From Candidatus Electrothrix aarhusensis (lineage in GTDB: Bacteria > Desulfobacterota > Desulfobulbia > Desulfobulbales > Desulfobulbaceae): 64,000 bases of DNA. The notes beneath the pieces were generated by a model that was not told the origin of the DNA, did no database searches, and saw only the letters and a program-made list of their open reading frames with translations. The translations under genes and the position numbers were made by a program. The stretch lies in the NCBI GenBank assembly GCA_004028505.1, contig MTKO01000046.1, positions 1-64,000 on the forward strand. Direction: 5' to 3'. Shown one piece after another: positions 1 through 64,000 of the stretch; the first letter of the stretch is position 1; every line of letters begins with the position of its first letter.

Positions 1-1094
<1,094 letters not shown>

Positions 1095-2522
1095 TTAAAA
1101 TTCCCCCAGCAGGCGACGAATCGTTTTGATATCATGACTATCAAAAAACTGCAACAACCATATCAGGACAGAACCCGCCATCAAGGCCACCGGAGCGGTA
1201 ATCATCAACGATGCCCAACCAATTTCGATGATTATATAAATTGTAATAACTATAAACACAAACTTCAGCCACCATATATTATTAGGAAGCTTTAATTGTC
1301 GGCTTACTTGGTGCATAGCGATAACCATACATACTACAGTTGCCGCAATCATAGAGGCGACAGCTGCAATGACGGGAGAATCAGCCGCAAAGACCGCCAG
1401 TAGGACAGCATGTATAACCGTCATCCCCACAGTGATGATCATTGCTTTGATCTGACCATTAATCACGTTCAGGCATTGCCCAAGGAAGATTGTCACTGCA
1501 AAAGGCACGAATACCGAACAGAGGTACCGAAACAGTTTAGCTGTTTCGGCATAGTCAGGTCCTAGTACTAGGGAGATACACAAGGGTCCGTAGGCAGCAG
1601 CCATCACCCCCCCCGCTAATGTCAATATGCCTGTCAGTTTCACAGCAGTAATCAGGTCTTCACCCCCTCCGTGATTAAAAGAACGGCTGAGACGGGGCAA
1701 AAATGCTTGGGTAGCGGCAGTGGGGACAATCATCATTGCAGTCATAAATTGCATGGCGAGACCAAAGTGCCCGACAATTGTTCCGTCCGGCTGCAGCCTG
1801 CGCAACAGAACAACTGAAATCTGCGAGAATTGTGCCATAGCGGTAGTGCTGATCAAAAATAACAACGATACCCTCGCGACTTTTTTCAAATAGTCGTGAC
1901 GATACCCCAGAGCTAAAGCCCCTGGATATTCACAGGATAATTTGTGCAGAGAAAAAAATGCTTCAAGTGCCCAAAAAAGAAAATGGAAAAAACAGATAAC
2001 CAGCAGGCCGCCTCCTGCACATAGAGTGGCAACGCCTGCTAACGCTTCTGTTCCACGAAAGAGTATTTCATACTGTGGAATCCAACGGGGGCGTTCAAAA
2101 GCGATATATACGCCACGCACCCAGATCACCATACTCCTACCAATCATGGCTCCCACAAAGCAAAGGACTGTCAAGCGCAGGATGAACTCTGGCTCAGTGA
2201 TCCACACGAACAGGGTCAGCCCTGCCGCAGCAATCAGTGTGGCTGTCAGGGTGATGGTCAGGCTATGATGCAGTATAGGCAGGAGGAGACCTGCATGCTT
2301 GCCAAGACGCTGAGCCAGAAAGATATTTTGCCCAAACAGCCCAATATTTATTACCCCCAAATACAATGCCACGCCGTAAAGATAGACACCGGTTTGCTCA
2401 GGTCCTAACATGCGGGCAAGAACCAGCATATACATGAAGCGGATAAGGCTGCCAGCAAACTGGGATGATGCCAAGGCTGTAATGTTATGAAGGATAGACT
2501 TTTTCTTGTGCTGTGTACTCAT
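1095..2522 (-). CDS. Polysaccharide flippase (Wzx/MurJ-like, MOP superfamily)
   Basis: This 475-residue protein is almost entirely hydrophobic, with about 12-14 predicted membrane segments, the length and layout of the oligosaccharide flippase (Polysacc_synt) branch of the MOP exporter superfamily. The N-terminus (HNITALASSQFAGSLIRF, LARMLGPEQTGVYLYG) matches the usual first helix and loop of Wzx-type lipid-linked oligosaccharide translocases. It is the last gene of a leftward operon containing two glycosyltransferases and a TPR membrane protein, 13 bases after the TPR gene. It probably moves the lipid-linked glycan made by those enzymes across the inner membrane. The substrate cannot be deduced. 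Confidence 0.82.
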   Translation of the reverse strand: MSTQHKKKSILHNITALASSQFAGSLIRFMYMLVLARMLGPEQTGVYLYGVALYLGVINIGLFGQNIFLAQRLGKHAGLLLPILHHSLTITLTATLIAAAGLTLFVWITEPEFILRLTVLCFVGAMIGRSMVIWVRGVYIAFERPRWIPQYEILFRGTEALAGVATLCAGGGLLVICFFHFLFWALEAFFSLHKLSCEYPGALALGYRHDYLKKVARVSLLFLISTTAMAQFSQISVVLLRRLQPDGTIVGHFGLAMQFMTAMMIVPTAATQAFLPRLSRSFNHGGGEDLITAVKLTGILTLAGGVMAAAYGPLCISLVLGPDYAETAKLFRYLCSVFVPFAVTIFLGQCLNVINGQIKAMIITVGMTVIHAVLLAVFAADSPVIAAVASMIAATVVCMVIAMHQVSRQLKLPNNIWWLKFVFIVITIYIIIEIGWASLMITAPVALMAGSVLIWLLQFFDSHDIKTIRRLLGEF

Positions 2523-2535
2523 GTCTTCTCAGCGG

Positions 2536-4539
2536 TCATTTTTCCCTGTATTTCCGTATGTGCCGATCAGCCATTTCTTCATCTCTCAATATTTTGTAAC
2601 ACCTGGAAAGATATAGATGCGTCTCTTTGTAAGAGGGTCTGAGTTCAAGCACTTTGTTAAAGTGCTCCACTGCTCCTGTACATTTTTTCACAACCATGAG
2701 TTCATAACCAAGATTGAAATGTCCTTGGACATGGTCGGGCTTGCGTCTTAAAAAGCGACTATACATATCAATGGCCTCTTCTGACTGTCCGTTTTTCTGC
2801 AAGGCAAAGCCCAACCAGAATTCCGTCATATTATACGCCGGGTTTATCTTTATGATCCGCTCAAAATACGGTATAGCCTCTTGATACCGTCCTGCATCCT
2901 GCAATGCTTTTGCAGCGGAATACTGATATCTGAAAGATCGAGGGTCCAAGTCGGCAGCACGTTTTGCCTCTGATACATACTCCTGCTTTTGGCCAACAGA
3001 TTTGAGACCAACAGATAGCCAATAATGCGACAAGGCCCAGTTTGGATTCAGCCGTACTACATTACGAAGTATCTTCATGCCTTCAGCCGTTTTTTCTTGT
3101 CGCAGGTAAAGCATTCCTAGATTGATATTGGTGTAAATATGATAGGGGCTCTTTTCCAATGCCTTCTTAAAATGATATTCGGAAAGCTCCGGGTCTTTTC
3201 TGGTGACAGCTAATCCGTAATTATTATGGGCAAGGGGGCGGGCACCGTATTTAATGCTTTGTTCCCAAAAACTCTCCTCAGTTTTCCAATGCCTGTTCAT
3301 GAACCAAGAAGAGAGAAAAAAATAAAGCACCATTCCCGTGACGATAGTCAATGCAACGGTTTTCCTTGTCCATAAAAATAGCAGCAACGTGAAGGTCATA
3401 GAGAGAAAAACTAAGGGCATATACTGCCGATAATCAGTGACCACAAATTGGAAAGGAAAAAAAGAAGAAGTCAGAGAAAACAGCAACCAATAAGCAAAAA
3501 TAAAAAAAGTCAACAGTGGCTGCCGTTTATAAAAAAAACAAGCGGCAAGCAAAGTGAACAGGATAAATACCAGCCCGGTCAATGCCGCCGGATTGAAGAC
3601 AGTATCAACCATCTCTACTTCAGCAAGAGCCCGCATTTGAAAAGGCCAGACAAAATTGCGCAGATAATAAAAGAGATGGACCTTGAGCATGGTGAGAGGA
3701 TAGGTTATTCCGCTCAGTGTCCGCAAAGAATCACTTGGATTTTTCTGAACAATCCAAAAAGAGTACAGTAGAAAATAGCCTGCCGTTGGTAAGGAAAAAA
3801 TGACAGTCCGTAGCCACAACCTCCAGTTCAACAACCCCTGCTTGGCCAGCAGCCATTCAAAAAGAAAAACAAGCCCGAAAGCTATGATTGCGGCCTGTTT
3901 CGAGAGAATTGCCAGGCAAATTAGCAGTAATGAGCTTACCCATCCATAAATCGTGTCTCCTTTCATCCGCATATGAAAATAAACCAGCATAGCGGCAAGG
4001 AAGAAAAAAACCATCAGCAGCAGATCACGGGCTGCTATATAGTTGACAGCGGAACCGGAAATAGGATGGACCGCAAAAATTAAAGCGGCCACAAAGGCCT
4101 TATGCCTAAAATGGATGGTTTCCATTTCTGGTCCAGCAGTGCCACCCCATCCGCTTATCAAAATACATGACAAAAAATAAACCAAAATTGTGGAGCAGAT
4201 ATGAATGGCTATATTACCTATATGAAACCCAGCAAGCCTGCCAATCCCGGCAAACTGGGCTATTTCGCTGTTAATGGCATGGGACAGGGGCATCAGCGGT
4301 CTGAATTCAGCAATTTTCGGGTTGGTACTACCGGTTCTGACGTCAGTAAAAAATCGTATTGGTGGCCAAAATTTATCTATTTCTGTATTGTTTTGAACCC
4401 GATACACACTGTCGAGGTGGTAGGTGTTATCAAGCGTATTGGAATAAATAATTGAAGTGATCAGGATCAGCAGAGCGATATATACATAATGTCCAAATTG
4501 ACTTGACCAAATGCGTTGTGAATTTTTTTGTTTATTCAT
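2536..4539 (-). CDS. Multispan membrane protein with C-terminal TPR repeats (TMTC-like)
   Basis: The 667-residue protein has about 10 membrane segments over residues 15-410, then a soluble C-terminal part (about 430-660) made of six or seven tetratricopeptide repeats, for example around NINLGMLYLRQEKTAEGMKI and HFNLGYELMVVKKCTGAVEH. This resembles TMTC-type or ArnT/PMT-like membrane glycosyltransferases fused to TPRs, including the conserved-looking loop PLMPLSHAIN and the segment NYIAARDLLLM. Enzymatic activity is inferred, not shown. It sits between a GT4 gene (85 bases upstream) and the flippase, so it likely handles a lipid-linked sugar or glycosylates exported surface proteins. The TPRs may bind a partner of the secretion machinery. 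Confidence 0.7.
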   Translation of the reverse strand: MNKQKNSQRIWSSQFGHYVYIALLILITSIIYSNTLDNTYHLDSVYRVQNNTEIDKFWPPIRFFTDVRTGSTNPKIAEFRPLMPLSHAINSEIAQFAGIGRLAGFHIGNIAIHICSTILVYFLSCILISGWGGTAGPEMETIHFRHKAFVAALIFAVHPISGSAVNYIAARDLLLMVFFFLAAMLVYFHMRMKGDTIYGWVSSLLLICLAILSKQAAIIAFGLVFLFEWLLAKQGLLNWRLWLRTVIFSLPTAGYFLLYSFWIVQKNPSDSLRTLSGITYPLTMLKVHLFYYLRNFVWPFQMRALAEVEMVDTVFNPAALTGLVFILFTLLAACFFYKRQPLLTFFIFAYWLLFSLTSSFFPFQFVVTDYRQYMPLVFLSMTFTLLLFLWTRKTVALTIVTGMVLYFFLSSWFMNRHWKTEESFWEQSIKYGARPLAHNNYGLAVTRKDPELSEYHFKKALEKSPYHIYTNINLGMLYLRQEKTAEGMKILRNVVRLNPNWALSHYWLSVGLKSVGQKQEYVSEAKRAADLDPRSFRYQYSAAKALQDAGRYQEAIPYFERIIKINPAYNMTEFWLGFALQKNGQSEEAIDMYSRFLRRKPDHVQGHFNLGYELMVVKKCTGAVEHFNKVLELRPSYKETHLYLSRCYKILRDEEMADRHIRKYREK

Positions 4540-4624
4540 AATAAAATATGGATCATGTTGGGTTTTGGGATCTTATTTGACAAGTAAATGCAGCAAGGAA
4601 TGAAGTAAAGAATTTATTTTTAAC

Positions 4625-5860
4625 CTATCTGTCTGTAGATACTGTCTTTTTTTCGATTTGTTTTTCAAATAAACGGGAAAAGCGGGTTGCGCATATCTTT
4701 CGGGTAAATTTATTACTGACTTTTCGTGCCTGGGTGACGAGTAAGTTTTTTAGATTTTTGTCTTGTACCAGTCGGATAACGCTCTCAGCAATTGATGATG
4801 GAGAATTTTCTGGGATCAGCAGACCGGTCTTTTCATGAATGACCGTATCTTTTATTCCACCAATAGAGGACGCAATGACCGGTATTCCGGCAAACATGGC
4901 TTCAAGAAAAGAGAGCCCTTGGGCCTCATGACGTCCATCGTAAGATTGTTTCGAGGGGCCGACGAAAATGTCAGCAGCAGCCAAATAAGTCGGTATATCA
5001 TGCTGTTCAACCCATCCGATAAAGAAAATCCTGTCGGAAATACCTAGCTGTTGCACTGATTTTTTTAGTGCTTCCTCATTTTGTCCTGTTCCTAAAATCA
5101 ATGCCGTTGTATCCGGTAATGTTTTACAAAGCAAAGCAACGGCAGCAAGAAGATCATCCGCGCCTTTTTCCTCCACCAGTCTGCCGACAAAGATCAGAAG
5201 CGGTCCCGCTCCTTTTTTGTATGCTGCCCGTAGTTCACAGGATCGTTGTTGATCAGGCTCATTTGTCGATATCCCCATAGGGATCAATTCTAATTCAGGC
5301 ATGGTCGGTGCAATGGTCCGTACCTGTTGTTCAGTTGCAGAGCTATTCACTGTTACGGAATCAGCATGACAGAGGGCACAACGTTTGAATGTCTTCAACA
5401 TTTTTCCTCTGAGCGCAAAAGCATCGCTGCCATGTACTGTAAGCACATGGGGAAGACACAAGGCTTTGGCGGCCAGTATTGAGGTAAAGCCTTGGGGGAG
5501 TATCCAATGTGAATGAACAAGATCGTAATCTCCCTGGGAAAGGTGTTTGAATACCGCTGCTGCTTCAAAAAAAACTAATGCCGGTAATTTGAGATAATTG
5601 CTTGGGTTTTGTTTTAGATTAATCAACGCACCACCCTGATAACAGACAGTCTGTAGTCGATTTGGCCAGATATATCGGAAACGCGACACCTTAACACCGT
5701 TGATCTGTTCATGTCTGGCTGCCATCGGGGCGTGGGGTGCCAGTACATCAACCTGCCAGCCCAAGGACTGAAGATCCTGAGCGAGGTGGAGGATAAAGGG
5801 TGTTGTGCTGTCTCCAGCCCAGCGTGGGAAATTTGAAGTAACACAAAGAATTTTCTTCAT
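4625..5860 (-). CDS. Glycosyltransferase family 4 (GT-B fold)
   Basis: A 411-residue GT-B glycosyltransferase. The N-terminal half begins KILCVTSNFPRWAGDSTTPF, the usual first strand with a glycine-rich acceptor loop. The C-terminal half has LLIFVGRLVEEKGADDLL, the nucleotide-binding start of Glycos_transf_1 (about residues 222-239), and the donor-site motif EAQGLSFLEAMFAGIPVIAS with its EX7E-like glutamates (about 313-332). It should transfer a sugar from a nucleotide donor to a lipid-linked or growing glycan on the cytoplasmic side. Its ATG overlaps the last four bases of the upstream GT2 gene (ATGA overlap at 5857-5860), so the two are almost certainly translationally coupled. Confidence 0.88.
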   Translation of the reverse strand: MKKILCVTSNFPRWAGDSTTPFILHLAQDLQSLGWQVDVLAPHAPMAARHEQINGVKVSRFRYIWPNRLQTVCYQGGALINLKQNPSNYLKLPALVFFEAAAVFKHLSQGDYDLVHSHWILPQGFTSILAAKALCLPHVLTVHGSDAFALRGKMLKTFKRCALCHADSVTVNSSATEQQVRTIAPTMPELELIPMGISTNEPDQQRSCELRAAYKKGAGPLLIFVGRLVEEKGADDLLAAVALLCKTLPDTTALILGTGQNEEALKKSVQQLGISDRIFFIGWVEQHDIPTYLAAADIFVGPSKQSYDGRHEAQGLSFLEAMFAGIPVIASSIGGIKDTVIHEKTGLLIPENSPSSIAESVIRLVQDKNLKNLLVTQARKVSNKFTRKICATRFSRLFEKQIEKKTVSTDR

Positions 5861-6834
5861 GACTCTTTACTTTGCTCCTTTGTCTCTTCTCTTAGTTGTC
5901 TTAATTCAATTTTACGTATTTTTTCAACTGTCATCTCAATCAGTTGCCTGTTGAAAGAAATTAGGTCAGCTAGCAGGCCGATCATTAAGGTAAGAAAGCC
6001 CAAGTTCATCAACACGCCGCCAATAATCAAAGATTGAATATGTCCCTGACCGTCTCCTGAAAAATAATACCAAAAGAATCTGATAATAGGGAGTATGCCA
6101 AGGATAAATATCAGCAGGCCGATGGTGGCAAAGACGCGCAAAGGTTCAAACATAGAATACATGCGCAGCATACTGCTCAATTGTCGACCGATAAAAGTAG
6201 GAATGTTGGTAAATAGTCGTGATTCACGGGTGCTCGGATTAGTGCTGACAGGTACATGCGTTATGGCAATTTTTTTTTTGCCTGCTTGAATTAACATTTC
6301 AATAGTGTAGCTATAGGGAGATATAATATTCATCCTCAGAGCGGCATCACGGGAAAGAGCGCGAAAACCGCTGACAGCGTCAGGAACCTGCGTTCCTGAG
6401 AGTTGTCTGGCCACCTTGCTTCCTAATTTTTGTAGTGCTTTTTTGACGGGAGAAAAATGTTCAATTTCACTGGTTCTCCGATCACCAATAACGATATCCG
6501 CCTTACCTGCAATGATAGGCTGTACCAGTTGCGCTATATCCTGCCCAGCATACTGATTATCTCCATCTGTGTTTACAATAATATCCGCCCCGTGGGCCAA
6601 GCAGGCATCCAGTCCTTTACGGAATGACCGGGCAAGTCCCAGCGTCCCTATATTACGAACGATATGATCGACTTTGAGCTCTTGGGCAACCTCAACGGTT
6701 CGGTCTGTACTGCCGTCATCAATGATTAATATTTCTATCTTGTCGATACCGTGGACTGATTTTGGTAAGTCCGCAATGGTCATCGGCAAGGTCTGCTCTT
6801 CATTCAAGCACGGGATTTGGATAATAAGCTTCAT
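5857..6834 (-). CDS. Glycosyltransferase family 2, polyprenyl-phosphate type
   Basis: The 325-residue protein has a GT-A domain over residues 1-220. Visible motifs are IPCLNEEQTLP, IIDDGSTDRT (about 38-47) and the metal/nucleotide motif NTDGDNQY (about 88-95), followed by VSGFRALSRDAAL. Two C-terminal membrane helices (about 235-260 and 275-300) place it with the dolichyl/undecaprenyl-phosphate sugar synthases. It probably loads a sugar onto undecaprenyl phosphate as donor for the following enzymes. It is the first gene of the leftward glycan operon and ends in a four-base overlap with the GT4 gene. The 280 bases upstream hold no gene. Confidence 0.88.
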   Translation of the reverse strand: MKLIIQIPCLNEEQTLPMTIADLPKSVHGIDKIEILIIDDGSTDRTVEVAQELKVDHIVRNIGTLGLARSFRKGLDACLAHGADIIVNTDGDNQYAGQDIAQLVQPIIAGKADIVIGDRRTSEIEHFSPVKKALQKLGSKVARQLSGTQVPDAVSGFRALSRDAALRMNIISPYSYTIEMLIQAGKKKIAITHVPVSTNPSTRESRLFTNIPTFIGRQLSSMLRMYSMFEPLRVFATIGLLIFILGILPIIRFFWYYFSGDGQGHIQSLIIGGVLMNLGFLTLMIGLLADLISFNRQLIEMTVEKIRKIELRQLREETKEQSKES

Positions 6835-7061
6835 AGTGACGAATCAAGTGATCTTGGTGCGTATGGATGGGAAACTTACTGCCTATCGGAATAGGACACG
6901 TCTGTATCCTGTATAACTTTTTGATTTTATATTATTTATATGGGATAAAAAGGTCGGTCCATGGTGGTGTCAAGTATGATATCAAAGGATTTTTCATTTT
7001 AAGCAAAGATAGCCTTGTCCTTTTATCTTTTTAATATAAAAGAAAAAATGATCTGGAAAAT

Positions 7062-7089
7062 AAAAAAGGCAGGCCCTTTCGAGCCTGCC
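7062..7089 (-). terminator. Rho-independent terminator of the collagen-like gene
   Basis: A 7-bp stem GGCAGGC/GCCTGCC with an eight-base loop (7068-7074 with 7083-7089) is followed on the minus strand by six T's (7062-7067). It starts 24 bases after the stop of the collagen-like gene. Confidence 0.85.
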
Positions 7090-7112
7090 CTTCTTCTCAA
7101 GTGATATGAGGG

Positions 7113-8513
7113 TTATTGGTTTTTCTTGAAATAGTGACTTAGTCCATTCCACCAGTTATTGGTTTTTTGAGCGGAAGACGGAGCATTATCGCATGTTGGT
7201 TTAGAAGGAGAGGCTGGAATCTCAGTACATATTGGCTCGCAATGAGCGATGTCTATACCTATCATAACCGTTCCTGTTTCACAAACGGGTATGGATTCAC
7301 ATCCTCCAATACCAACCGGTCCTTGATCCCCAGTTGCGCCTTTGTCACCAGTCGGTCCTTGATCACCGCTCGCACCCGTAGCGCCATCTACGCCTGGATT
7401 ACCAGTCGGTCCTTGCTCGCCGGTTGCACCCTTGTCGCCAGTCGGTCCAGCAGCACCGTCTACACCTGGATTACCATTTGGTCCAGCTATTCCTTGTGGT
7501 CCTTGCTCGCCGGTAGCGCCTTTGTCTCCAGTCGGTCCAGTGATTCCTTGTGGTCCTTGATCCCCAGTCGCACCATCAGCGCCCGTGGCACCAGTGTCGC
7601 CAGTTGGTCCGGTCGGTCCTTGATCACCGGTTGCACCCTTGTCGCCCGTGGCACCATCTTCGCCTGTAGCACCAGTTGCACCCGTTACTCCCTGATCGCC
7701 AGTAGCACCTTTGTCTCCAGTCGGTCCAGTTAGTCCCTGATCGCCAGTGGCACCTTTGTCTCCGTTTAGCCCCGTTATTCCTTGCGATCCCTGATCGCCG
7801 GTTGGGCCTTTGTCTCCGTTCGGTCCAGTGATTCCTTGTGGTCCTTGATCGCCAGTTGGGCCTTTGTCTCCAGTCGGTCCCGTTATTCCTTGCGGTCCTT
7901 GGTCGCCGGTCGGACCTTGGTCTCCAGTCGGTCCTTTGTCACCGATTGTAGTGTTAGGGGGATCATCTATGGGGCCTATCTCGCTGTTGCATACCGTTGC
8001 ATGGACAACAAGATTCAAGTCTTCCATTTGGGCATCTTCGTTAAGAAGAATTTCATAAAGCCCGCCACTGAGAGCCGTAATATTGCCTTCTGTAAATTTT
8101 TTGTATTGACCAGGTGCTGAAGTGGGGAGATCATCTCTACCTGCATACAGGTGAGTTTCACTCATGTAAAACCCTTCCAGTATATTAAATGAAAGAGCAA
8201 TCCTGTCATTTAAATATTTAACTTCAAGGGTGCCCACATAAGTGCCTTTACTGATATCATTCTGTCCTGCTCCAGCGTAAATAGGAACTGTAAATTCATC
8301 CCCGGTATACAGGCGAAGCTGCCATCCCCAGCGATTCGCTTCAATGCCAGACAGGGTGTTTAGTTCACTGTCACCAACATCAAGGACATCATCATTATTA
8401 CGATCGCCAAAGGCGAAGGCCGTCTCACAACTTATGTCTTGGGCTTGAACCACTGGTGCTGTAAGCATCAGTGATGCCAGACATAATGCTGTAAGCATAC
8501 TTGGTTTATTCAT
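7113..8513 (-). CDS. Secreted collagen-like protein (71 Gly-X-Y triplets)
   Basis: The 466-residue protein opens with a Sec signal peptide ([23 protein letters not shown]). A globular N-terminal domain (about 27-190) starts with the possible EF-hand/dockerin-like loop [12 protein letters not shown]. Residues 191-403 are 71 consecutive Gly-X-Y triplets, mostly GPT, GAT, GDK and GDQ, without interruption. The last about 60 residues contain a cysteine-rich patch ([12 protein letters not shown]) and end in a charged tail. This is the bacterial collagen-like trimer design seen in BclA and Scl proteins; threonine-rich triplets are often glycosylated. It has a good Shine-Dalgarno (AGGAGGAG) before ATG 8513 and is preceded by a GEMM-I riboswitch, so surface deployment is probably set by a cyclic dinucleotide. 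Trimerisation and role in adhesion are inferred. Confidence 0.88.
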
Positions 8514-8578
8514 CTGCTCCTCCTATTGAAATAAACAATTGTCCCGGAAAAAACGGTCAGGTTATGGGGGAAATGCAC

Positions 8579-8624
8579 AAAAAAAAGGCCGGGTTACCTC
8601 TTTTAATTTACAAGGTAACCGGCC
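8579..8624 (-). terminator. Riboswitch expression platform: intrinsic terminator
   Basis: On the minus strand the arm GCCGGTTACCT pairs with AGGTAACCCGGC (one bulged C), followed by eight T's (8579-8586). The 5' arm of this terminator (8614-8624) is also the 3' edge of the riboswitch aptamer, so aptamer folding and terminator folding compete. That arrangement predicts ligand-induced read-through (an ON switch) into the collagen-like gene, whose start is about 65 bases further on. Confidence 0.82.
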
Positions 8625-8690
8625 ATCTCTATGAGACCCGTAGGCTTTCCGTCCCTGCCTCGCAACAGGTTTGGCTTTATCTTTATACTA
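8612..8690 (-). promoter_or_regulatory. GEMM-I cyclic di-GMP (or cGAMP) riboswitch aptamer
   Basis: Read on the minus strand, the conserved blocks of the GEMM-I class appear in order: GCCAAACC (8668-8675), a P2 helix CCTGTT/GGCAGG capped by the GNRA loop GCGA, then GGGACGGAAAGCC (8643-8655), a P3 arm around GGTCTC...GAGAT, and GGCCGGTTACC (8614-8624). The GNRA loop and the A-rich receptor strand are the hallmark tertiary contact of this class. It lies in the leader of the collagen-like gene and overlaps an intrinsic terminator. Deltaproteobacterial GEMM-I RNAs include a subgroup that prefers 3',3'-cGAMP; I cannot assign the ligand by eye. Confidence 0.88.
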
Positions 8691-9010
8691 TCTTAAAAAT
8701 CAATGGTCACCCTGTTGGGATGTTATCGCCCGATAACGACCGTTGTAAACAGTTCTTTTAGCCTTCATACTCTAGGCAGGCGGAATTCAGACAGAAGTCA
8801 CCAAGCTTTGCAAGCTCAGCCATCGTTCCTTTCTCTTAGCAGCATTATTCTCATATACTGAAAAAAAAGCAGTGCAGCAAACAACACTGAATAGGGAACT
8901 ATCGACTATCTTATCGAATTAAAATTCAAAAGAGCCAATTTTTAACACTCTTGTATAAATAATTACACATGGTGGGTGTGAAATGCAATAAAAAAGGGAG
9001 GGGTTGTTTA

Positions 9011-9079
9011 AAAAAATAATGTAAAAAAAGGAGGATGCAAGAATCTTACCAGTAAGACCCTTGCATTCCATTATTTTTT
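9011..9079. repeat. Long imperfect hairpin in intergenic region
   Basis: An exact 11-bp inverted repeat (9011-9021 AAAAAATAATG with 9069-9079) encloses a second 7-bp pair (ATGCAAG 9035-9041 with 9060-9066) and a small inner hairpin TCTTA/TAAGA. The outer arms end in A- and T-tracts on both strands, so it could act as a bidirectional terminator between the glycosyltransferase gene (ends 9169, leftward) and the collagen leader, or be a small palindromic element. The rest of 8700-9168 shows no gene; the promoter of the collagen transcript should lie there. Confidence 0.55.
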
Positions 9080-9168
9080 AAAGCAACGGATGGCTTTGTA
9101 GTTAACTTATTGTTTTTAGATAAATAAGGAGAAGTCGCATTCTACCTTCAAAGTTCGCTTCCCTCAGG

Positions 9169-9873
9169 TTATTTCCTTTTTGCGTAGTAGAAACGTGCCA
9201 GCTGTTGTGGAGGGATACCCACAGCCCGACCAAGGAGCATCAGCTGATTGACCAAGGTCGTTTTTATCAGACCGTGTTGCTGCCAGCGTCTGGCTGAGGT
9301 CGTAACATGGGATTGGGTAATGGAGATCCTGCCCAGCTTTTTAAGACGATGTATCAGGCCCACATCTTCCATGATAGGTTGTTGTGGAAATCCTTTGGCC
9401 ACAAAATAAGTTTCTCGGCGCATAAATAGGGCCTGATCGCCATAGGGGAGGCTGAATATTTTTGAGCGGACCTGGATTCCGGCTTCTATGAGGCGAAATC
9501 CTAACCCTTTCCCGTTAATTTTTAATCTAAAGGCTCCGGCAGCAACGTTTTCTTTTTGAAGGACTGAACAGATATCCTCGGGAAAAGTCCCCGGCAAGAC
9601 AGTATCACAATGCAGAAAAAGGAGAATCTCACCGCCTGCTGCCTCGGCTCCGCAATGCTGTTGTTGGCCGCGACCGGGCTTAGAATGGATCAGCTTGACT
9701 CCTCTTGTGAGGACCTCTTGAACAGTTTGATCTGTACTGCCGCCATCAATAACTATGATTTCCGGCAGCCCGTCAAGCAGGTCATATCGACTTGTTTGCG
9801 GCAGAAGGCGATCAAGACAATCCCTGATATGCTGCTCTTCATTCAGGGTCGGTATAATAATTGAGATGGACAA
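9169..9873 (-). CDS. Glycosyltransferase, TIGR04283 arsenosugar type (GT2)
   Basis: This GT-A family 2 protein has SIIIPTLNEEQHIRDCLDRL, EIIVIDGGSTDQT, GRGQQQHCGAEAAGGEILLF and FLHCDTVLP, then GAFRLKI and PYGDQALFMRR. These features identify the family named TIGR04283, often found in arsenosugar loci. I place the start at the TTG at 9873, because the ATG at 9918 would overlap the upstream gene by 80 bases and precede the conserved first strand with extra residues. The product is then 235 residues. The two genes overlap by about 35 bases and are probably coupled. No arsS-like radical SAM gene is in the window, so the arsenosugar role is inference from family names. Confidence 0.78.
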   Translation of the reverse strand: MSISIIIPTLNEEQHIRDCLDRLLPQTSRYDLLDGLPEIIVIDGGSTDQTVQEVLTRGVKLIHSKPGRGQQQHCGAEAAGGEILLFLHCDTVLPGTFPEDICSVLQKENVAAGAFRLKINGKGLGFRLIEAGIQVRSKIFSLPYGDQALFMRRETYFVAKGFPQQPIMEDVGLIHRLKKLGRISITQSHVTTSARRWQQHGLIKTTLVNQLMLLGRAVGIPPQQLARFYYAKRK

Positions 9874-10534
9874 GGTCTTCTGGACGGTCAATATCGTGCA
9901 GTTGAGGAAGTAGGGCAACGGAAAGGTTGTTTTTATGGGCCTGGGTAAGTGTTTGTGCTAATACTTGATCAGTGCCCCAGTCAATATTCTGAAAGAGGTC
10001 AGCATAATTTCGCTTCTCTTTTTTGAGGCGGGCAGGGAGGCCGATCAGGTAATATCCACCATCGGTCGCCGGACCGAGAACCAGGTCGTGCTGCTGAAGA
10101 TATTCTAAACCACTTGTGATGATGGCCGAATTTATACCAGGGCAGTCAGAACCAATAAGGAGAACCTTTTCTGCTCCCTGCTGCCATGTTTGCTCAAAGG
10201 CATCTTGCATTCGCTCTCCCAGGCCATTACCCTGTTGTCGAGCCAGCTGAATATCTTTACTGTTCTTGCCCAGCCAGGTTTTTATTTCCTGCTGTGAACC
10301 ACCGCAGTAGTATACCTGCAATTGAATAGAGCCTGTCATTAGTGCCGGTTGAACTTGATTGATAACCTGTTTGGTCATTCGACTATGGAGATCAGCTGCT
10401 CCTTGCGGGCCGAGGTGGTTTATCAATCGAGTTTTTACTTTTCCTGCTTGCGGATAGCGGGTAAAAAGGACGATGACTGACTGCCGGGTTAGGCTTTGAT
10501 TGTCGTTCAACATAAAGTCGTTGATTCTTGGCAC
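9839..10534 (-). CDS. Glycosyltransferase, TIGR04282 arsenosugar type (DUF2064)
   Basis: A 231-residue nucleotidyl/glycosyl-transferase-like protein. It has VIVLFTRYPQAGKVKTRL (about 19-36), the cofC/GlmU-like nucleotide binding start, then KVLLIGSDCPGINSAII and LVLGPATDGGYYLIGL, the signature of DUF2064/TIGR04282. It precedes and overlaps the TIGR04283 gene, the pairing usually seen in arsenosugar or related glycolipid clusters. An alternative ATG at 10513 (MLNDNQSL) would shorten it by seven residues. The usual third partner is absent here. Confidence 0.82.
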   Translation of the reverse strand: MPRINDFMLNDNQSLTRQSVIVLFTRYPQAGKVKTRLINHLGPQGAADLHSRMTKQVINQVQPALMTGSIQLQVYYCGGSQQEIKTWLGKNSKDIQLARQQGNGLGERMQDAFEQTWQQGAEKVLLIGSDCPGINSAIITSGLEYLQQHDLVLGPATDGGYYLIGLPARLKKEKRNYADLFQNIDWGTDQVLAQTLTQAHKNNLSVALLPQLHDIDRPEDLVHLNYYTDPE

Positions 10535-10581
10535 AGCCCCGGAGGGGCGAACGAAAAGAGCCCACCGTTTTAACGGTGGGT
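10530..10581. repeat. REP-like double hairpin
   Basis: Two adjacent palindromes lie between divergent genes: GCCCCGGAGGGGC (about 10536-10548) and CCCACCGTT-TT-AACGGTGGG (10561-10580, 9-bp arms). There is no T-tract, so this is not a clear terminator. G/C-rich palindromes of similar style recur at about 13684, 40950-41090 and 47814, suggesting a REP-like family or scattered small palindromes. Confidence 0.5.
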
Positions 10582-10657
10582 ACTGAATGGCCAGATTCCT
10601 ACCGGATTCTCATCCGCATTATTTTCTCAATTTCCTCAAGCAGAGGTACTCTCTTTC

Positions 10658-11413
10658 ATGGCTGCTGCAAAAAACAAATCACCGCTTTCTTATCAGGAGC
10701 GGACATACCGTGCCATAGAAAATTCAGGTCTTGTTTCCTCCATCGTCAAAATTGCTGAAACAGATCTGCACATCTTGGCCTCACAACCGGTGGAGGATCA
10801 AGTCTTGTTGGCGGTCTCCGAGGTGCGTGGGGTGATCGAAGGATATATCAGGGCATATCCGATTTTTTTGCAGAGCCTTGCCCCGCTTCCTATGGATAAA
10901 CGGGCACCGGAATTTATTAAGGAGATGTTATCAGCAGGAGCATCGACTGGAGTCGGTCCTATGGCAGCGGTTGCCGGGATTGTTGCTGAGCAGGTTGGTA
11001 AAGGCTTGCTTGCTCAAGGCCTTGCAGAGGTCATTGTCGAGAACGGTGGTGATCTCTTTGTCGCCCGGACCCAGGAAAGCACCATTGCCGTTTATGCTGG
11101 TGAATCACCGCTGAGCGGTAAATTGGGCATCCGTCTCCTACCCGAGCAGATGCCCTGCGGAGTGTGCTGCTCCTCCGGTATGATCGGCCACTCTCTCAGT
11201 CTTGGACGTGCTGACGCCGTTGCTGTTGTCGCGTCTTCCACCGCTTTAGCCGATGCCGCTGCCACCCGCTTAGGTAATGAGGTGGGCAGGAATAAAAAAA
11301 GCATCCAGCATGCCTTAGAGATCGCCAAGGAGATTAACGGACTTACTGGTGTTGTTATTATCTCCGGCGAACATCTCGGGGCTTGGGGTGATGTTGAGTT
11401 AGTGGGGGTGTGA
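10658..11413 (+). CDS. UPF0280 family protein (ApbE-like fold)
   Basis: A 251-residue soluble protein with no signal peptide. It carries YRAIENSGLVSSIVKIAETDLHI near the start, the central motif ASTGVGPMAAVAGIVAE (about 97-113), VIVENGGDLFVA (about 129-140) and CGVCCSSGMIGHSLSLGRADAV (about 168-189). These are the conserved blocks of the UPF0280 family, which shares the fold of ApbE flavin transferases. The biochemical reaction is not established, and I see no partner gene. It is transcribed away from the glycosyltransferase pair. Confidence 0.8.
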   Translation: MAAAKNKSPLSYQERTYRAIENSGLVSSIVKIAETDLHILASQPVEDQVLLAVSEVRGVIEGYIRAYPIFLQSLAPLPMDKRAPEFIKEMLSAGASTGVGPMAAVAGIVAEQVGKGLLAQGLAEVIVENGGDLFVARTQESTIAVYAGESPLSGKLGIRLLPEQMPCGVCCSSGMIGHSLSLGRADAVAVVASSTALADAAATRLGNEVGRNKKSIQHALEIAKEINGLTGVVIISGEHLGAWGDVELVGV

Positions 11414-11440
11414 TCGGCGATCTCGGACCCGTCTCCTGCA

Positions 11441-12577
11441 TTACTTCAATTCAATCTCATTTTTCTGACCACTCAGCCGATTGACTTTAACATAATTTTT
11501 GCCCCGGTCCTCAATAGACCAGCCTGATTTCGGGTCATGTTTTTCCCTGAATACCTTGAAATCACTCCAGCCGAGATATTTCTGATTTTTCGGATCACAG
11601 AAGCTGTCAACACCTACCACATTGAACTTTTCTCTTTTCAGTTTCAAGCCAAGAAAGCTGGGGGATTCTTTATGCCGTTCTCCAAAGCGTATATTCTGCG
11701 TAAAAGCAAAGGTGGATTTGGTGCGTGAAAGAATCATCTGTGAAGGAGTGAAATTGGCTTCAATTGATTTGGCAATCTGTGTTCGATAATTCCTCAAAGC
11801 GGCATTAGTGATACCATTGCCGTCCGTTTCCTGTTCTGTCAACTGCCAAAAATCACGGATACCGATATAGGTTTTAAGAAGAAGTTCGTTGCAATTCTGG
11901 GTGGACATCTCGGTATAATCGGAAAGAAGATTATATTCTGGATTGTGTAGCAGGGCAAAAGCTCCGTTTTTAATAAAAAGATCAGTGACAAAACGAGGCA
12001 TTCCTTTGTCATCCACCAGCTGTTTTCCTGCTGCGCCTTTGAGGTATCGTTTTTTCTTTTCGATATCCAAGGCACCGTTTGCTCTGAGGAGATTCCACAG
12101 TTTAAGCTGCACTTTTTTTTCCGGCAAAAAGACAATGGCATCTTTTTCAAAGGAACCAATAAAAAAATTGGGCAAGCTCCATACTTTCAGCTCGCTGAGG
12201 TCATATTCTTCCGAACCGACCTTTTTTACGCCTTTTTTTCTGACCAGATTAAAGGTAATATAATCAGCTTTTTTGGAAAAGCCACTTCTTATAATAAATC
12301 CGGTGTGGGCCATGCCTGTCAAATCAAGGGAGTCGGTATCTGAAACGCCAGTCTCTGGATCTCCGGCACCCCGCCTTGACATAATACCGACAAAGACATC
12401 ATTATTGAGCAGATAGGTCTCAATTGTATTAATCAAATGTTGAGTGCGATCAAGATTCTCCTGTCTTTGCTCGTCGCTGGTTTCTTCCTGGCTGAAGTCA
12501 GCACTGAAAGGCATTGCCGATGATGTGAAAATGAGTAGCCAGATAACCAGTATGGAAAGGTGTTTTATCATTCTCAT
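11441..12577 (-). CDS. Exported DUF2145-like protein (possible papain-like fold)
   Basis: The 378-residue protein has a signal peptide (MRMIKHLSILVIWLLIFTSSAMPFSA). In the mature part, MSRRGAGDPETG, LTGMAHTGFII and later STQNCNELLLKTY follow the DUF2145 order, with an Arg/Asp loop, a His on a strand and an Asn-Cys-Asn. This order resembles permuted NlpC/P60-like cysteine hydrolases, with His before Cys, but catalysis is inference. It is longer than most DUF2145 proteins; the last about 100 residues are unassigned. It lies 38 bases downstream of another exported protein on the same strand, so the two probably form an operon. Confidence 0.6.
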   Translation of the reverse strand: MRMIKHLSILVIWLLIFTSSAMPFSADFSQEETSDEQRQENLDRTQHLINTIETYLLNNDVFVGIMSRRGAGDPETGVSDTDSLDLTGMAHTGFIIRSGFSKKADYITFNLVRKKGVKKVGSEEYDLSELKVWSLPNFFIGSFEKDAIVFLPEKKVQLKLWNLLRANGALDIEKKKRYLKGAAGKQLVDDKGMPRFVTDLFIKNGAFALLHNPEYNLLSDYTEMSTQNCNELLLKTYIGIRDFWQLTEQETDGNGITNAALRNYRTQIAKSIEANFTPSQMILSRTKSTFAFTQNIRFGERHKESPSFLGLKLKREKFNVVGVDSFCDPKNQKYLGWSDFKVFREKHDPKSGWSIEDRGKNYVKVNRLSGQKNEIELK

Positions 12578-12615
12578 ATCAATTTCTTTTGCGTAATCCC
12601 TCTTCCTTTTTGCAA

Positions 12616-13605
12616 TTAAGGTTGAATTTTTTTGGTGGTCTTTTCAACCGCAGCGGTGAGCTTGTCAAGTGAAGCGACAATAAGACCAGAGCCGGTGTTG
12701 ATCACCACAACAGTGGCATCATTGGCGCCATTAACAGTGACAATCGTTGCGTTAACAGCTGCTGTGGCGGCGCGTTTTGAAAGCTCTTTGCTGTATTTAA
12801 CGGAATTAATACCCAGCTGTTTGAGATGGCTTGCTGTAGCGGCAGTAAACTCGACAGTTTCTCGCCCCGTTTTAATGGCGGCAGTGACTGTGGCCATAGA
12901 GGTTTCGCGCAGGAGAGTGTTGGCTTCTTCGAGCGTCATTAAAATATATCGTTCAGTAACGACGGCAGCGGCAATACATTCTTTTGCAATACTGAGGGAG
13001 GCTGTTATGATATTTTTCGCCGCTTCCTCACTTATTGTGACTCCTTTGGCGGCGGCGTCGGCCACCAGCTTGACGCTGTCCACGCTCAACTCAACGCCAG
13101 CGGCGGCAAGCGCGACGGAGAGCTTCGCAACTTCACCGCTTAACCTGCCACTGGCCGCAGCAATATTAACCGCCTGATGCAGAAAAAGCCCAGCAGTCTC
13201 AGCCGACATGGTTATCCCGGCCGCAGTCGCCGATGCGGCGAGCTGAGCAGCGTCCACGGAAAGGTCAATACCAGCGTGCGCCAATTCATTGCTCAACATA
13301 GCTGTGGTGACGAAGCCGTCAGCAAGAACTTCCGTGGAAAAAGCCACGCTTTCCATGGATACTTCAGCACTGGTCAGAACAATATTTGCAAGAGGTTTGC
13401 CGAGTTCAATAGCAATATTGCCTCCGAGCTCAAGGCCAGCGGCTGAGAGGTCGGCAGACGCTGAGAGAAGATTAATCGCTGCCTCAACAGAGGCTTTACT
13501 GGCTTCCCCGCTGGCGACAATGGCGTTTTTACCGTGGGCGACGGTGGAAAACGAAATAATGAGGGCAATCAAAATGATATGAAGAGTATGCCGTTTTTTT
13601 ACCAT
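12616..13605 (-). CDS. Exported alanine-rich amphipathic helical protein
   Basis: I do not recognise a named family. The 329-residue protein has a signal peptide ending near VAHGKNA and then consists of repeating helical units of about 30-35 residues rich in Ala, Ser, Val and Glu (for example AAGVELSVDSVKLVADAAAK followed by GVTISEEAAKNII). Hydrophobic and small residues alternate in a pattern suited to long amphipathic helices, like apolipoprotein-type or coiled-coil proteins. Cysteine is nearly absent. It probably resides in the periplasm or outside the cell and is likely co-transcribed with the DUF2145-like gene. Confidence 0.62.
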   Translation of the reverse strand: MVKKRHTLHIILIALIISFSTVAHGKNAIVASGEASKASVEAAINLLSASADLSAAGLELGGNIAIELGKPLANIVLTSAEVSMESVAFSTEVLADGFVTTAMLSNELAHAGIDLSVDAAQLAASATAAGITMSAETAGLFLHQAVNIAAASGRLSGEVAKLSVALAAAGVELSVDSVKLVADAAAKGVTISEEAAKNIITASLSIAKECIAAAVVTERYILMTLEEANTLLRETSMATVTAAIKTGRETVEFTAATASHLKQLGINSVKYSKELSKRAATAAVNATIVTVNGANDATVVVINTGSGLIVASLDKLTAAVEKTTKKIQP

Positions 13606-13682
13606 AGTTAATTCCTCTCTGATTATTGTTTGAACTTGAACAAAAAACTTTTAAGGCTGATGAGACCGTAGGCAGGGTGCGG

Positions 13683-13712
13683 TAAGGGGCGACCGATTGT
13701 CGCCCTGTTATT
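13683..13712. repeat. REP-like palindrome (GGGGCGAC...GTCGCCC)
   Basis: The sequence GGGGCGACCGATTGTCGCCC forms a G/C-rich stem-loop downstream of the epimerase and upstream of the alanine-rich gene. It resembles the right arm of the repeat at 47863-47887, so it may be one copy of a dispersed palindrome. Confidence 0.4.
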
Positions 13713-13761
13713 TTGGACAGAAACGCAGGTCTTTAGGCCTACAGTCCAGTACCAAAATAAG

Positions 13762-14771
13762 TTACCCCCCATAATACCCCTGATACCAAGCTACAAAATT
13801 TTTAATGCCTTCCTCAATAGTGGTTTGCGGCTTAAAGTCGATTTCTCGAACCAGATCATCCACATTGGCATAGGTTGCCGGAACATCACCAGGCTGCATG
13901 GGCATGAAATTCTTTTTCGCCGTTTTGCCAAGGCATTCTTCCAATACTTCAATATAGTGCATCAGCTGTTGCTTGGAGTTATTGCCAATATTGTAGAGTC
14001 GCCACGGACAGTAGCTGGTGGCTGAATCTGGCTTGTCGCCGCTCCAACTTGGGTTGGGGACCGGCATGTGATCAATCAGACGAAAAACTCCCTCGACGAT
14101 ATCGTGACATAGGTGAAATCACGTTCCATTTCACCGTTATTAAAGATATCAATGGGTCGATCTTCCATGATAGCTTTAGTAAAGAGGAAGAGGGCCATGT
14201 CCGGTCTACCCCAAGGGCCGTAGACCGTGAAAAAGCGCAGACCAGTGCAAGGCAACCCGTAGAGATGACTGTAGCTATGGGCCATGAGTTCATTAGCCTT
14301 TTTGGAAGCGGCATAAAGAGAGACCGGATGATCTACATTATCATGCACGGAAAAGGGCATGGAGGTGTTGGCACCGTACACTGAGCTGGAGGAGGCGTAC
14401 AGCAGATGTTTGACCTTATTATGACGACAGCCTTCCAGGATGTTGAGAAAGCCGACCAGATTCGTGTCCACATAAGAGTGGGGATTGATGAGTGAGTAAC
14501 GTACTCCTGCCTGGGCCGCCAAGTTAACCACGGCATCGAATTGCTCCTCGGCAAAGAGCTTTTCCGTCAGCTCCCGATCCGCCATGTCGAAATTCGCATG
14601 GCTGAATCGCTCAAACGCAAGCAATTGTGCCAGTCGGGTCTTTTTCAGCTCAGGATCATAATAATCATTGAGATTATCCAGGCCAACCACGGTGCGACCG
14701 CTCTCAAGCAGACGCTTGGAGAGATTATGCCCGATAAAACCGGCAGCGCCGGTAACAAGTATTTTTTGCAT
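13762..14771 (-). CDS. NAD-dependent sugar epimerase, UDP-glucuronate 4-epimerase type (frameshifted)
   Basis: Two adjacent minus frames (14076-14771 and 13762-14067) together form one extended SDR of about 335 residues. The first part has [20 protein letters not shown] (GxxGxxG, NAD binding), [17 protein letters not shown], the catalytic [15 protein letters not shown] (YxxxK) and [18 protein letters not shown]. The second part has [19 protein letters not shown] and [20 protein letters not shown], the usual C-terminal blocks. The break is at about 14105: after DFTYV the sequence lacks one G, and restoring it gives [18 protein letters not shown]. It probably interconverts UDP-GlcA and UDP-GalA for surface glycans. 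A sequencing deletion is likelier than a true pseudogene. Confidence 0.85.
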
Positions 14772-14930
14772 TTGTAAAATAATGAATTAGAGGCTATAGG
14801 TGAGAGTCATATATAATATATGCATTGATTATGCTGTGCATGTATACCCAAGCACCGCCACAAATTGGGCTTTTAATTTCTATTTGCTGTAACGTGAAAT
14901 CAGAAGGTTGCCGTTTTTCCAAGGCGCAGT

Positions 14931-15149
14931 TCATTTAGGCCGATTAAACAATACAATGCCAAAGCAAATGCAGTGCCAAAGGTGAATCGCTTCAACGTCA
15001 AAAGAGGTTGAAGATTGGAGGCAAGGAGTTATAAAGTGGATCATGCCCATAATCACAACACCAGCCAGAATGCCCAAGATTATCTTCTGGGGCATTAACT
15101 GGTTGATAATTGAATGCAGAAAATCAATTATATCCTTGCGATTTTCCAT
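14931..15149 (-). CDS. Small membrane protein
   Basis: A 72-residue reading frame starts at an ATG preceded by a run of G's that could serve as ribosome site (AAGGGGGG, 3 bases before the start region). It has one clear membrane helix (QKIILGILAGVVIMGMIHFI), a short amphipathic N-terminus and an odd C-terminus that may be altered by an indel. It follows the aldolase by 16 bases on the same strand. I cannot assign a family, and the G/C homopolymer next to the start makes frame errors possible. Confidence 0.4.
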   Translation of the reverse strand: MENRKDIIDFLHSIINQLMPQKIILGILAGVVIMGMIHFITPCLQSSTSFDVEAIHLWHCICFGIVLFNRPK

Positions 15150-15165
15150 TTCCCCCCCCTTATTT

Positions 15166-16444
15166 TCAATCGTCAAAATCGCCTTCCGGCCCTTTATCAG
15201 TATCCAGCTCAGCAGCACGGGCACGAATTTTCTCTTCTGTCCAATCTTCGGGAGATTCAATGCGTCCGGTTTTTGGACCGAGATCATAGGAGCCAGCTTC
15301 CAAAATGGCATCTACAGCATAGCGTGCTGTTCCGCCCGCATTGAAAACCTCGGTAAGCATGGTGTAGACAAAATTATCAACCGTCGAGCCATTCGTTCTC
15401 GAATTTCTCTGGGTTGCCCCATGAGCTTGTTTTCAAAGACCGCATTCAGTTTTTTATAATTACCCTTGGCCCAGCCTTGGGCCTTGGCGTAGTCTTTCAT
15501 CTCCTGCCATAGCTCCTCTGTCATGCCTTGGCCGGGTACCTTGACAAACTCACCGTCTCCATCAAGGATAGCGTTGCCATAGTCATTCACCGCAACACCC
15601 CAGGAAATCATCTGAAGGGCAGTGGCAACATTGGCCTTGGTGGTTCTCGTTTGCGCCGTAATAGCCCGCAATCGGTCCGAGCTATTGCCCGAGGTTCCGT
15701 GCTGGGCACCGGATACACCGTAGTCTTTTAAGGCCTCGTGGATTTCCGCAGTCAGCTCAACTTGGATTCCTTGGCCGGAGGCTTCAATGCCGTGGGTGGT
15801 GCCGTTGTTGAGAGCGATCCAATCTGGGAAAATATCATGAGCATTGAGTCCTTTGACTAGAAAGAGGGCCTCGTCTGCCGAAGACAATCCTTGGGTACCT
15901 TGATCTCTCCGACTTCGGTTTCATAGCCTGCCCAGGAGGGAATGAAGCTATTCAAATCAATGCAGGCCAGCAGGTTATCGTCGTCCAGCATATGGGATGC
16001 ATCAACAGCAATGGAGGTTATTCCAGCATCAAAGAGCGAGGGAATCTCGGTACGGGCAAAGGGTAGGTCAGCAGCAGATTTGATGCCGTAATGATCGGCA
16101 TGGATGGCTACCGGCACAGTAATACCTAGCTCATTACAAAGGGCATCGACCTGACGGGCCATATTCCAGTAATTTGTCGGACAATAGGATGACGCACCGC
16201 CTTCGGAACGGGCGATCTCAATAATCAATGCAGCCTGGGCACGTTGCGCAGCCATCAAGGCTCCGCGTATGACCAGATGGTTTCGACCGTTGGCGGCCAT
16301 AGTCATGGCTTTGCCTTTTGCCAACAAAGCGCGATCAATCACCTTGCCGCTGACCAGCAGGGCCTTGGAGTTAGGAAACAGGGACTTAATGTTCGGCGGT
16401 CGGCCTATTTCAAGGGCTTTTTCAAAATCTGCTATGTAGGACAT
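15166..16444 (-). CDS. Class II fructose-bisphosphate aldolase (two apparent frameshifts)
   Basis: Three minus frames (15857-16444, 15312-15887, 15166-15360) join into one protein of about 425 residues. Visible class II aldolase features are VPVAIHADHYG (zinc-ligand region), ITSIAVDASHM, GYETEVGEIKGTQG, IALNNGTTHG and VSGAQHGTSG. Breaks occur near 15900 (one A missing in AAGG) and near 15381 (one G missing in a GG run); restoring single bases gives GEIKGTQGLSSADEA and MARRVDNFVYTM. The enzyme cleaves or forms fructose-1,6-bisphosphate in glycolysis and gluconeogenesis. The Shine-Dalgarno AAGGAGG lies seven bases before ATG 16444. The breaks are probably sequence errors, as the protein is otherwise intact. 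Confidence 0.8.
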
Positions 16445-16816
16445 TGGTTCCTCCTTTTGTCAGATAATCAGATAGGGAGCCGGGTGTACGGCACCTGCTA
16501 TGCGGAATAATTCGTTTAATATATCGATTCCAACATACCCTATTCACGAAATACTGTAAACCTCTCCCTGAGTAACTGACCAGTGGCATACCGATTTTTC
16601 TTCCTCTGTCATTCGGGAGAACCTATGCTGACCTAAAAGAAATGCATCCCTATGAAGGAAATGTGAGATTTAAACTTGACAAACATTAGGTACCGCAATA
16701 CAGAGTCTGACGAAGTTTGTGTATGTATTCTTTATTGGCAGTAGTAGGGTGGGATGAGTCGTTTCGACTCATCACTAATCAGATAACAATCTCAACTTAA
16801 CAAAAGAGGATGTAGA
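16445..16816 (+). promoter_or_regulatory. Divergent upstream region with candidate promoter and hairpin before SulP
   Basis: This 372-base gap separates the leftward aldolase from the rightward SulP gene. TTGACA at 16676-16681 is followed after 17 bases by the weak -10 candidate TACAGA. Further down, a perfect 9-bp hairpin (GATGAGTCG/CGACTCATC, 16753-16773, loop TTT) sits about 44 bases before the SulP start and lacks a T-tract, so it may be a leader structure or operator. No other feature is visible. Confidence 0.35.
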
Positions 16817-18562
16817 ATGAAGGTGGAGTCGCTGTTTCCTTTTCTTCAATGGTTTAAATTAATAACCAAACAGACCGTCAAAGATGATCTTGTAGCCGGC
16901 CTAACCGGTGCGGTCATTGTCTTGCCCCAAGGTGTCGCATTTGCGACCATTGCTGGCCTACCGCCAGAATATGGTCTATATACGGCGATGATCACACCGA
17001 TTATTGCTGCATTATTCGGTTCCTCATTGCATCTTATCTCGGGGCCTACCACTGCTATTTCCATTGTGGTGTTTTCCTCAGTGAGTCGTTACGCCGAAGC
17101 AGGGAGCCCGGAATTTATTAACCTTGCTCTGACGCTGACCTTTCTTGCCGGGGTTTATCAGCTTGCCTTTGGGCTTGCCCGGCTAGGCAGTTTGGTTAAC
17201 TTTGTTTCCCATACCGTGGTGATCGGGTTTACCGCCGGTGCAGCCATTCTGATCGCTACAAGTCAAGTCAAGCATATTACTGGTATTCCCATTGCAAAAG
17301 GAGAGTCTTTTCTTCATACTTGGATTGCTCTCTTTCATGGAATGAGTGATTTTAATATACTTCTTTTACTGATCGGACTCGCTACCCTTGCGGTCTCATT
17401 TTTTTCGAAGAAATTTTTTCCCAAGGCCCCGAATCTCCTTATTGGTATGGTTGTAGGGAGTTTGATTGCTGTTGTTTTTAATAAATTTCACATAGCTGAT
17501 CCGGGTGCTATTAAATTAGTTGGCGAGATACCTGCTCATCTTCCTCCGTTATCATCACCTGATTTTTCTCCTGCTACTATCAAAATGCTGGCCCCTGAGG
17601 CCTTTGCCGTTGCCCTGCTGGGTCTGATCGAAGCCGTGTCTATCAGTCGAGCCGTTGCTACCAAGTCTGATCAGCGCATCGATTCGAACCAGGAGTTCAT
17701 CGGCCAAGGATTATCGAATATCTGCGGCAGCTTTGTGTCAAGTTATGCAGGGTCTGGCTCCTTTACTCGTTCCGGGATTAATTTTGAGGCTGGCGCTAAA
17801 ACCCCGCTTTCCGCGATATTCGCAGCAATTGCGTTGATGTGTATTATTCTGCTCATTGCTCCACTGACGGCCTATCTTCCCATTGCCGCTATGGGCGGGG
17901 TTATTCTGCTGGTTGCTTATAACCTGATTGATTTTCATCATGTCAAGAAGGTACTGACATTTAGTAAGTCAGAATCCGCTGTCCTTCTGACGACCTTTTT
18001 TGCCACCCTGTTTCTTGAGTTGGAGTTTGCCATTTATATGGGCGTCCTGCTTTCTCTGATTCTCTTTCTCGCCAGAACATCAAGCCCTGAGATTCATTCA
18101 ATTTCTGTTGACAATATCGAAAAGGACGGCATAAGGAAGTTTGTTGATATGGAGCAGAAACCGCTGGCAGAATGCTCCCAGCTGAAAATTCTTAGAATTG
18201 ATAGGTCCATCTATTTCGGTTCAATTAATCGTATTCAGAACCGTATTGCAGAGGTATCGGACAAAGAGGGTATCTATAATATTTTGCTTATTGCCACTGG
18301 TATCAACTTGATTGATTTGGCCGGTGCAGAAGCTTTAATTGCAGAAAATAATCGCTTGAAGAAGATGGGCGGCGGCCTGTATTTTGTTAATATGAAGGCG
18401 GCTGTTTATGAGTTTGCAGTACGGTCAGGCTTCATCAAAAGTATAGGGCCAGATCACTTTTTTGACAGTAAAAGTTCTGCTGTTTCAGAGATTTACAGTA
18501 AATTGGATAGAAGCAAATGTCCTTCCTGTGAAAAGAAAATATTCAAAGAGTGCCGTTGTTAA
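16817..18562 (+). CDS. SulP-family anion transporter with STAS domain
   Basis: A 581-residue transporter. It begins TVKDDLVAGLTGAVIVLPQG (about 20-39), the canonical SulP entry sequence, followed by GLPPEYGLYTAMI and the rest of the 10-14 helix Sulfate_transp domain to about residue 415. A cytoplasmic STAS domain follows at about 445-560 (LKILRIDRSIYFGSINRI, LIDLAGAEALI). The C-terminus ends with a small cysteine cluster (CPSCEKKIFKECRC) that might bind metal. SulP proteins carry sulfate, bicarbonate or other anions with Na+ or H+; in a sulfur-cycling organism sulfate is plausible, but the substrate cannot be read from sequence. Confidence 0.92.
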   Translation: MKVESLFPFLQWFKLITKQTVKDDLVAGLTGAVIVLPQGVAFATIAGLPPEYGLYTAMITPIIAALFGSSLHLISGPTTAISIVVFSSVSRYAEAGSPEFINLALTLTFLAGVYQLAFGLARLGSLVNFVSHTVVIGFTAGAAILIATSQVKHITGIPIAKGESFLHTWIALFHGMSDFNILLLLIGLATLAVSFFSKKFFPKAPNLLIGMVVGSLIAVVFNKFHIADPGAIKLVGEIPAHLPPLSSPDFSPATIKMLAPEAFAVALLGLIEAVSISRAVATKSDQRIDSNQEFIGQGLSNICGSFVSSYAGSGSFTRSGINFEAGAKTPLSAIFAAIALMCIILLIAPLTAYLPIAAMGGVILLVAYNLIDFHHVKKVLTFSKSESAVLLTTFFATLFLELEFAIYMGVLLSLILFLARTSSPEIHSISVDNIEKDGIRKFVDMEQKPLAECSQLKILRIDRSIYFGSINRIQNRIAEVSDKEGIYNILLIATGINLIDLAGAEALIAENNRLKKMGGGLYFVNMKAAVYEFAVRSGFIKSIGPDHFFDSKSSAVSEIYSKLDRSKCPSCEKKIFKECRC

Positions 18563-18578
18563 CTTAGGTTGTTTCTGC

Positions 18579-18604
18579 GGGGCAGGCCAATACTGGCCTG
18601 TCCC
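18579..18604 (+). terminator. Probable terminator after SulP
   Basis: The arms GGGGCAGGCC and GGCCTGTCCC (18579-18588, 18595-18604; one G-T pair) form a stable stem with a six-base loop 17 bases after the SulP stop. The following sequence (TCTGTATACG) is not a T-run, so efficiency is uncertain. The 160 bases beyond, up to the tatC stop, hold no gene. Confidence 0.45.
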
Positions 18605-18766
18605 TCTGTATACGTTACGGAAGTGCTTATCCGGCTTCCCTACTTATCAAGCATCCCTTACCGGAGAACGTGATTAACCTCATTCTTCAGCAGGGTTACT
18701 CGGTTGCCTGCCTTCTCTCCTTTATCCTTTCTTCCACCTGGCTTTCACCCCTCCATCTGGCTTTGT

Positions 18767-19551
18767 TTACCCTTCTTCGGTTTCATCTGTGTCTTCTCCT
18801 TCAATTTTCATTAAGGGTTTTCGTACAAAGAAACGTACTGCGACAATGCTGATTTCATAAAGCACAACCAGTGGGCCAGCCATAAGCAGCTGATTAACTA
18901 CGTCTGGAGTCGGAGTGACGATTGCTGCAATAATAAAAGCAATAAGAAAGGCGTATTTGCGATTTTTTGATAAAAAAGGTGCATCGACTATGCTGAGTTT
19001 AGCCAAAAAGACCATAACCACCGGAAGCTCAAAAATAACTCCAAAGGCCAAGAGGAGGCGGAGGGCAAGAGAAAAATATTCGCTGACCGCAGGCATGGGG
19101 TCAAGGAATTCACTGGAATAACTGATGAGAAAACGAAATGCAGGCGGAAAGACGACAAAATAGCCAAAGGCAGCTCCACCGAGGAAACAGAAGGTGGAGA
19201 TAAAGCTGAAGGGCAGCAGCATTTTTTTTTCATGCTGATAGAGACCTGGTGATATAAAACGCCAGATTTGATAAAAGATAACAGGACAGGCAAGCAGGAT
19301 ACCTGCGACGAGGGCGAGTTTTAGATAAAAAAAAACCCCTCTTGATACGAGATAAAGATCAGGCTTTTATTTGCGGGAAGCACCCTGATAAGCGGTTGAA
19401 AGAACCAGGCAGCAAGAGGCTGGATAAAGGAATAGGCAACTGCAAAACCTGCTGCGGCTGCGGACAGGGAGATAATCAGGCAGGAGCGTAGCTCGCTGAG
19501 ATGCTCTATAAGTGTTTGTTGCGACAGGGGGTTAGAATTGCTCATGCTCAT
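18767..19551 (-). CDS. tatC: Sec-independent protein translocase TatC (frameshifted)
   Basis: The N-terminal part (LSQQTLIEHLSELRSCLIIS) is the TatC amino-terminal signature with the conserved LxELR. It stops at SYQEGFFFI, while the next frame continues YLKLALVAGILLACPVIFYQ, then IWRFISPGLYQHE and ends after a six-helix layout with IVTPTPDVVNQLLMAGPL. A run of nine T's on the minus strand at about 19325-19333 would need ten to join the frames, so one T is apparently missing. TatC is the twin-arginine signal receptor in the inner membrane. No tatA or tatB lies nearby. I chose the ATG at 19551; another at 19545 is equally possible. Confidence 0.88.
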
Positions 19552-19892
19552 GTTTTTTCTCTTTTTTCGGGGATTACTTTTGGAGCATAGCATACCCTAT
19601 TCATAAATCGATGTTAAGCCTTTTCCTCTTTTCTTGCTGTAATCGTTTATTATCACCTGTGCTTTGCTGTGAGAGTGATTCGAGAGATAGTGATTGACGT
19701 AATGGGCAATCCATTGATAGATTACGGGGAATAAAAGCAGCAGGGATGCGTTGGAATTCCGTGTTGGAAATTCCGGCTTCCGAGAAAAAACGTTTCCTTT
19801 TGCATCCATTTTTTGACCCCTCTTACTTTTTTAAAGAAGTCTGAAGAAGAGCAAAGAAGTACAGTGAAGTTAATCTGAGGAAAGACATACCT

Positions 19893-21254
19893 ATGCCCCG
19901 TATTCTTATTGTAGATGACGAGTTAAGTATGCGTGATTTTCTCAAAATTCTTTTTGAGAATGAGGGCTACGAAGTTTTTGTCGCGTCTAATGCGGCCACA
20001 GCATTAGACGTCGCTATTAAAGATCCGTTTGATGTTGTTATTACCGACATTCGTATGCCCGGCATGAACGGTCTTGAGCTGCTGGTAGAACTTAAGCAGC
20101 ATTTTTCCGATTTACCGGTGGTTATGATCACCGCGTATGCCTCTCCCGATGATGCTGTACAGGCAATGAGGCAGGGTGCCTTTGATTATATTACCAAACC
20201 GTTTCATGTTGATGAGCTGAAGAATGTCATCAGAACGGCCGTTCAACGCAAGGCATCAGCTGAGAAGAATGAGGCAGTGGAGACCTTTGCGGGGATTATC
20301 GGTTCTAGCCCAGAAATGTTGCGAATTTTCGATCTTATTAGACGAGTAGCGCCTACCCCAGCCAGTGTGCTTATATATGGTGAATCCGGGACTGGAAAGG
20401 AACTGGTCGCCAAGGCCATTCATCAGCATTCCAAGGTCGTTGCAAATCCTTTTGTTCCAATCACATGCAGTGCAATACCGGAAAGTCTTCTTGAAAGCGA
20501 ACTCTTTGGTCATGTCAAAGGCTCCTTTACAGGCGCTGTGGCAGATAAACCTGGGCTTTTTCAGCAAGCTGATTCCGGCACAGCCTTTCTTGATGAAATC
20601 GGCGAGCTTACTCCGATTATTCAGACCAAACTCTTGCGGGTGCTTCAGGAACGTGAGTTTATGCCGGTGGGATCGACAAAGACAAAGCAAGTTAATGTCC
20701 GCATCATTTCTGCAACCAACCGGAACCTAGAAGACGAAATCATGGAGAAGCGCTTCCGTGAGGACCTTTTTTACCGTCTCGCTGTTGTACCGATTAGAGT
20801 CCCACCACTCAGAGAGCGAAAGGGAGATGTTCCTCTGCTGGTAGATTATTTCCTAAAAAAATATTCCGAACTGTTCGGCAAAGAAGTACAAAACATTTCT
20901 TCATATGGTCTGGAAGTTTTGATGGACTACAATTTCCCGGGCAATGTCCGGGAACTTGAAAATATTATTGAGCGCGGGGTGGCCCTTGAAACATCCAATA
21001 TTATTCTTCCAGAAAGCCTTATACTTTCTCGGAAGGAAAAAGCAGGTTCACAGAAAGAACCCTTATTTGTCGGGGCCCAGGATGAGCGGGAACTGTTTGA
21101 TCGGGGGATGGAGGATATCCTGATCGACTTGGAAACCAGAATGATTAAGCATGCGCTTGAAGCGGCTGAAGGCTCAAAAATGCGGGCTGCTGAGCTGCTT
21201 AAGGTCAGTTTCAGATCTTTTCGTTATAAAACGAAAAAATACGAGATTGATTAA
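19893..21254 (+). CDS. Sigma-54-dependent response regulator (NtrC family, PilR-like)
   Basis: The 453-residue protein has three domains. The receiver (1-120) shows ILIVDDE, the phosphoacceptor in VVITDIRMPGMNG (Asp about 52) and ITKPF. The AAA+ domain (about 135-365) has Walker A GESGTGKE, the sigma-54 contact ELFGHVKGSFTGA (GAFTGA form is GSFTGA), Walker B FLDEIGEL and RFREDLFYRL. The Fis-type helix-turn-helix ends AAELLKVSFRSFRYKTKKY, closest to PilR regulators. It should activate sigma-54 promoters on phosphorylation by the kinase encoded 71 bases downstream. The Shine-Dalgarno GAGGAAAG precedes the ATG. Confidence 0.92.
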   Translation: MPRILIVDDELSMRDFLKILFENEGYEVFVASNAATALDVAIKDPFDVVITDIRMPGMNGLELLVELKQHFSDLPVVMITAYASPDDAVQAMRQGAFDYITKPFHVDELKNVIRTAVQRKASAEKNEAVETFAGIIGSSPEMLRIFDLIRRVAPTPASVLIYGESGTGKELVAKAIHQHSKVVANPFVPITCSAIPESLLESELFGHVKGSFTGAVADKPGLFQQADSGTAFLDEIGELTPIIQTKLLRVLQEREFMPVGSTKTKQVNVRIISATNRNLEDEIMEKRFREDLFYRLAVVPIRVPPLRERKGDVPLLVDYFLKKYSELFGKEVQNISSYGLEVLMDYNFPGNVRELENIIERGVALETSNIILPESLILSRKEKAGSQKEPLFVGAQDERELFDRGMEDILIDLETRMIKHALEAAEGSKMRAAELLKVSFRSFRYKTKKYEID

Positions 21255-21325
21255 AACGGGAAAGAACGTCCTCCTGACCGTACTTTTTTATCCACCGGTT
21301 TGAAGAAAAATATGAAGAATATATT

Positions 21326-23065
21326 ATGTCTATAAATAAGCTTATCAACGAGTTGAAACCCATACAAGACTCAAAGGAACAGCTGCGTCGCCATCTGGTC
21401 TGGATGATCATGACGAGGGTGATACTTTTTACTCTGCTGATCGCTGTAACGGTGGTCCTACAGAGTTTGGGGCGTAATGTTATTCTGCCTCCCAATGCCG
21501 TGACAATGGCTTTTCTCTCTGTGGTGTTTATCTACTCTATTGGATCTGCCGGGCTTTTACAGACAAAAACCAGTCACCTGCCACGTTTTGGGCTTATTCA
21601 AGTTCTTTCGGATACGGTGTTTTCCGCTTTATTAGTGCTGGGCACCGGGTGCAGTCAATCTATCTTTCGGCCGATTTTTATTTTCCCTGTCCTTATCGGG
21701 GGCTTGAATCTGAATCGAATCGGAGGGCTTTTGGCTGCCACAGCTTCGTCTGTCTTATACGGGGCGATTCTTCTCTGCGAGTATCTTGAATATATCCCTC
21801 CCTTTTATTCTCATACTAATTATATTCCACCGGATTATTTTCTTGATGTTGTCAATAAGTTTGCGGTTTACGTCGTCCTTTTTTTTGCTATCGGTCTATC
21901 GAGTAGTATTGTTGCAGCGAGGCTCCGCAGGACGGAAGAAGCACTTTCCAGGACCTCAGTACAGTTTGATCGCCTCAATATTTTGTATAAGCAGATCTTT
22001 GATGATATTAATACTGGTATCATTACTGTTGACAGCAGAAATCTGGTCACTTCCTGCAATAGTGCCTTTGAAAAGATAACAGGCTTTTCTATTGAGAAAA
22101 TTATCGGCCTTCCTTTTGATACCTTTTTTCCGACAATTATTCTCACTGAAAATGATGAGAGTAAACAGGCTGTTGATCTCATAAGAGAGGACGGCGGTTT
22201 TACTCGGGTCAGATTTACCTTGGCGCAGTTGAATCTTCCGCCTGACCCGGAAGTGCAAGGTGGCCGGGGAGATGCACGTTGCAAGGTAATCACCATGCAG
22301 GATATCAGCGTATTGGAAAAGATGGAGCAGCAGGTCAGAGACACTGAAAAAATGGCGACCATTGGTGAATTAAGCGGTGGCATTGCCCATGATTTCCGGA
22401 ATCCTTTAGCAGCCATTTCGGGATCTGCGCAGATACTGAGCGTACATATCAGAGAGAGGCAGAAAGAGTCTGACGATCCGATAATCAGCACTAACCGACA
22501 TCTGATAGATATTATCCTGCGAGAATCCGACCGGATGGAGAAGACAATTAATGATTTTCTTCAATTTGCACATCCCAAAGAGTCGGAGCCGGAATGGTTT
22601 AATCTGAAACGGGTGGTTGTCGATGCTGTCCGGCAAATCCAGGGGAAGAAATCTCGTTATCCTGGATGTACCATAACCGTTGACATTCCAGAGACCCTTG
22701 ACTGCTGGGGAGATAAACGACAGGTGCAGATTATCTTAGTGCATCTCTTGCAAAATAGTTGCTTTGCCTCAAAAGACAGTGCAGAACCTATTCTTGTCCA
22801 AGTTGAAGAAGAACAGCAAGAACAGGCTTCTCTTTGTATCGCGGTTATTGATAAGGGAGTGGGGATAGCGAATGAAATTCGGGATAAGGTATTCACCCCT
22901 TTCTTTTCTAGCCGAGAGGACAGTGCAGGTCTTGGGATGGCTATTGTTCAACAGTTTGTTGAACAGCACGGAGGTACAGTGACTCTGCTAAAGCCGGATA
23001 AGGGCAGTGTTGTCAAAATACGGTTGCCTCTTCCGGCTTCAATAGAGGATGAAGAAGTAGGTTGA
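21326..23065 (+). CDS. Membrane sensor histidine kinase (PilS-like)
   Basis: A 579-residue kinase. About six membrane segments occupy residues 25-200, as in PilS. A coiled linker and a PAS domain (about 222-330, FDDINTGIITVDSRNLVTSC) follow, then HisKA with the phosphoacceptor in GELSGGIAHDFRNPLAAISG (His about 355). The HATPase_c domain has an N-box near LVHLLQNSCFAS, a G1 box DKGVGIA and FFSSREDSAGLGMAIV. It probably controls the regulator encoded just upstream. The PilS/PilR name rests on domain layout and the helix-turn-helix of its partner; pilus genes are not in the window. Confidence 0.9.
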   Translation: MSINKLINELKPIQDSKEQLRRHLVWMIMTRVILFTLLIAVTVVLQSLGRNVILPPNAVTMAFLSVVFIYSIGSAGLLQTKTSHLPRFGLIQVLSDTVFSALLVLGTGCSQSIFRPIFIFPVLIGGLNLNRIGGLLAATASSVLYGAILLCEYLEYIPPFYSHTNYIPPDYFLDVVNKFAVYVVLFFAIGLSSSIVAARLRRTEEALSRTSVQFDRLNILYKQIFDDINTGIITVDSRNLVTSCNSAFEKITGFSIEKIIGLPFDTFFPTIILTENDESKQAVDLIREDGGFTRVRFTLAQLNLPPDPEVQGGRGDARCKVITMQDISVLEKMEQQVRDTEKMATIGELSGGIAHDFRNPLAAISGSAQILSVHIRERQKESDDPIISTNRHLIDIILRESDRMEKTINDFLQFAHPKESEPEWFNLKRVVVDAVRQIQGKKSRYPGCTITVDIPETLDCWGDKRQVQIILVHLLQNSCFASKDSAEPILVQVEEEQQEQASLCIAVIDKGVGIANEIRDKVFTPFFSSREDSAGLGMAIVQQFVEQHGGTVTLLKPDKGSVVKIRLPLPASIEDEEVG

Positions 23066-23084
23066 ATTATCAAATTATCGGCAA

Positions 23085-24368
23085 TTAATCAGTAATTTGC
23101 TCTATCTCAGCACCGACGTGGCGGAGTTTCTCTACCATGTTTTCATATCCACGTTCAAGATGGTATATTCTTGATATTTCAGTTATACCAGATGCGGAAA
23201 GTCCTGCAATGACAAGAGAGGCCGAGGCCCGCAGGTCTGTGGCCATCATGGGTGCCCCTATCAGTTTATTGCGGGCGATTCCGCTGACAACGGCTGTGGC
23301 TCCATCGATATTGATTTTTGCTCCCAGGCGTTGCAGCTCGGCAACATGCATGAAACGATTTTCAAAGATTGTTTCATGGATAATGGAAGTTCCGTTGCAT
23401 TGGATCATCAGGGCCATGAATTGGGCCTGGAGATCGGTGGGGAATCCGGGATAGGGCATAGTGGTGATATCAACAGCCTGTAAAGGACAGCTGTGCCCCT
23501 GGTTATTAAGAGGACAGGAGGCGATAATACTGTTTTTCTTTGCCTCTATCGTCATTCCAATAACTCGAAGTTTTTCCATGAGGACCGGTAGGTGTGAGGG
23601 GTCACAGTCCGTGATTTCGAGTTCTCCACCGGTCGCCCCGACCGCTATGGCATAGGTACCCGCCTCAATGCGATCCGGGATAATCGTTGCCTCGGTGGCT
23701 TGTAACGAGGTGACACCGGTTACGGTGAGGCAATCTGTATCCCGGCCTTCAATCCTTGCTCCCATTGCAGTGAGCATATCAATAAGATTGCCCACCTCTG
23801 GTTCTTTGGCTGCATTGCGGATAAGCGTTGTTCCGCTTGCCTTGACTGAGGCCATGAGAACATTTTCTGTTCCGGTGACAGAGGGGATATCAAAATAAAT
23901 CGTGTTGCCTGTCAGCATTCCCTCAACCCGTGCTTCCACGTAGCCGCTCTCAAGATGAGTAACTGCGCCGAGTTGCTCGAAACCGCGCAAATGGAAATTG
24001 ATGGGCCGGGCACCGATGGCACAGCCGCCGGGCAGAGAGACCCGAGCGCGGCCTGTCCGTGTGAGCAGAGGCCCCAAGACGAGGACCGAAGCCCGCATGG
24101 TTTTGACCAAATCGTAGGGAGCTTCAGCGCCGGTCAGGTCGGTTGTGTTGATCTGTACGGAACCACCGGACCGCTCCCATGTTGCTCCTAATGTTTGGAG
24201 AAGCATGAGCATGGTGCGGGTGTCACGAAGGTCCGGGACGTTGTGGAGGGTATGGGTTCCAGGAGTCAGCAGGGTGGCTGCCAGCAGCGGCAGAGCTGCA
24301 TTTTTTGCGCCGCTGACCTTGATGCTGCCCTGCAAAAGACGTCCGCCGTTGATTCGTATCTTATCCAT
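23085..24368 (-). CDS. murA: UDP-N-acetylglucosamine 1-carboxyvinyltransferase MurA
   Basis: This is a full-length (427-residue) MurA. It opens [20 protein letters not shown], has the early [13 protein letters not shown] substrate-loop residues (Lys-Asn), the active-site Cys loop in [19 protein letters not shown] (Cys about 116), and IEAGTYAIA and [16 protein letters not shown] further on. It transfers enolpyruvate from PEP to UDP-GlcNAc, the first committed step of peptidoglycan synthesis, and is the target of fosfomycin because the loop residue is Cys rather than Asp. It is convergent with the histidine kinase gene (20 bases between stops). Confidence 0.97.
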
Positions 24369-24865
24369 TGTGCTTATTGGTAATTATTGTGTTATAGGCT
24401 GATAGATAGCTGCTTATGATTTTCCAGCAGGATATTTCCCTTCTTTGGCAACCGTGTTCAAGTTCTTCGTTTGCGCATTGATGCGAGCTTTCATCCTAAA
24501 AAGCAGCGGTCTTTTTGTCAAGGTAATCGGAGGACAGATCAGACCGAGGATTGTAAAATTTGGTGAAATATTGATAAAAAAGTAGGCTAGGGATGTTTAC
24601 CGCAGGCCACAAGGCCTGCACTCCTCTGTATTAATATTATACCGTAGATACATCTTGTTGAAGCATGTCATGCGGTACGTCAGAGGTCGAAATGATGCAG
24701 TACCCTGAGATGGGAGTAATCATCTCGTTTTCTGGTGCTTGACAAGGAAAGATTTTACCCTATACAGTTGAGCAAGATATCCACCACAGACCATATGGTC
24801 TATTTCCTGCCTTCGGGGGTAGGAACCATCAATCACCATCCCGGTCCGTTCATGGAGAGGAAGAG
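24369..24865 (+). promoter_or_regulatory. Upstream region of the DUF1161 gene with strong promoter candidate
   Basis: The 497-base divergent gap contains a consensus -35 TTGACA (24739-24744), 16 bases, then TATACA (24761-24766), reading rightward about 100 bases before the DUF1161 start. A GCAGGCC/GGCCTGC hairpin (24602-24619) sits farther upstream. No gene is evident in the gap. Confidence 0.45.
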
Positions 24866-25777
24866 ATGAAGAGCATTATTGTGTTTTGTGTGATCATATT
24901 GAGTACAGGACAGGCTGCAGCAGCTATTAAAGACTGCGGGGAGCTGAAGGACGAGATAGCTGCAAAATTGACTGCTGCTGGTATATCCCCATCTGTTCTT
25001 GCCATTGTGGATAAGGACTGGGTAGGTGCGGGAAAGATAGTAGGTAGCTGTGAGAATGGAACAAAGAGGATAGTGCGTGTTCCTGCCGCCCGTTCTGTGG
25101 CCAGAGACGGTCAGACAGATATACCCTCTCTACCCGCCGTAACATTTGCGTACGGTGTTAAAGACTGTGAGGAGCTGAAGGACGAGATAGCTGCAAAGCT
25201 GGTCTCCGCTGGCGTATCTTCCTTTTTTCTTTCCATTGTGGATAAAAACTGGACAGGTGCAGGAAAAATACTGGGGAGTTGCGAGAGTAGCACAAAGAGG
25301 ATAGTTCGTACTCCCGTAGTCGATAGCGCATCTGGGACTGAGCAGGCAGATGCCCCTACGGTGTCACATGCATATGAGGACTGCGGGAAGCTGAAGGACG
25401 AGATAGCTGCAAAATTGGCTACCGCAGGCGTCTCGCAAGCTGTCCTTGCCATTGTGGACAAGGACAGGAAAGGTGCAGGGAAAATATTGGGGAGCTGTGA
25501 GGATGGCACAAAAAAGATAGTTCGTACTCCTGTGGTCGATAGCGTGTTCGGGATTGAGCAGGAAGATGTGAATAGATGGTCAGCAAACGTTTCCTCCGTA
25601 TCACTTGCATATGGTATTAAGGACTGCGGGGATCTGAAGGATGAGATAGCAGCAAAACTGGTCGCCGCTGGCGTATCCTCGTTTCGTCTTGCCATTGTGA
25701 ATAAGAACAAGACAGGAGGGGGGAAAATAGTGGGAAGCTGTGAGAATGGCACAAAGAGGATTATCCGCCGGAAATAA
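24866..25777 (+). CDS. Exported protein with four tandem DUF1161 repeats
   Basis: The 303-residue protein has a signal peptide (MKSIIVFCVIILSTGQAAAA) and four copies of a module of about 47 residues at 24-70, 101-147, 173-219 and 254-301. Each reads C(G/E)xLKDEIAAKLxxAGVS...LxIVxK...GAGKIxGSCExxTKRIVR, the DUF1161 pattern, with two cysteines per copy probably forming a disulfide. Linkers of about 26-34 residues are Ser/Ala/Asp-rich. DUF1161 proteins usually have one domain and no defined function; here the repeats suggest a multivalent periplasmic or secreted binder. The Shine-Dalgarno GAGAGGAAGAG lies just before the ATG. Confidence 0.82.
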   Translation: MKSIIVFCVIILSTGQAAAAIKDCGELKDEIAAKLTAAGISPSVLAIVDKDWVGAGKIVGSCENGTKRIVRVPAARSVARDGQTDIPSLPAVTFAYGVKDCEELKDEIAAKLVSAGVSSFFLSIVDKNWTGAGKILGSCESSTKRIVRTPVVDSASGTEQADAPTVSHAYEDCGKLKDEIAAKLATAGVSQAVLAIVDKDRKGAGKILGSCEDGTKKIVRTPVVDSVFGIEQEDVNRWSANVSSVSLAYGIKDCGDLKDEIAAKLVAAGVSSFRLAIVNKNKTGGGKIVGSCENGTKRIIRRK

Positions 25778-26012
25778 CAAATGTCCAAACCTCTTCAGCC
25801 AGTAGAGTGGGCAACGAGAAATAACGTGAATAATGTTGGAAACGTGACAGCTTTTAAATCAGAAAAGGTCTGGAAAAACCGAAATATTGCCCACCCTACC
25901 GGGCTGAAAGCGAGGATTTTCAGGCGACGTTGCAACTCGGGATTGCTGGGTTTGTCAAAAAAACGTACTCAATGTGTCAGTTGGGTCGTGCTGTTCGTGG
26001 CTCATTGAAAAA

Positions 26013-26123
26013 ATGAATGTGACCCAAACGTACAAAGAATTTAGCCAGGATCAGGCTATGATCCTGGATGAAATGGCTGTGGATTTACGGATAATGATGG
26101 TGGGTGAACAAAATGTCGGATGA
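26013..26123 (+). CDS. Short ORF overlapping the CHAT-SIR2 start
   Basis: A 36-codon reading frame starts MNVTQTYKEFSQDQAMILDE and ends at a TGA that overlaps the first codons of the CHAT gene by 11 bases, the layout expected of translational coupling. Its composition (acidic, hydrophobic, helical) looks protein-like. No clear Shine-Dalgarno is visible, and I know no family for it. It may be a small regulator or the remnant of a longer gene; the 235 bases before it hold no recognised feature. Confidence 0.35.
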   Translation: MNVTQTYKEFSQDQAMILDEMAVDLRIMMVGEQNVG

Positions 26124-27030
26124 GACAATTATATCAGCCAGGAGAATTCTGATTCTGTCAGCAAACCCGAGAGATACAGACCGGTTGCGTCTTGATGAAG
26201 AAGTCCGGGAGATTCGGGACAGGCTGAATCGGGCAAAATACGGCAACCGGTTTACTGTTCAGCTGGCTACAGCTATCAGAATTCGCGATCTGCAACAGGA
26301 ATTGCTGGATCATGAGCCTGATATTGTTCATTTCTGCGGTCATGGTGAAACCGAGGGATTGCTGCTGGAAAACAACTTGGGTGAGGCGGTGTTGGTTCCT
26401 TCAGAGGGTATTGCCTCCCTGTTCGCCCTGTGTTCCCAACATGTTGAATGCGTGCTGCTCAACTCCTGTCATTCCAGTAATCAGGCTGAGGTTATCAGCC
26501 AGCATATTCCCTATGTGATAGGGATGAAGAAAGAAGTTTTTGATGATGCTGCGGTGGAGTTTGCAGGTGGTTTATATGCCGCCTTGGGGGCTGGAAGGAG
26601 CATAGAAGATGCCTTTGAATTCGGCAGGAACGCATTAAAGCTGCACGATCTTCCTGATGAATTAACTCCGATTTTGCTCAAACAAAAAGTCGTTGCCAAT
26701 GCGCCGGAAAAAACAATCTCTCCAAAAGCAAAAAATACAACGAGTTCTGATCGGCCCTCGGTCAGTGCTCCAGTTGCAACCAAACAGAATTTACCACAGC
26801 GGTTGATTACCGCCCGTCAGGAGAACAAACTCATCCCGATTGTCGGGGCTGGTGTGTCCATGTCGCTGAAGGACGAAAGCGGAGAACGTCTTTTTCCCGG
26901 CTGGGACCAACTGCTCGAATATGCCGCTGATGCCTTGAAAACGAATATGCCGCTGATGCCTTGAAAATGGAAGGCAAAGAAGATTTATCCGAGGGCATCA
27001 GGATCATGCTGAAGCTCAAAAAACTTCGAT
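26113..27030 (+). pseudogene. CHAT-SIR2 conflict effector, broken by duplication and IS
   Basis: The N-terminus (RRILILSANPRDTDRLRLDE) and the caspase-like CHAT domain follow, with the catalytic His in IVHFCGHGE and Cys in LLNSCHSSN. A linker rich in Ser, Thr and Lys leads to the start of a SIR2-like NAD-binding domain (KLIPIVGAGVSMSL, then LFPGWDQLLEYAADAL). The frame stops at 26964 because a 26-bp segment is tandemly duplicated; with one copy the frame reads on ALKMEGKEDLSEGIRIML up to the IS at 27031. CHAT proteases and SIR2 NADases are known effectors of abortive-infection systems. This copy lacks most of its SIR2 domain and is probably dead. Start chosen at ATG 26113 rather than GTG 26104. 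Confidence 0.82.
26916..26967. repeat. Perfect 26-bp tandem duplication
   Basis: The 26 bases at 26916-26941 (CGAATATGCC...CTTGAAAA) are repeated exactly at 26942-26967. Because 26 is not a multiple of three, the copy frameshifts the SIR2-like domain and creates the stop at 26964. Confidence 0.95.
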
Positions 27031-27054
27031 CTGTGCGGTTAGCCGTTTTTTAGT

Positions 27055-28341
27055 CTAAGCAGCCAGTTGAAAATCAATATCCTTTTCCTCAAACCACTTT
27101 CTGTATTCATTATTTTGCGCAAGAGCAGTAATCGCAGCCAAGGCCACTGTTCCTTTTTTAGTCCAGCTCATCCCATTATGTTTTTGTCGTTCTGACACAA
27201 TGAGATCATTCGCCTTCTCACCGGCAGCACTTGAATTACAAAGTCCGAGTTCTTTTCGGGCGGCATAGCAGGGGATATAAGGGCGGTTCCTTTCCAGATA
27301 GGCAATAAGCTTCTCTAATAATTGACTGTTCTTTATATCCTTCTCCGGGATCTCGCGCAAAAAATCAATTGCTTTATCGGTGAGACCGTACCAAAGTAAC
27401 GGCTTGAGTTTATCGAGAACTTCATTGCGTAGTTTCCGACCGTTCATTGTTTGGCTCAGCAATTCCCCGCATTTCTTAGCAAGGTGGTACCAGTCCAATA
27501 TTATTCCCATATTTCCTTTCCAGGAATAGAAATTCATAATTGCTGTATTCAGGATCGTATGACCATCAGTAAAAAACTGGAATCGTTTCCCGGAAAGACC
27601 GTTAGCAAGCAAAAAAGACGTTATAATGGGAAGAAGAGAAGTTGTGGATACTCCGTTTAAGACATATTTTGTCCCGTTGTAAGAAAGACGAGCGATTGTG
27701 TTATGTGCGTATTTCCGTTTATGCTCCGTTCTTTTCTGCCCTAGAATTCTGTTATCTTCCTGTCTTTTTACATTAACATCATCGATCGCTATGTTGACTG
27801 TTTCAGAAGGATCCTCGTAGCCTATTGGATTGTCTATGTAACCATCAGAAAAGGAACATCCTTCTGTACAAACAGAGAGTGCATCGTCAATCTTGTACTG
27901 AGGCAGAAAGACGGGACTGGATTGAGTATACTGTGGATTTTTTCCTCGGTATATTCCGGTCTCTTCAAAGCCGTGATGAGATAATATCTGTTCAGATTTT
28001 CGTGTAATATGCTCAAGAAGAGAAGTCCCTTCTCGCTCTGTAACTTCATGAAGTGTACGAGATGGGGTACCGTTTTTTTCCTGGTACCGGATGCGATTGA
28101 TCAATCGTGTTGTCTTTCTGTATGATTCTTTCGTATCACCGTAAATCAAAGCTATTTCTTTGAAACCTGCGGTTAGATAAAACTCTTTTCCGTGCAGGCA
28201 CGAAAAAACATCTCGACCGGTGTTGTATTGCACGTCGGCATCCTTCAGGATACTATGAGTAAGGAATGTAAATCGTCCGACTTCCCCATCAACTTTGTAT
28301 GGACAACTATTTTGAATTACTTGCTCTCCTGCTTCAGCCAT
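27055..28341 (-). CDS. DDE transposase, main part
   Basis: This 428-residue frame carries the catalytic core of a DDE transposase. Candidate acidic residues are in FQFFTDGHTILNTA, GIILDWYHLAKKC and LIVSERQKHNGMSW. The last pattern (SER...GMSW) recalls ISLre2- or ISKra4-like elements, but I do not assign the family. The frame continues upstream of its ATG into the smaller frame at 28343-28570 across a run of nine A's, so the ATG at 28341 is probably internal and the true product is a fusion read through a +1 shift or transcript slippage. The stop at 27055 lies 13 bases inside the left inverted repeat. Confidence 0.82.
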   Translation of the reverse strand: MAEAGEQVIQNSCPYKVDGEVGRFTFLTHSILKDADVQYNTGRDVFSCLHGKEFYLTAGFKEIALIYGDTKESYRKTTRLINRIRYQEKNGTPSRTLHEVTEREGTSLLEHITRKSEQILSHHGFEETGIYRGKNPQYTQSSPVFLPQYKIDDALSVCTEGCSFSDGYIDNPIGYEDPSETVNIAIDDVNVKRQEDNRILGQKRTEHKRKYAHNTIARLSYNGTKYVLNGVSTTSLLPIITSFLLANGLSGKRFQFFTDGHTILNTAIMNFYSWKGNMGIILDWYHLAKKCGELLSQTMNGRKLRNEVLDKLKPLLWYGLTDKAIDFLREIPEKDIKNSQLLEKLIAYLERNRPYIPCYAARKELGLCNSSAAGEKANDLIVSERQKHNGMSWTKKGTVALAAITALAQNNEYRKWFEEKDIDFQLAA

Positions 28342-28342
28342 C

Positions 28343-28570
28343 TCACCCGCTTTTTTTTTGGGACACCCCGGTAAGGTGCTCGGATAAAGCAGACCGTATT
28401 GTCGGATATGCGGTTTGTAAAATGGTCTTTTCGCACTTGTCTATACTTACAGCATCTTTCTCACTGATAACCATACTGAAACCTCCATCTTGTTGCTCTG
28501 TCGGGCTATCGCTAATAGATTCGTTACACTCTACAAGTTCAACGTTTACTTTGACTTTATACCGAGTCAT
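28343..28570 (-). CDS. Transposase N-terminal frame, before the A9 slippery site
   Basis: The 75-residue frame starts at 28570 after a strong Shine-Dalgarno (GGAGGG) with MTRYKVKVNVELVE and ends in VSQKKSG at a TGA one base before the next frame's ATG. Nine A's (28351-28359 on the complement) precede the stop. Loss of one A, or a +1 shift, joins it to the main transposase as SQKKAGEMAEAGEQ. Such A-tracts are common programmed slippage sites in IS elements, though this window also has many apparent homopolymer errors, so either explanation is possible. Confidence 0.65.
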   Translation of the reverse strand: MTRYKVKVNVELVECNESISDSPTEQQDGGFSMVISEKDAVSIDKCEKTILQTAYPTIRSALSEHLTGVSQKKSG

Positions 28571-28663
28571 TCTGATCCCTCCGCATGAAATATGAATCTA
28601 TCCTTCTATAATCTTAATCACATTTCACGCGTGAGGGTAGTGAAAATTAATCTAACCGCACAG

Positions 28664-28729
28664 GTCGCTGTTTTTTTCTTGTGCTATCAGCTCGCTGATC
28701 GTTTTCCAGGAAGGCGTTGTTTCAGACAT
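28664..28729 (-). pseudogene. 5' remnant of a gene truncated by the IS
   Basis: A leftward frame begins at ATG 28729 with MSETTPSWKTISELIAQEK and runs directly into the IS right end after 22 codons. An AAAGG sequence eight bases upstream could serve as ribosome site. The rest of the gene is missing on the far side of the IS, where a different gene on the other strand is found. Function unknown. Confidence 0.5.
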
Positions 28730-28797
28730 CTTTATCCTTTTGTTGTATGAGAGAGGGGGGAGCGTAACAATAAAGTAATCGTAATTCCTTGTTGTTG

Positions 28798-28860
28798 TCA
28801 AGAGTTGCCCAAGGGCTCTGTAAGGCCGTTGGCGTCAACGCCCTTGCTCTTCTTCTTCAT
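28798..28860 (-). CDS. Tiny 20-residue ORF with strong ribosome site
   Basis: The frame reads MKKKSKGVDANGLTEPLG plus two residues and stops. It begins 36 bases after the phosphatase-kinase gene on the same strand and has an excellent Shine-Dalgarno (AAGGAGGGG, 4 bases before ATG). The basic N-terminus and the Gly/Asn/Leu/Pro-rich C-terminal half look designed rather than random. It precedes the IS-truncated gene by 68 bases. Possibilities are a RiPP-type precursor, a regulatory leader peptide or a small toxin; none can be supported further. Confidence 0.45.
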   Translation of the reverse strand: MKKKSKGVDANGLTEPLGNS

Positions 28861-28896
28861 TTTCCCCTCCTTGCCTAATGAATTCCCTTGGTAATA

Positions 28897-30510
28897 TCAG
28901 CAATAAACAGCAAGCGACTTGGGTAAAATAGAGATGTCCAAATCTTCTGGTGGGTACACTTCTCCGTCTATGACATAATTATTTGGGGGCTCAACCGAAA
29001 TCTGAACGTGCTGAGCCTGCACATGATTGACAGAGAGACTTGGATTGACACTGAGCATGCCAGCAATTGCGAGCTCCAGCAAGCCCATGATACCACTTAT
29101 ACCACTTCCTACGTCTGCATCTATCCATGTTACATCAAGGAGCCCATCAAGAAAATCAGGCTCTCCCTTTCCTTGGGCAAGTATTGTTGTTAAAGGCGCT
29201 GCATTTGCCACGACGAGGCTATTGCTCTCAAGGGTAAAAGGTTCTCCTTCATCAATAGTGATGGTCATTTTCAGGAGATCATTCTGTTGCACTGCCTGCC
29301 AAAGCCCCATAAGGTAGGCAAGTTGTCCGTACTCATTTTTTTCTTGGCGACCGGCTGCCTCAATCATCTTCTGTTCAAATCCCAACCCGACAAGTAAAAG
29401 AACCAATCGTCCATTACATCTTGCCGTGTCAATCACCCGTGTATGCCCTGCAATGATATAGGAACAAGCTACCTCAATAGGAAGAAACTTGACCTTTATC
29501 CCCATAAGCACATGGCAGAGCGCATTGGTTGTCCCCATAGGAATGATGCCCAGTTTGATATCCGTATTAACCACGGTCCCCGCAACCTCGGAGACCGTAC
29601 CGTCGCCACCACAGGCAATGACGGTACTGGGAGCAGCTGCCACTGCCTCCTCAGCAAGGCTTGCAACGGATGCTGTCTCAGAAGACTCCTTGATGGTCAG
29701 CACATAATGCGAGGAGAGTTCTTCAACGACCTTATCTTTGTATTCTGCCCATTTGCCTCCACCAGAAACAGGGTTGGCGATAATCCATGCCTTGGGTAAT
29801 GCAACGAACTGCTTGTGCTTAATAATTTTCATCAGCAATTTTTGCTGACGCTTATTGAGCCGTATCGTCTTCCTCAAGGCCTTTAAGTGCGCAAGGACAT
29901 CTGTTACGTCATTATTCTTTGTTTGACTGAGAAGAAAGGCAGCAATTACCAATGCTGAACGTCCGCGACCAAGTGCGCAGTTGACCAGTACCGGTCCGTT
30001 ATAGACCTGCTGATTTGTGATCCAGATAATCGCCTGAAGGAGCTCTTCTTCACTGGGGATGGCATGATCAAGGACAGGGATATTGAGATAGGAGATGCTT
30101 TCGAGAGAGGCAGCCCAGTTCAGCGATTCAAATTCAGCAGTGACATCCAGTACCGCTTGAATGTGTTTTTCTACCAGAATGGGAGCGTCGCTTGGGGTGA
30201 CCCTGTCACCAATAAACAGATTCTTGTTAATGCGCTGAATCGACGGAACCTTATCAAGGTCACGCGCTATCTTGTTGTAACTGCTTATTATAACAAGAAA
30301 GGGCGTGAAGCCTAGCTTGATACAAAAGGGTATTCTTCCGTTGCTCTTTTTTCTGAATATTCCAGGTGTATTCGTAAAATACGCAAAACTCACGCAGAAC
30401 AAGGAAAAGGCCATCCACAGAAAAAATACAGCGCATATGTTTGGCCAAAGGCAATATGCCGAAAGAATTGTTGCAATTCCACTCAGAAAATAAATAATAC
30501 CGAATTTCAT
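28897..30510 (-). CDS. Dual-specificity phosphatase fused to diacylglycerol/lipid kinase
   Basis: A 537-residue fusion. Two or three N-terminal membrane helices (about 1-80) are followed by a dual-specificity phosphatase domain (about 90-225) with the P-loop VNCALGRGRSALV (CX5R; the usual His before Cys is Asn). The C-terminal half (about 240-537) is a DAGK/LCB5-type kinase with ANPVSGGGKWAEY, VIACGGDGTVSEVAG and PMGTTNALCHVL. The protein should sit at the inner membrane and phosphorylate a lipid such as diacylglycerol or a sphingoid-like base, with the phosphatase acting on a lipid or protein phosphate. Opposed activities in one chain suggest control of lipid phosphate levels; this is inference. 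Confidence 0.87.
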   Translation of the reverse strand: MKFGIIYFLSGIATILSAYCLWPNICAVFFLWMAFSLFCVSFAYFTNTPGIFRKKSNGRIPFCIKLGFTPFLVIISSYNKIARDLDKVPSIQRINKNLFIGDRVTPSDAPILVEKHIQAVLDVTAEFESLNWAASLESISYLNIPVLDHAIPSEEELLQAIIWITNQQVYNGPVLVNCALGRGRSALVIAAFLLSQTKNNDVTDVLAHLKALRKTIRLNKRQQKLLMKIIKHKQFVALPKAWIIANPVSGGGKWAEYKDKVVEELSSHYVLTIKESSETASVASLAEEAVAAAPSTVIACGGDGTVSEVAGTVVNTDIKLGIIPMGTTNALCHVLMGIKVKFLPIEVACSYIIAGHTRVIDTARCNGRLVLLLVGLGFEQKMIEAAGRQEKNEYGQLAYLMGLWQAVQQNDLLKMTITIDEGEPFTLESNSLVVANAAPLTTILAQGKGEPDFLDGLLDVTWIDADVGSGISGIMGLLELAIAGMLSVNPSLSVNHVQAQHVQISVEPPNNYVIDGEVYPPEDLDISILPKSLAVYC

Positions 30511-30711
30511 TTGTTCGCCGATAGATTGTATTCACAGGTAGCTACTTGTCCTATCCAACAGCTAGGTTACTCCACTTCTTCAGCTGGCAATGTAAACAAT
30601 TGAGTTAAGGTTAGTTAGTTGTCGTCGTCTGACTTCTTGACTGTTCCTGCCTTTGAAAGAAAAATATAGTGAACCGACTGGACAATCAGTGGAAAAGGTT
30701 GTGCGGTTTAC

Positions 30712-30771
30712 GGGAGTAAAAAGAAAGCTACAGGCCCCGAAGCAGGGAAGGGCAACAGCCCTGCTCCGGGG
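30712..30771 (-). terminator. Probable terminator after the EF-G-like gene
   Basis: The 13-base arms 30735-30747 (CCCCGAAGCAGGG) and 30759-30771 pair with one mismatch, followed on the minus strand by a T-rich stretch (TTTCTTTTTA). It lies 16 bases downstream of the EF-G-like stop. The remaining bases to 30535 show no gene. Confidence 0.6.
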
Positions 30772-30786
30772 AGATACAGAAGGGAA

Positions 30787-32847
30787 TTACGCCGCGTTAT
30801 GCTCCGCAATAATCTTTTCAGCAATATGCGCAGGCACTTCCTCGTAATGGGAGAACCAGACTCGGAAGGAACCGCGCCCACCGGTCATGGAAGTCAGGTC
30901 AGGAGCATAGAGCTGAATCTCAGCCTGGGGAACCTGGGCCTTGACCAGTTCATACTTCCCGGCAGTGTCCATCCCTAAAACCCTGCCTCGCCTGGAGTTA
31001 AGGTCGCCCATTATGTCGCCCACATGATCCTTATCCACCTGGATCGCTATCTCCATAATCGGCTCCAACAGGGCCGGATTGGCCTCCATAACACCCTTTT
31101 TAAAGGCTAAGGAACCAGCAATCTTAAAGGCCATTTCCGAAGAATCCACGTTATGGTAGGAACCGTCAATCAGGGTGACCTTGAGGCCTTCAAAGGGATA
31201 GCCTGCAATGACGCCTTTCTCCATAGCCTCTAGGATACCTTTCTCTACAGCTGGTCGATATTGTTGAGGAATGACCCCACCCACGATCTTGTCAACAAAT
31301 TCAAAATGCTCACCGTTTTGCAGCGGCTCCATTTCAACAGTACAGTCGCCGTACTGGCCCCGGCCACCGGACTGTTTTTTATGCTTACCCTGGGCCGTCG
31401 TCTTGGCCTTGAGGGTTTCCTTGTAGGGAATCTTCGGCTGAGCCAGTTTCATTTCCACAGAGAATTTCCGTTTCAGCTTATCTTTCAGGGCATCAAGATG
31501 AACTTGCCCCACTCCAGAAATCAGAACCTCATGGGTCTGGTATTCATGGGTCATCTTCAGGGTTGGATCTTCATCAAGAAGGCGGGTCAGTACAGAGAAA
31601 AGTTTTTCTTCATCTTTTTCGTTGGTTGCGCTGACTGCATAGGAGATGACCGAAGGCATGGGCTCAGGCCGATCATAGAGAATAGGGGCGTTTTGATCGC
31701 AGAGGGTGTCGCCGGTTTCGGTTTCTTTGAGCTTAGCCACAGCAACAATCATGCCTGGTACAGCGCTCTCTATCTGATTATGTTCCTTGCCCTGCATAAG
31801 AAAGAGGTGACCGAAGCGTTCAGATTCCCCTTTGCTGCTGTTGTAAAAGCTGTCTCCCTCTAAGGTGCCGGAAAGCACACGGAAAATCGTCAGGCGACCT
31901 GCAAAGGGATCTGCCATTGTCTTGAAAACCTGGGCGGAAAAAGGTGCATCAGCGATTCCGGCCCGCTCAATCAAATCCTTTGACACAGGATCGGTCCCGA
32001 TCACTGACGGTCGTTGATCAGGGGAGGGGAGCAGCTCGGCAATGGCGTCGAGCACCAAAGAGCTGCCCGCGTTGTGCAGTGCAGAACTGGGAAAGACCGG
32101 GGCTATTTTGCCCTGGCCAACCCCGGCAATGAGTCCAGCGGTCAGTTCTTTCGGGGACAGTTCACCTTCCTCCAGAAAGACTTCAATCAGGTCATCATCG
32201 GTTTCTGCCACATACTCCATCATGTTTTCCCGCCGTATGGCTGCCTCATCCGCCAGGTCCGCAGGAATTTCTCCTTCCTTGACCGTCCCGTCTTCCTGAA
32301 AAAAGAGTGCTCGCTGATTGACAATATCGACAACACCTTTAAATTCGTGTTCCTGTCCAATGGGCAGATAAAGAACCACCGGATTGAGATCGAATTCTGC
32401 CTTAATTTCATCAACAGTCTTTTGGAAATTGGAGCGCTCCCTGTCAAGCTTGGTGATGCAGATCAGGCAGGGCAGATGTCGATTCTGGATAAGATCGACA
32501 AAATGTTCCGTCTGATTACGTACTCCAAGCACTGATCCGACAGTGAGTATTGCGCTGTCCGCAACAAGGGAGGCAAATTTGGCCTCATTAAAAAAGTTAT
32601 CATCACCCGGAGTGTCGGCCAAGAAAATTTGCTGTTTTTTCCACGTAAAATGATTACATGCTGTACTGATTGATACCTGCCGTTTTATCTCCTCTTCCTC
32701 AAAATCCATGGAAGTGGTGCCGTCGTCCACTTTGCCGAGCCGATTGATTGCACCGGCTGTGAAAAGCAGGGCCTCTGCAAGGGTTGTTTTGCCGCTGTTG
32801 CCATGGCCGAGAATGACAGTATTCCTGATCTGTTTGACATCGTACAT
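30787..32847 (-). CDS. Elongation factor G-like GTPase (EF-G2 type)
   Basis: A 686-residue translational GTPase with the five-domain EF-G layout. The G domain has P-loop VILGHGNSGKTTLAEALL (about 12-29), switch/G3 LADTPGDDNFF (DTPG) and G4 ITKLDRE, where EF-G has NKxD. Domain II follows (DPFAGRLTIFRVLSGTL), then domain IV with GGRGQYGDCTVEMEP and VGGVIPQQYRPAVEKG, and the C-terminal domain V. The non-canonical TKLD and G3 mark the EF-G-like subgroup found beside a true EF-G in many bacteria; it may act in ribosome recycling or stress rather than in elongation. It is divergent from murJ (237-base gap). Confidence 0.9.
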   Translation of the reverse strand: MYDVKQIRNTVILGHGNSGKTTLAEALLFTAGAINRLGKVDDGTTSMDFEEEEIKRQVSISTACNHFTWKKQQIFLADTPGDDNFFNEAKFASLVADSAILTVGSVLGVRNQTEHFVDLIQNRHLPCLICITKLDRERSNFQKTVDEIKAEFDLNPVVLYLPIGQEHEFKGVVDIVNQRALFFQEDGTVKEGEIPADLADEAAIRRENMMEYVAETDDDLIEVFLEEGELSPKELTAGLIAGVGQGKIAPVFPSSALHNAGSSLVLDAIAELLPSPDQRPSVIGTDPVSKDLIERAGIADAPFSAQVFKTMADPFAGRLTIFRVLSGTLEGDSFYNSSKGESERFGHLFLMQGKEHNQIESAVPGMIVAVAKLKETETGDTLCDQNAPILYDRPEPMPSVISYAVSATNEKDEEKLFSVLTRLLDEDPTLKMTHEYQTHEVLISGVGQVHLDALKDKLKRKFSVEMKLAQPKIPYKETLKAKTTAQGKHKKQSGGRGQYGDCTVEMEPLQNGEHFEFVDKIVGGVIPQQYRPAVEKGILEAMEKGVIAGYPFEGLKVTLIDGSYHNVDSSEMAFKIAGSLAFKKGVMEANPALLEPIMEIAIQVDKDHVGDIMGDLNSRRGRVLGMDTAGKYELVKAQVPQAEIQLYAPDLTSMTGGRGSFRVWFSHYEEVPAHIAEKIIAEHNAA

Positions 32848-33084
32848 GTAAACCTCCGGTGACCGGGTGCTGAAATTAATGATGAACAGGGGATACCAAA
32901 ATGTTTCCCTTATGACGAATAAGAAAGGTTCTCTCTGCGAAAAAAGACTTTCTCTTTTGTGCCGGGAATGGTAACCATTTGTCGTTTTTCCTGAAAGAAT
33001 GATATCGTTATAGCATTCTATATATTCTTATTATCCTTGTAAAGTCAAGTCTTATGACCGACTTATCATGAACAGAAATAAACC

Positions 33085-34694
33085 ATGACAAAAAAAGCAG
33101 AAAAAGCAGGAACAACTGGAAGTTCGACAGGAAAGATAGCACGATCAGCCGGAGCAGTCAGTGTGGCAGTGATGTGCAGCCGGGTTCTCGGGTTGGTGCG
33201 GGAACAGGTTTTTGCTGGCTTATTCGGGGCCGGATATGCCTATGATGCCTTTGTGGTCGCCTTCCGAATTCCCAATCTGCTCCGAGATCTCTTCGGCGAA
33301 GGAGCCCTATCTGCCGCCTTTGTCACGGTCTTTTCCGATTATGATACCAATAAGGGGACAGAAGCTACCTGGCAGCTGGCCTCCAATGTGCTGGTTTTTA
33401 TTTCGATCCTGCTCAGCTTTCTCACCCTGCTCGGCATCTTTCTGGCCGAACCTCTTGTTCATCTGCTGGCCCCGGATTTTTCCGGTGTTGCCGGTAAAAC
33501 CGAACTGACAGCCTTGCTGACCCGAATCATGTTTCCTTTTCTCGTTTTTGTGGCTCTGGCAGCCGTCGTTATGGGGATACTGAACACTAAGGGGAAGTTC
33601 TTTGTCCCGGCGATTTCCTCATCCTTTTTCAATATGGGTTCCATTATCGGCGGAACCTCCTTGGCCTTGCTCCTCCCGAAATTCGGCATTCCAGCTATTG
33701 TCGGCATGGCCTGGGGCACCTTGGTCGGCGGGTTGCTTCAGCTCATGGTCCAGCTGCCCACCCTCCGTAAAATAGGCTTTCGTTTTAAACCGCAACTGAA
33801 CCTCCGCGATCCCGCCTACGGCGGATTCTCTGGCTGATGCTGCCCGCAACCATCGGGCTGTCCGCCACCCAGATTAACATCTTTGTGAACACCAATTTTG
33901 CGGCAAGCTGTGCCGAAGGCTCGGTTTCCTGGCTTAACTACGCCTTTCGCATGGTACAGCTGCCCATCGGTGTCTTCGGGGTGGCCTTTTCTATTGCCGC
34001 CATGCCGGTGCTGGCCCGTCATGCCGCTGAAAAGGATTTGGCCGGTCTGCGTAACACCTTTGCCTCTTCTCTGGTCATGGTGTTCAGCCTGACTATTCCG
34101 GCCACAGTGGGGTTGATTCTCCTGTCCCAACCTATCATCCGCCTTATTTTTGAGCACGGCGCTTTTACCGCAGCTGATACCCTGCAAACGGCCCAGGCCC
34201 TGACCTGTTATGCCTACGGCCTGTTCGCCTACTCAGCAGTCAAAATCATGGTTCCGGTTTTTTATGCGCTCAAGGATACTAAATATCCCGTCATAGCCTC
34301 GTTTCTTGCTGTGACTGCCAATATCATCTTTATCAGCCTGACCATCGACATCTTAACCTTTCGCTCCATTGCCCTGTCCACTTCCTGCTCAATGGGCCTG
34401 AACTTCCTCTTCTTGGGCACTGTTCTCTATCATAAACTGACCGGATTTTCTTTGGCCTATCTAGGGCAGGGCGTGTTGAAAATTCTGTTGGCAAGCATGG
34501 CTATGGGGCTGGGCGTGATCGGCCTGAAGCAGGTGCTTCATCCTTTATTATCTGGGGGAATTCCGCTGCAACTGGTCGGGGTTTTTACGGCGATTGGCGT
34601 TGCGGCCCTGCTCTACGGCGTTGTCCTGCATCTGCTCAAGCTGCCCGAATTTGATGAGGTGACTGGTAAGATTAGGCAGCGTTTCAGGAGATAG
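33085..34694 (+). CDS. murJ: Lipid II flippase MurJ (frameshifted)
   Basis: Two frames, 33085-33837 and 33837-34694, give one MurJ of about 535 residues. The first starts KIARSAGAVSVAVMCSRVLG and contains FRIPNLLRDLFGEGALSAAF, the conserved MurJ opening. The second starts MLPATIGLSATQINIFVNTN and holds the remaining helices (SWLNYAFRMVQLPIGVFG). The break is at about 33818, where GCCTACGG lacks a G; GCCGTACGG restores DPAVRRILWLMLPATIG. MurJ moves the peptidoglycan precursor lipid II across the inner membrane and is normally essential, so a sequencing deletion is the likely cause. Confidence 0.9.
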
Positions 34695-34742
34695 ACGCGC
34701 AGATGATGGGGAAATGCCTTCAACAGCACTTAAAAACACCGT

Positions 34743-34776
34743 AACCTCTTATGAGGTTGACGGCGTGAGAGGCCGT
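34743..34776. repeat. Palindrome plus 17-bp copy of the tRNA-Glu anticodon arm
   Basis: The palindrome AACCTC-TTAT-GAGGTT (34743-34758) is followed by ACGGCGTGAGAGGCCGT at 34760-34776. The latter is identical to bases 35853-35869 inside the tRNA-Glu gene, in the same orientation, covering the whole anticodon stem and loop. The two copies flank the CRISPR locus. It may be a tRNA-derived attachment remnant, or a hairpin at the end of murJ. Confidence 0.7.
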
Positions 34777-35008
34777 GAAAAATGACCGACTGAGACCACT
34801 TCAGACCGAAAGAGACTGAATGAGACGGACTGAGTCGCACCAGTCGCACAAAACACCCCCTTTAAAGGCCCTCCAAACCCGCTTTTTGGGGATTTTGCCG
34901 TTTTTGACCGCCCAAAGGGCCGTCGTTCGGAAGTGAATAAAAAAAGGGTGATGTCAATTTTTTGCTTGCTTAATCCGGCGAATATATTATTCCTTGAGAA
35001 ATAGGCAG
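34777..35008 (+). promoter_or_regulatory. Probable CRISPR leader
   Basis: This gene-free stretch lies before the least degenerate end of the array and is A/T-rich over its last 80 bases, including GTGAATAAAAAAAGGGTG and the promoter-like TTGCTTGC...TATATTATT close to the first repeat. The far end of the array has the more decayed repeat, which supports the leader being on this side and transcription running rightward. Confidence 0.55.
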
Positions 35009-35600
35009 GATTGAACACCTACCCTATGAAGAGGGTATTAAGACGCTCTGGACAAACGCCCTGTTCAACTAGCATTTCTGTTGGAACACCTACCCTATGA
35101 AGAGGGTATTAAGACCTTGTCGGAGCGTATCCTCTCTTTGTATGTAGTTGGAACACCTACCCTATGAAGAGGGTATTAAGACACTTATTGAGGAGGCTCT
35201 ACCCGAACCTCAAAGCCGTTGGAACACCTACCCTATGAAGAGGGTATTAAGACAACATATGATTCGATTTTCGAGGGTTATTGCCTAGTTGGAACACCTA
35301 CCCTATGAAGAGGGTATTAAGACACAATAGACAATGGCCATCTGTTCAGGTTTGAGGTTGGAACACCTACCCTATGAAGAGGGCATTAAGACTCTTTCTT
35401 GAAGGTTATGATGATTTTTTCGCCTGTTGGAACACCTACCCTATGAAGAGGGTATTAAGACTTCCAAGAAAAGGTACTGGTAAATCGGAATTCTGGTTGG
35501 AACACCTACCCTATGAAGAGGGTATTAAGACACCGAAAAACCTCAGCCCTCCAAACCCCATTTTGTTGCAACGACCTGCCCTATGAAGAGGGTATTTTTT
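35009..35600 (+). CRISPR. CRISPR array, 9 repeats and 8 spacers, no cas genes nearby
   Basis: 36-bp repeats (GTTGGAACACC...GTATTAAGAC) start at 35009, 35080, 35147, 35218, 35288, 35357, 35426, 35496 and 35565. Spacers are 35, 31, 35, 34, 33, 33, 34 and 33 bp. The first repeat differs at two 5' bases (GATTGAAC), the sixth has one T-to-C change, and the last is decayed at both ends (GTTGCAACGACCTG and TTTTTT), marking the leader-distal end. The inner part TACCCT-ATGAAG-AGGGTA can form a 6-bp stem. The flanking genes are murJ and tRNA-Glu/malQ; no cas gene is in the window, so Cas proteins must act in trans if the array is used. The type is not assignable with confidence. Confidence 0.97.
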
Positions 35601-35626
35601 AAAGTTTCCACCTGTTGACAGGGCAC

Positions 35627-35666
35627 AAAAAAAGGGTCGCCAGCTTAAATGCTAGCGACCCTTTTT
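35627..35666. terminator. Bidirectional terminator downstream of the CRISPR array
   Basis: GGGTCGC (35634-35640) pairs with GCGACCC (35655-35661), extended by an inner GC pair, with seven A's before and five T's after. It should end the crRNA precursor transcript. Confidence 0.8.
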
Positions 35667-35774
35667 GTTTATGACCAGTCTACCGGGTACGTGCTTAGCG
35701 CGTAACCCAGTTTTTTATTCCGTTCGTCATTAAGCAGGCAATCAACCCGCCTGCATTTTCCAATCTCCAGAAAC

Positions 35775-35807
35775 AAAAAAAGGACGTAACGAAAAATCGT
35801 TACGTCC
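35775..35807 (-). terminator. Terminator of the tRNA-Glu transcript
   Basis: A perfect 11-bp stem (GGACGTAACGA 35782-35792 with TCGTTACGTCC 35797-35807) is followed on the minus strand by seven T's (35775-35781), 14 bases after the tRNA 3' end. Confidence 0.88.
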
Positions 35808-35820
35808 TTGGAAAGCTCTA

Positions 35821-35895
35821 TGGTGACCCCAAGGGGAATCGAACCCCTGTTTACGGCGTGAGAGGCCGTCGTCCTAACCGCTAGACGATGGGGCC
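35821..35895 (-). tRNA. tRNA-Glu (anticodon CTC)
   Basis: The minus strand starts GGCCCCATCGTCTAGCGG and folds as a complete cloverleaf of 75 bases. The acceptor arms GGCCCCA/TGGGGTC pair with one G-T, the anticodon arm is ACGGC-CTCTCAC-GCCGT with anticodon CTC, the T arm has GGTTCGATTCC, and CCA is encoded (35821-35823). The anticodon identifies glutamate. The anticodon arm is copied once 1.1 kb away at 34760-34776. Confidence 0.96.
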
Positions 35896-35936
35896 ATAAA
35901 GTGTGAGGAGGTATTTAAACTATCCCGCACTCTTTG

Positions 35937-37610
35937 TCAATCCTGTTTTTTTGCTTTCTTCTCTTTTTTTACAGGGAGCCTGCCGAATAATGCAGTTGTA
36001 CCTCTGAGCTCTGCGGCAAGAGCATCTGTTATAAAATGGCGGGCGCAGCGCCATTGCCAATTATCGTTTGTCGTTCCGGGTTTGTTCATACGGCAGTCGT
36101 TGCCAAATCCCAGCACATCCTGCATGGGTAGGATACAGAGTGCGGCCACAGAAGACTGGGCCAGATAGATCATCTGTTTGTGAAAATGGGTAGCGGTAGT
36201 ATCCCCACAGTTGGCATAACGCCGAGCCACTTCTTTAGCATGGTCAGAAACTTGGTCGCTGAGGTACCAGCCCACTGCAGTGTCGTTATCATGGGTTCCC
36301 GTATAGATCACACAGTTGCGAGTGATATTCTGGGGCAGGTAGGCGTTATCCGGATTTCCGTCAAAGGCGAAGAGGAGAATTTTCATGCCGGGAAGTCCGA
36401 GATCATCTCGTAATTTTTCCACCGCCGGGGTGATGACCCCGAGATCCTCAGCAATGATAGGCAGGTCACCCAGTTGCTTCTCCATCTCCTGGAAAAAGGA
36501 AAGACCGGGCCCTGTCTCCCAAGAACCGTTCAATGCAGTTTTCTCTTCAGCCGGAACAGACCAATAGGATTCAAAGCCGCGAAAATGATCAATACGAATA
36601 ATATCCACAGTGGACAGGATGGCTTGCAGGCGTTGTTGCCACCACGCAAAAAGCTTTTCCTGTACTGTTCCGGTACTTGCCCAGCGATAGAGAGGGTTTC
36701 CCCAGAGCTGCCCTGTTTCGCTAAAATAATCAGGGGGAACACCGGCAACATGGCTTGGCTCTCCGGTTTCGGGCGACAGGGCGAATATTTCCTGGTTGGC
36801 CCAGACATCTGCCGAGTCTAATCCAACATAAATAGGCAGATCACCTATAATTTGAATACCTTTTTCTTGGGCGTAGCCATGTAAATTTTTCCATTGCCTG
36901 AAAAAGAGATACTGCTCAAATTGAAAATAGCGAATCTCTTCCTGGAGTTCTCTTTCGGCCTCTTGGATTGCTGCTGGCTGGCAGCGACGGATTTTTTCCG
37001 GCCATTGCAACCAGCCCTGTTGCCCAAATTGTTGTTTCAGGGCCATGAAAAGGCTGTATTTTTTTAACCAATGGTGTTCAAGAGTGAGCTTCCTGAAAAA
37101 ATGATCCTGCTCAGCCGGGGAAGTCTGTTGCTGAAAAACTTGCCAGGCCTTTTGGAGAACCTCTTTTTTCCAGGCTGTGGCCTGAGCAAAATCGATAAAA
37201 TAATCGGAGAAATTATACGCAGGCAGGTCCTCTTGTTTGAGCAGGTCATCCTGAATGAGCTGTTCCGGGCTGATAAACAACGGGTTGCCTGCAAAGGCTG
37301 AGCTGCTCATGTAGGGTGAATTGCCGAATACTTCGTTTGTCGGACCAAGAGGCAATACCTGCCAGTAGTGCTGACCGCTCTTGGCAAGAAAGTCGATAAA
37401 CTCAAAACTGCCCGAGCCGAGGTCACCGATACCAAAGGGACTTGGCAGGGATGAAATATGGAGAAGAACACCGGAGGTTCTGAGATCCGAGGAAAAACGC
37501 TGTGATTGTTGTAAACGAGGAGAAGTTTGATCCGAAGTTTCTGGCGAGTTCATAAAAATGGCACTGGAAAAATTTTTTAAAAGAGTATCTGCATGAAAAA
37601 ACGAAAGCAA
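35937..37610 (-). CDS. malQ: 4-alpha-glucanotransferase (amylomaltase)
   Basis: A family GH77 enzyme of 557 residues as drawn; the core begins RTSGVLLHISSLPSPFGIGD, so the first about 19 residues may be untranslated and ATG 37553 (MNSPETSD) is the better start. Catalytic regions are visible: IIRIDHFRGFESYW (nucleophile Asp), LPIIAEDLGVIT (acid/base Glu) and VIYTGTHDNDT (third Asp). It transfers alpha-1,4-glucan chains between maltodextrins or glycogen fragments, in the cytoplasm. It is alone on this strand between the tRNA-Glu and rpoD, so its regulation is not evident. Confidence 0.94.
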   Translation of the reverse strand: MLSFFHADTLLKNFSSAIFMNSPETSDQTSPRLQQSQRFSSDLRTSGVLLHISSLPSPFGIGDLGSGSFEFIDFLAKSGQHYWQVLPLGPTNEVFGNSPYMSSSAFAGNPLFISPEQLIQDDLLKQEDLPAYNFSDYFIDFAQATAWKKEVLQKAWQVFQQQTSPAEQDHFFRKLTLEHHWLKKYSLFMALKQQFGQQGWLQWPEKIRRCQPAAIQEAERELQEEIRYFQFEQYLFFRQWKNLHGYAQEKGIQIIGDLPIYVGLDSADVWANQEIFALSPETGEPSHVAGVPPDYFSETGQLWGNPLYRWASTGTVQEKLFAWWQQRLQAILSTVDIIRIDHFRGFESYWSVPAEEKTALNGSWETGPGLSFFQEMEKQLGDLPIIAEDLGVITPAVEKLRDDLGLPGMKILLFAFDGNPDNAYLPQNITRNCVIYTGTHDNDTAVGWYLSDQVSDHAKEVARRYANCGDTTATHFHKQMIYLAQSSVAALCILPMQDVLGFGNDCRMNKPGTTNDNWQWRCARHFITDALAAELRGTTALFGRLPVKKEKKAKKQD

Positions 37611-37733
37611 AAACTCTTTGATTGCTTTTTTAGAAAAAATATACTATACAATACTCCCTTATTCATTATAAACTTAGAACAGTAATGTTTTTTTATTTTT
37701 TCTCTATTTCAATGAGCAGGGGGTTGCAGGCAG

Positions 37734-39053
37734 GTGCTGGCAAGTATCAAGGAAGACCTTCTTAAGGCGGGAAAGGACGAAGGGTGCATAACCTTTAGCC
37801 ATCTCAATGAATTGTTACCCGACGAGGTAAAAGACCCCGGAGCCATTGAAGCTGTATTTGATTTCCTCAACGCTCACAATATTGAAATTGTGACTATTGG
37901 GGACTCGGGGAAAAAAAGAACGCTTTCCGGTGAGGAGTGGACCGGAAAAGATGAATTTCAGGACGATGACGATCCTGGCTCTGTCTCAGTATCTGAGGAG
38001 CACGAGTCAGAAGAGACCACAACCACCTACCTGAGGGAGATGGGTCAGTTCGACCTGTTGACTCCGGAGGAGGAAGCGCATTATTCTAGGGCAATTCGGG
38101 AAGGCTTTAACGCTATTATCTGCTCTATTCGGGAGGTTAAATCCAATGTCCCGGAAATTAAGAGTTTGGTGGACAGAATTGATCTCTGGGAACGGCGTGA
38201 TCCCACCTTAAAGCCCAAAAAACAGCAGCTCAACTATATGCGTAAATGCGTGGAAAAAGCTGCTTCCAATCATCAGGAACAACGCGAGCTGTTTGAGCTG
38301 CATACCAGATTAGGTGCCTATAACCGCTCTATTGAGACGGCAAAGGACTGCATGATCCGGGCGAATCTCCGTTTGGTGGTTTCTATTGCCAAGCGGTATA
38401 TGCATCAGGGCTTGACCTTGGCAGATTTGATTCAGGAAGGAAATCTGGGGCTGATGCGGGCTGTGTTCCGTTTCGATTACACCAAGGGCAATAAGTTTTC
38501 TACCTATGCCTCCTGGTGGATTAGACAGGCCATTACTCGGGCGATTCTGGACAAAACCCGAACCATTCGTTTGCCGGTCCATTTTCTGGAACTGCGGAGT
38601 CAATTTTTCAAAGCCTTCTACTCCTTACTGAAGGAATTGGGCCGCGAACCGACCCCGTCGGAAATTTCCGAGATGACGGATCTGCCTATGGATAAAATCC
38701 TGGCAATCCTAGAAGCATCACGGGAACCGATTTCGCTGGAAACCCCGGTGGGTGATGATGATTCCACCTTGGGTGATTTTCTGGAGAATTCAGAATCCGA
38801 GTCCCCGTACGATACTGTACAAAATCGGGAGTTGGCAGGTCGGGTCACAGAGGTGCTTTCCACCTTGACAGATCGGGAGGAGAAGATCATTCGCCTCCGT
38901 TTCGGAATTGGTGAAAAGGCCGAATATACTCTTGAGGAAATTGGGAAAAAATTCAACGTTTCCCGCGAGCGTATCCGGCAGATTGAGAAAAAAGCTCTTA
39001 ACCGGTTACGGCATTCAAGCCGTCGGGAGAAATTGCGTTACTTTCTTGACTGA
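37734..39053 (+). CDS. rpoD: RNA polymerase primary sigma factor RpoD
   Basis: 439 residues starting at GTG 37734. After a short region 1.1 (LPDEVKDPGAIEAVFDFLNA) and an acidic linker, region 1.2 reads TTYLREMGQFDLLTPEEE. Region 2 has ANLRLVVSIAKRYMHQGLTL, DLIQEGNLGLMRAV and FSTYASWWIRQAITRAI (-10 recognition and melting), region 3 is ELGREPTPSEISE, and region 4 ends SRERIRQIEKKALNRLRH (-35 recognition). The non-conserved region between 1.2 and 2.1 is reduced compared with E. coli RpoD. It is followed by a strong terminator, so it is monocistronic. Confidence 0.93.
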   Translation: MLASIKEDLLKAGKDEGCITFSHLNELLPDEVKDPGAIEAVFDFLNAHNIEIVTIGDSGKKRTLSGEEWTGKDEFQDDDDPGSVSVSEEHESEETTTTYLREMGQFDLLTPEEEAHYSRAIREGFNAIICSIREVKSNVPEIKSLVDRIDLWERRDPTLKPKKQQLNYMRKCVEKAASNHQEQRELFELHTRLGAYNRSIETAKDCMIRANLRLVVSIAKRYMHQGLTLADLIQEGNLGLMRAVFRFDYTKGNKFSTYASWWIRQAITRAILDKTRTIRLPVHFLELRSQFFKAFYSLLKELGREPTPSEISEMTDLPMDKILAILEASREPISLETPVGDDDSTLGDFLENSESESPYDTVQNRELAGRVTEVLSTLTDREEKIIRLRFGIGEKAEYTLEEIGKKFNVSRERIRQIEKKALNRLRHSSRREKLRYFLD

Positions 39054-39083
39054 TCTCGCTCGAATATTTTTGTTGTCGAATAA

Positions 39084-39110
39084 GCCCCTTCCTTTGGAAG
39101 GGGCTTTTTT
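39084..39110 (+). terminator. Terminator of rpoD
   Basis: Stem GCCCCTTCC/GGAAGGGGC (39084-39092, 39096-39104; loop TTT) followed by six T's, 31 bases after the rpoD stop. Confidence 0.9.
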
Positions 39111-39208
39111 GTTTTTTACTGGCTCTTCCAGCCATTCTTGTGTATTTGTTCAGGGTATTCGCTGAGGCATTCGCCTTTGTATAACATCAACTTTTCTTTT
39201 CATGTTCA

Positions 39209-40240
39209 ATGGACTCTCTTATACAGCAAGCTGGATTGGGTGATATTCTTACCAAAGTACGTAATCAGGAACGGCTCTCTTTGGAAGATGGTAAACGGCT
39301 TTTTGCCTGCCCTGATATTTTAGTCGTCGGTTATCTTGCCAATATCGTGCGAGAACGCAAAAACGGTAATCAGGCTTTTTTTATCTATAATCAGCACATC
39401 AATTATTCCAACATCTGCACTAATCTCTGTAAGTTCTGCGCCTTTGGTAAGGAAAAGGGGCATGCGTTGGCCTATGAGATGGGGCTTGAGGAAATCAAGG
39501 ACAAGGTGCGCCAGCGGCTGGACGAGCCCATCACCGAGATCCACATGGTGGGCGGCATTCATCCTGATCTGCCGTATTCCTATTATCTTGAGGCACTGCG
39601 CGGAATTAAAGAGGTGCGGCCCGAAGTTCATATCCAGGCCTTCACCTGTGTGGAGATCCAACATCTGGCTGATCTGAACGGGCAGTCAGTGGGCGATACC
39701 CTAGAAGAGCTGAAAGAGGCGGGCTTGGGATCGCTGCCCGGCGGCGGTGCTGAGGTGTTCAATCCCCGCATTCGCGAGATCACCTGCCCGGAAAAACTGG
39801 ACGGGGAAGGGTGGTTGCGGGTAGCCAAAACCGCGCACCGGCATGACCTGAAAACGAACGCCACCATGCTCTATGGTCATATCGAGACCATTGATGAGCG
39901 GCTGGAGCATCTGGACGCCCTGCGTCGCACCCAGGATGAGACCGGTGGTTTTCTGACCTATATTCCGCTGGCCTTTCATCCGAAAAATACTGCCATGACC
40001 GAGCATTCCCGGACCACGGGTATAGATGATCTGAAAAATATCGCGGTGGCCCGCTTGATGCTGGATAATTTTCCGCATATCAAGGCCTACTGGGTCATGA
40101 TCGGGCCTAAGCTGGCTCAGGTGGCCCTTTCCTTTGGGGCTGATGATATGGATGGCACGGTTAAAGAGGAGATTATCACCCGAATGGCTGGCGGTGAGAG
40201 TGAGCAGGCGATGGGGCAAGACGCTGATCCAGTTAATTAA
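39209..40240 (+). CDS. mqnE: Aminofutalosine synthase MqnE (radical SAM), C-terminus frameshifted
   Basis: The radical SAM cluster motif CTNLCKFCAFG (CX3CX2C, about 68-75) lies after the family-specific INYSNI, with HMVGGIHPDLPYSYY and TYIPLAFHPKNTAM further on, all typical of MqnE. The enzyme joins SAM and 3-(1-carboxyvinyl)oxybenzoate to aminofutalosine in the futalosine route to menaquinone. The last residues (GQDADPVN) do not fit the family; in another frame the DNA reads GKTLIQLIKEAGREPVERDT, the normal C-terminus, so an indel lies near 40215 (one surplus G, or two bases lost). After that frame no stop occurs until 40421, so the true end is uncertain. Confidence 0.9.
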   Translation: MDSLIQQAGLGDILTKVRNQERLSLEDGKRLFACPDILVVGYLANIVRERKNGNQAFFIYNQHINYSNICTNLCKFCAFGKEKGHALAYEMGLEEIKDKVRQRLDEPITEIHMVGGIHPDLPYSYYLEALRGIKEVRPEVHIQAFTCVEIQHLADLNGQSVGDTLEELKEAGLGSLPGGGAEVFNPRIREITCPEKLDGEGWLRVAKTAHRHDLKTNATMLYGHIETIDERLEHLDALRRTQDETGGFLTYIPLAFHPKNTAMTEHSRTTGIDDLKNIAVARLMLDNFPHIKAYWVMIGPKLAQVALSFGADDMDGTVKEEIITRMAGGESEQAMGQDADPVN

Positions 40241-40386
40241 GGAAGCAGGCCGGGAGCCGGTTGAGCGGGATACTTTGTATGAGGTTTTGGGGGCGGTTTT
40301 GAGGTGGGGGTATGCGGAGAGCCTTTTCGCATATCTTATTCTTTTGCTATACGGAACTAGATACTTATTTGTTAGATGGAGTGGTT

Positions 40387-40905
40387 ATGACGAAAGAAGA
40401 ATTGATTCAATTAATAGATAAGCTAGAAAATAATTTTGTTATGACCGCTATTTCTCTGGCATTTATCCATAATCCAGATATTAGACACTTGGCAAATCAG
40501 TGGATGGATCCAGGCTCAACGGTAAAATTTGGTAGCAGGGCAATACCTCCAGAAGAGGCAAAATATGATGTCCATAAAATGTATGAAAGCTTTTTCTCTG
40601 ATCAATCAAACAATATTGACTATATGATTATTCCTATGATGTCAATGCTCTCACTGATTCATGATGCGATTAGAGATAATGGATTTGAAAATCATACACC
40701 TGAATTTGAGTTTTTACGGCATATTAGGAATGCAATGAGTCATGGGAACAGATTCACATTTAGGAATGGTGAGCCGAGACGTACTGCTAGTTTCGAAGGA
40801 TTTACAATCAACAGTTCAATGAACGGAACGAACAATGTTCTTCATAATTATATCCATTTTGGAGATTTATTGCGCCTTATCAATCATGTCAAAATCAATC
40901 TGTAG
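40387..40905 (+). CDS. HEPN-domain protein (pEK499_p136-like)
   Basis: I start it at ATG 40387 (MTKEELIQLIDKLENNF), which has GGAG seven bases upstream; the 25 codons before it belong to the mqnE reading region. The 172-residue protein is helical and carries FLRHIRNAMSHGNRF, matching the RX4-6H motif (RNAMSH) of HEPN ribonucleases. HEPN proteins act as RNases in toxin-antitoxin, CRISPR and abortive-infection systems, usually with a nucleotidyltransferase partner (MNT), which is not present here. The gene is more A/T-rich than its neighbours, which suggests acquisition. Confidence 0.68.
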   Translation: MTKEELIQLIDKLENNFVMTAISLAFIHNPDIRHLANQWMDPGSTVKFGSRAIPPEEAKYDVHKMYESFFSDQSNNIDYMIIPMMSMLSLIHDAIRDNGFENHTPEFEFLRHIRNAMSHGNRFTFRNGEPRRTASFEGFTINSSMNGTNNVLHNYIHFGDLLRLINHVKINL

Positions 40906-40939
40906 CAAAATTGTCTGATTTCGTTGCACTTAATCAGGC

Positions 40940-41095
40940 CTGCGAAACACGCAGGGGGGGCTCCGCGCCCTTATACCCCAACGGGGTTATACAATATCAG
41001 CTCGGGGTAACACCCCGAGTAACCGGCGGTTCATTTGTTCCCCTATAGCTCAGGGCGTTACTTACCCTAGCCCTTTCAGGGTATCGGTCTTGTAG
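40940..41095. repeat. Cluster of G/C palindromes
   Basis: The spacer between the HEPN gene and the next gene contains several hairpins in a row: ATACCCC-AACG-GGGTTAT style (about 40974-40991), TCGGGGT-AACA-CCCCGA (about 41003-41020), and ACCCT...AGGGT around 41067-41083. They lack T-tracts and look like REP-type elements or degraded repeats rather than one terminator. Confidence 0.4.
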
Positions 41096-41126
41096 TCTCC
41101 CGTGAATTAAACAGATAAGAATCATA

Positions 41127-41715
41127 ATGAAATCCAAGCTGAAAAATCTCTTCCTTTATGTGCCGCTGGATGTGAGCTTTCTCAGCCTCATAGGCCGAAT
41201 CATCATCCTCGCCGTTCTGCTGATCTGGGGCTGGAAGCTCATTTTTGCTTCCGTTGCTCCAATGCAGCCGGGAAAAGTTTTTTGCATCTTGTTAATACAC
41301 CTTTCATGAGGCGGGCCATGTCTTCTTGCGCCCTTTTGGCTCATTTCTCACCTCGTTGGGCGGTACTCTTGGGCAACTCCTCATGCCGTTGGTTTGCACG
41401 ACTATATTTCTCCTGCAAACACGAGATACCTTTGCCGCCGCAGTGGGCTTGTGGTGGTTCGGAGAAAATTTTCTCGATATTGCCCCATATATCGGGGATG
41501 CCAGAGCCGGTGTTCTCCCCTTGTTGGGCGGCAATACCGGCCACTCCTCACCCTACGGATTCCATGACTGGGAGTTTCTGCTCACAGAAACTGGGTTACT
41601 CCGTTATGACCTGGCAATTGCCCGCCTGTCCCATGGGTTTGGAAGTGTACTCATGATCCTTGCCATTACCTGGGGTGGGTACATTCTCTGGAAGACGTAT
41701 AATGAATCGGTTTGA
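41127..41715 (+). CDS. Membrane protein with HEAGH motif (two apparent frameshifts)
   Basis: The start MKSKLKNLFLYVPLDVSF runs into a stop at 41309, but adding one T at the run near 41278 and one T near 41312 gives a continuous frame of about 197 residues: VFLHLVNTPFHEAGHVFLRP and then LPLVCTTIFLLQTRDTFAAA (first residues approximate) to the C-terminus at 41715. It has about four membrane helices, and the HEAGH sequence is a metallopeptidase-type zinc motif (HExxH) placed at a helix start, as in membrane-embedded M50-like proteins. No PDZ domain is seen. Peptidase activity is inference. It lies 68 bases before a phospholipase D-like lipoprotein gene on the same strand. Confidence 0.6.
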
Positions 41716-41783
41716 TTGCTGATTTACCAAGCCATTATTCAAAAGATACGCGCAAAAATGAAAAACAAGGATCCGCAAGCGTC

Positions 41784-43574
41784 ATGATGAAAACGTATAC
41801 CCTTTTATTCCTCATTGTCCTGTTTCTCCCTTTGGTATCTTGCGGTCCCAAACCCATCCCAGGCGGCTCTTCGGAAGCAAGCAAAACCGTCCAGCCAGGC
41901 ATCACATCGCCGCTGCTGCACTATCCTGCTGTTATTGATTCGCGTGAAAGAAATAAAGTTGCTCTGCTTGATATAGGGGCGGAAGCCTTATTATTGCGGA
42001 TTCATCTCATCCGGGCAGCCCGACACTCCATTGATATGCAGACTATTATCTGGGTAAATGACGAAACTGGTCGGCTGTTGATGTATGAAATGATCCAGGC
42101 GGCTAAACGAGGGGTAAAGGTACGCTTGCTTATCGACCATTTTTCCTCTGAAAAACATCCGGAGATCGCAGCCTTCTTGGCAACCGTGCATCCCAATCTG
42201 CAAATCAAACTGTACAACCCGGTTGTTGGACTCTTTTCAGAACACCGGATCTATCCCAGCATTTTGGATCAGCTCTTTCACGTCTTAACTGGGTTTGATA
42301 GGGTTAACCAGCGCATGCACAACAAAGTCTTTGTCGTGGATGATCAGATTGGGATTACCGGTGGGCGCAATAATCAGAATGCCTATTATGATCAGGCAAG
42401 GGGGCTGAATTACCGAGACAGGGATGTTTTGATTGATGGCCCGGTCGTGGCTGATATGCAAAAAAGCTTTGATACGTTTTGGAATTTTAAGGACTCTGTC
42501 CCTATTCAATCCATGATCGATTGGGAAAATGAGCAAGAAAACGGTACGCTAAAGATGTGGTCAACCAAGGAAGACTTTGTCTTTAATGGCCTGTTCAAAG
42601 AACTTTTCGTAAACGCCAACAACTTTCAGATAATTCAGGAAAAATTTGGCCGTCAACTGCGTCCTGTTGAGGAGGCCTCATTTATTGCTGATGATCCTGG
42701 GAAGAATACTAAAAGACTTTTATGGAGATTTTATGGCTCTGGCAAGATAACTCGTGAGCTGGCTAAACTCGTTGCCGCTGCCAGGGAGAGTGTCTCTATC
42801 AATACGCCGTATTTGGTTTTGACGGAGTCAGCTATCTCTCTTTTTAGAGAGCTTGTGAAGAAGCATCCAGATATCGATATCCGTATTGCCACCAACAGTC
42901 TGGCATCCACTGACAGCTGGTACTGTTACGCCATATCCTTTCAGCAAAAACAGGTGATGCTGACAGATTTGAAATTTAAAATTTACGAATTTAAGCCGCT
43001 GCCAGGGGAGATGCGCACCTACATGCCTGGGTTTGATACTCTGAGGTACAGAACCCTTACTCCAACGGAGAAGGAAGAATTTGAAGCAGCGGGCTTGGTT
43101 CCGGAAAAGCCTAGCCAAGGCCTGCAAAGAGCACCCTCGGTGGCGGAGCCCTACTTCTCTTTGCATGCGAAGTCCTTGGTGATTGATGATGAAATAACTT
43201 TTATTGGTTCATATAATCTGGATCCACGCAGTGAAAACCTGAACACAGAAGCGGGCTTAGTTGTTCGGGATAAGCAATTTGCCGCTTTGCTGAAGAAAAG
43301 CATTATGAAAGACATGCTTCCACAGAACAGCTGGGTAATCGCCAAAAACAAATATCCACTGGGATTAGGCATTCCAAATGCTATTCTGGAAGCACTCTCT
43401 CACCTTATTCCCTTTATAGATCCCTGGCCACTTCGTTATGCAGCTCGTACAATCTCAGGAAAAATAAAGCGCCCTTGGAGAGTGGACATAAAGATTTTTA
43501 TGAACATTATAGGTGGGAAGGGAGTTTTCCTAATGTTCCTGCGGAACGAAGCGGAAAAATACTCGGTGCAGTGA
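41784..43574 (+). CDS. Phospholipase D-like lipoprotein (two HKD motifs)
   Basis: I begin the gene at ATG 41784 because this gives a lipoprotein signal (MKTYTLLFLIVLFLPLVSCG, lipobox LVSC); the frame is open 24 codons farther upstream. The 596-residue protein has two PLD domains, with motifs MHNKVFVVDDQIGITGGRN (about 195-213) and SLHAKSLVIDDEITFIGSYN (about 455-474). It resembles cardiolipin-synthase-like members anchored to the membrane. It probably exchanges phosphatidyl head groups or hydrolyses phosphodiesters in the periplasm. No partner gene clarifies its substrate. Confidence 0.85.
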   Translation: MMKTYTLLFLIVLFLPLVSCGPKPIPGGSSEASKTVQPGITSPLLHYPAVIDSRERNKVALLDIGAEALLLRIHLIRAARHSIDMQTIIWVNDETGRLLMYEMIQAAKRGVKVRLLIDHFSSEKHPEIAAFLATVHPNLQIKLYNPVVGLFSEHRIYPSILDQLFHVLTGFDRVNQRMHNKVFVVDDQIGITGGRNNQNAYYDQARGLNYRDRDVLIDGPVVADMQKSFDTFWNFKDSVPIQSMIDWENEQENGTLKMWSTKEDFVFNGLFKELFVNANNFQIIQEKFGRQLRPVEEASFIADDPGKNTKRLLWRFYGSGKITRELAKLVAAARESVSINTPYLVLTESAISLFRELVKKHPDIDIRIATNSLASTDSWYCYAISFQQKQVMLTDLKFKIYEFKPLPGEMRTYMPGFDTLRYRTLTPTEKEEFEAAGLVPEKPSQGLQRAPSVAEPYFSLHAKSLVIDDEITFIGSYNLDPRSENLNTEAGLVVRDKQFAALLKKSIMKDMLPQNSWVIAKNKYPLGLGIPNAILEALSHLIPFIDPWPLRYAARTISGKIKRPWRVDIKIFMNIIGGKGVFLMFLRNEAEKYSVQ

Positions 43575-43688
43575 CGACCAAAACTTTTTTAGGAATTATC
43601 AAGCCCTTGCTCTGATAGACAATGATAGAGAAGATGCAACATGAGGGGGGGGATCGCTTTGGAAAAGCACTCTGGAAAAACGCAGAGC

Positions 43689-44234
43689 TTAACGGCTCGC
43701 AGGCCCTTCAATGAGCACAAGCAAGGGCATCCAGGCAAGGAGCATGCAGAGTAATCCGTTGCTGCCCAACCAGAATCGTGACCATCCTCTGCTGGAAATG
43801 CCACGGATGTTGGCACGATCAAAAAGATCCCACAGCAGATGTGACCCCACCCCGATGCCGAATCCGGCAATGAAGACTGTGAAGAAAAAAATGTCGAGCT
43901 TTTTTGCAAGGAAAAGGAGCGCAAAGAAAAGAATGCCGCTATGAAAAAAAATGTTTCTATGGGCTCCGATTCCTAAATACTTGATGTCCAGATCAGGAAA
44001 GACCGTGCCGAGGTAGCAGGGGATTATGCAAAAAAGGAACGTGCCGATAAGAGAGGCCTCTTTCGGACCCTCCCCAAAGATAAAGGTACTGAAGACAAGC
44101 ATGAGGCATACAATACCAACCAGGCTGTGCTCGGATCGATAGACGCTTTTTTGCTTGAATAATTTTAAAACAAGCAGGTTTAAGCTGACAGCAACCGACG
44201 CTGCTATTGCCAAGAGTAATAAACTTTCTTTCAT
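43689..44234 (-). CDS. Membrane-bound metal-dependent hydrolase-like protein (YdjM/DUF457 type)
   Basis: A 181-residue protein with four or five membrane helices and a set of conserved polar residues in order: FPDLDIKYLG, AHRNIFFHSG and GSHLLWDLFD. This PDxD, HR...HS and HxxxD pattern is typical of the YdjM/DUF457 family of predicted membrane metal-dependent hydrolases. The substrate is unknown. It ends at 43689 and starts 18 bases downstream of the DUF3108 gene on the same strand, so they may be co-transcribed. Confidence 0.65.
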   Translation of the reverse strand: MKESLLLLAIAASVAVSLNLLVLKLFKQKSVYRSEHSLVGIVCLMLVFSTFIFGEGPKEASLIGTFLFCIIPCYLGTVFPDLDIKYLGIGAHRNIFFHSGILFFALLFLAKKLDIFFFTVFIAGFGIGVGSHLLWDLFDRANIRGISSRGWSRFWLGSNGLLCMLLAWMPLLVLIEGPASR

Positions 44235-44252
44235 ACGTGAGATGTGATTTTT

Positions 44253-45119
44253 TTATTTTTTCCGGCGTGGTATAGCCTGGCAGGCTGGATTGGAATACTC
44301 TTTCAGCTGAGCGACCAACGAGCCAATCAGAATTTTTGATCTGATCTCCACCGGAATCCTGCAGGCATCATCGGTCAGCCAGAAAACCGTGTCACCGTCT
44401 TTATCGTATAAGCCCTTAAAGTTCATCTTCGGCATCACCTTGATCGTGTTCCTCGGGCCAAAAATGGTCTCTTTCTGCTCTTTGCCAAAGACCTTCACTG
44501 CGACCTTGTGCCGCTGTTCATCAACAAAAGAGGGGATTCTCTGCTCCTCTTCCCTCCGAAGCCGCAGAGCGCGGGTAATGAAAAAGGAAGAAAATTCGTT
44601 ATACGCTGGCCCGGCAAGTGAGTAGAGCGTCGGCGGATTCTCGTGTTTGCTATAACTGACCTGGAATTTTTCCTGGTCATAGAGGGTGAGCCGATGCACC
44701 TTTCTCTTTCCTTCGCGCTGATAAACCTCATAGCGGGACGGCAATTTCAGCGGGCCGGACACAAGGGTCGTAAATGTGTCATCCACAGGATAGAGCAGCT
44801 TGAACAGGCCGTGATCTTTAACTCGTGCCTTGATCAGCAGTCCGTCCCCTGCCGGGTTCGGCGTAACACTGAGGACAAGATCGCCGATTTTTACTCCGCC
44901 TGACCAGGAGATGGAAAAATGCATTTTTTCCTGGCCTGAGTAGATCACAGCAAGGGCTTTCTGGTCAAGGGATAAGGGTATTTCTCCGTTTGGAGCTTGG
45001 TCGATGTTCTCAGTGCGCTCCTCAGCATGAAGAACGAACACCCAGCTGAAGAGAAGAAGGGCGCAGAGGCAGAGAACGCGTTTTCCTCGTGTTATACTGT
45101 TCACCGTCACAGTCTGCAT
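44253..45119 (-). CDS. Exported DUF3108 protein
   Basis: I take ATG 45119 (MQTVTVNSITRGKR) as start, giving a signal peptide (VLCLCALLLFSWVFVLHA) and 288 residues; the frame is open 47 codons further upstream without protein-like character. The mature part shows the DUF3108 layout: a beta-rich domain beginning KMHFSISWSGGVKIGDLVLS, with VYQREGKRKVHRLTLYD and a final FWLTDDACRIPVEIRSKI. Family members are periplasmic beta proteins of unknown function, often near cell-envelope genes. Confidence 0.78.
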   Translation of the reverse strand: MQTVTVNSITRGKRVLCLCALLLFSWVFVLHAEERTENIDQAPNGEIPLSLDQKALAVIYSGQEKMHFSISWSGGVKIGDLVLSVTPNPAGDGLLIKARVKDHGLFKLLYPVDDTFTTLVSGPLKLPSRYEVYQREGKRKVHRLTLYDQEKFQVSYSKHENPPTLYSLAGPAYNEFSSFFITRALRLRREEEQRIPSFVDEQRHKVAVKVFGKEQKETIFGPRNTIKVMPKMNFKGLYDKDGDTVFWLTDDACRIPVEIRSKILIGSLVAQLKEYSNPACQAIPRRKK

Positions 45120-45177
45120 TGTATGCTCAGGGTGTTGTGTGGTGTTGTCGATTTTCGAAGTATTCCGATACGAGTAT

Positions 45178-45211
45178 AAAAAAAGGGGCGGATTCCTTAG
45201 AATCACGCCCC
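45178..45211 (-). terminator. Terminator between carbonic anhydrase and DUF3108 genes
   Basis: On the minus strand GGGGCG...CGCCCC (45185-45190 with 45206-45211), with an inner GATT/AATC pair, is followed by seven T's (45178-45184). It ends the carbonic anhydrase transcript; the DUF3108 gene starts 59 bases further on. Confidence 0.85.
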
Positions 45212-45283
45212 CTCTTATCCAGCCTATGACGACGAACGACGACAAGCAAGTCGTCGTCACAGTGTTTCGAGCACGATCAGTGA

Positions 45284-46066
45284 TCAGTGCTTAGCCAGCT
45301 TGTCCATCTCCCGTTTAGGATCTTTCTCGACCTTATCCAGGATCTTGGTTACGTTTTCTTCCGGCAACCACTCAATTTTACCGGTAGCTACATCGTAGAT
45401 TGCACCAACAACCTTGGCCTTGCCTTCTTTGACCAGTTCACGGGAAACCGGGCTCCTCATGAACAGATCTTCAACACCCTGCCATACGTTTTCAACAATA
45501 GCGTAGGGGATAACATCTGCGCCCTTTACATCGGGATGCTCATGAATAGCACGTTTTACAGCAGGAATGATGTTGTCAACCAGGGGCGGAATATTGATTT
45601 CCAACGGATGGCCATGTCCCTGTACCTCGTTGGTTACCGCAGTAACCGCACCACACTGGGTGTGACCGAGAACAACAAAAACCGGGGTGTTAACATGAGC
45701 CAGACCGTACTCAACAGAACCGGCCTCATCAGTGTCAATCACGTTACCAGCAACACGGATAACAAAGACATCCATGATGCCTGCATCAAAAAGAGCCTCA
45801 ACGGGAACGCGGGAGTCGGAGCAGGTAATAACAGTGGCATAGGCATGGTCGCCCTGATCCTCTTTTCCGGCCTGAATCAGTCGGGCAGCGTCCATATGCG
45901 GATGAGCGGATTTACCACTGACAAAGCGAGCATTTCCTTCCTTGAGCATTCTAATTGCTTCGTCCGGGCTTGGCTTCTTAGCTTTTGAGTTTGCCAGTGC
46001 AGGGGCGGTGGCCAGAGCCAGCACGCAACAGGCGCTGATAACAGTTTTCAAGATTGACTTATTCAT
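45284..46066 (-). CDS. Exported beta-carbonic anhydrase
   Basis: From ATG 46066 the 260-residue protein starts with a signal peptide (MNKSILKTVISACCVLALAT..ALA). The beta-class zinc ligands are in ITCSDSRVPVEALFDAG (Cys, Asp-Arg pair) and VVLGHTQCGAVTAV (His, Cys), with GNARFVSG and VIRVAGNVIDTDEAGSVEYG completing the fold. It interconverts CO2 and bicarbonate in the periplasm, where it could feed bicarbonate transport or buffer pH. An upstream ATG at 46117 exists, but this shorter start gives the clear signal peptide. A terminator follows and a good promoter candidate lies about 220 bases upstream. Confidence 0.93.
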   Translation of the reverse strand: MNKSILKTVISACCVLALATAPALANSKAKKPSPDEAIRMLKEGNARFVSGKSAHPHMDAARLIQAGKEDQGDHAYATVITCSDSRVPVEALFDAGIMDVFVIRVAGNVIDTDEAGSVEYGLAHVNTPVFVVLGHTQCGAVTAVTNEVQGHGHPLEINIPPLVDNIIPAVKRAIHEHPDVKGADVIPYAIVENVWQGVEDLFMRSPVSRELVKEGKAKVVGAIYDVATGKIEWLPEENVTKILDKVEKDPKREMDKLAKH

Positions 46067-46291
46067 TACCTCTCTCCTTCTTGCTGAGTTACTAAGATTA
46101 ATTAATTTGCCGAACAACTATGTTCGACAGAGTTGGATGCTAAATTTTTTCTGTCAGCTTTGCGGGTGTATTGAACATACCGTTGGGGTCGCAGGAAAGC
46201 GATCTTGACAAACAGAAGGGCTTTTTTCAACGACACCTGCCACAAAAAATAATTCAGCTGTCTTCTCAAAAAGATATCGAAAAAGAAATTA

Positions 46292-46320
46292 TATATAGCG
46301 AGACAGGCGATAATTGTCAA
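46292..46320 (-). promoter_or_regulatory. Sigma-70-type promoter candidate for the carbonic anhydrase
   Basis: On the minus strand a perfect -35 TTGACA (46315-46320), a 17-base spacer and TATATA (46292-46297) form a good promoter reading toward the carbonic anhydrase. The long leader of about 220 bases (46067-46290) and the rest of the 505-base gap up to ybeY hold no gene I can support. Confidence 0.5.
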
Positions 46321-46571
46321 GAAGGGAAAGGTCTTTTTATCTTGATCTGTTAAAAAGAGTCGTAGAAGAATCATTCAAAGGCCGAGGGGCTCTTGTGCTT
46401 CTTCGTAAAATCAAACAGAAAGAATTATTTTGAGCAGGGAAGACAAGGCGAGTCAGCACCTTGGTTCCGTTGACAAAACAGCAACACTCTGCTATCTTTT
46501 TCCGTTTTATTGGGATGGTCTTTTTCCTAAGAATTTACCCTAAAAACCCTTTAACCTCATCGGCCCGGTCC

Positions 46572-47053
46572 ATGCCTGTTAATATTGTCTATAATTTTCT
46601 CAAGCAGAATCAGAAGCAGAGCAACGCATTATTACCATCATTGTTATTATTACAAGTACATGAAGGACTGCTCCGAAGCCGCATCCTTTTTCTCTTGAAC
46701 CAGATTGAGAAACCCGAGAGCGCCGTGAGTGTGGTGTTCATGGATGATTCGGCCATGACCGCCTATAACCAGCAGTACCGCTCCAAGTCGGGACCGACCA
46801 ATGTGCTTTCCTTTCCGGCAGCCGAGATCCCTGATGAACTGGGGGATATCCTTATTTCTGTGGAAACAGCGCAAAAAGAGGCGCAAGAAAAAGGCATCTC
46901 TCTGCATCGGCGTCTGACAGAGCTGCTTATTCACGGCCTGCTCCACCTTATCGGTTATGATCACGAAATTTCGGACGAGCAAGCGAGATTATGTTCAGCC
47001 GGGAAAAAGAACTCTTTCGCTCAATCCAACATCATCACGCATGGAGAAAAAAA
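46572..47053 (+). CDS. ybeY: Endoribonuclease YbeY (frameshifted near 3' end)
   Basis: From ATG 46572 (MPVNIVYNFLKQ) the protein shows VSVVFMDDSAMTAYNQQYRS, GPTNVLSFPA, GDILISVETAQKEA and the zinc motif LIHGLLHLIGYDHE (HGxLHLxGYDH), the hallmark of YbeY, which matures 16S rRNA and takes part in ribosome quality control. After EQAR the frame drifts; with one base added near 46984 it continues IMFSREKELFRSIQ, the usual C-terminus. In that frame there is no stop before pdxJ, but one further A in the A8 run at 47047-47054 would end it within a few codons of the pdxJ start. Both breaks look like homopolymer or single-base losses. Confidence 0.88.
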
Positions 47054-47782
47054 ATGCCGCAACTCGCTATTAATGTCGATCATATATCCACCATCCGTCA
47101 GGCCCGAGGGGGTGCGGAACCGGATCCGGTTCATGCCGCAGGAATCTGCGAACTTGCCGGTGCCAAGGGCATTGTTGTTCATCTCCGAGAAGATCGTCGT
47201 CATATCCAGGATCGGGATGTTCGCCTGCTCCGTCAGACCGTGAAAACCCGGCTTAATTTGGAAATGGCCAATGTAAAAGAAATTGTTGCAATTGCGCTGG
47301 ACCTGAAGCCGGATATGATCACTCTGGTCCCGGAAAAGCGAAAGGAACTGACCACCGAAGGCGGCCTGGATGTTATCAGTAACGAAAAAAAGCTGCGCAA
47401 AACCATCAGTAAAATGAGTAGCGCCGGGATTTCAGTCTCGCTCTTTATTGATCCGGATGCGGAGCAGATTCAGGCATCCCTGGAGGTTGGGGCCACCTAT
47501 GTGGAGCTGCACACGGGTCGCTACTGCGATGCGGAAAATGAAAAAGAACGGGATCAAGAATTCCATCTGATTGAACAGGCTGCTGAACTGGCCTTTGAAA
47601 AAGGTTTGCGGGTTAATGCAGGACACGGGCTTGATTACCGGACAACCACCCGCATTGCAGCCATCCCCTTTATTGAGGAACTCAGCATCGGTCATGCCGT
47701 GATTGCTCGTGCTGCCTTTGTTGGGCTGGATCAGGCGGTGCGGGAAATGCAGGATTGCATTGACAGGGCAGGGCGCATCTGA
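47054..47782 (+). CDS. pdxJ: Pyridoxine 5'-phosphate synthase PdxJ
   Basis: 242 residues starting MPQLAINVDHISTIRQARGG, with PVHAAGICELAGAKGIVVHL, EDRRHIQDRDV, TLVPEKRKELTTEGGLDV and VNAGHGLDYRTT, the complete PdxJ (TIM-barrel) pattern. It condenses 1-deoxyxylulose-5-phosphate and 3-amino-2-oxopropyl phosphate in the DXP-dependent vitamin B6 route. It follows ybeY without a gap, as an operon. The Shine-Dalgarno GGAG overlaps an A-run just before the ATG. Confidence 0.96.
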   Translation: MPQLAINVDHISTIRQARGGAEPDPVHAAGICELAGAKGIVVHLREDRRHIQDRDVRLLRQTVKTRLNLEMANVKEIVAIALDLKPDMITLVPEKRKELTTEGGLDVISNEKKLRKTISKMSSAGISVSLFIDPDAEQIQASLEVGATYVELHTGRYCDAENEKERDQEFHLIEQAAELAFEKGLRVNAGHGLDYRTTTRIAAIPFIEELSIGHAVIARAAFVGLDQAVREMQDCIDRAGRI

Positions 47783-47813
47783 TGAATATTTGAGGAAATT
47801 TAAAAATTTTTCG

Positions 47814-47887
47814 GTAGGGGCACGGCGGGCCGTTCCCTGAACAACAAGGCTATCGTTGGTAACAGGGCGACCGCCGGTCGCCCCTAC
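47814..47887. repeat. REP-like inverted repeat (GTAGGGGC...GCCCCTAC)
   Basis: The segment starts GTAGGGGCACGGCGGGCCG and ends ACCGCCGGTCGCCCCTAC, forming outer inverted arms of seven to eight bases, with internal palindromes at both ends and a 25-base centre. Such GTAGGGGC palindromes are commonly dispersed in bacterial genomes. It lies between convergent pdxJ and the potassium channel gene and overlaps the latter's stop by four bases, so it may also work as a terminator. Confidence 0.6.
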
Positions 47888-48870
47888 AGAGTTTTTTCTA
47901 AGGCAGAAATCTGTTGATTATCGCCCAGAACGATCAGGATATCATTTTCCTGAATTTCGGTGTTTGGGCCGGGATTAAAGATCATCGGGATATCAGGCCG
48001 TTTTATGGCCACCACAATGATATCGTACTTGCTCCTGAGCCCGGATTTCATCAAGGTTGTGTTGACAAAAGATGTATGAGCAGTTACCAGGAGTTCTTCC
48101 ATGCAGAGCCCCAGCTCACGGGCCTGCATGGCAAGGTCGAGAAAGTCAACCACCGTGGGCCGAACAATGAGTTGTGCCATTCTGTGAGCCCCAATGGAGT
48201 AGGGCGATATCACCTTGGTGGCACCTGCCCGTCTCAGTTTTTTGGCAACACCGGGCGTCCCGCTGGAGCGGGTCAGGATAAATAAGTTGGGATTTAGCCC
48301 CCGCGCTGTCAAGGTGATATACAGGTTATCGGCATCTGTAGAGACTACAGCAACCAGGCCTCGGGCATTTTTGATTCCCGCTTCCAGCAAGATATCATCA
48401 TCCGAAGCATCGCCTTGTAATTCAATATAACCGAGTTGATCAATTTCTCGAATCACCTCGTCATTATTTTCAATCACCACAAAAGAACGGTTGTTTTCGC
48501 GAAGAATCGAACAGATTTCCTGGCCGATCCGCCCGAATCCGCAGATAATATAATGATCATGCAGCCGTGTCATTTTTTTATGCATTTTTCTTCTCTCGAC
48601 AAAACGTTGGAGTCCCCCTTCAACCATAGCCTCGGTGATCTGGGTGAACATGTACATCACATAGCCGACCCCGGAAAAAATCAGCAGCACAGTAAACAGC
48701 CGACCCGTCGAAGTGGTCGGGGCGATATCTCCGTACCCGACAGTGCTGATAGTTATAATGGTCAGGTATAACCCGTCAAGGAAGCTGGTGCCCTCCAGGA
48801 AGATATAACCGGCAGGGCCGATGACCAGGAACACCAGCAGGGGGGCGATAAACAAAAGGTACTTACGCAT
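47884..48870 (-). CDS. Potassium channel with RCK (TrkA-N and TrkA-C) domains
   Basis: 328 residues. Two membrane helices (about 3-25 and 60-80) flank the pore with the K+ selectivity filter TISTVGYGDIAP (about 41-52). The cytoplasmic RCK_N domain (about 105-225) has YIICGFGRIGQEI (Rossmann GxGxxG) and LQGDASDDDILLEAGI, and the TrkA_C part ends with IQENDILIVLGD (about 305-316). This is the MthK-like, ligand-gated two-helix channel architecture, in the inner membrane. It is probably gated by Ca2+, nucleotides or NAD(H). No operon partner is visible. Confidence 0.93.
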   Translation of the reverse strand: MRKYLLFIAPLLVFLVIGPAGYIFLEGTSFLDGLYLTIITISTVGYGDIAPTTSTGRLFTVLLIFSGVGYVMYMFTQITEAMVEGGLQRFVERRKMHKKMTRLHDHYIICGFGRIGQEICSILRENNRSFVVIENNDEVIREIDQLGYIELQGDASDDDILLEAGIKNARGLVAVVSTDADNLYITLTARGLNPNLFILTRSSGTPGVAKKLRRAGATKVISPYSIGAHRMAQLIVRPTVVDFLDLAMQARELGLCMEELLVTAHTSFVNTTLMKSGLRSKYDIIVVAIKRPDIPMIFNPGPNTEIQENDILIVLGDNQQISALEKTL

Positions 48871-49033
48871 TTTTTGGTGTAGCGGGGCAAGGTCAGGTAT
48901 GATTTGGCAATCGCAGGTAAGTCCTGCACAAATAACTTCTGATAAAAATCGGGTCCATTATGAACCATTCTTTACTTTCGCACCACATTAATTGACAAAT
49001 CATTTTTAACAGTGTAAAATTGTCCAAGCAAAA

Positions 49034-49121
49034 GCCCGGATGGCGGAACTGGTAGACGCAAGGGACTTAAAATCCCTCGGTTCTTGTAACTGTGCGAGTT
49101 CGATTCTCGCTCCGGGCACCA
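49034..49121 (+). tRNA. tRNA-Leu (anticodon TAA)
   Basis: The gene reads GCCCGGATGGCGGAACTGG and folds into a class II tRNA of 88 bases with a long variable arm (CGGTTCTTGTAACTGTG region). The anticodon loop CTTAAAA gives TAA (leucine), the T arm is GAGTTCGATTCTC, and the acceptor GCCCGGA/TCCGGGC plus encoded CCA (49119-49121) is perfect. It is followed by a terminator and then by an accessory region. Confidence 0.95.
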
Positions 49122-49133
49122 TAGTATATTCAA

Positions 49134-49169
49134 GGGGTTGTAGCCGATTGGCTGCAACCCCTTTTTTTT
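49134..49169 (+). terminator. Terminator of tRNA-Leu
   Basis: GGGGTTG pairs with CAACCCC (49134-49140, 49155-49161), extended by an inner TAGCC/GGCT pair, followed by eight T's. Beyond it, 49170-49410 holds no complete gene, only a short open tail ending ...FRKLQKAGDEA at 49369 that could be the end of a lost gene. Confidence 0.9.
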
Positions 49170-49410
49170 GTTTTTTCCGTCTGTGTAATTCTGGTGTGAT
49201 TTTGTGAGGAGAATCTTTTCTCTTTTGCGCTTTGATTAGAGGGTTCTGGTTAACCACAGGGAGAGATTATCCCGGACTAGCAAAACCGCAGAGGGACGCA
49301 CCGACCGGGGCGGATGATATAGCCGAAGTGATTTTCAGGAAGTTACAGAAGGCAGGGGATGAGGCGTGAAGATTTTCCTGCTGGTCATCAAATATTTAAT
49401 TTACTTCGTA

Positions 49411-51006
49411 TTATGTTACTGCATGAGGTGAGGAGGAATCACCTTGAAGTCTTAAAGTTTCGTAATACTCTTCAGCTGCCGCAGTCATGATAAAGTCGGC
49501 TTCATCTCCAGCGATTTCTTCAACGGCAGATTTTATTTCCCTGAGAGGAGCTTGGAAAAATTCTTTTCGTCGGTTGACTGCATTTAGTCGTACAGGATTG
49601 AGGTGGTTGTGCAAGGCACTTTCTAAAGCCGGTGCATCATCACTGTATATCATTGCATGAACATCAAAATGAAAGGGTACGGAGCTCCCCCTAATTCTTT
49701 TACACGCTCCAAGGGGTCAAGCCGCCTGCTCAAGCCTATTTTATACACATCCTCACCAAATGAGCCAATATTACTGACTATATAAACATGTCCCTTGCGA
49801 GTTTGTTCAGCCATGCTTTTTGCTCGCTGTTCTTTTTCTTGAGCTTCTTTCAGCTGAGTTTCCAAGAGTAAAACTTGGTTTTCGAGTTCACCTTTTTCTT
49901 CTTCATGGGCTTTGCCTAATTGTGCTTGTGCTTTTTCTAATAACCCTTTAAACAGTTTTTCTTCTCTTTTAGCGTCAGTAATAGAGTTTTCGTACTCTTT
50001 TTTAAGCCTTGCTTCCTCACGCATTTGTTCACGTATTAAACGTTGTTCTTCATCTTGCGCAGCCTTTTTGAGTTTATATTCATATAGCAAACGACATTCT
50101 TCAAATTTCAGCTCGATATAAGGAAGTGTCATTCCGCTTGATAGGCTGACTGTTGTTTTCTCAAGTCCTTCCGCTATTTTTTCAATACGTTCTAATGTAC
50201 GATCAAAATTTGATGGATTTAACTTTCCTAATAAGTTATCGCATTCTATATTGAATGTACGGAGCATAAGTTTTGCTTGACCTTTCAAAACAGCAGCTCC
50301 GTTTTTTGAGCTTCCCTCAATTTCAATATCTTCGGCAAGTTCTACCGCCTTATTTTCTTTTACTATACTTTTCTGCTTATCCCGAACCAACTTAATTTCT
50401 GCCTGATATCGTTCGGGAGTTTCATGAAGATACTCAGGTTCTTCAAATATTCCATAACCAACATACTCTTTAATACGACTATAAAGATCAAGTTCAGCTT
50501 TCAGATCGTACAGGGTATCTTCAAAACCTTGAATCTCGTTTTTGAGATCTGAACTGCTTTTCAAATCTTTATTAAGATTAGATTTTATCAAGCTTGCATT
50601 ACCTTCGAGTATTATTAATTCTTTTGTTCTCTGTTCTATTGTGCTTTAATTTGTTTTTCTTTATATTTATTTTTTTAACTAATATATCAAGAGAATCATT
50701 CAAATCCTTATTTTTTGACTTGATCAATACATCCTTTTTTCTTAAATTTTCAATTTTATCTTTAATGATAATATCTTTTTTCTTTAATTCATTAAGCCTT
50801 TTTTTAACATTTTGGACATTCTTTTTATAAGCTTCCTGCGTGGCTGTAATTTTCTCATGGATTCTTTCAATTTCTTGTTTTTTCTCGTTAATTTGTTCTT
50901 TTATTTCAGATAAGCTATCAACTTGTCTTCTAAATATCATTAATGATACAAAATAGGTGGCGGTCGCAGTAATCGTAATAATTACTAGAATGATTAATAA
51001 ATCCAT
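49411..51006 (-). CDS. Membrane-anchored DUF4041/GIY-YIG nuclease, SNIPE-like (apparent frameshifts)
   Basis: Three minus frames (50599-51006, 49650-50591, 49411-49653) appear to form one protein of about 530 residues. It has an N-terminal membrane helix (LLIILVIITITATATYFVSL), a long coiled coil, a DUF4041 segment (VGYGIFEEPEYLHETPERY region), a second coiled coil (about 180-300 of the middle part) and a GIY-YIG domain with GHVYIVSN, VYKIGLSRR and, in the last part, ALESALHNHL (catalytic Glu region) and NRRKEFF. A missing T near 49682 (TTT should be TTTT) joins PYPFHFDVHAMIYSDD. At 50600 a one-base surplus in an A-run joins NKELIILEGNASLIKSN. This architecture matches the recently described membrane-bound phage-entry nuclease SNIPE. 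Alternatively a separate membrane protein is followed by a gene starting at TTG 50591. Confidence 0.75.
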
Positions 51007-51009
51007 GTT

Positions 51010-51387
51010 TTATTTCAATATTTGTTGAATAAGTTTTTCTCTAGCTTCGGAGCGCTGAAGTCGTCGAGTTGCTACAGCCAAATTCTCTTTTTCTTTGATT
51101 GCTGCTTTCCTTGATTTTTTTTCTTCTTTCATCTGCCGTATACGCTCTTTTTCGGCTGCTGTTTGTTCTTTTTCCAGCTGTCGTTGACGCCGGATTTCTT
51201 CTTTTTGTATCGCCAGAACAGTGCGTTCATGCTGTTTCCGTCTTTGTTCCTCTTTTCGCATCTCCGCTTGAACGGCGCGTTCATGTTGTCGTTGGCGTTT
51301 TGCAGCTTCTCGTTGAGCCTGCCGATTCGCTCTGTCAATAGCCTTTGCTACGCGGATAGCACCGCGCATGAATCCTCGTGTTGACAT
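51010..51387 (-). CDS. Highly charged coiled-coil protein
   Basis: A 125-residue protein starting MSTRGFMRGAIRVAKAIDRA, almost entirely composed of Arg, Lys, Glu, Gln and Ala in a continuous helix with heptad-like spacing (for example AVQAEMRKEEQRRKQHERTV). The short N-terminal part before residue 20 is the only non-charged stretch. It lies 3 bases upstream of the membrane anchor of the DUF4041 protein, so it is almost certainly co-transcribed and perhaps a partner of the nuclease. I do not recognise a family. It could bind DNA or another coiled coil. Confidence 0.6.
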   Translation of the reverse strand: MSTRGFMRGAIRVAKAIDRANRQAQREAAKRQRQHERAVQAEMRKEEQRRKQHERTVLAIQKEEIRRQRQLEKEQTAAEKERIRQMKEEKKSRKAAIKEKENLAVATRRLQRSEAREKLIQQILK

Positions 51388-51644
51388 GGTTTTTTTTCAG
51401 GAAAGGATAAAATTTGGGTAATCAGTGGTCCAACTTAAACAAACAATGAGTTTTTGTCAAAGTCGTTGGGTGCATAAAAGAGATGACTTTTTCGTCTTTG
51501 CATTTTATCGCCAGCTTTTCTTTCGAAAGGTAAGCAATATAGTGGCAGAGTAACGTCTTAATATTTTGGATATATTTTCAGGGGAACTCATGGAAAGAAG
51601 GGGAGTATTACGTTCTGAAAACCAATTCATGGTATTCGTTCACA

Positions 51645-51788
51645 ATGGATATGAGCGATGAAGAGGCGGAAGCCTATGCTTCATATCCCTCTTATGCTGA
51701 TTATCTGGAGCGGCGGAAAAAAACCGATAAAAATATACAACGCTTCATGCAGAAACTCTTGCATGAAAATGAACAGAATAATTTCTGA
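51645..51788 (+). CDS. Short ORF, possible gene remnant
   Basis: A 47-residue frame starts MDMSDEEAEAYASYPSYADY and ends KLLHENEQNNF. The same frame is open for more than 20 codons before the ATG (for example NSWKEGEYYVLKTNSWYSF) without a clear start, so it may be the 3' end of a decayed gene. No ribosome site is evident. I do not recognise it. The rest of 51388-51878 has nothing else I can support. Confidence 0.3.
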   Translation: MDMSDEEAEAYASYPSYADYLERRKKTDKNIQRFMQKLLHENEQNNF

Positions 51789-51878
51789 ACAAACGAACGA
51801 ATTCTTTTTATGATAAAGGGTTACACCTTTTGTCCCTGTGTAAGGGCATGTGTAGGGAGTTTGGTACAAACAGATGCG

Positions 51879-52337
51879 TTATATCGTTTTAGGGTATTGC
51901 GACTTTTCTACAGAGACGATTGTCGCGCAAGTCTTTTTACGTGCTGACAATACTTCAACTTCTTTTTTCTTGGGAGATGTTCTGCGCTTCTTTGGGATGG
52001 GATGAGCAACGAGATTAAGTAGAGAGCGTTGGATCGGACAGTGGATCAGTATATAGAATTCTTCTTGTTGGAGGATTGTGATAGCCTGTCCTTCTTTAAT
52101 GCGTTTCTTCACCGCATCATGTTTCAAGCTCCTGCGGTGTCCTTGTCGTAGTCTTTTTTTATCCTGACTTCCAAGCACGAGGAGGGTGGTTTTTCGGGTC
52201 ACTGAGGATTGCACACAGCACCCCATTTTTTTGACAAAGGCAGTCGCCTCTTTACGGGTGATTGTCAGCTTTCCCGTAAAGACAAGGTATTGGCCGGAGA
52301 GTTCGGCGGCTGGAAGTGTTTTGCGTTTTTTGTTCAT
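51879..52337 (-). CDS. Stand-alone BRCT-domain protein
   Basis: The 152-residue protein holds a BRCT domain of about 70-80 residues near its start: LSGQYLVFTGKLTITRKEAT and then FVKKMGCCVQSSVTRKTTLL followed by VLGSQD. This is the pattern of the C-terminal BRCT of NAD-dependent DNA ligase, here without the ligase. The C-terminal half is very basic (PIPKKRRTSPKKKEVEV), suggesting DNA binding. Such free BRCT proteins are rare in bacteria and may act as phosphopeptide or DNA-end binding adaptors. It belongs to the accessory stretch downstream of tRNA-Leu. Confidence 0.72.
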   Translation of the reverse strand: MNKKRKTLPAAELSGQYLVFTGKLTITRKEATAFVKKMGCCVQSSVTRKTTLLVLGSQDKKRLRQGHRRSLKHDAVKKRIKEGQAITILQQEEFYILIHCPIQRSLLNLVAHPIPKKRRTSPKKKEVEVLSARKKTCATIVSVEKSQYPKTI

Positions 52338-52450
52338 TATCCGGTTGCTCGTTGTTTAGGACCGGGATAATTTCTTTGTATCTCCTAGAGATTACTGACA
52401 AGTAAATGAATATGCAAGAAAGGAATGATAAATTCTTTGTTGAGCGTTTC

Positions 52451-52520
52451 AATATTCCGCATAGGAACTGGGAAATGGAATTGAGTTTCCGATTCTGGTC
52501 CCAGTCCCGTAGCGAATATT
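52451..52520. repeat. Imperfect inverted repeat between pcnB and the BRCT gene
   Basis: The arms 52451-52473 (starts AATATTC, ends ACTGGGA) and 52499-52520 (starts TCCCAGT, ends GAATATT) pair along about 20 positions with three small bulges. The 25-base loop contains a smaller GGAA...TTCC pair. There is no T-tract. It may be a non-autonomous palindromic element or the 3' structure of the pcnB transcript. Confidence 0.5.
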
Positions 52521-52554
52521 GTAGAGGAGAAAACGCACGTAACCCTATCTTTTC

Positions 52555-53982
52555 TCAGCCTTTGCGTAGTCCGAACACTCCGTGCTTCTCATTACTAAAG
52601 GCCGGATTATTGCCTCCTCTTCTCCCCCCGCGACGCGGTGTTTCTGATGTGTTCGCCCCAGCCAGTAGATCAGGCGCTTCCTGAACCTCTGCAACATGTT
52701 CAACATGTTCAACGTGTTGTGGAGCCTCTACAATAAATTGCTTGAGATCGGTCAATGCTTCCCCGGCAATTGCCTCTTGGTACAGGGCATAGAAACGGGA
52801 ACAATCAGGAAAGTAACTCTTTTTGCGGAGCCAAGCAGGCCAAGTGTCATTCTTCCGATTTTTTTGCAAGGAGGACATGTTCACGAACAGGGTGGTGATT
52901 TTGTCCTTGATCGCACGTTTGAGATTAAGACGACGGGCGAAAACCTGATCAAGCTCGCTTCTGATAGATTTTGACAGGCGGTGATATACCGGCCCTTTGA
53001 GTTCCTGATTGAGCAGGTCGAAATGCCGCAGTGCCCAGGGAAAGATCAGCAAAGCAAAGAGGATGGCATCCTCAAGGACTACTCGTCCTTTGCCCTTACC
53101 TTGGCAATAAATGTTGTCCAAAGCGCCCAGCATGGCCAGTAATTCGCCTTTAACGGCCTCTCCCTGTGTCACATCGTTGAACAGCTCCTTATAAAAGGGA
53201 AACAGGGTGGAAAAGATACCTGTTTGGAGAGCTAATTCGGCCCAAGGCTTACTGGTGCCGCCGCGCAGGTCCTTGAGCAGCTCGTCTCTGATTCGAGAGG
53301 TGGGACAGAGATCAAGTTTATCCGCATGGTTACTGATGGCATCCAAGGTCTTTTTCTCAATCTTGAAGCCATTACGGGCAGCATGGCGAATCGCCCGGAG
53401 CATACGGACCGGATCCCGAATAATGCGTTGTTCAGGCTCGCCAACAATGCGGATAATACCGTCCGTCAAGTCTTGGACACCACCGACATAATCGATAAGC
53501 GTTTTGCTTTCAATCTCATAAAAAAGAGAGTTGATGGTCAGGTCGCGACGGAAGGCATCTTCTTCCAAGGTGCCAAAGGTATTGTTTGCAGGCAGTACCT
53601 TGTCCGGATCATTGCTGTCATACTCACTTTGGGAGCGCAGGGTAGAGACTTCAATGATTTTATTGCCCTTGAAAAAGACCTGCACCAGACGAAAGCGCCT
53701 TCCTATAGTCCTGGAATTGCGAAAAAGCTTACGCAGTTGGCCGGGACGGGCATTGGTGGAGATATCAAAGTCTTTTGGCTGATTACCGAGGTAGAGGTCG
53801 CGTACTCCGCCGCCGACAAGATACCCTGAGTACCCGGCATCCCGTAACCTGTAGAGGACCTTAAGGGCCTCGGATTCAATATCCTTCTCAAGGATAGGGT
53901 GTTCTTCCTGTGAAAGAATGATGTGTCTACGGTCTTCTTTTGCTTCAGTCAGTTGCGAATCATTTTCTATGGTACCGTTCAT
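52555..53982 (-). CDS. pcnB: Poly(A) polymerase PcnB
   Basis: 475 residues. The nucleotidyltransferase core has GYLVGGGVRDLYLG (about 53-66) and PKDFDISTNA (DxD, about 70-79), with TIGRRFRLVQVFF, and the RNA-binding part starts VRMLRAIRHAARNGFKIEKK, all matching PcnB rather than the CCA-adding enzyme. It adds poly(A) tails that mark RNA for decay. The C-terminal tail is basic and glycine-rich (PRRGGRRGGNNPAF), as in E. coli PcnB, and may bind RNA. The gene stands alone on this strand. Confidence 0.92.
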   Translation of the reverse strand: MNGTIENDSQLTEAKEDRRHIILSQEEHPILEKDIESEALKVLYRLRDAGYSGYLVGGGVRDLYLGNQPKDFDISTNARPGQLRKLFRNSRTIGRRFRLVQVFFKGNKIIEVSTLRSQSEYDSNDPDKVLPANNTFGTLEEDAFRRDLTINSLFYEIESKTLIDYVGGVQDLTDGIIRIVGEPEQRIIRDPVRMLRAIRHAARNGFKIEKKTLDAISNHADKLDLCPTSRIRDELLKDLRGGTSKPWAELALQTGIFSTLFPFYKELFNDVTQGEAVKGELLAMLGALDNIYCQGKGKGRVVLEDAILFALLIFPWALRHFDLLNQELKGPVYHRLSKSIRSELDQVFARRLNLKRAIKDKITTLFVNMSSLQKNRKNDTWPAWLRKKSYFPDCSRFYALYQEAIAGEALTDLKQFIVEAPQHVEHVEHVAEVQEAPDLLAGANTSETPRRGGRRGGNNPAFSNEKHGVFGLRKG

Positions 53983-54140
53983 GGTTGCATACTGGTCTCA
54001 AATAACTTTATCACAGAGTTTACGCTCTGATACGAAAAGCCTTCCTTACGAGTCTGCTCAGGATAGCCCGGACCGGATGTATACTCGGCAATGACAGTTT
54101 GAGGAGGTTGAAGAGAAGGCTGTATGGAATTTCACTGTGG

Positions 54141-55142
54141 TCAGGCGGTCTCCGTGCTTCCTTCTTTGCGCTGCATATTGTTCTCTTTGTACACGGATTC
54201 CGCATCATGGACAAATCTTTTGAAGATTTCCTTGACCGGCAGGATTTCTTTCATTTTATAGGCATTAGCCCCACAAAAAACCAGTCCGTTATCAACATCA
54301 CCTTTACAGGACGCAACGAGACGATCATTAATGCAGTACTTGTAGCTGCATTTTTTGAGGCATTTGAATTTACATTTCTCTGGAGAGACATCTTCTCCTT
54401 CTTCCATGCGCCTGATAAAATCAGTCTTAACGGCTCGTCCTGTCATGCCGACGGGCGACTGCACATTGATAATGTCTTCTTTTTGTGCTTTCAGGTAGGT
54501 ATCTTTAAACTCTTGAGAAACAGAGCACTCCTCACTCAGGACAAAGCGGGAGGCAATCTGGATGCCATCAGCGCCATATTTATCCATCATCTCAGCCATT
54601 TCAAAGCCGTTGGTGACACCGCCTGCCGCAATCAAGGGCACCTTGGAAACCACTTTGCGGATCACCGGGAAAATTTCCCGCAGAGGCTTGTCCGTACCGA
54701 GGTGCCCGCCAGCTTCTGCCGCCTCGACAACAATGGCAGCAGCTCCAAGTTTTTCAGCCAGTCGGGCAAAGGATGGTGAAGAAACAATGGAGACGATAGG
54801 GGTATTATACTGTTTGCCGATTTTAAAAATATCCCGGGAAAATCCAGCCCCGGTTATAATCATATCCACTCCGGCCTCAATGGAAGCCATGACAAGATCG
54901 TGAAAATTTTTCATGGCATACATGATATTTACCGCAATAATACCGTCAGTCGCAGATTTGGCCTTACGGATATCTTCTTTCAGTTCAGGGACCGGAATAC
55001 CGGAACCGCCAATGGTACCGATGCCTCCGCAGGCCGCTACAGGAATTGCCAGTGCCGAGGTCGATACCCGTACGGACATTCCCCCCTGGATAAGAGGGAT
55101 CCGAGCGGTGAAAGAACCGATTTTAAGTTCAGGTAATTTCAT
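54141..55142 (-). CDS. Nitronate monooxygenase / FabK-like FMN enzyme
   Basis: 333 residues in the NMO/FabK TIM-barrel family. RIPLIQGGMSVRVSTSALAI is the typical start, followed by GGIGTIGGSG, the catalytic-site region VVEAAEAGGHLG (His) and DGIQIASRFVLSEE, with FMN-phosphate contacts around IAAGGVTNG. A C-terminal cysteine cluster (CKFKCLKKCSYKYC, about 268-281) is unusual and suggests an iron-sulfur cluster or zinc site; this form occurs in anaerobes. The substrate may be an enoyl-ACP, a nitronate or another compound. It is divergent from hisS. Confidence 0.88.
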   Translation of the reverse strand: MKLPELKIGSFTARIPLIQGGMSVRVSTSALAIPVAACGGIGTIGGSGIPVPELKEDIRKAKSATDGIIAVNIMYAMKNFHDLVMASIEAGVDMIITGAGFSRDIFKIGKQYNTPIVSIVSSPSFARLAEKLGAAAIVVEAAEAGGHLGTDKPLREIFPVIRKVVSKVPLIAAGGVTNGFEMAEMMDKYGADGIQIASRFVLSEECSVSQEFKDTYLKAQKEDIINVQSPVGMTGRAVKTDFIRRMEEGEDVSPEKCKFKCLKKCSYKYCINDRLVASCKGDVDNGLVFCGANAYKMKEILPVKEIFKRFVHDAESVYKENNMQRKEGSTETA

Positions 55143-55420
55143 TAATATTCTCTTTGTTTCATTATATTCTCTCCGTATAAAATGACAGGGACGCCGGAAG
55201 AGTTTGCATTATATCCATAATGCTACGCCATGATCGCTTTGTCAAGTATCCCCCGTCAAGCCGTATTTAAAAAATTTTCTCAGGGTACCATATTCCTACG
55301 AGATCGGCTTGACTTTTCCAGGTTAAATGAATTAAGTTTGAACTTTTTCTTTCCTTGTTTCGCTGAAAGGAAAGATTGCCCCCTAAAGCACCCTAAGACG
55401 GACAATTTGAGGAGTACACG

Positions 55421-56686
55421 TTGAAAATTAAGGCGATTAACGGAGTAAAAGATATTCTGTCGGATGAAATTGTTTACTGGCAAAAAATCGAAAAAACAGC
55501 TCGCGATATTTTTCGCCGTTTCGGCATTAATGAAATTCGTTTGCCTATTCTGGAAAAAACCGAGCTTTTTGCTCGTTCCATTGGTGAGGCCACGGATATT
55601 GTTGAAAAGGAGATGTATACCTTTGTCGACAAGGGGATTACCATGCGCCCGGAGATCACAGCCTCCCTGCTGCGTGCCTATGTTGAGCATGGCCTCCAAG
55701 TACGGCAACCGATACAGCGACTTTTCAGTATCGGGCCTGTATTTCGTCACGAACGTCCGCAGAAGGGTCGGCAGCGCCAGTTTCATCAGGTTGACGTAGA
55801 GGTCATCGGAGCGCAGGAGCCGCAGGTTGATGCCGAGTTGATGGCAATGGGACAAATGCTGCTGAATGAGTTGAACCTGGATGTCAGTCTTGAAATAAAT
55901 TCCCTTGGCTGCCCGGAGTGCAGACCTGATTTTCGCAAAAAGCTGATTGCCTATCTCCATGAGCGTCACGACAGCTTGTGTGATGATTGCAAACGGCGGA
56001 TCGAAAAAAATCCTCTCCGCGTGCTGGATTGTAAGCAGCAGGGATGCCGGGCAATGGTGCAGGAAGCTCCCTCTATCGTCGATAATCTCTGCTCTGCCTG
56101 TGAAGAGCATTTCGCGGCAGTACGGAAGCAGTTGGACCGACTTGAGGTCTCGTACACCCTGAATCGTTTTATGGTGCGTGGCTTGGATTACTATAACCGC
56201 ACCACCTTTGAGTTTTTGACAACAGATCTTGGTGCCCAAGCCGCAGTGGCAGCAGGCGGGCGTTATGACGGCTTAGTCGAGCAGCTCGGCGGCCCAAAAA
56301 ACACTCCCGGCATCGGTTTTGCTATGGGGATGGAGCGACTCTGTCTCCTGATGCAGCAGCAGGAAGGACAGCAGGAAGAGCAGGGCGGTGCGGATATTTT
56401 TATTGCCGCACTCGGTGAGCAGGCTATAGCCTTTGCCGCGCCTTTTGTTCATCAGCTGCGTAAGCTCGGGCTGCAAGCGGCTATGGATTACAGTAACCGT
56501 AGCCTCAAGGCCCAGATGAAGCAGGCTGGCCGGCTTAAAGCAGGTTTTACCCTGATCATCGGTGAGCAAGAGCTGGAACAGGGCAGGGGAATTCTGCGGA
56601 ATATGGATACCCAGGAGCAGAACGAATTTTCCCTTCAAGAAGGGGCGGCTATGTTAGCAGAGGTGATTGCTCCAGATAAGGCTTGA
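55421..56686 (+). CDS. hisS: Histidyl-tRNA synthetase
   Basis: 421 residues starting at TTG 55421 with GAGGAG eight bases before it. Class II motifs are visible: motif 1 region TVDKGITMRPEITASLLRAY (first residue approximate), motif 2 PVFRHERPQKGRQRQFHQVD, the histidine-specific RGLDYYNRTTFEF, and motif 3 GFAMGMERLCLL. The insertion domain has the cysteine set CDDCKRRIEKNPLRVLDCK and CSACEEHF, typical of this subgroup. It attaches histidine to tRNA-His in the cytoplasm. The PilZ gene follows after 47 bases. Confidence 0.97.
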   Translation: MKIKAINGVKDILSDEIVYWQKIEKTARDIFRRFGINEIRLPILEKTELFARSIGEATDIVEKEMYTFVDKGITMRPEITASLLRAYVEHGLQVRQPIQRLFSIGPVFRHERPQKGRQRQFHQVDVEVIGAQEPQVDAELMAMGQMLLNELNLDVSLEINSLGCPECRPDFRKKLIAYLHERHDSLCDDCKRRIEKNPLRVLDCKQQGCRAMVQEAPSIVDNLCSACEEHFAAVRKQLDRLEVSYTLNRFMVRGLDYYNRTTFEFLTTDLGAQAAVAAGGRYDGLVEQLGGPKNTPGIGFAMGMERLCLLMQQQEGQQEEQGGADIFIAALGEQAIAFAAPFVHQLRKLGLQAAMDYSNRSLKAQMKQAGRLKAGFTLIIGEQELEQGRGILRNMDTQEQNEFSLQEGAAMLAEVIAPDKA

Positions 56687-56733
56687 TCCTAAAACGATTA
56701 TCAGCAGATAAGCTAATAAAACGAGAGGAATAT

Positions 56734-57066
56734 ATGGACGAGCAAATTGAAAAACGGCGACGCATCAGGGTAAAACTGGAAGGATACATTGCTGATGTTG
56801 CCGACGGATATTTTGTCTATGCCGGAAGGGTAGAGGATGTGTCGTTGAGTGGCCTTCGGCTCAGTGAGCTGCCGATAAAATTTTCCGTGGAAGGCAAAAG
56901 ATATACTCTCGTGGTTTCCGGAGGGCCGAATTTTGATTGCTATAAGCTGAAAGTCGTTCCGCGCTGGCGGAGAAAGGATGACATTGTCTTGGTTGCAGGA
57001 TTCAAGGTCGTTGAAGCACCTGAAGAATGGAGGGCGTTTGTGCGAAAAGTTCTCATGTATTCTTGA
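56734..57066 (+). CDS. PilZ-domain cyclic di-GMP receptor
   Basis: From ATG 56734 (MDEQIEKRRRIRVKLEG), 110 residues. The RxxxR binding motif is in EKRRRIRV near the start, and the DxSxxG motif is VEDVSLSGLRLSE (about 33-45); the rest is the six-stranded PilZ barrel. It should bind cyclic di-GMP and transmit it to a partner protein. GAGAGG six bases before the ATG serves as ribosome site. Together with the GEMM-I riboswitch it shows cyclic-dinucleotide signalling in this organism. It sits between hisS and an uncharacterised gene, so its target is not given by context. Confidence 0.88.
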   Translation: MDEQIEKRRRIRVKLEGYIADVADGYFVYAGRVEDVSLSGLRLSELPIKFSVEGKRYTLVVSGGPNFDCYKLKVVPRWRRKDDIVLVAGFKVVEAPEEWRAFVRKVLMYS

Positions 57067-57150
57067 AAAGCCCATATTTTTCAGTTGTTGTTTTCTGTTA
57101 CAGGAAGGAACATTGGAGTTGGCAGAGATAATTACCGGGAGGTAGCGCGC

Positions 57151-57759
57151 ATGCCGTACAGTGATTTTACCCTGAAAAAGGTCAAAGAGAATCTTGGTAT
57201 CAGTGTGGTAGAGGATCAGGAGCTGTATTCCTCTGTCGATGCTGTCGGCATAAGCGAGTATCTGGCAGAGACGCTGAGATATAACGTGCCCTTGGCCTTG
57301 GCTGTTGGAACGGAAAAGGTTCGTTCCGAGTTGATTATTGCAAATATGTTGCTGGAAGTACGTCGTATTCTCAATGATCAGGTCAGCTTTTTTTCTGGAG
57401 TGCGCCTGGATATTGATAAGCAGCGAGATCTGAACGGATTTTGCGATTTTGTTATCAGTAAATCGCCGGAACAGTATTATCTGAATGCGCCGGTTGTCGC
57501 CGTTGTTGAAGCGAAGAATGAAAATATTGGTAGTGGGTTGGGTCAGTGTATTGCTGAAATGTATGCTTCTCGTCTGTTCAATGAGCAGGAGGGGGTCGTG
57601 GATCTTGCAAAGATTTACGGTGCTGTGACAACAGGAAATGCGTGGAAGTTTTTGAAGTATGAGGACGGAATTGCATATATTGATGTGCCGGAATATCATA
57701 TTACTGATCCGGGCAAGATTGTCGGGATTTTGGTGGCTATGGTTAATCAGGAGGCGTGA
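57151..57759 (+). CDS. PD-(D/E)XK nuclease-like protein
   Basis: I take ATG 57151 (MPYSDFTLKKVKENLGISV), giving 202 residues; the frame is open 22 codons upstream. The motif order LNGFCDFVISKSPEQ, then VVAVVEAKNENIG (ExK) and GLGQCIAEMYASRLF (Gln) is the PD-(D/E)XK core as in type I restriction subunit N-termini and related solitary proteins, with D, E and K placed correctly. It may be a nuclease or a non-catalytic relative. No methyltransferase or restriction partner is nearby. Confidence 0.62.
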   Translation: MPYSDFTLKKVKENLGISVVEDQELYSSVDAVGISEYLAETLRYNVPLALAVGTEKVRSELIIANMLLEVRRILNDQVSFFSGVRLDIDKQRDLNGFCDFVISKSPEQYYLNAPVVAVVEAKNENIGSGLGQCIAEMYASRLFNEQEGVVDLAKIYGAVTTGNAWKFLKYEDGIAYIDVPEYHITDPGKIVGILVAMVNQEA

Positions 57760-57821
57760 AGATTCTGACGAATTTTTTATCGTCATTGCTGATCGTTGTA
57801 TAAAATAAATTTAACGAACAG

Positions 57822-59495
57822 GTGTCTTTTGTGAAAATTAACTATGCAGCTTTACTAGGATTTGCAGCAGTTATCTCTGTTTTGACACCGGAAATCGGTA
57901 ACAGTGAGTCGTCTATCCTTACGTTTCTGCCAGCAATATTGGCAAAAAACAAATCAAATGAAACTTTTCGGTTGTCTCCGCTTGGAACGCAATATACCGG
58001 TTCAGAAAAGCTCTCATTTTTGAGCATTGATTTTCCAGACTTTGCTGTAGAGCGAGCCGATGTGGTTGAGGTGACATCTTATTCCGATTACAAAAAGGTG
58101 GTCGGAGATGTTGATGTTGTTAAAGCCTTTTCCATGACACCTGTAGGCCAAAATATATTCAGAAAACCAGTATCAGTTACAGTCACTCTTGATGCTATGC
58201 CGGAAGATTCGATGCCTTTTTATGCAGATGACGATGGGCAACTTTGGCCGATGACTATTAAAGAACGGAATGGTCAAAGTGTTACGTTTTCAACACAGCA
58301 TGCCTCAGATTTTTTAATAGCTCGATTGACTACAGGTGTAGATGTAGCATTTGATACTGGATTTGATCCTGCTGAAGATGGATTTCAGATAAACAATACT
58401 GGAGATAATCTATTTGGTACTATTGATGGAAACTGTGCTGGGATGTCCTTTTTTTCAGTTTATCATTTTGTTAAAAATAAAAGCCGTTATGGTGGACTCT
58501 ATAATAATTTTAAAAAAGAGATAAATGGCGTTCCGGGATGGATCGAACAGCACTTGATTGCAGGATACATGCAGAATTCCTACAATGAATGGCTTATACG
58601 GGAATGCAATACTGCTGAAGGATTTACCTGTATAGAAAGCAGCAATATAGAAGCCGCCGCTCGTTATATGAAATCAACAGGGCAACCTATTGTTATCGGT
58701 GTTTCGGGGTGGAGAACAGAACAAAATACATGTATTAAAACAGGTCACGCCTTGGTGGCCTCTGGATATGATCTCGCTCACAATACACTTACTGTATATG
58801 ATCCTAATCATAAGGGGGTGGAATATGAATGGGTTGTTGGTACAGTGCTTCCTGTTTGGGCAGCACCTGATAATGGTGGTTTCGCTTGGGAAGGTGTTGA
58901 CCCTGATTTTTGGATGTTTGGCGGCTCAATGCAAGAGCAAATTGCTGAGATGACTTACAAGGTTTATCAAGCTAACGGTCCTGATTCGGATATAATGGAT
59001 ATTGCCACCTCGAAAATCAAAGTTACCACCCCTGGAGACGGCTGGATTGATCATGAAAATAATGGACACAGCTTCTACATCCGAGGGAGCATAGATAAAG
59101 GACAAATTTTCCCTCCTGAACGCCTCACATTTAATATATATAATGGAAAACCGCAATTCACATGTCTTGCTCGATGGTATGACCAATGGGATCTTAGTTA
59201 TATTTATAGTGAAAATCCAGATGAATCAGTGACAGTTGACGTTGATCCGGTAACGGGTTCGTTTGAGGCGATTGTTGACTTTACATTTTTGAACCGAATG
59301 GAAAAACTGGAAGCACTTTCTTATGTAACTGTTGGAGGCGAGGAAATAGAACTTAAGACAAATCTCTGGAAGGCCGATGGTACTGCTATGAGTTTTGATA
59401 CCTATACAATGGAACCACTTGAAACCAACATTGAGCAATGTTTTGACACATGGTGTCCAGGGTTTCCTCATGGAAGAACAACTTGTTTTCGTTAG
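57822..59495 (+). CDS. Exported protein with papain/C39-like cysteine peptidase core
   Basis: 557 residues starting at GTG 57822, or GTG 57831, with a signal peptide-like start (KINYAALLGFAAVISVLTPE). After a beta domain (about 50-170), residues 200-370 contain GNCAGMSFFSVYHF, KTGHALVASGYDLA and TVYDPNHKG: Cys, His, then Asn/Asp in the papain/C39 order. A C-terminal beta domain (about 400-530) follows. The peptidase role is inferred from motif order only. The gene is more A/T-rich than hisS and aspS beside it, which suggests acquisition. Function is unknown. Confidence 0.6.
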   Translation: MSFVKINYAALLGFAAVISVLTPEIGNSESSILTFLPAILAKNKSNETFRLSPLGTQYTGSEKLSFLSIDFPDFAVERADVVEVTSYSDYKKVVGDVDVVKAFSMTPVGQNIFRKPVSVTVTLDAMPEDSMPFYADDDGQLWPMTIKERNGQSVTFSTQHASDFLIARLTTGVDVAFDTGFDPAEDGFQINNTGDNLFGTIDGNCAGMSFFSVYHFVKNKSRYGGLYNNFKKEINGVPGWIEQHLIAGYMQNSYNEWLIRECNTAEGFTCIESSNIEAAARYMKSTGQPIVIGVSGWRTEQNTCIKTGHALVASGYDLAHNTLTVYDPNHKGVEYEWVVGTVLPVWAAPDNGGFAWEGVDPDFWMFGGSMQEQIAEMTYKVYQANGPDSDIMDIATSKIKVTTPGDGWIDHENNGHSFYIRGSIDKGQIFPPERLTFNIYNGKPQFTCLARWYDQWDLSYIYSENPDESVTVDVDPVTGSFEAIVDFTFLNRMEKLEALSYVTVGGEEIELKTNLWKADGTAMSFDTYTMEPLETNIEQCFDTWCPGFPHGRTTCFR

Positions 59496-59560
59496 AAGAT
59501 GATGGTGCTTGAGCACTACTTACATTTTTTTGAATGTTTCCGAAAAAAAAAGAGAATAAT

Positions 59561-61354
59561 ATGGAATCAATGGGAGCGCTGCGGCGCACACATGACTGTA
59601 ATACACTCGGCCTGGACAACCTGAATCAGGAAGTCGTCCTGATGGGCTGGGTTCTTCGTCGCCGTGACCACGGCGGTGTTATTTTTATCGACCTGCGCGA
59701 TCGCTACGGCATTACCCAGGTTGTTTTCAATCCAGAGATCAATCCCGACGTCCATGAAAAGGCGCATCAGCTGCGTTCTGAGTGGGTCTTGGCTATCAAA
59801 GGTAAGGTGGAACAACGCCCCGGTGACATGGCTAATACTAAGCTAAAAACCGGCGATATCGAGGTGCTGGTCAGCGAGCTGACCATCCTCAACACCAGTA
59901 AGACCCCGCCGTTCCCCCTGGATGAGATCAGCGAGATCTCGGATAATCTCCGCCTTCAATACCGCTATCTTGACCTGCGACGACCGGAAATCGCCAATAA
60001 CCTGATCATGCGTCATAAGGCTGTCCAGACCGTCCGTAATTATCTTACGGAAAGCGATTTTCTGGAGATCGAGACGCCGATGCTCACCCGCTCTACCCCG
60101 GAAGGGGCGCGGGATTATCTGGTGCCCAGCCGAGTGAATGCGGGTAAGTTTTATGCGCTGCCCCAGTCGCCGCAGCTGTTTAAGCAAATGCTGATGATCG
60201 CCGGGATGGAACGCTATTTTCAGGTCGTCAAATGCTTTCGGGACGAAGACCTGCGGGCCGACCGCCAGCCGGAATTCACCCAGATCGATATGGAGCTGAG
60301 TTTTGTTGGTGAGGATGATATCATCGGCATCAGTGAGGGCATGGTCAAGGCCGTGTTCAAGGCGACTCGGGATATAGATCTGGAACCTCCTTTTCGTCGG
60401 ATGAAATACGACGAGGCTGTTGCCCGCTACGGAACAGATCGCCCGGATACCCGCTTCGGCCTGGAGCTGACCGACCTGACCGAAACCCTGCGCGGTTGCG
60501 GCTTCAAGGTGTTCAATTCCATCATTGAAAAGGGTGGGGTAGTCAAGGCGATCAATGCCAAGGGTTGTGGAACCTTCTCCCGTAAGGATCTGGACGATTT
60601 GACCAACTTTGCCGGTACCTTCGGGGCCAAGGGAATGGCTTGGATCAAGATAAAAGAGGGAGAGTGGCAGTCGCCCATTACTAAGTTCTTTAACGAGGAC
60701 GAGCTGGCCGCTATGGGCAAGGCCCTAGATGCTGAGCCGGGCGATCTGATCCTGTTCGGTGCGGACGATGCATCCACGGTCAATCAGGTTTTGGCCGAGT
60801 TACGCCTGGAGCTGGCCCGTCGGCTTGATCTGCTGGATGAGAATACCTTTGATTTCCTCTGGATCACCGATTTTCCTTTAGTGGAGTATGATGCCGATCG
60901 GAAACGGTATTCTTCCGTACATCATCCCTTTACCGCTCCTTTTGAAGAGCATCTTGATATGCTGGAAAGCGATCCGGGCAAGGTCAAGAGTCGCGCCTAC
61001 GATCTGGTGCTGAACGGCAATGAGATCGGCGGTGGTTCTATCCGTATCCATCAGCCGGATATTCAGGCAAGGGTGCTCAAGGTGCTGGGGATTGACGAGG
61101 AAGAGGCTGAGGATAAATTTGGTTTTCTGTTGAATGCCCTGGAGTTCGGGGCCCGCCCCCACGGTGGTATCGCCTTTGGTGTGGATCGCCTGCTGATGAT
61201 CCTGACCGGTTCCAGCTCCATCCGGGACGTGATCGCCTTCCCTAAAACCCAGAAAGCCACCTGTCCGCTTACCGAGGCTCCGGCTTCGGTTGCCAGGAAG
61301 CAGCTTACTGAGTTGCATCTCCGGCCTGATTGGAAAGAGGAAAAGAAAGAGTAG
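59561..61354 (+). CDS. aspS: Aspartyl-tRNA synthetase
   Basis: From ATG 59561 (MESMGALRRTHDCNTL), 597 residues, complete. The N-terminal OB domain has VLMGWVLRRRDHGGVIFIDL, class II motif 2 is CFRDEDLRADRQPEFTQIDM, the GAD insertion runs about 290-420, and motif 3 is HGGIAFGVDRLLMILTGSSS followed by RDVIAFPKTQKATCPLTEAP. It charges tRNA-Asp; the bacterial (GAD-containing) form in organisms without AsnRS may also charge tRNA-Asn. An insertion with a copy of this gene's 3' end follows downstream. Confidence 0.97.
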   Translation: MESMGALRRTHDCNTLGLDNLNQEVVLMGWVLRRRDHGGVIFIDLRDRYGITQVVFNPEINPDVHEKAHQLRSEWVLAIKGKVEQRPGDMANTKLKTGDIEVLVSELTILNTSKTPPFPLDEISEISDNLRLQYRYLDLRRPEIANNLIMRHKAVQTVRNYLTESDFLEIETPMLTRSTPEGARDYLVPSRVNAGKFYALPQSPQLFKQMLMIAGMERYFQVVKCFRDEDLRADRQPEFTQIDMELSFVGEDDIIGISEGMVKAVFKATRDIDLEPPFRRMKYDEAVARYGTDRPDTRFGLELTDLTETLRGCGFKVFNSIIEKGGVVKAINAKGCGTFSRKDLDDLTNFAGTFGAKGMAWIKIKEGEWQSPITKFFNEDELAAMGKALDAEPGDLILFGADDASTVNQVLAELRLELARRLDLLDENTFDFLWITDFPLVEYDADRKRYSSVHHPFTAPFEEHLDMLESDPGKVKSRAYDLVLNGNEIGGGSIRIHQPDIQARVLKVLGIDEEEAEDKFGFLLNALEFGARPHGGIAFGVDRLLMILTGSSSIRDVIAFPKTQKATCPLTEAPASVARKQLTELHLRPDWKEEKKE

Positions 61355-61382
61355 CCTGACTTTACCGATCCCGCCTGCCGCG

Positions 61383-61420
61383 ATCCCGGTTCCTAGCACT
61401 GCTTGGACCGGGATTTTTTT
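61383..61420 (+). terminator. Terminator of aspS
   Basis: ATCCCGGT (61383-61390) pairs with ACCGGGAT (61407-61414), with a 16-base loop and seven T's at 61414-61420. A near-identical second copy stands at 63739-63770, as part of the duplicated aspS 3' end, but its T-run is interrupted (TTATTTG). Confidence 0.88.
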
Positions 61421-61524
61421 GCTTTTCTTGTTACTCTTTTCTCTTTACAGAGTAAGTACTTAGTACAAGATCCTCTAGTGCCCCTAAATTGACACCATTT
61501 TTTTCGACAACGAGGAGTATTCCC

Positions 61525-63090
61525 CTGAATCTAATAATTAATAATTTGCGCATTCCTCTTGAAAAAGATGGGATGGATGAATATGTACATGCTGCTTCCA
61601 AAAAAATGGGAATAGGCGAAGGGGTATCTATCTCGAAATTTCTGAGCAAATTTCTGGATTTAAAAGATCAAGGTCAATTTTATTACATAGTATCACTTGT
61701 TGTCAGCGTCAGTGACAGCTATGAAAACAAGCAAAATTTCCCCAAATATAGAGAACAAATACAAGAAACCAGGAAGGCAGCACGTAAGGCTAACCCTATC
61801 ATTGTTGGTTTTGGCCCTGCTGGAATATTTGCGGCACTTGAACTTATAGCTTGTGGGCACAAACCTTTAATCTTCGAACGAGGTGAAAAGTTAGAGAAAC
61901 GCTCGATTGATGTTCAAAAATTTATAAAAGAAAGGGTGTTACATCCTGAATCAAATATTCAATTTGGCGAAGGCGGTGCCGGTTCATACTCAGACGGCAA
62001 ATTGTTCTCCCGGAGAAATAATAATAAAAGCTCTACAAATAGGGTATTGAAAACCTTTGTTCAATTTGGTGCGCCCGATGAAATCGAGTACATCAGCAAA
62101 CCACATTTGGGAACGGATGTGTTGTGCAAAATAGTTCGTAATATGAGACGCTATATTCTTGAGAGAGGAGGTGAAATACATTACGGCGCAAAAATGACGG
62201 ACATCTTGATATCAGAGGGTAAGGCCTCAGGTATTATAATAAATGGTGAAAAGGAATATCATTCATCTCGCATCTATATTGCTTTGGGACATTCTGCGCG
62301 CGATACAGTTGAGATGATGCATAAAAAAGGTGTTGCTCTTGAGCAGAAGCCACTTTCTGTTGGTGTGCGAATTGAGCATCCTGTCGAGACTATAAATCGT
62401 ATGCGATATGGTGCAAAATACCATAATTTTCCAGGGTTGGGCGCTGCCACCTATTCTTTGAATTATACGAACCGAAAAATTAAAAGAGGGGTTTATACAT
62501 TTTGCATGTGCCCTGGAGGCGAGGTCGTTAATGCTTCATCCGAGCAAGGCATGTTGGTTTTAAACGGCATGAGCTACTCACGACGAGCATCACCATTTTC
62601 AAATGCAGCACTGGTAGTACGCTGTCATACTGACGATTATACATCAATCAGTCCATTGGCTGGCATAACGTTCCAAAAAGAGATTGAGCGGAAGGCCTTT
62701 AACCAAGGAGGGAAAAACTGGAAAGTCCCTGCCCAAAATTTGATGAATTTTTTAGGAGAGAAGGGCTCTGCTGACTTACATGAAAACTCGTATAAGATGG
62801 GAGCCGTTCCTGCTGATATGAAGGACATCTTTCCTGGATTTGTGATTGAGCAACTGGTGGCGGCATTTAATAAATGGAAAGAAGAAGTACCCTTGTTTGT
62901 TTCAAATCAGGCGATATTACTCGGTGCGGAAACAAGAACGTCATCTCCTGTACGGATTAAACGCAATGACAACTTTGAATCAGTAAATATAAAAAACTTG
63001 TATCCAATAGGCGAAGGTTCAGGTTATACAAGCGGAATAACGAGTTCTGCTGCTGATGCTATAAGGGCTGTCGAACTCCACGAATTGTAA
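61525..63090 (+). CDS. FAD-dependent dehydrogenase, COG2509 type
   Basis: The frame is open from TTG 61489. I prefer a CTG start at 61525 (LNLIINNLRIPLEKDG) because GAGGAG lies seven bases before it and family members begin about there. The 521-residue protein has a small N-terminal domain, then an FAD site NPIIVGFGPAGIFAALELI, FGEGGAGSYSDGKLFSR, IALGHSARDTVEMMHKKG and the C-terminal GEGSGYTSGITSSAADAIRA. These belong to the COG2509 group of uncharacterised FAD-dependent dehydrogenases. The reaction is unknown. Base composition is lower in G+C than aspS, and it lies in the segment bounded by aspS 3'-end copies, so it is probably imported. Confidence 0.85.
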   Translation: MNLIINNLRIPLEKDGMDEYVHAASKKMGIGEGVSISKFLSKFLDLKDQGQFYYIVSLVVSVSDSYENKQNFPKYREQIQETRKAARKANPIIVGFGPAGIFAALELIACGHKPLIFERGEKLEKRSIDVQKFIKERVLHPESNIQFGEGGAGSYSDGKLFSRRNNNKSSTNRVLKTFVQFGAPDEIEYISKPHLGTDVLCKIVRNMRRYILERGGEIHYGAKMTDILISEGKASGIIINGEKEYHSSRIYIALGHSARDTVEMMHKKGVALEQKPLSVGVRIEHPVETINRMRYGAKYHNFPGLGAATYSLNYTNRKIKRGVYTFCMCPGGEVVNASSEQGMLVLNGMSYSRRASPFSNAALVVRCHTDDYTSISPLAGITFQKEIERKAFNQGGKNWKVPAQNLMNFLGEKGSADLHENSYKMGAVPADMKDIFPGFVIEQLVAAFNKWKEEVPLFVSNQAILLGAETRTSSPVRIKRNDNFESVNIKNLYPIGEGSGYTSGITSSAADAIRAVELHEL

Positions 63091-63108
63091 GAAATTGAAG
63101 AGAGAAAG

Positions 63109-63585
63109 ATGAAAATACGCAAGCTTACTCCAGAAAATTTTGGCAAAGCCTATGCATTATTGCGTCAGGCGTTTCCTCGTAGCACATATGAAAGACAATT
63201 AGTTGAAAAATTCCATAAGAATGGAAGGGGCGTTCATGAATGGGTGTGTATTCACTCCAACACAGTAATTGGCTATATTGCTTTTTCTAAGGCCTATAAC
63301 GGCTCTGATATCTGCGGCTTGCATTTGGGACCGATGGCTGTAAAATCGGATTTTCAAAAGCAAGGGGTAGGCTCAGAGTTGCTTTGTTTTGCCTTGAGGC
63401 AGCCTGAAATAAAGGATAAAACCATTTTTGTCTTGGGTGAGCCGAATTTTTATAAGAAATTTGGGTTTGAACTTTGTGCAGCACCAATTTGCCCATTTGA
63501 CAAAAACAATACCCATTTTCTGGGTATACGCAACAACTCAAATAACCAGTTCACTGTTGGGTATGAATCTGAGTTTTATAAATGA
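63109..63585 (+). CDS. GNAT N-acetyltransferase
   Basis: 158 residues starting MKIRKLTPENFGKAYALLRQ, with the acetyl-CoA site LGPMAVKSDFQKQGVGSELL (Q/RxxGxG/A as QKQGVG, about 86-91), and FVLGEPNFYKKFGFELCA. It is a yhbS-like GNAT of unknown substrate. It starts 18 bases after the FAD gene with an AGAGAGAAAG ribosome site, so the two form an operon inside the insertion after aspS. Confidence 0.87.
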   Translation: MKIRKLTPENFGKAYALLRQAFPRSTYERQLVEKFHKNGRGVHEWVCIHSNTVIGYIAFSKAYNGSDICGLHLGPMAVKSDFQKQGVGSELLCFALRQPEIKDKTIFVLGEPNFYKKFGFELCAAPICPFDKNNTHFLGIRNNSNNQFTVGYESEFYK

Positions 63586-63596
63586 TTTATTCGCAG

Positions 63597-63770
63597 TATT
63601 ATATTCCGGGGCACCGCCCCACGGCGGTATCGCCTTTGGCGTGTATCGCCTGCTGATGATCCTTACTGAGCTGCATTTGCGTCCTGATTGGAAAGAGGAG
63701 AAGAAAGAGTAGCCTGACTCTACCGCTCTCGCCTGCCGATCCCGGTTCCCAGCACTGCTTGGGCCGGGAT
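63597..63770 (+). repeat. Partial duplicate of the aspS 3' end and terminator
   Basis: The sequence at 63607-63710 encodes PPHGGIAFGVYRLLMILTELHLRPD plus the terminal EEKKE in two stretches matching aspS 61148-61210 and 61305-61354, with about 100 bases (the region of GSSSIRDV to VARKQ) deleted between. The copy also includes post-stop sequence (TAGCCTGACT, CCGATCCCGGTTCC) and the terminator stem. The copies flank the 2.2-kb FAD/GNAT segment in direct orientation. Confidence 0.9.
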
Positions 63771-64000
63771 TATTTGCCTTTTGTTACTCTTCTTTACTGT
63801 TCATGTACTTGATCCATAAGATTAAAGTTAGAATTCGGAATAAATTTTACTGCGCTGTCCATAAGGGATGTGATAATGTCGGATAATATGGACAAAATGA
63901 AGGAAAAAGTAATAAGTAGACAGTTTTTTCACTTGTCAACACTGTTATGAGAAATAAATATTATAAGCAATAGGATTACTTTGGACAAAGCAATTTTAAT
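63771..64000. other. Tail of window without identified gene
   Basis: An A/T-rich stretch after the duplicated aspS end. A 24-codon frame (63878, MSDNMDKMKEKVISRQFFHL) has no ribosome site I trust. Nothing else is seen. Confidence 0.3.

Follow-up and report, generated by a model that had tools for sequence, protein, structure and literature searches.

The window, i.e. the whole stretch of 64,000 nucleotides analysed, comes from Candidatus Electrothrix aarhusensis. Its minus strand carries a GEMM-I (c-di-GMP class I) aptamer (8610-8684), an intrinsic terminator (8579-8624) and a gene coding for a secreted collagen-like protein of 466 amino acids (7113-8513). The distance between the end of the U-tract of the terminator and the ATG at 8513 is 65 nt, and the Shine-Dalgarno sequence AGGAGGAG is found at 8517-8524. 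From the sequence and the hairpin listing, another terminator on the same strand (GGCAGGC...GCCTGCC followed by T6, 7062-7089) was identified after the collagen gene, which is thus a single-gene unit. The polysaccharide genes located further on (GT2, GT4, TPR, flippase) were considered as additional targets of the same switch and rejected, since this terminator closes the collagen unit. On the upstream side, a possible minus-strand promoter TTTACA-18-TAACAT was noted at 8720-8749 (9 of 12 matches); such sites are no commoner in the window than in shuffled sequence, so that the evidence for it is weak and no convincing promoter was recognized. Elsewhere on the minus strand, an Acido-Lenti-1 RNA was detected at 10535-10580 (45.9 bits for a gathering score of 37) and a fragment of an IS110-like transposase was recognized by eye at the start of the window.

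The aptamer was identified by covariance models. With cmscan, the model RF03167 (c-di-GMP-I-GGC) displays 59.7 bits at 8684-8610 (E-value 1.4e-11 over the window), barely above its gathering score of 59, and the model RF01051 (c-di-GMP-I, clan CL00126) displays 55.4 bits at 8685-8611, 20 bits above its gathering score of 35. These scores bear out the original prediction of a GEMM-I aptamer on the minus strand, for which a search with RF01051 had been proposed; the match to this family is real, but the best model is that of the GGC sister family. The P2 hairpin CCUGUU-GCGA-GGCAGG (8654-8669) is seen in the sequence, in the cmscan alignment and in the fold, and includes the expected GNRA tetraloop GCGA at 8663-8660. 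The internal loop is of the canonical AAA/GAC type, with the 5' half AAA at 8670-8672 and the 3' half GAC at 8651-8653. The P1 stem is short and rich in A-U pairs; folded on its own, the aptamer reaches a thermodynamic stability no greater than that of shuffled sequences (z of 0.02). The residues of the ligand pocket are G20 (8675), A47 (8648) and C92 (8615), where the numbers were placed on the window RNA by alignment of the conserved blocks with what we take to be the Vc2 sequence.

In the terminator, the strand GGCCGGUUACC (8624-8614) pairs with GGUAACCCGGCC, which is followed by a U8 tract (8586-8579). The folding energy is -20.7 kcal/mol for a mean of -9.1 in shuffled sequences (z of -4.2), and none of 200 shuffles was as good. 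Its 5' arm (8614-8624) corresponds to the 3' side of P3, J1/3 and the 3' strand of P1, as had been anticipated when the 3' edge of the aptamer was proposed to serve as terminator arm, and it contains both C92 and C93. The ligand-bound aptamer and the terminator are therefore expected to be mutually exclusive, an anatomy that points to an ON switch. At low c-di-GMP, the aptamer 3' strand GGCCGGUUACC, with the ligand-pairing C92, would pair with GGUAACCCGGCC and transcription would stop at the U-tract 8586-8579. Once c-di-GMP is bound, the junction and P1 would be held together, the 3' strand would not be free and the terminator would not form; the RNA polymerase would then continue into the collagen gene and stop at the terminator of this gene. 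The class, the mutual exclusion, the ON direction and the collagen target, all part of the original prediction, are supported by the covariance models, the folding and the relatives; ligand binding and control of termination are inferred. We consider it very likely that the window contains a c-di-GMP class-I riboswitch acting as a transcriptional ON switch for a single secreted collagen-like protein in a cable bacterium.

The unit formed by aptamer and terminator is conserved in the order. By DNA similarity, it was found in 102 of 258 genomes, and many matches span both elements. A terminator in the same register is present in 26 of the 38 distinct AAA/GAC copies of the relatives and in only one of the 89 ACA/GUC copies, and the bases of the terminator pairs vary in the relatives with preservation of the pairing. 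Three tandem canonical GEMM-I switches, each with its own terminator stem and T-run, were noted (L050, 1239-1720; L048/L111); in L050 they precede a type VI secretion Hcp gene (Pfam T6SS_HCP) and then a VgrG-like frame, and the same triple array is present in genome G004.

The protein encoded behind the switch begins with a sequence resembling a signal peptide, judged by eye, followed by an N-terminal domain, the Gly-X-Y stretch and a short C-terminal part. The Gly-X-Y region covers residues 191-406 (about 7296-7943) with 71-72 consecutive triplets, and the Pfam model Collagen (PF01391) gives 117 bits for a cut-off of 27.2, features of an exported bacterial collagen-like protein. The secreted protein with 71 triplets about 65 bases downstream, as originally described, is thus recovered. 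The N-terminal domain (7974-8438, minus strand; ETAFA.G...RWGWQ...) has no Pfam match and its predicted structure is all-beta (mean pLDDT of 74); neither a PDB hit with E < 0.001 nor an informative sequence match was obtained for it. This unnamed domain (window and L058-L069) occurs in exported proteins of cable bacteria, often behind a GEMM-I or fused to collagen repeats. As a query against the genome contigs, the N-terminal part recovered no relative; the whole-genome search of 57 genomes did, only in the genus Electrothrix and in the Electronema-like group g10. Some of these relatives carry a fusion to collagen repeats (L058, L060, L061 and L064) and others do not; four of the latter lie behind a GEMM-I (L059, L063, L065 and L067).

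Among the collagen-fused relatives examined (in G016, over about 300 nt upstream), none is located behind a GEMM-I. A conserved link between riboswitch and collagen was looked for and not found, the pairing being absent at the other collagen loci examined. Within the stretch fetched for each copy (up to 1.5 kb), a collagen gene follows only one of 136 GEMM-I copies, that of the window, which agrees with the view that a collagen is an unusual output for this class. In titles and abstracts of our incomplete literature library, no pair of a riboswitch and a collagen-like protein was reported, and no paper of the same library names both Electrothrix and a riboswitch.

The position of the unit is particular to this species. 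The flanking gene at 9169-9918, coding for a glycosyltransferase, and the sequence beyond show conserved synteny with each of the seven sister genomes. The similarity stops in all seven at the stop codon of this gene (window 9168), and the region 1-9168 is not found at that site in them, so that the riboswitch and the collagen gene represent here a species-specific acquisition or rearrangement. A contamination of the contig is unlikely, since a response regulator encoded in the window shows 89-96% identity to its counterparts in the seven sister genomes.

Concerning the ligand, G20, A47 and C92 are the pocket positions described for Vc2-type c-di-GMP switches (PMC9049102; PMC11218506), and G20 is conserved in 133 of 136 distinct GEMM-I copies from the window genome and related genomes. 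These residues predict c-di-GMP rather than cGAMP, which would go with A20, or the ligand of the GGC variant, and c-di-GMP is thus the expected ligand. The original prediction had kept c-di-GMP and 3',3'-cGAMP side by side, the latter for a subgroup of Geobacter relatives; the pocket points to the first, the cGAMP subgroup having A at position 20. The host is a cable bacterium of the Desulfobulbaceae and not a Geobacter. Alternatively, the physiological ligand of the same ON switch could be 3',3'-cGAMP, which a GGDEF enzyme of the Hypr type would supply as it does in Geobacter. One of the nine GGDEF proteins of the genome (L178) has Thr in place of Asp at the guanine-reading specificity position and keeps the GGDEF motif, a combination linked to Hypr enzymes (PMC6456294) that makes it a candidate cGAMP-making enzyme. 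However, cGAMP binding goes with the change G20A (PMC6274999) whereas position 8675 is a G, as in nearly all the related copies counted above, and at least five other GGDEF domains of the genome carry the canonical Asp; we regard this alternative as unlikely.

Somewhat less likely still is a decayed copy at the synteny breakpoint, with constant termination or none. The species-specific location, the short P1 and the weak promoter evidence are consistent with decay, but the pocket bases are all retained, as are P2 and its tetraloop, the terminator is intact, and the gene has kept its frame, its Shine-Dalgarno sequence and, by eye, its signal peptide. That the RNA belongs to the GGC variant family and prefers another ligand is very improbable: RF03167 gives the top score, but the window RNA has the canonical A47 (CGGAAA) where the printed consensus of this model has a G (CGCGAA), a difference by which the slightly higher score leaves the ligand undecided, and RF01051 is passed by its 20 bits.

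The predicted c-di-GMP switch of the window is one of at least 27 GEMM-I copies recognized among the scored candidates of its genome; the congeners have 9 to 21 copies each and other members of the family 0 to 9. Copies from relatives (L043, L047, L053, L054, L059, L063 and L067) were noted alongside the set of the genome itself. Among the 26 other copies of the genome (L001-L008 and L010-L027), the internal loop is ACA/GUC in 24, AAA/GUC in one (L016) and ACA/GCC in one (L019), and no overlapping terminator was found except possibly at L027, where a terminator-like fold lies in a different register. Its canonical AAA/GAC loop, the only one in the genome, and its overlapping terminator set the window copy apart from all others of its genome and match what is usual in the order. 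Over the 136 copies, the loops are distributed among ACA/GUC (89), AAA/GAC (38), AAA/GGC (4), ACA/GCC (4) and AAA/GUC (1). A24 is accompanied by a purine at position 43 and C24 by a pyrimidine, with L016 as the sole exception, and the combination ACA/GAC was found in none of the 136. The ACA/GCC loop of L034, from another family, looks independent.

An upstream hairpin able to pair with the 5' strand of P1 was observed in 62 of the 93 ACA-type copies of all genomes, and a ribosome-binding site lies within 60 nt in most ACA-type copies. Masking of the Shine-Dalgarno sequence by the aptamer 3' strand is unsupported in these copies (mean longest pairing of 3.60, for 3.55 in control 8-mers). At several ACA-type loci (e.g. 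L002, L008, L010, L012, L013, L025), the ribosome-binding site and an ATG open short frames similar to each other (for example MRTLFHSS..FS and MRSAKK.....ISY); some 60 nt further on, the sequence is again conserved. The variant-core pattern was found only in Candidatus Electrothrix (marina and gigas), in Candidatus Electronema and in two MAGs of the Desulfobulbaceae, and no copy of it was found in viral contigs. We propose, giving this reading even chances, that cable bacteria have a large c-di-GMP regulon (9-27 copies per genome in the genus) made mostly of exported proteins, in which the loop underwent a coordinated change (from A24/A43 to C24/U43) with loss of the overlapping terminator. 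The result would be a GEMM-I subtype particular to this lineage, with translation as its probable level of control. The window would hold the only old-type transcriptional copy of its genome, which would share a species-specific island with its gene and tie an outer collagen-like layer to c-di-GMP.

The window adds a new member to an established riboswitch class; the sensor is ordinary, its target gene and host are unusual, and the regulon of the host is the more surprising part. To our knowledge, cable bacteria have so far neither been obtained in pure culture nor genetically altered. A readable c-di-GMP regulon would reveal which exported components are turned on jointly in them, and the control of a collagen-like protein by c-di-GMP suggests a surface, sheath, matrix or attachment material produced when needed. 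The switch itself is open to in vitro study without culture of the cable bacterium.

Compared with known systems, the aptamer shares with the Vc2-type c-di-GMP-I riboswitches (RF01051) the common fold, the P2 GNRA tetraloop, the AAA/GAC internal loop and the G20/A47/C92 pocket, and differs by the pair C21-G46 in place of G21-C46 and by its collagen-like target. The other 26 copies of the genome (e.g. L001, L003) have the same fold and the same three pocket bases, and one of them precedes a paralogue of the N-terminal domain of the window protein (L003/L065); they differ by their usual ACA/GUC loop, the upstream hairpin and the ribosome-binding site close behind. The protein resembles the Scl/BclA-type proteins (PF01391) by its long uninterrupted Gly-X-Y region with many GPT and GAT triplets, but it is below the cut-offs of the NCBIfam Scl and Lcl models, has a different, unnamed N-terminal domain and lacks an LPXTG anchor. 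In the pilM riboswitch of Geobacter metallireducens, which was shown to turn expression on (PMC9262584), the topology is exclusive in the same way: a terminator strand sequesters the ligand-pairing base and the bound state prevents termination, as we infer for the window. The targets differ, and pilM senses cGAMP whereas G20 predicts c-di-GMP here. Finally, surface proteins are already among the known targets of c-di-GMP-I switches: Bc2 of Bacillus thuringiensis is a c-di-GMP-I ON switch upstream of cap, which encodes a collagen-binding surface adhesin (PMC4933901), and the predicted arrangement of the window likewise places such a switch ahead of a putative surface protein. Cap is a Cna-like, LPXTG-anchored protein that binds collagen, whereas the protein of the window is itself collagen-like and belongs to a Gram-negative host.
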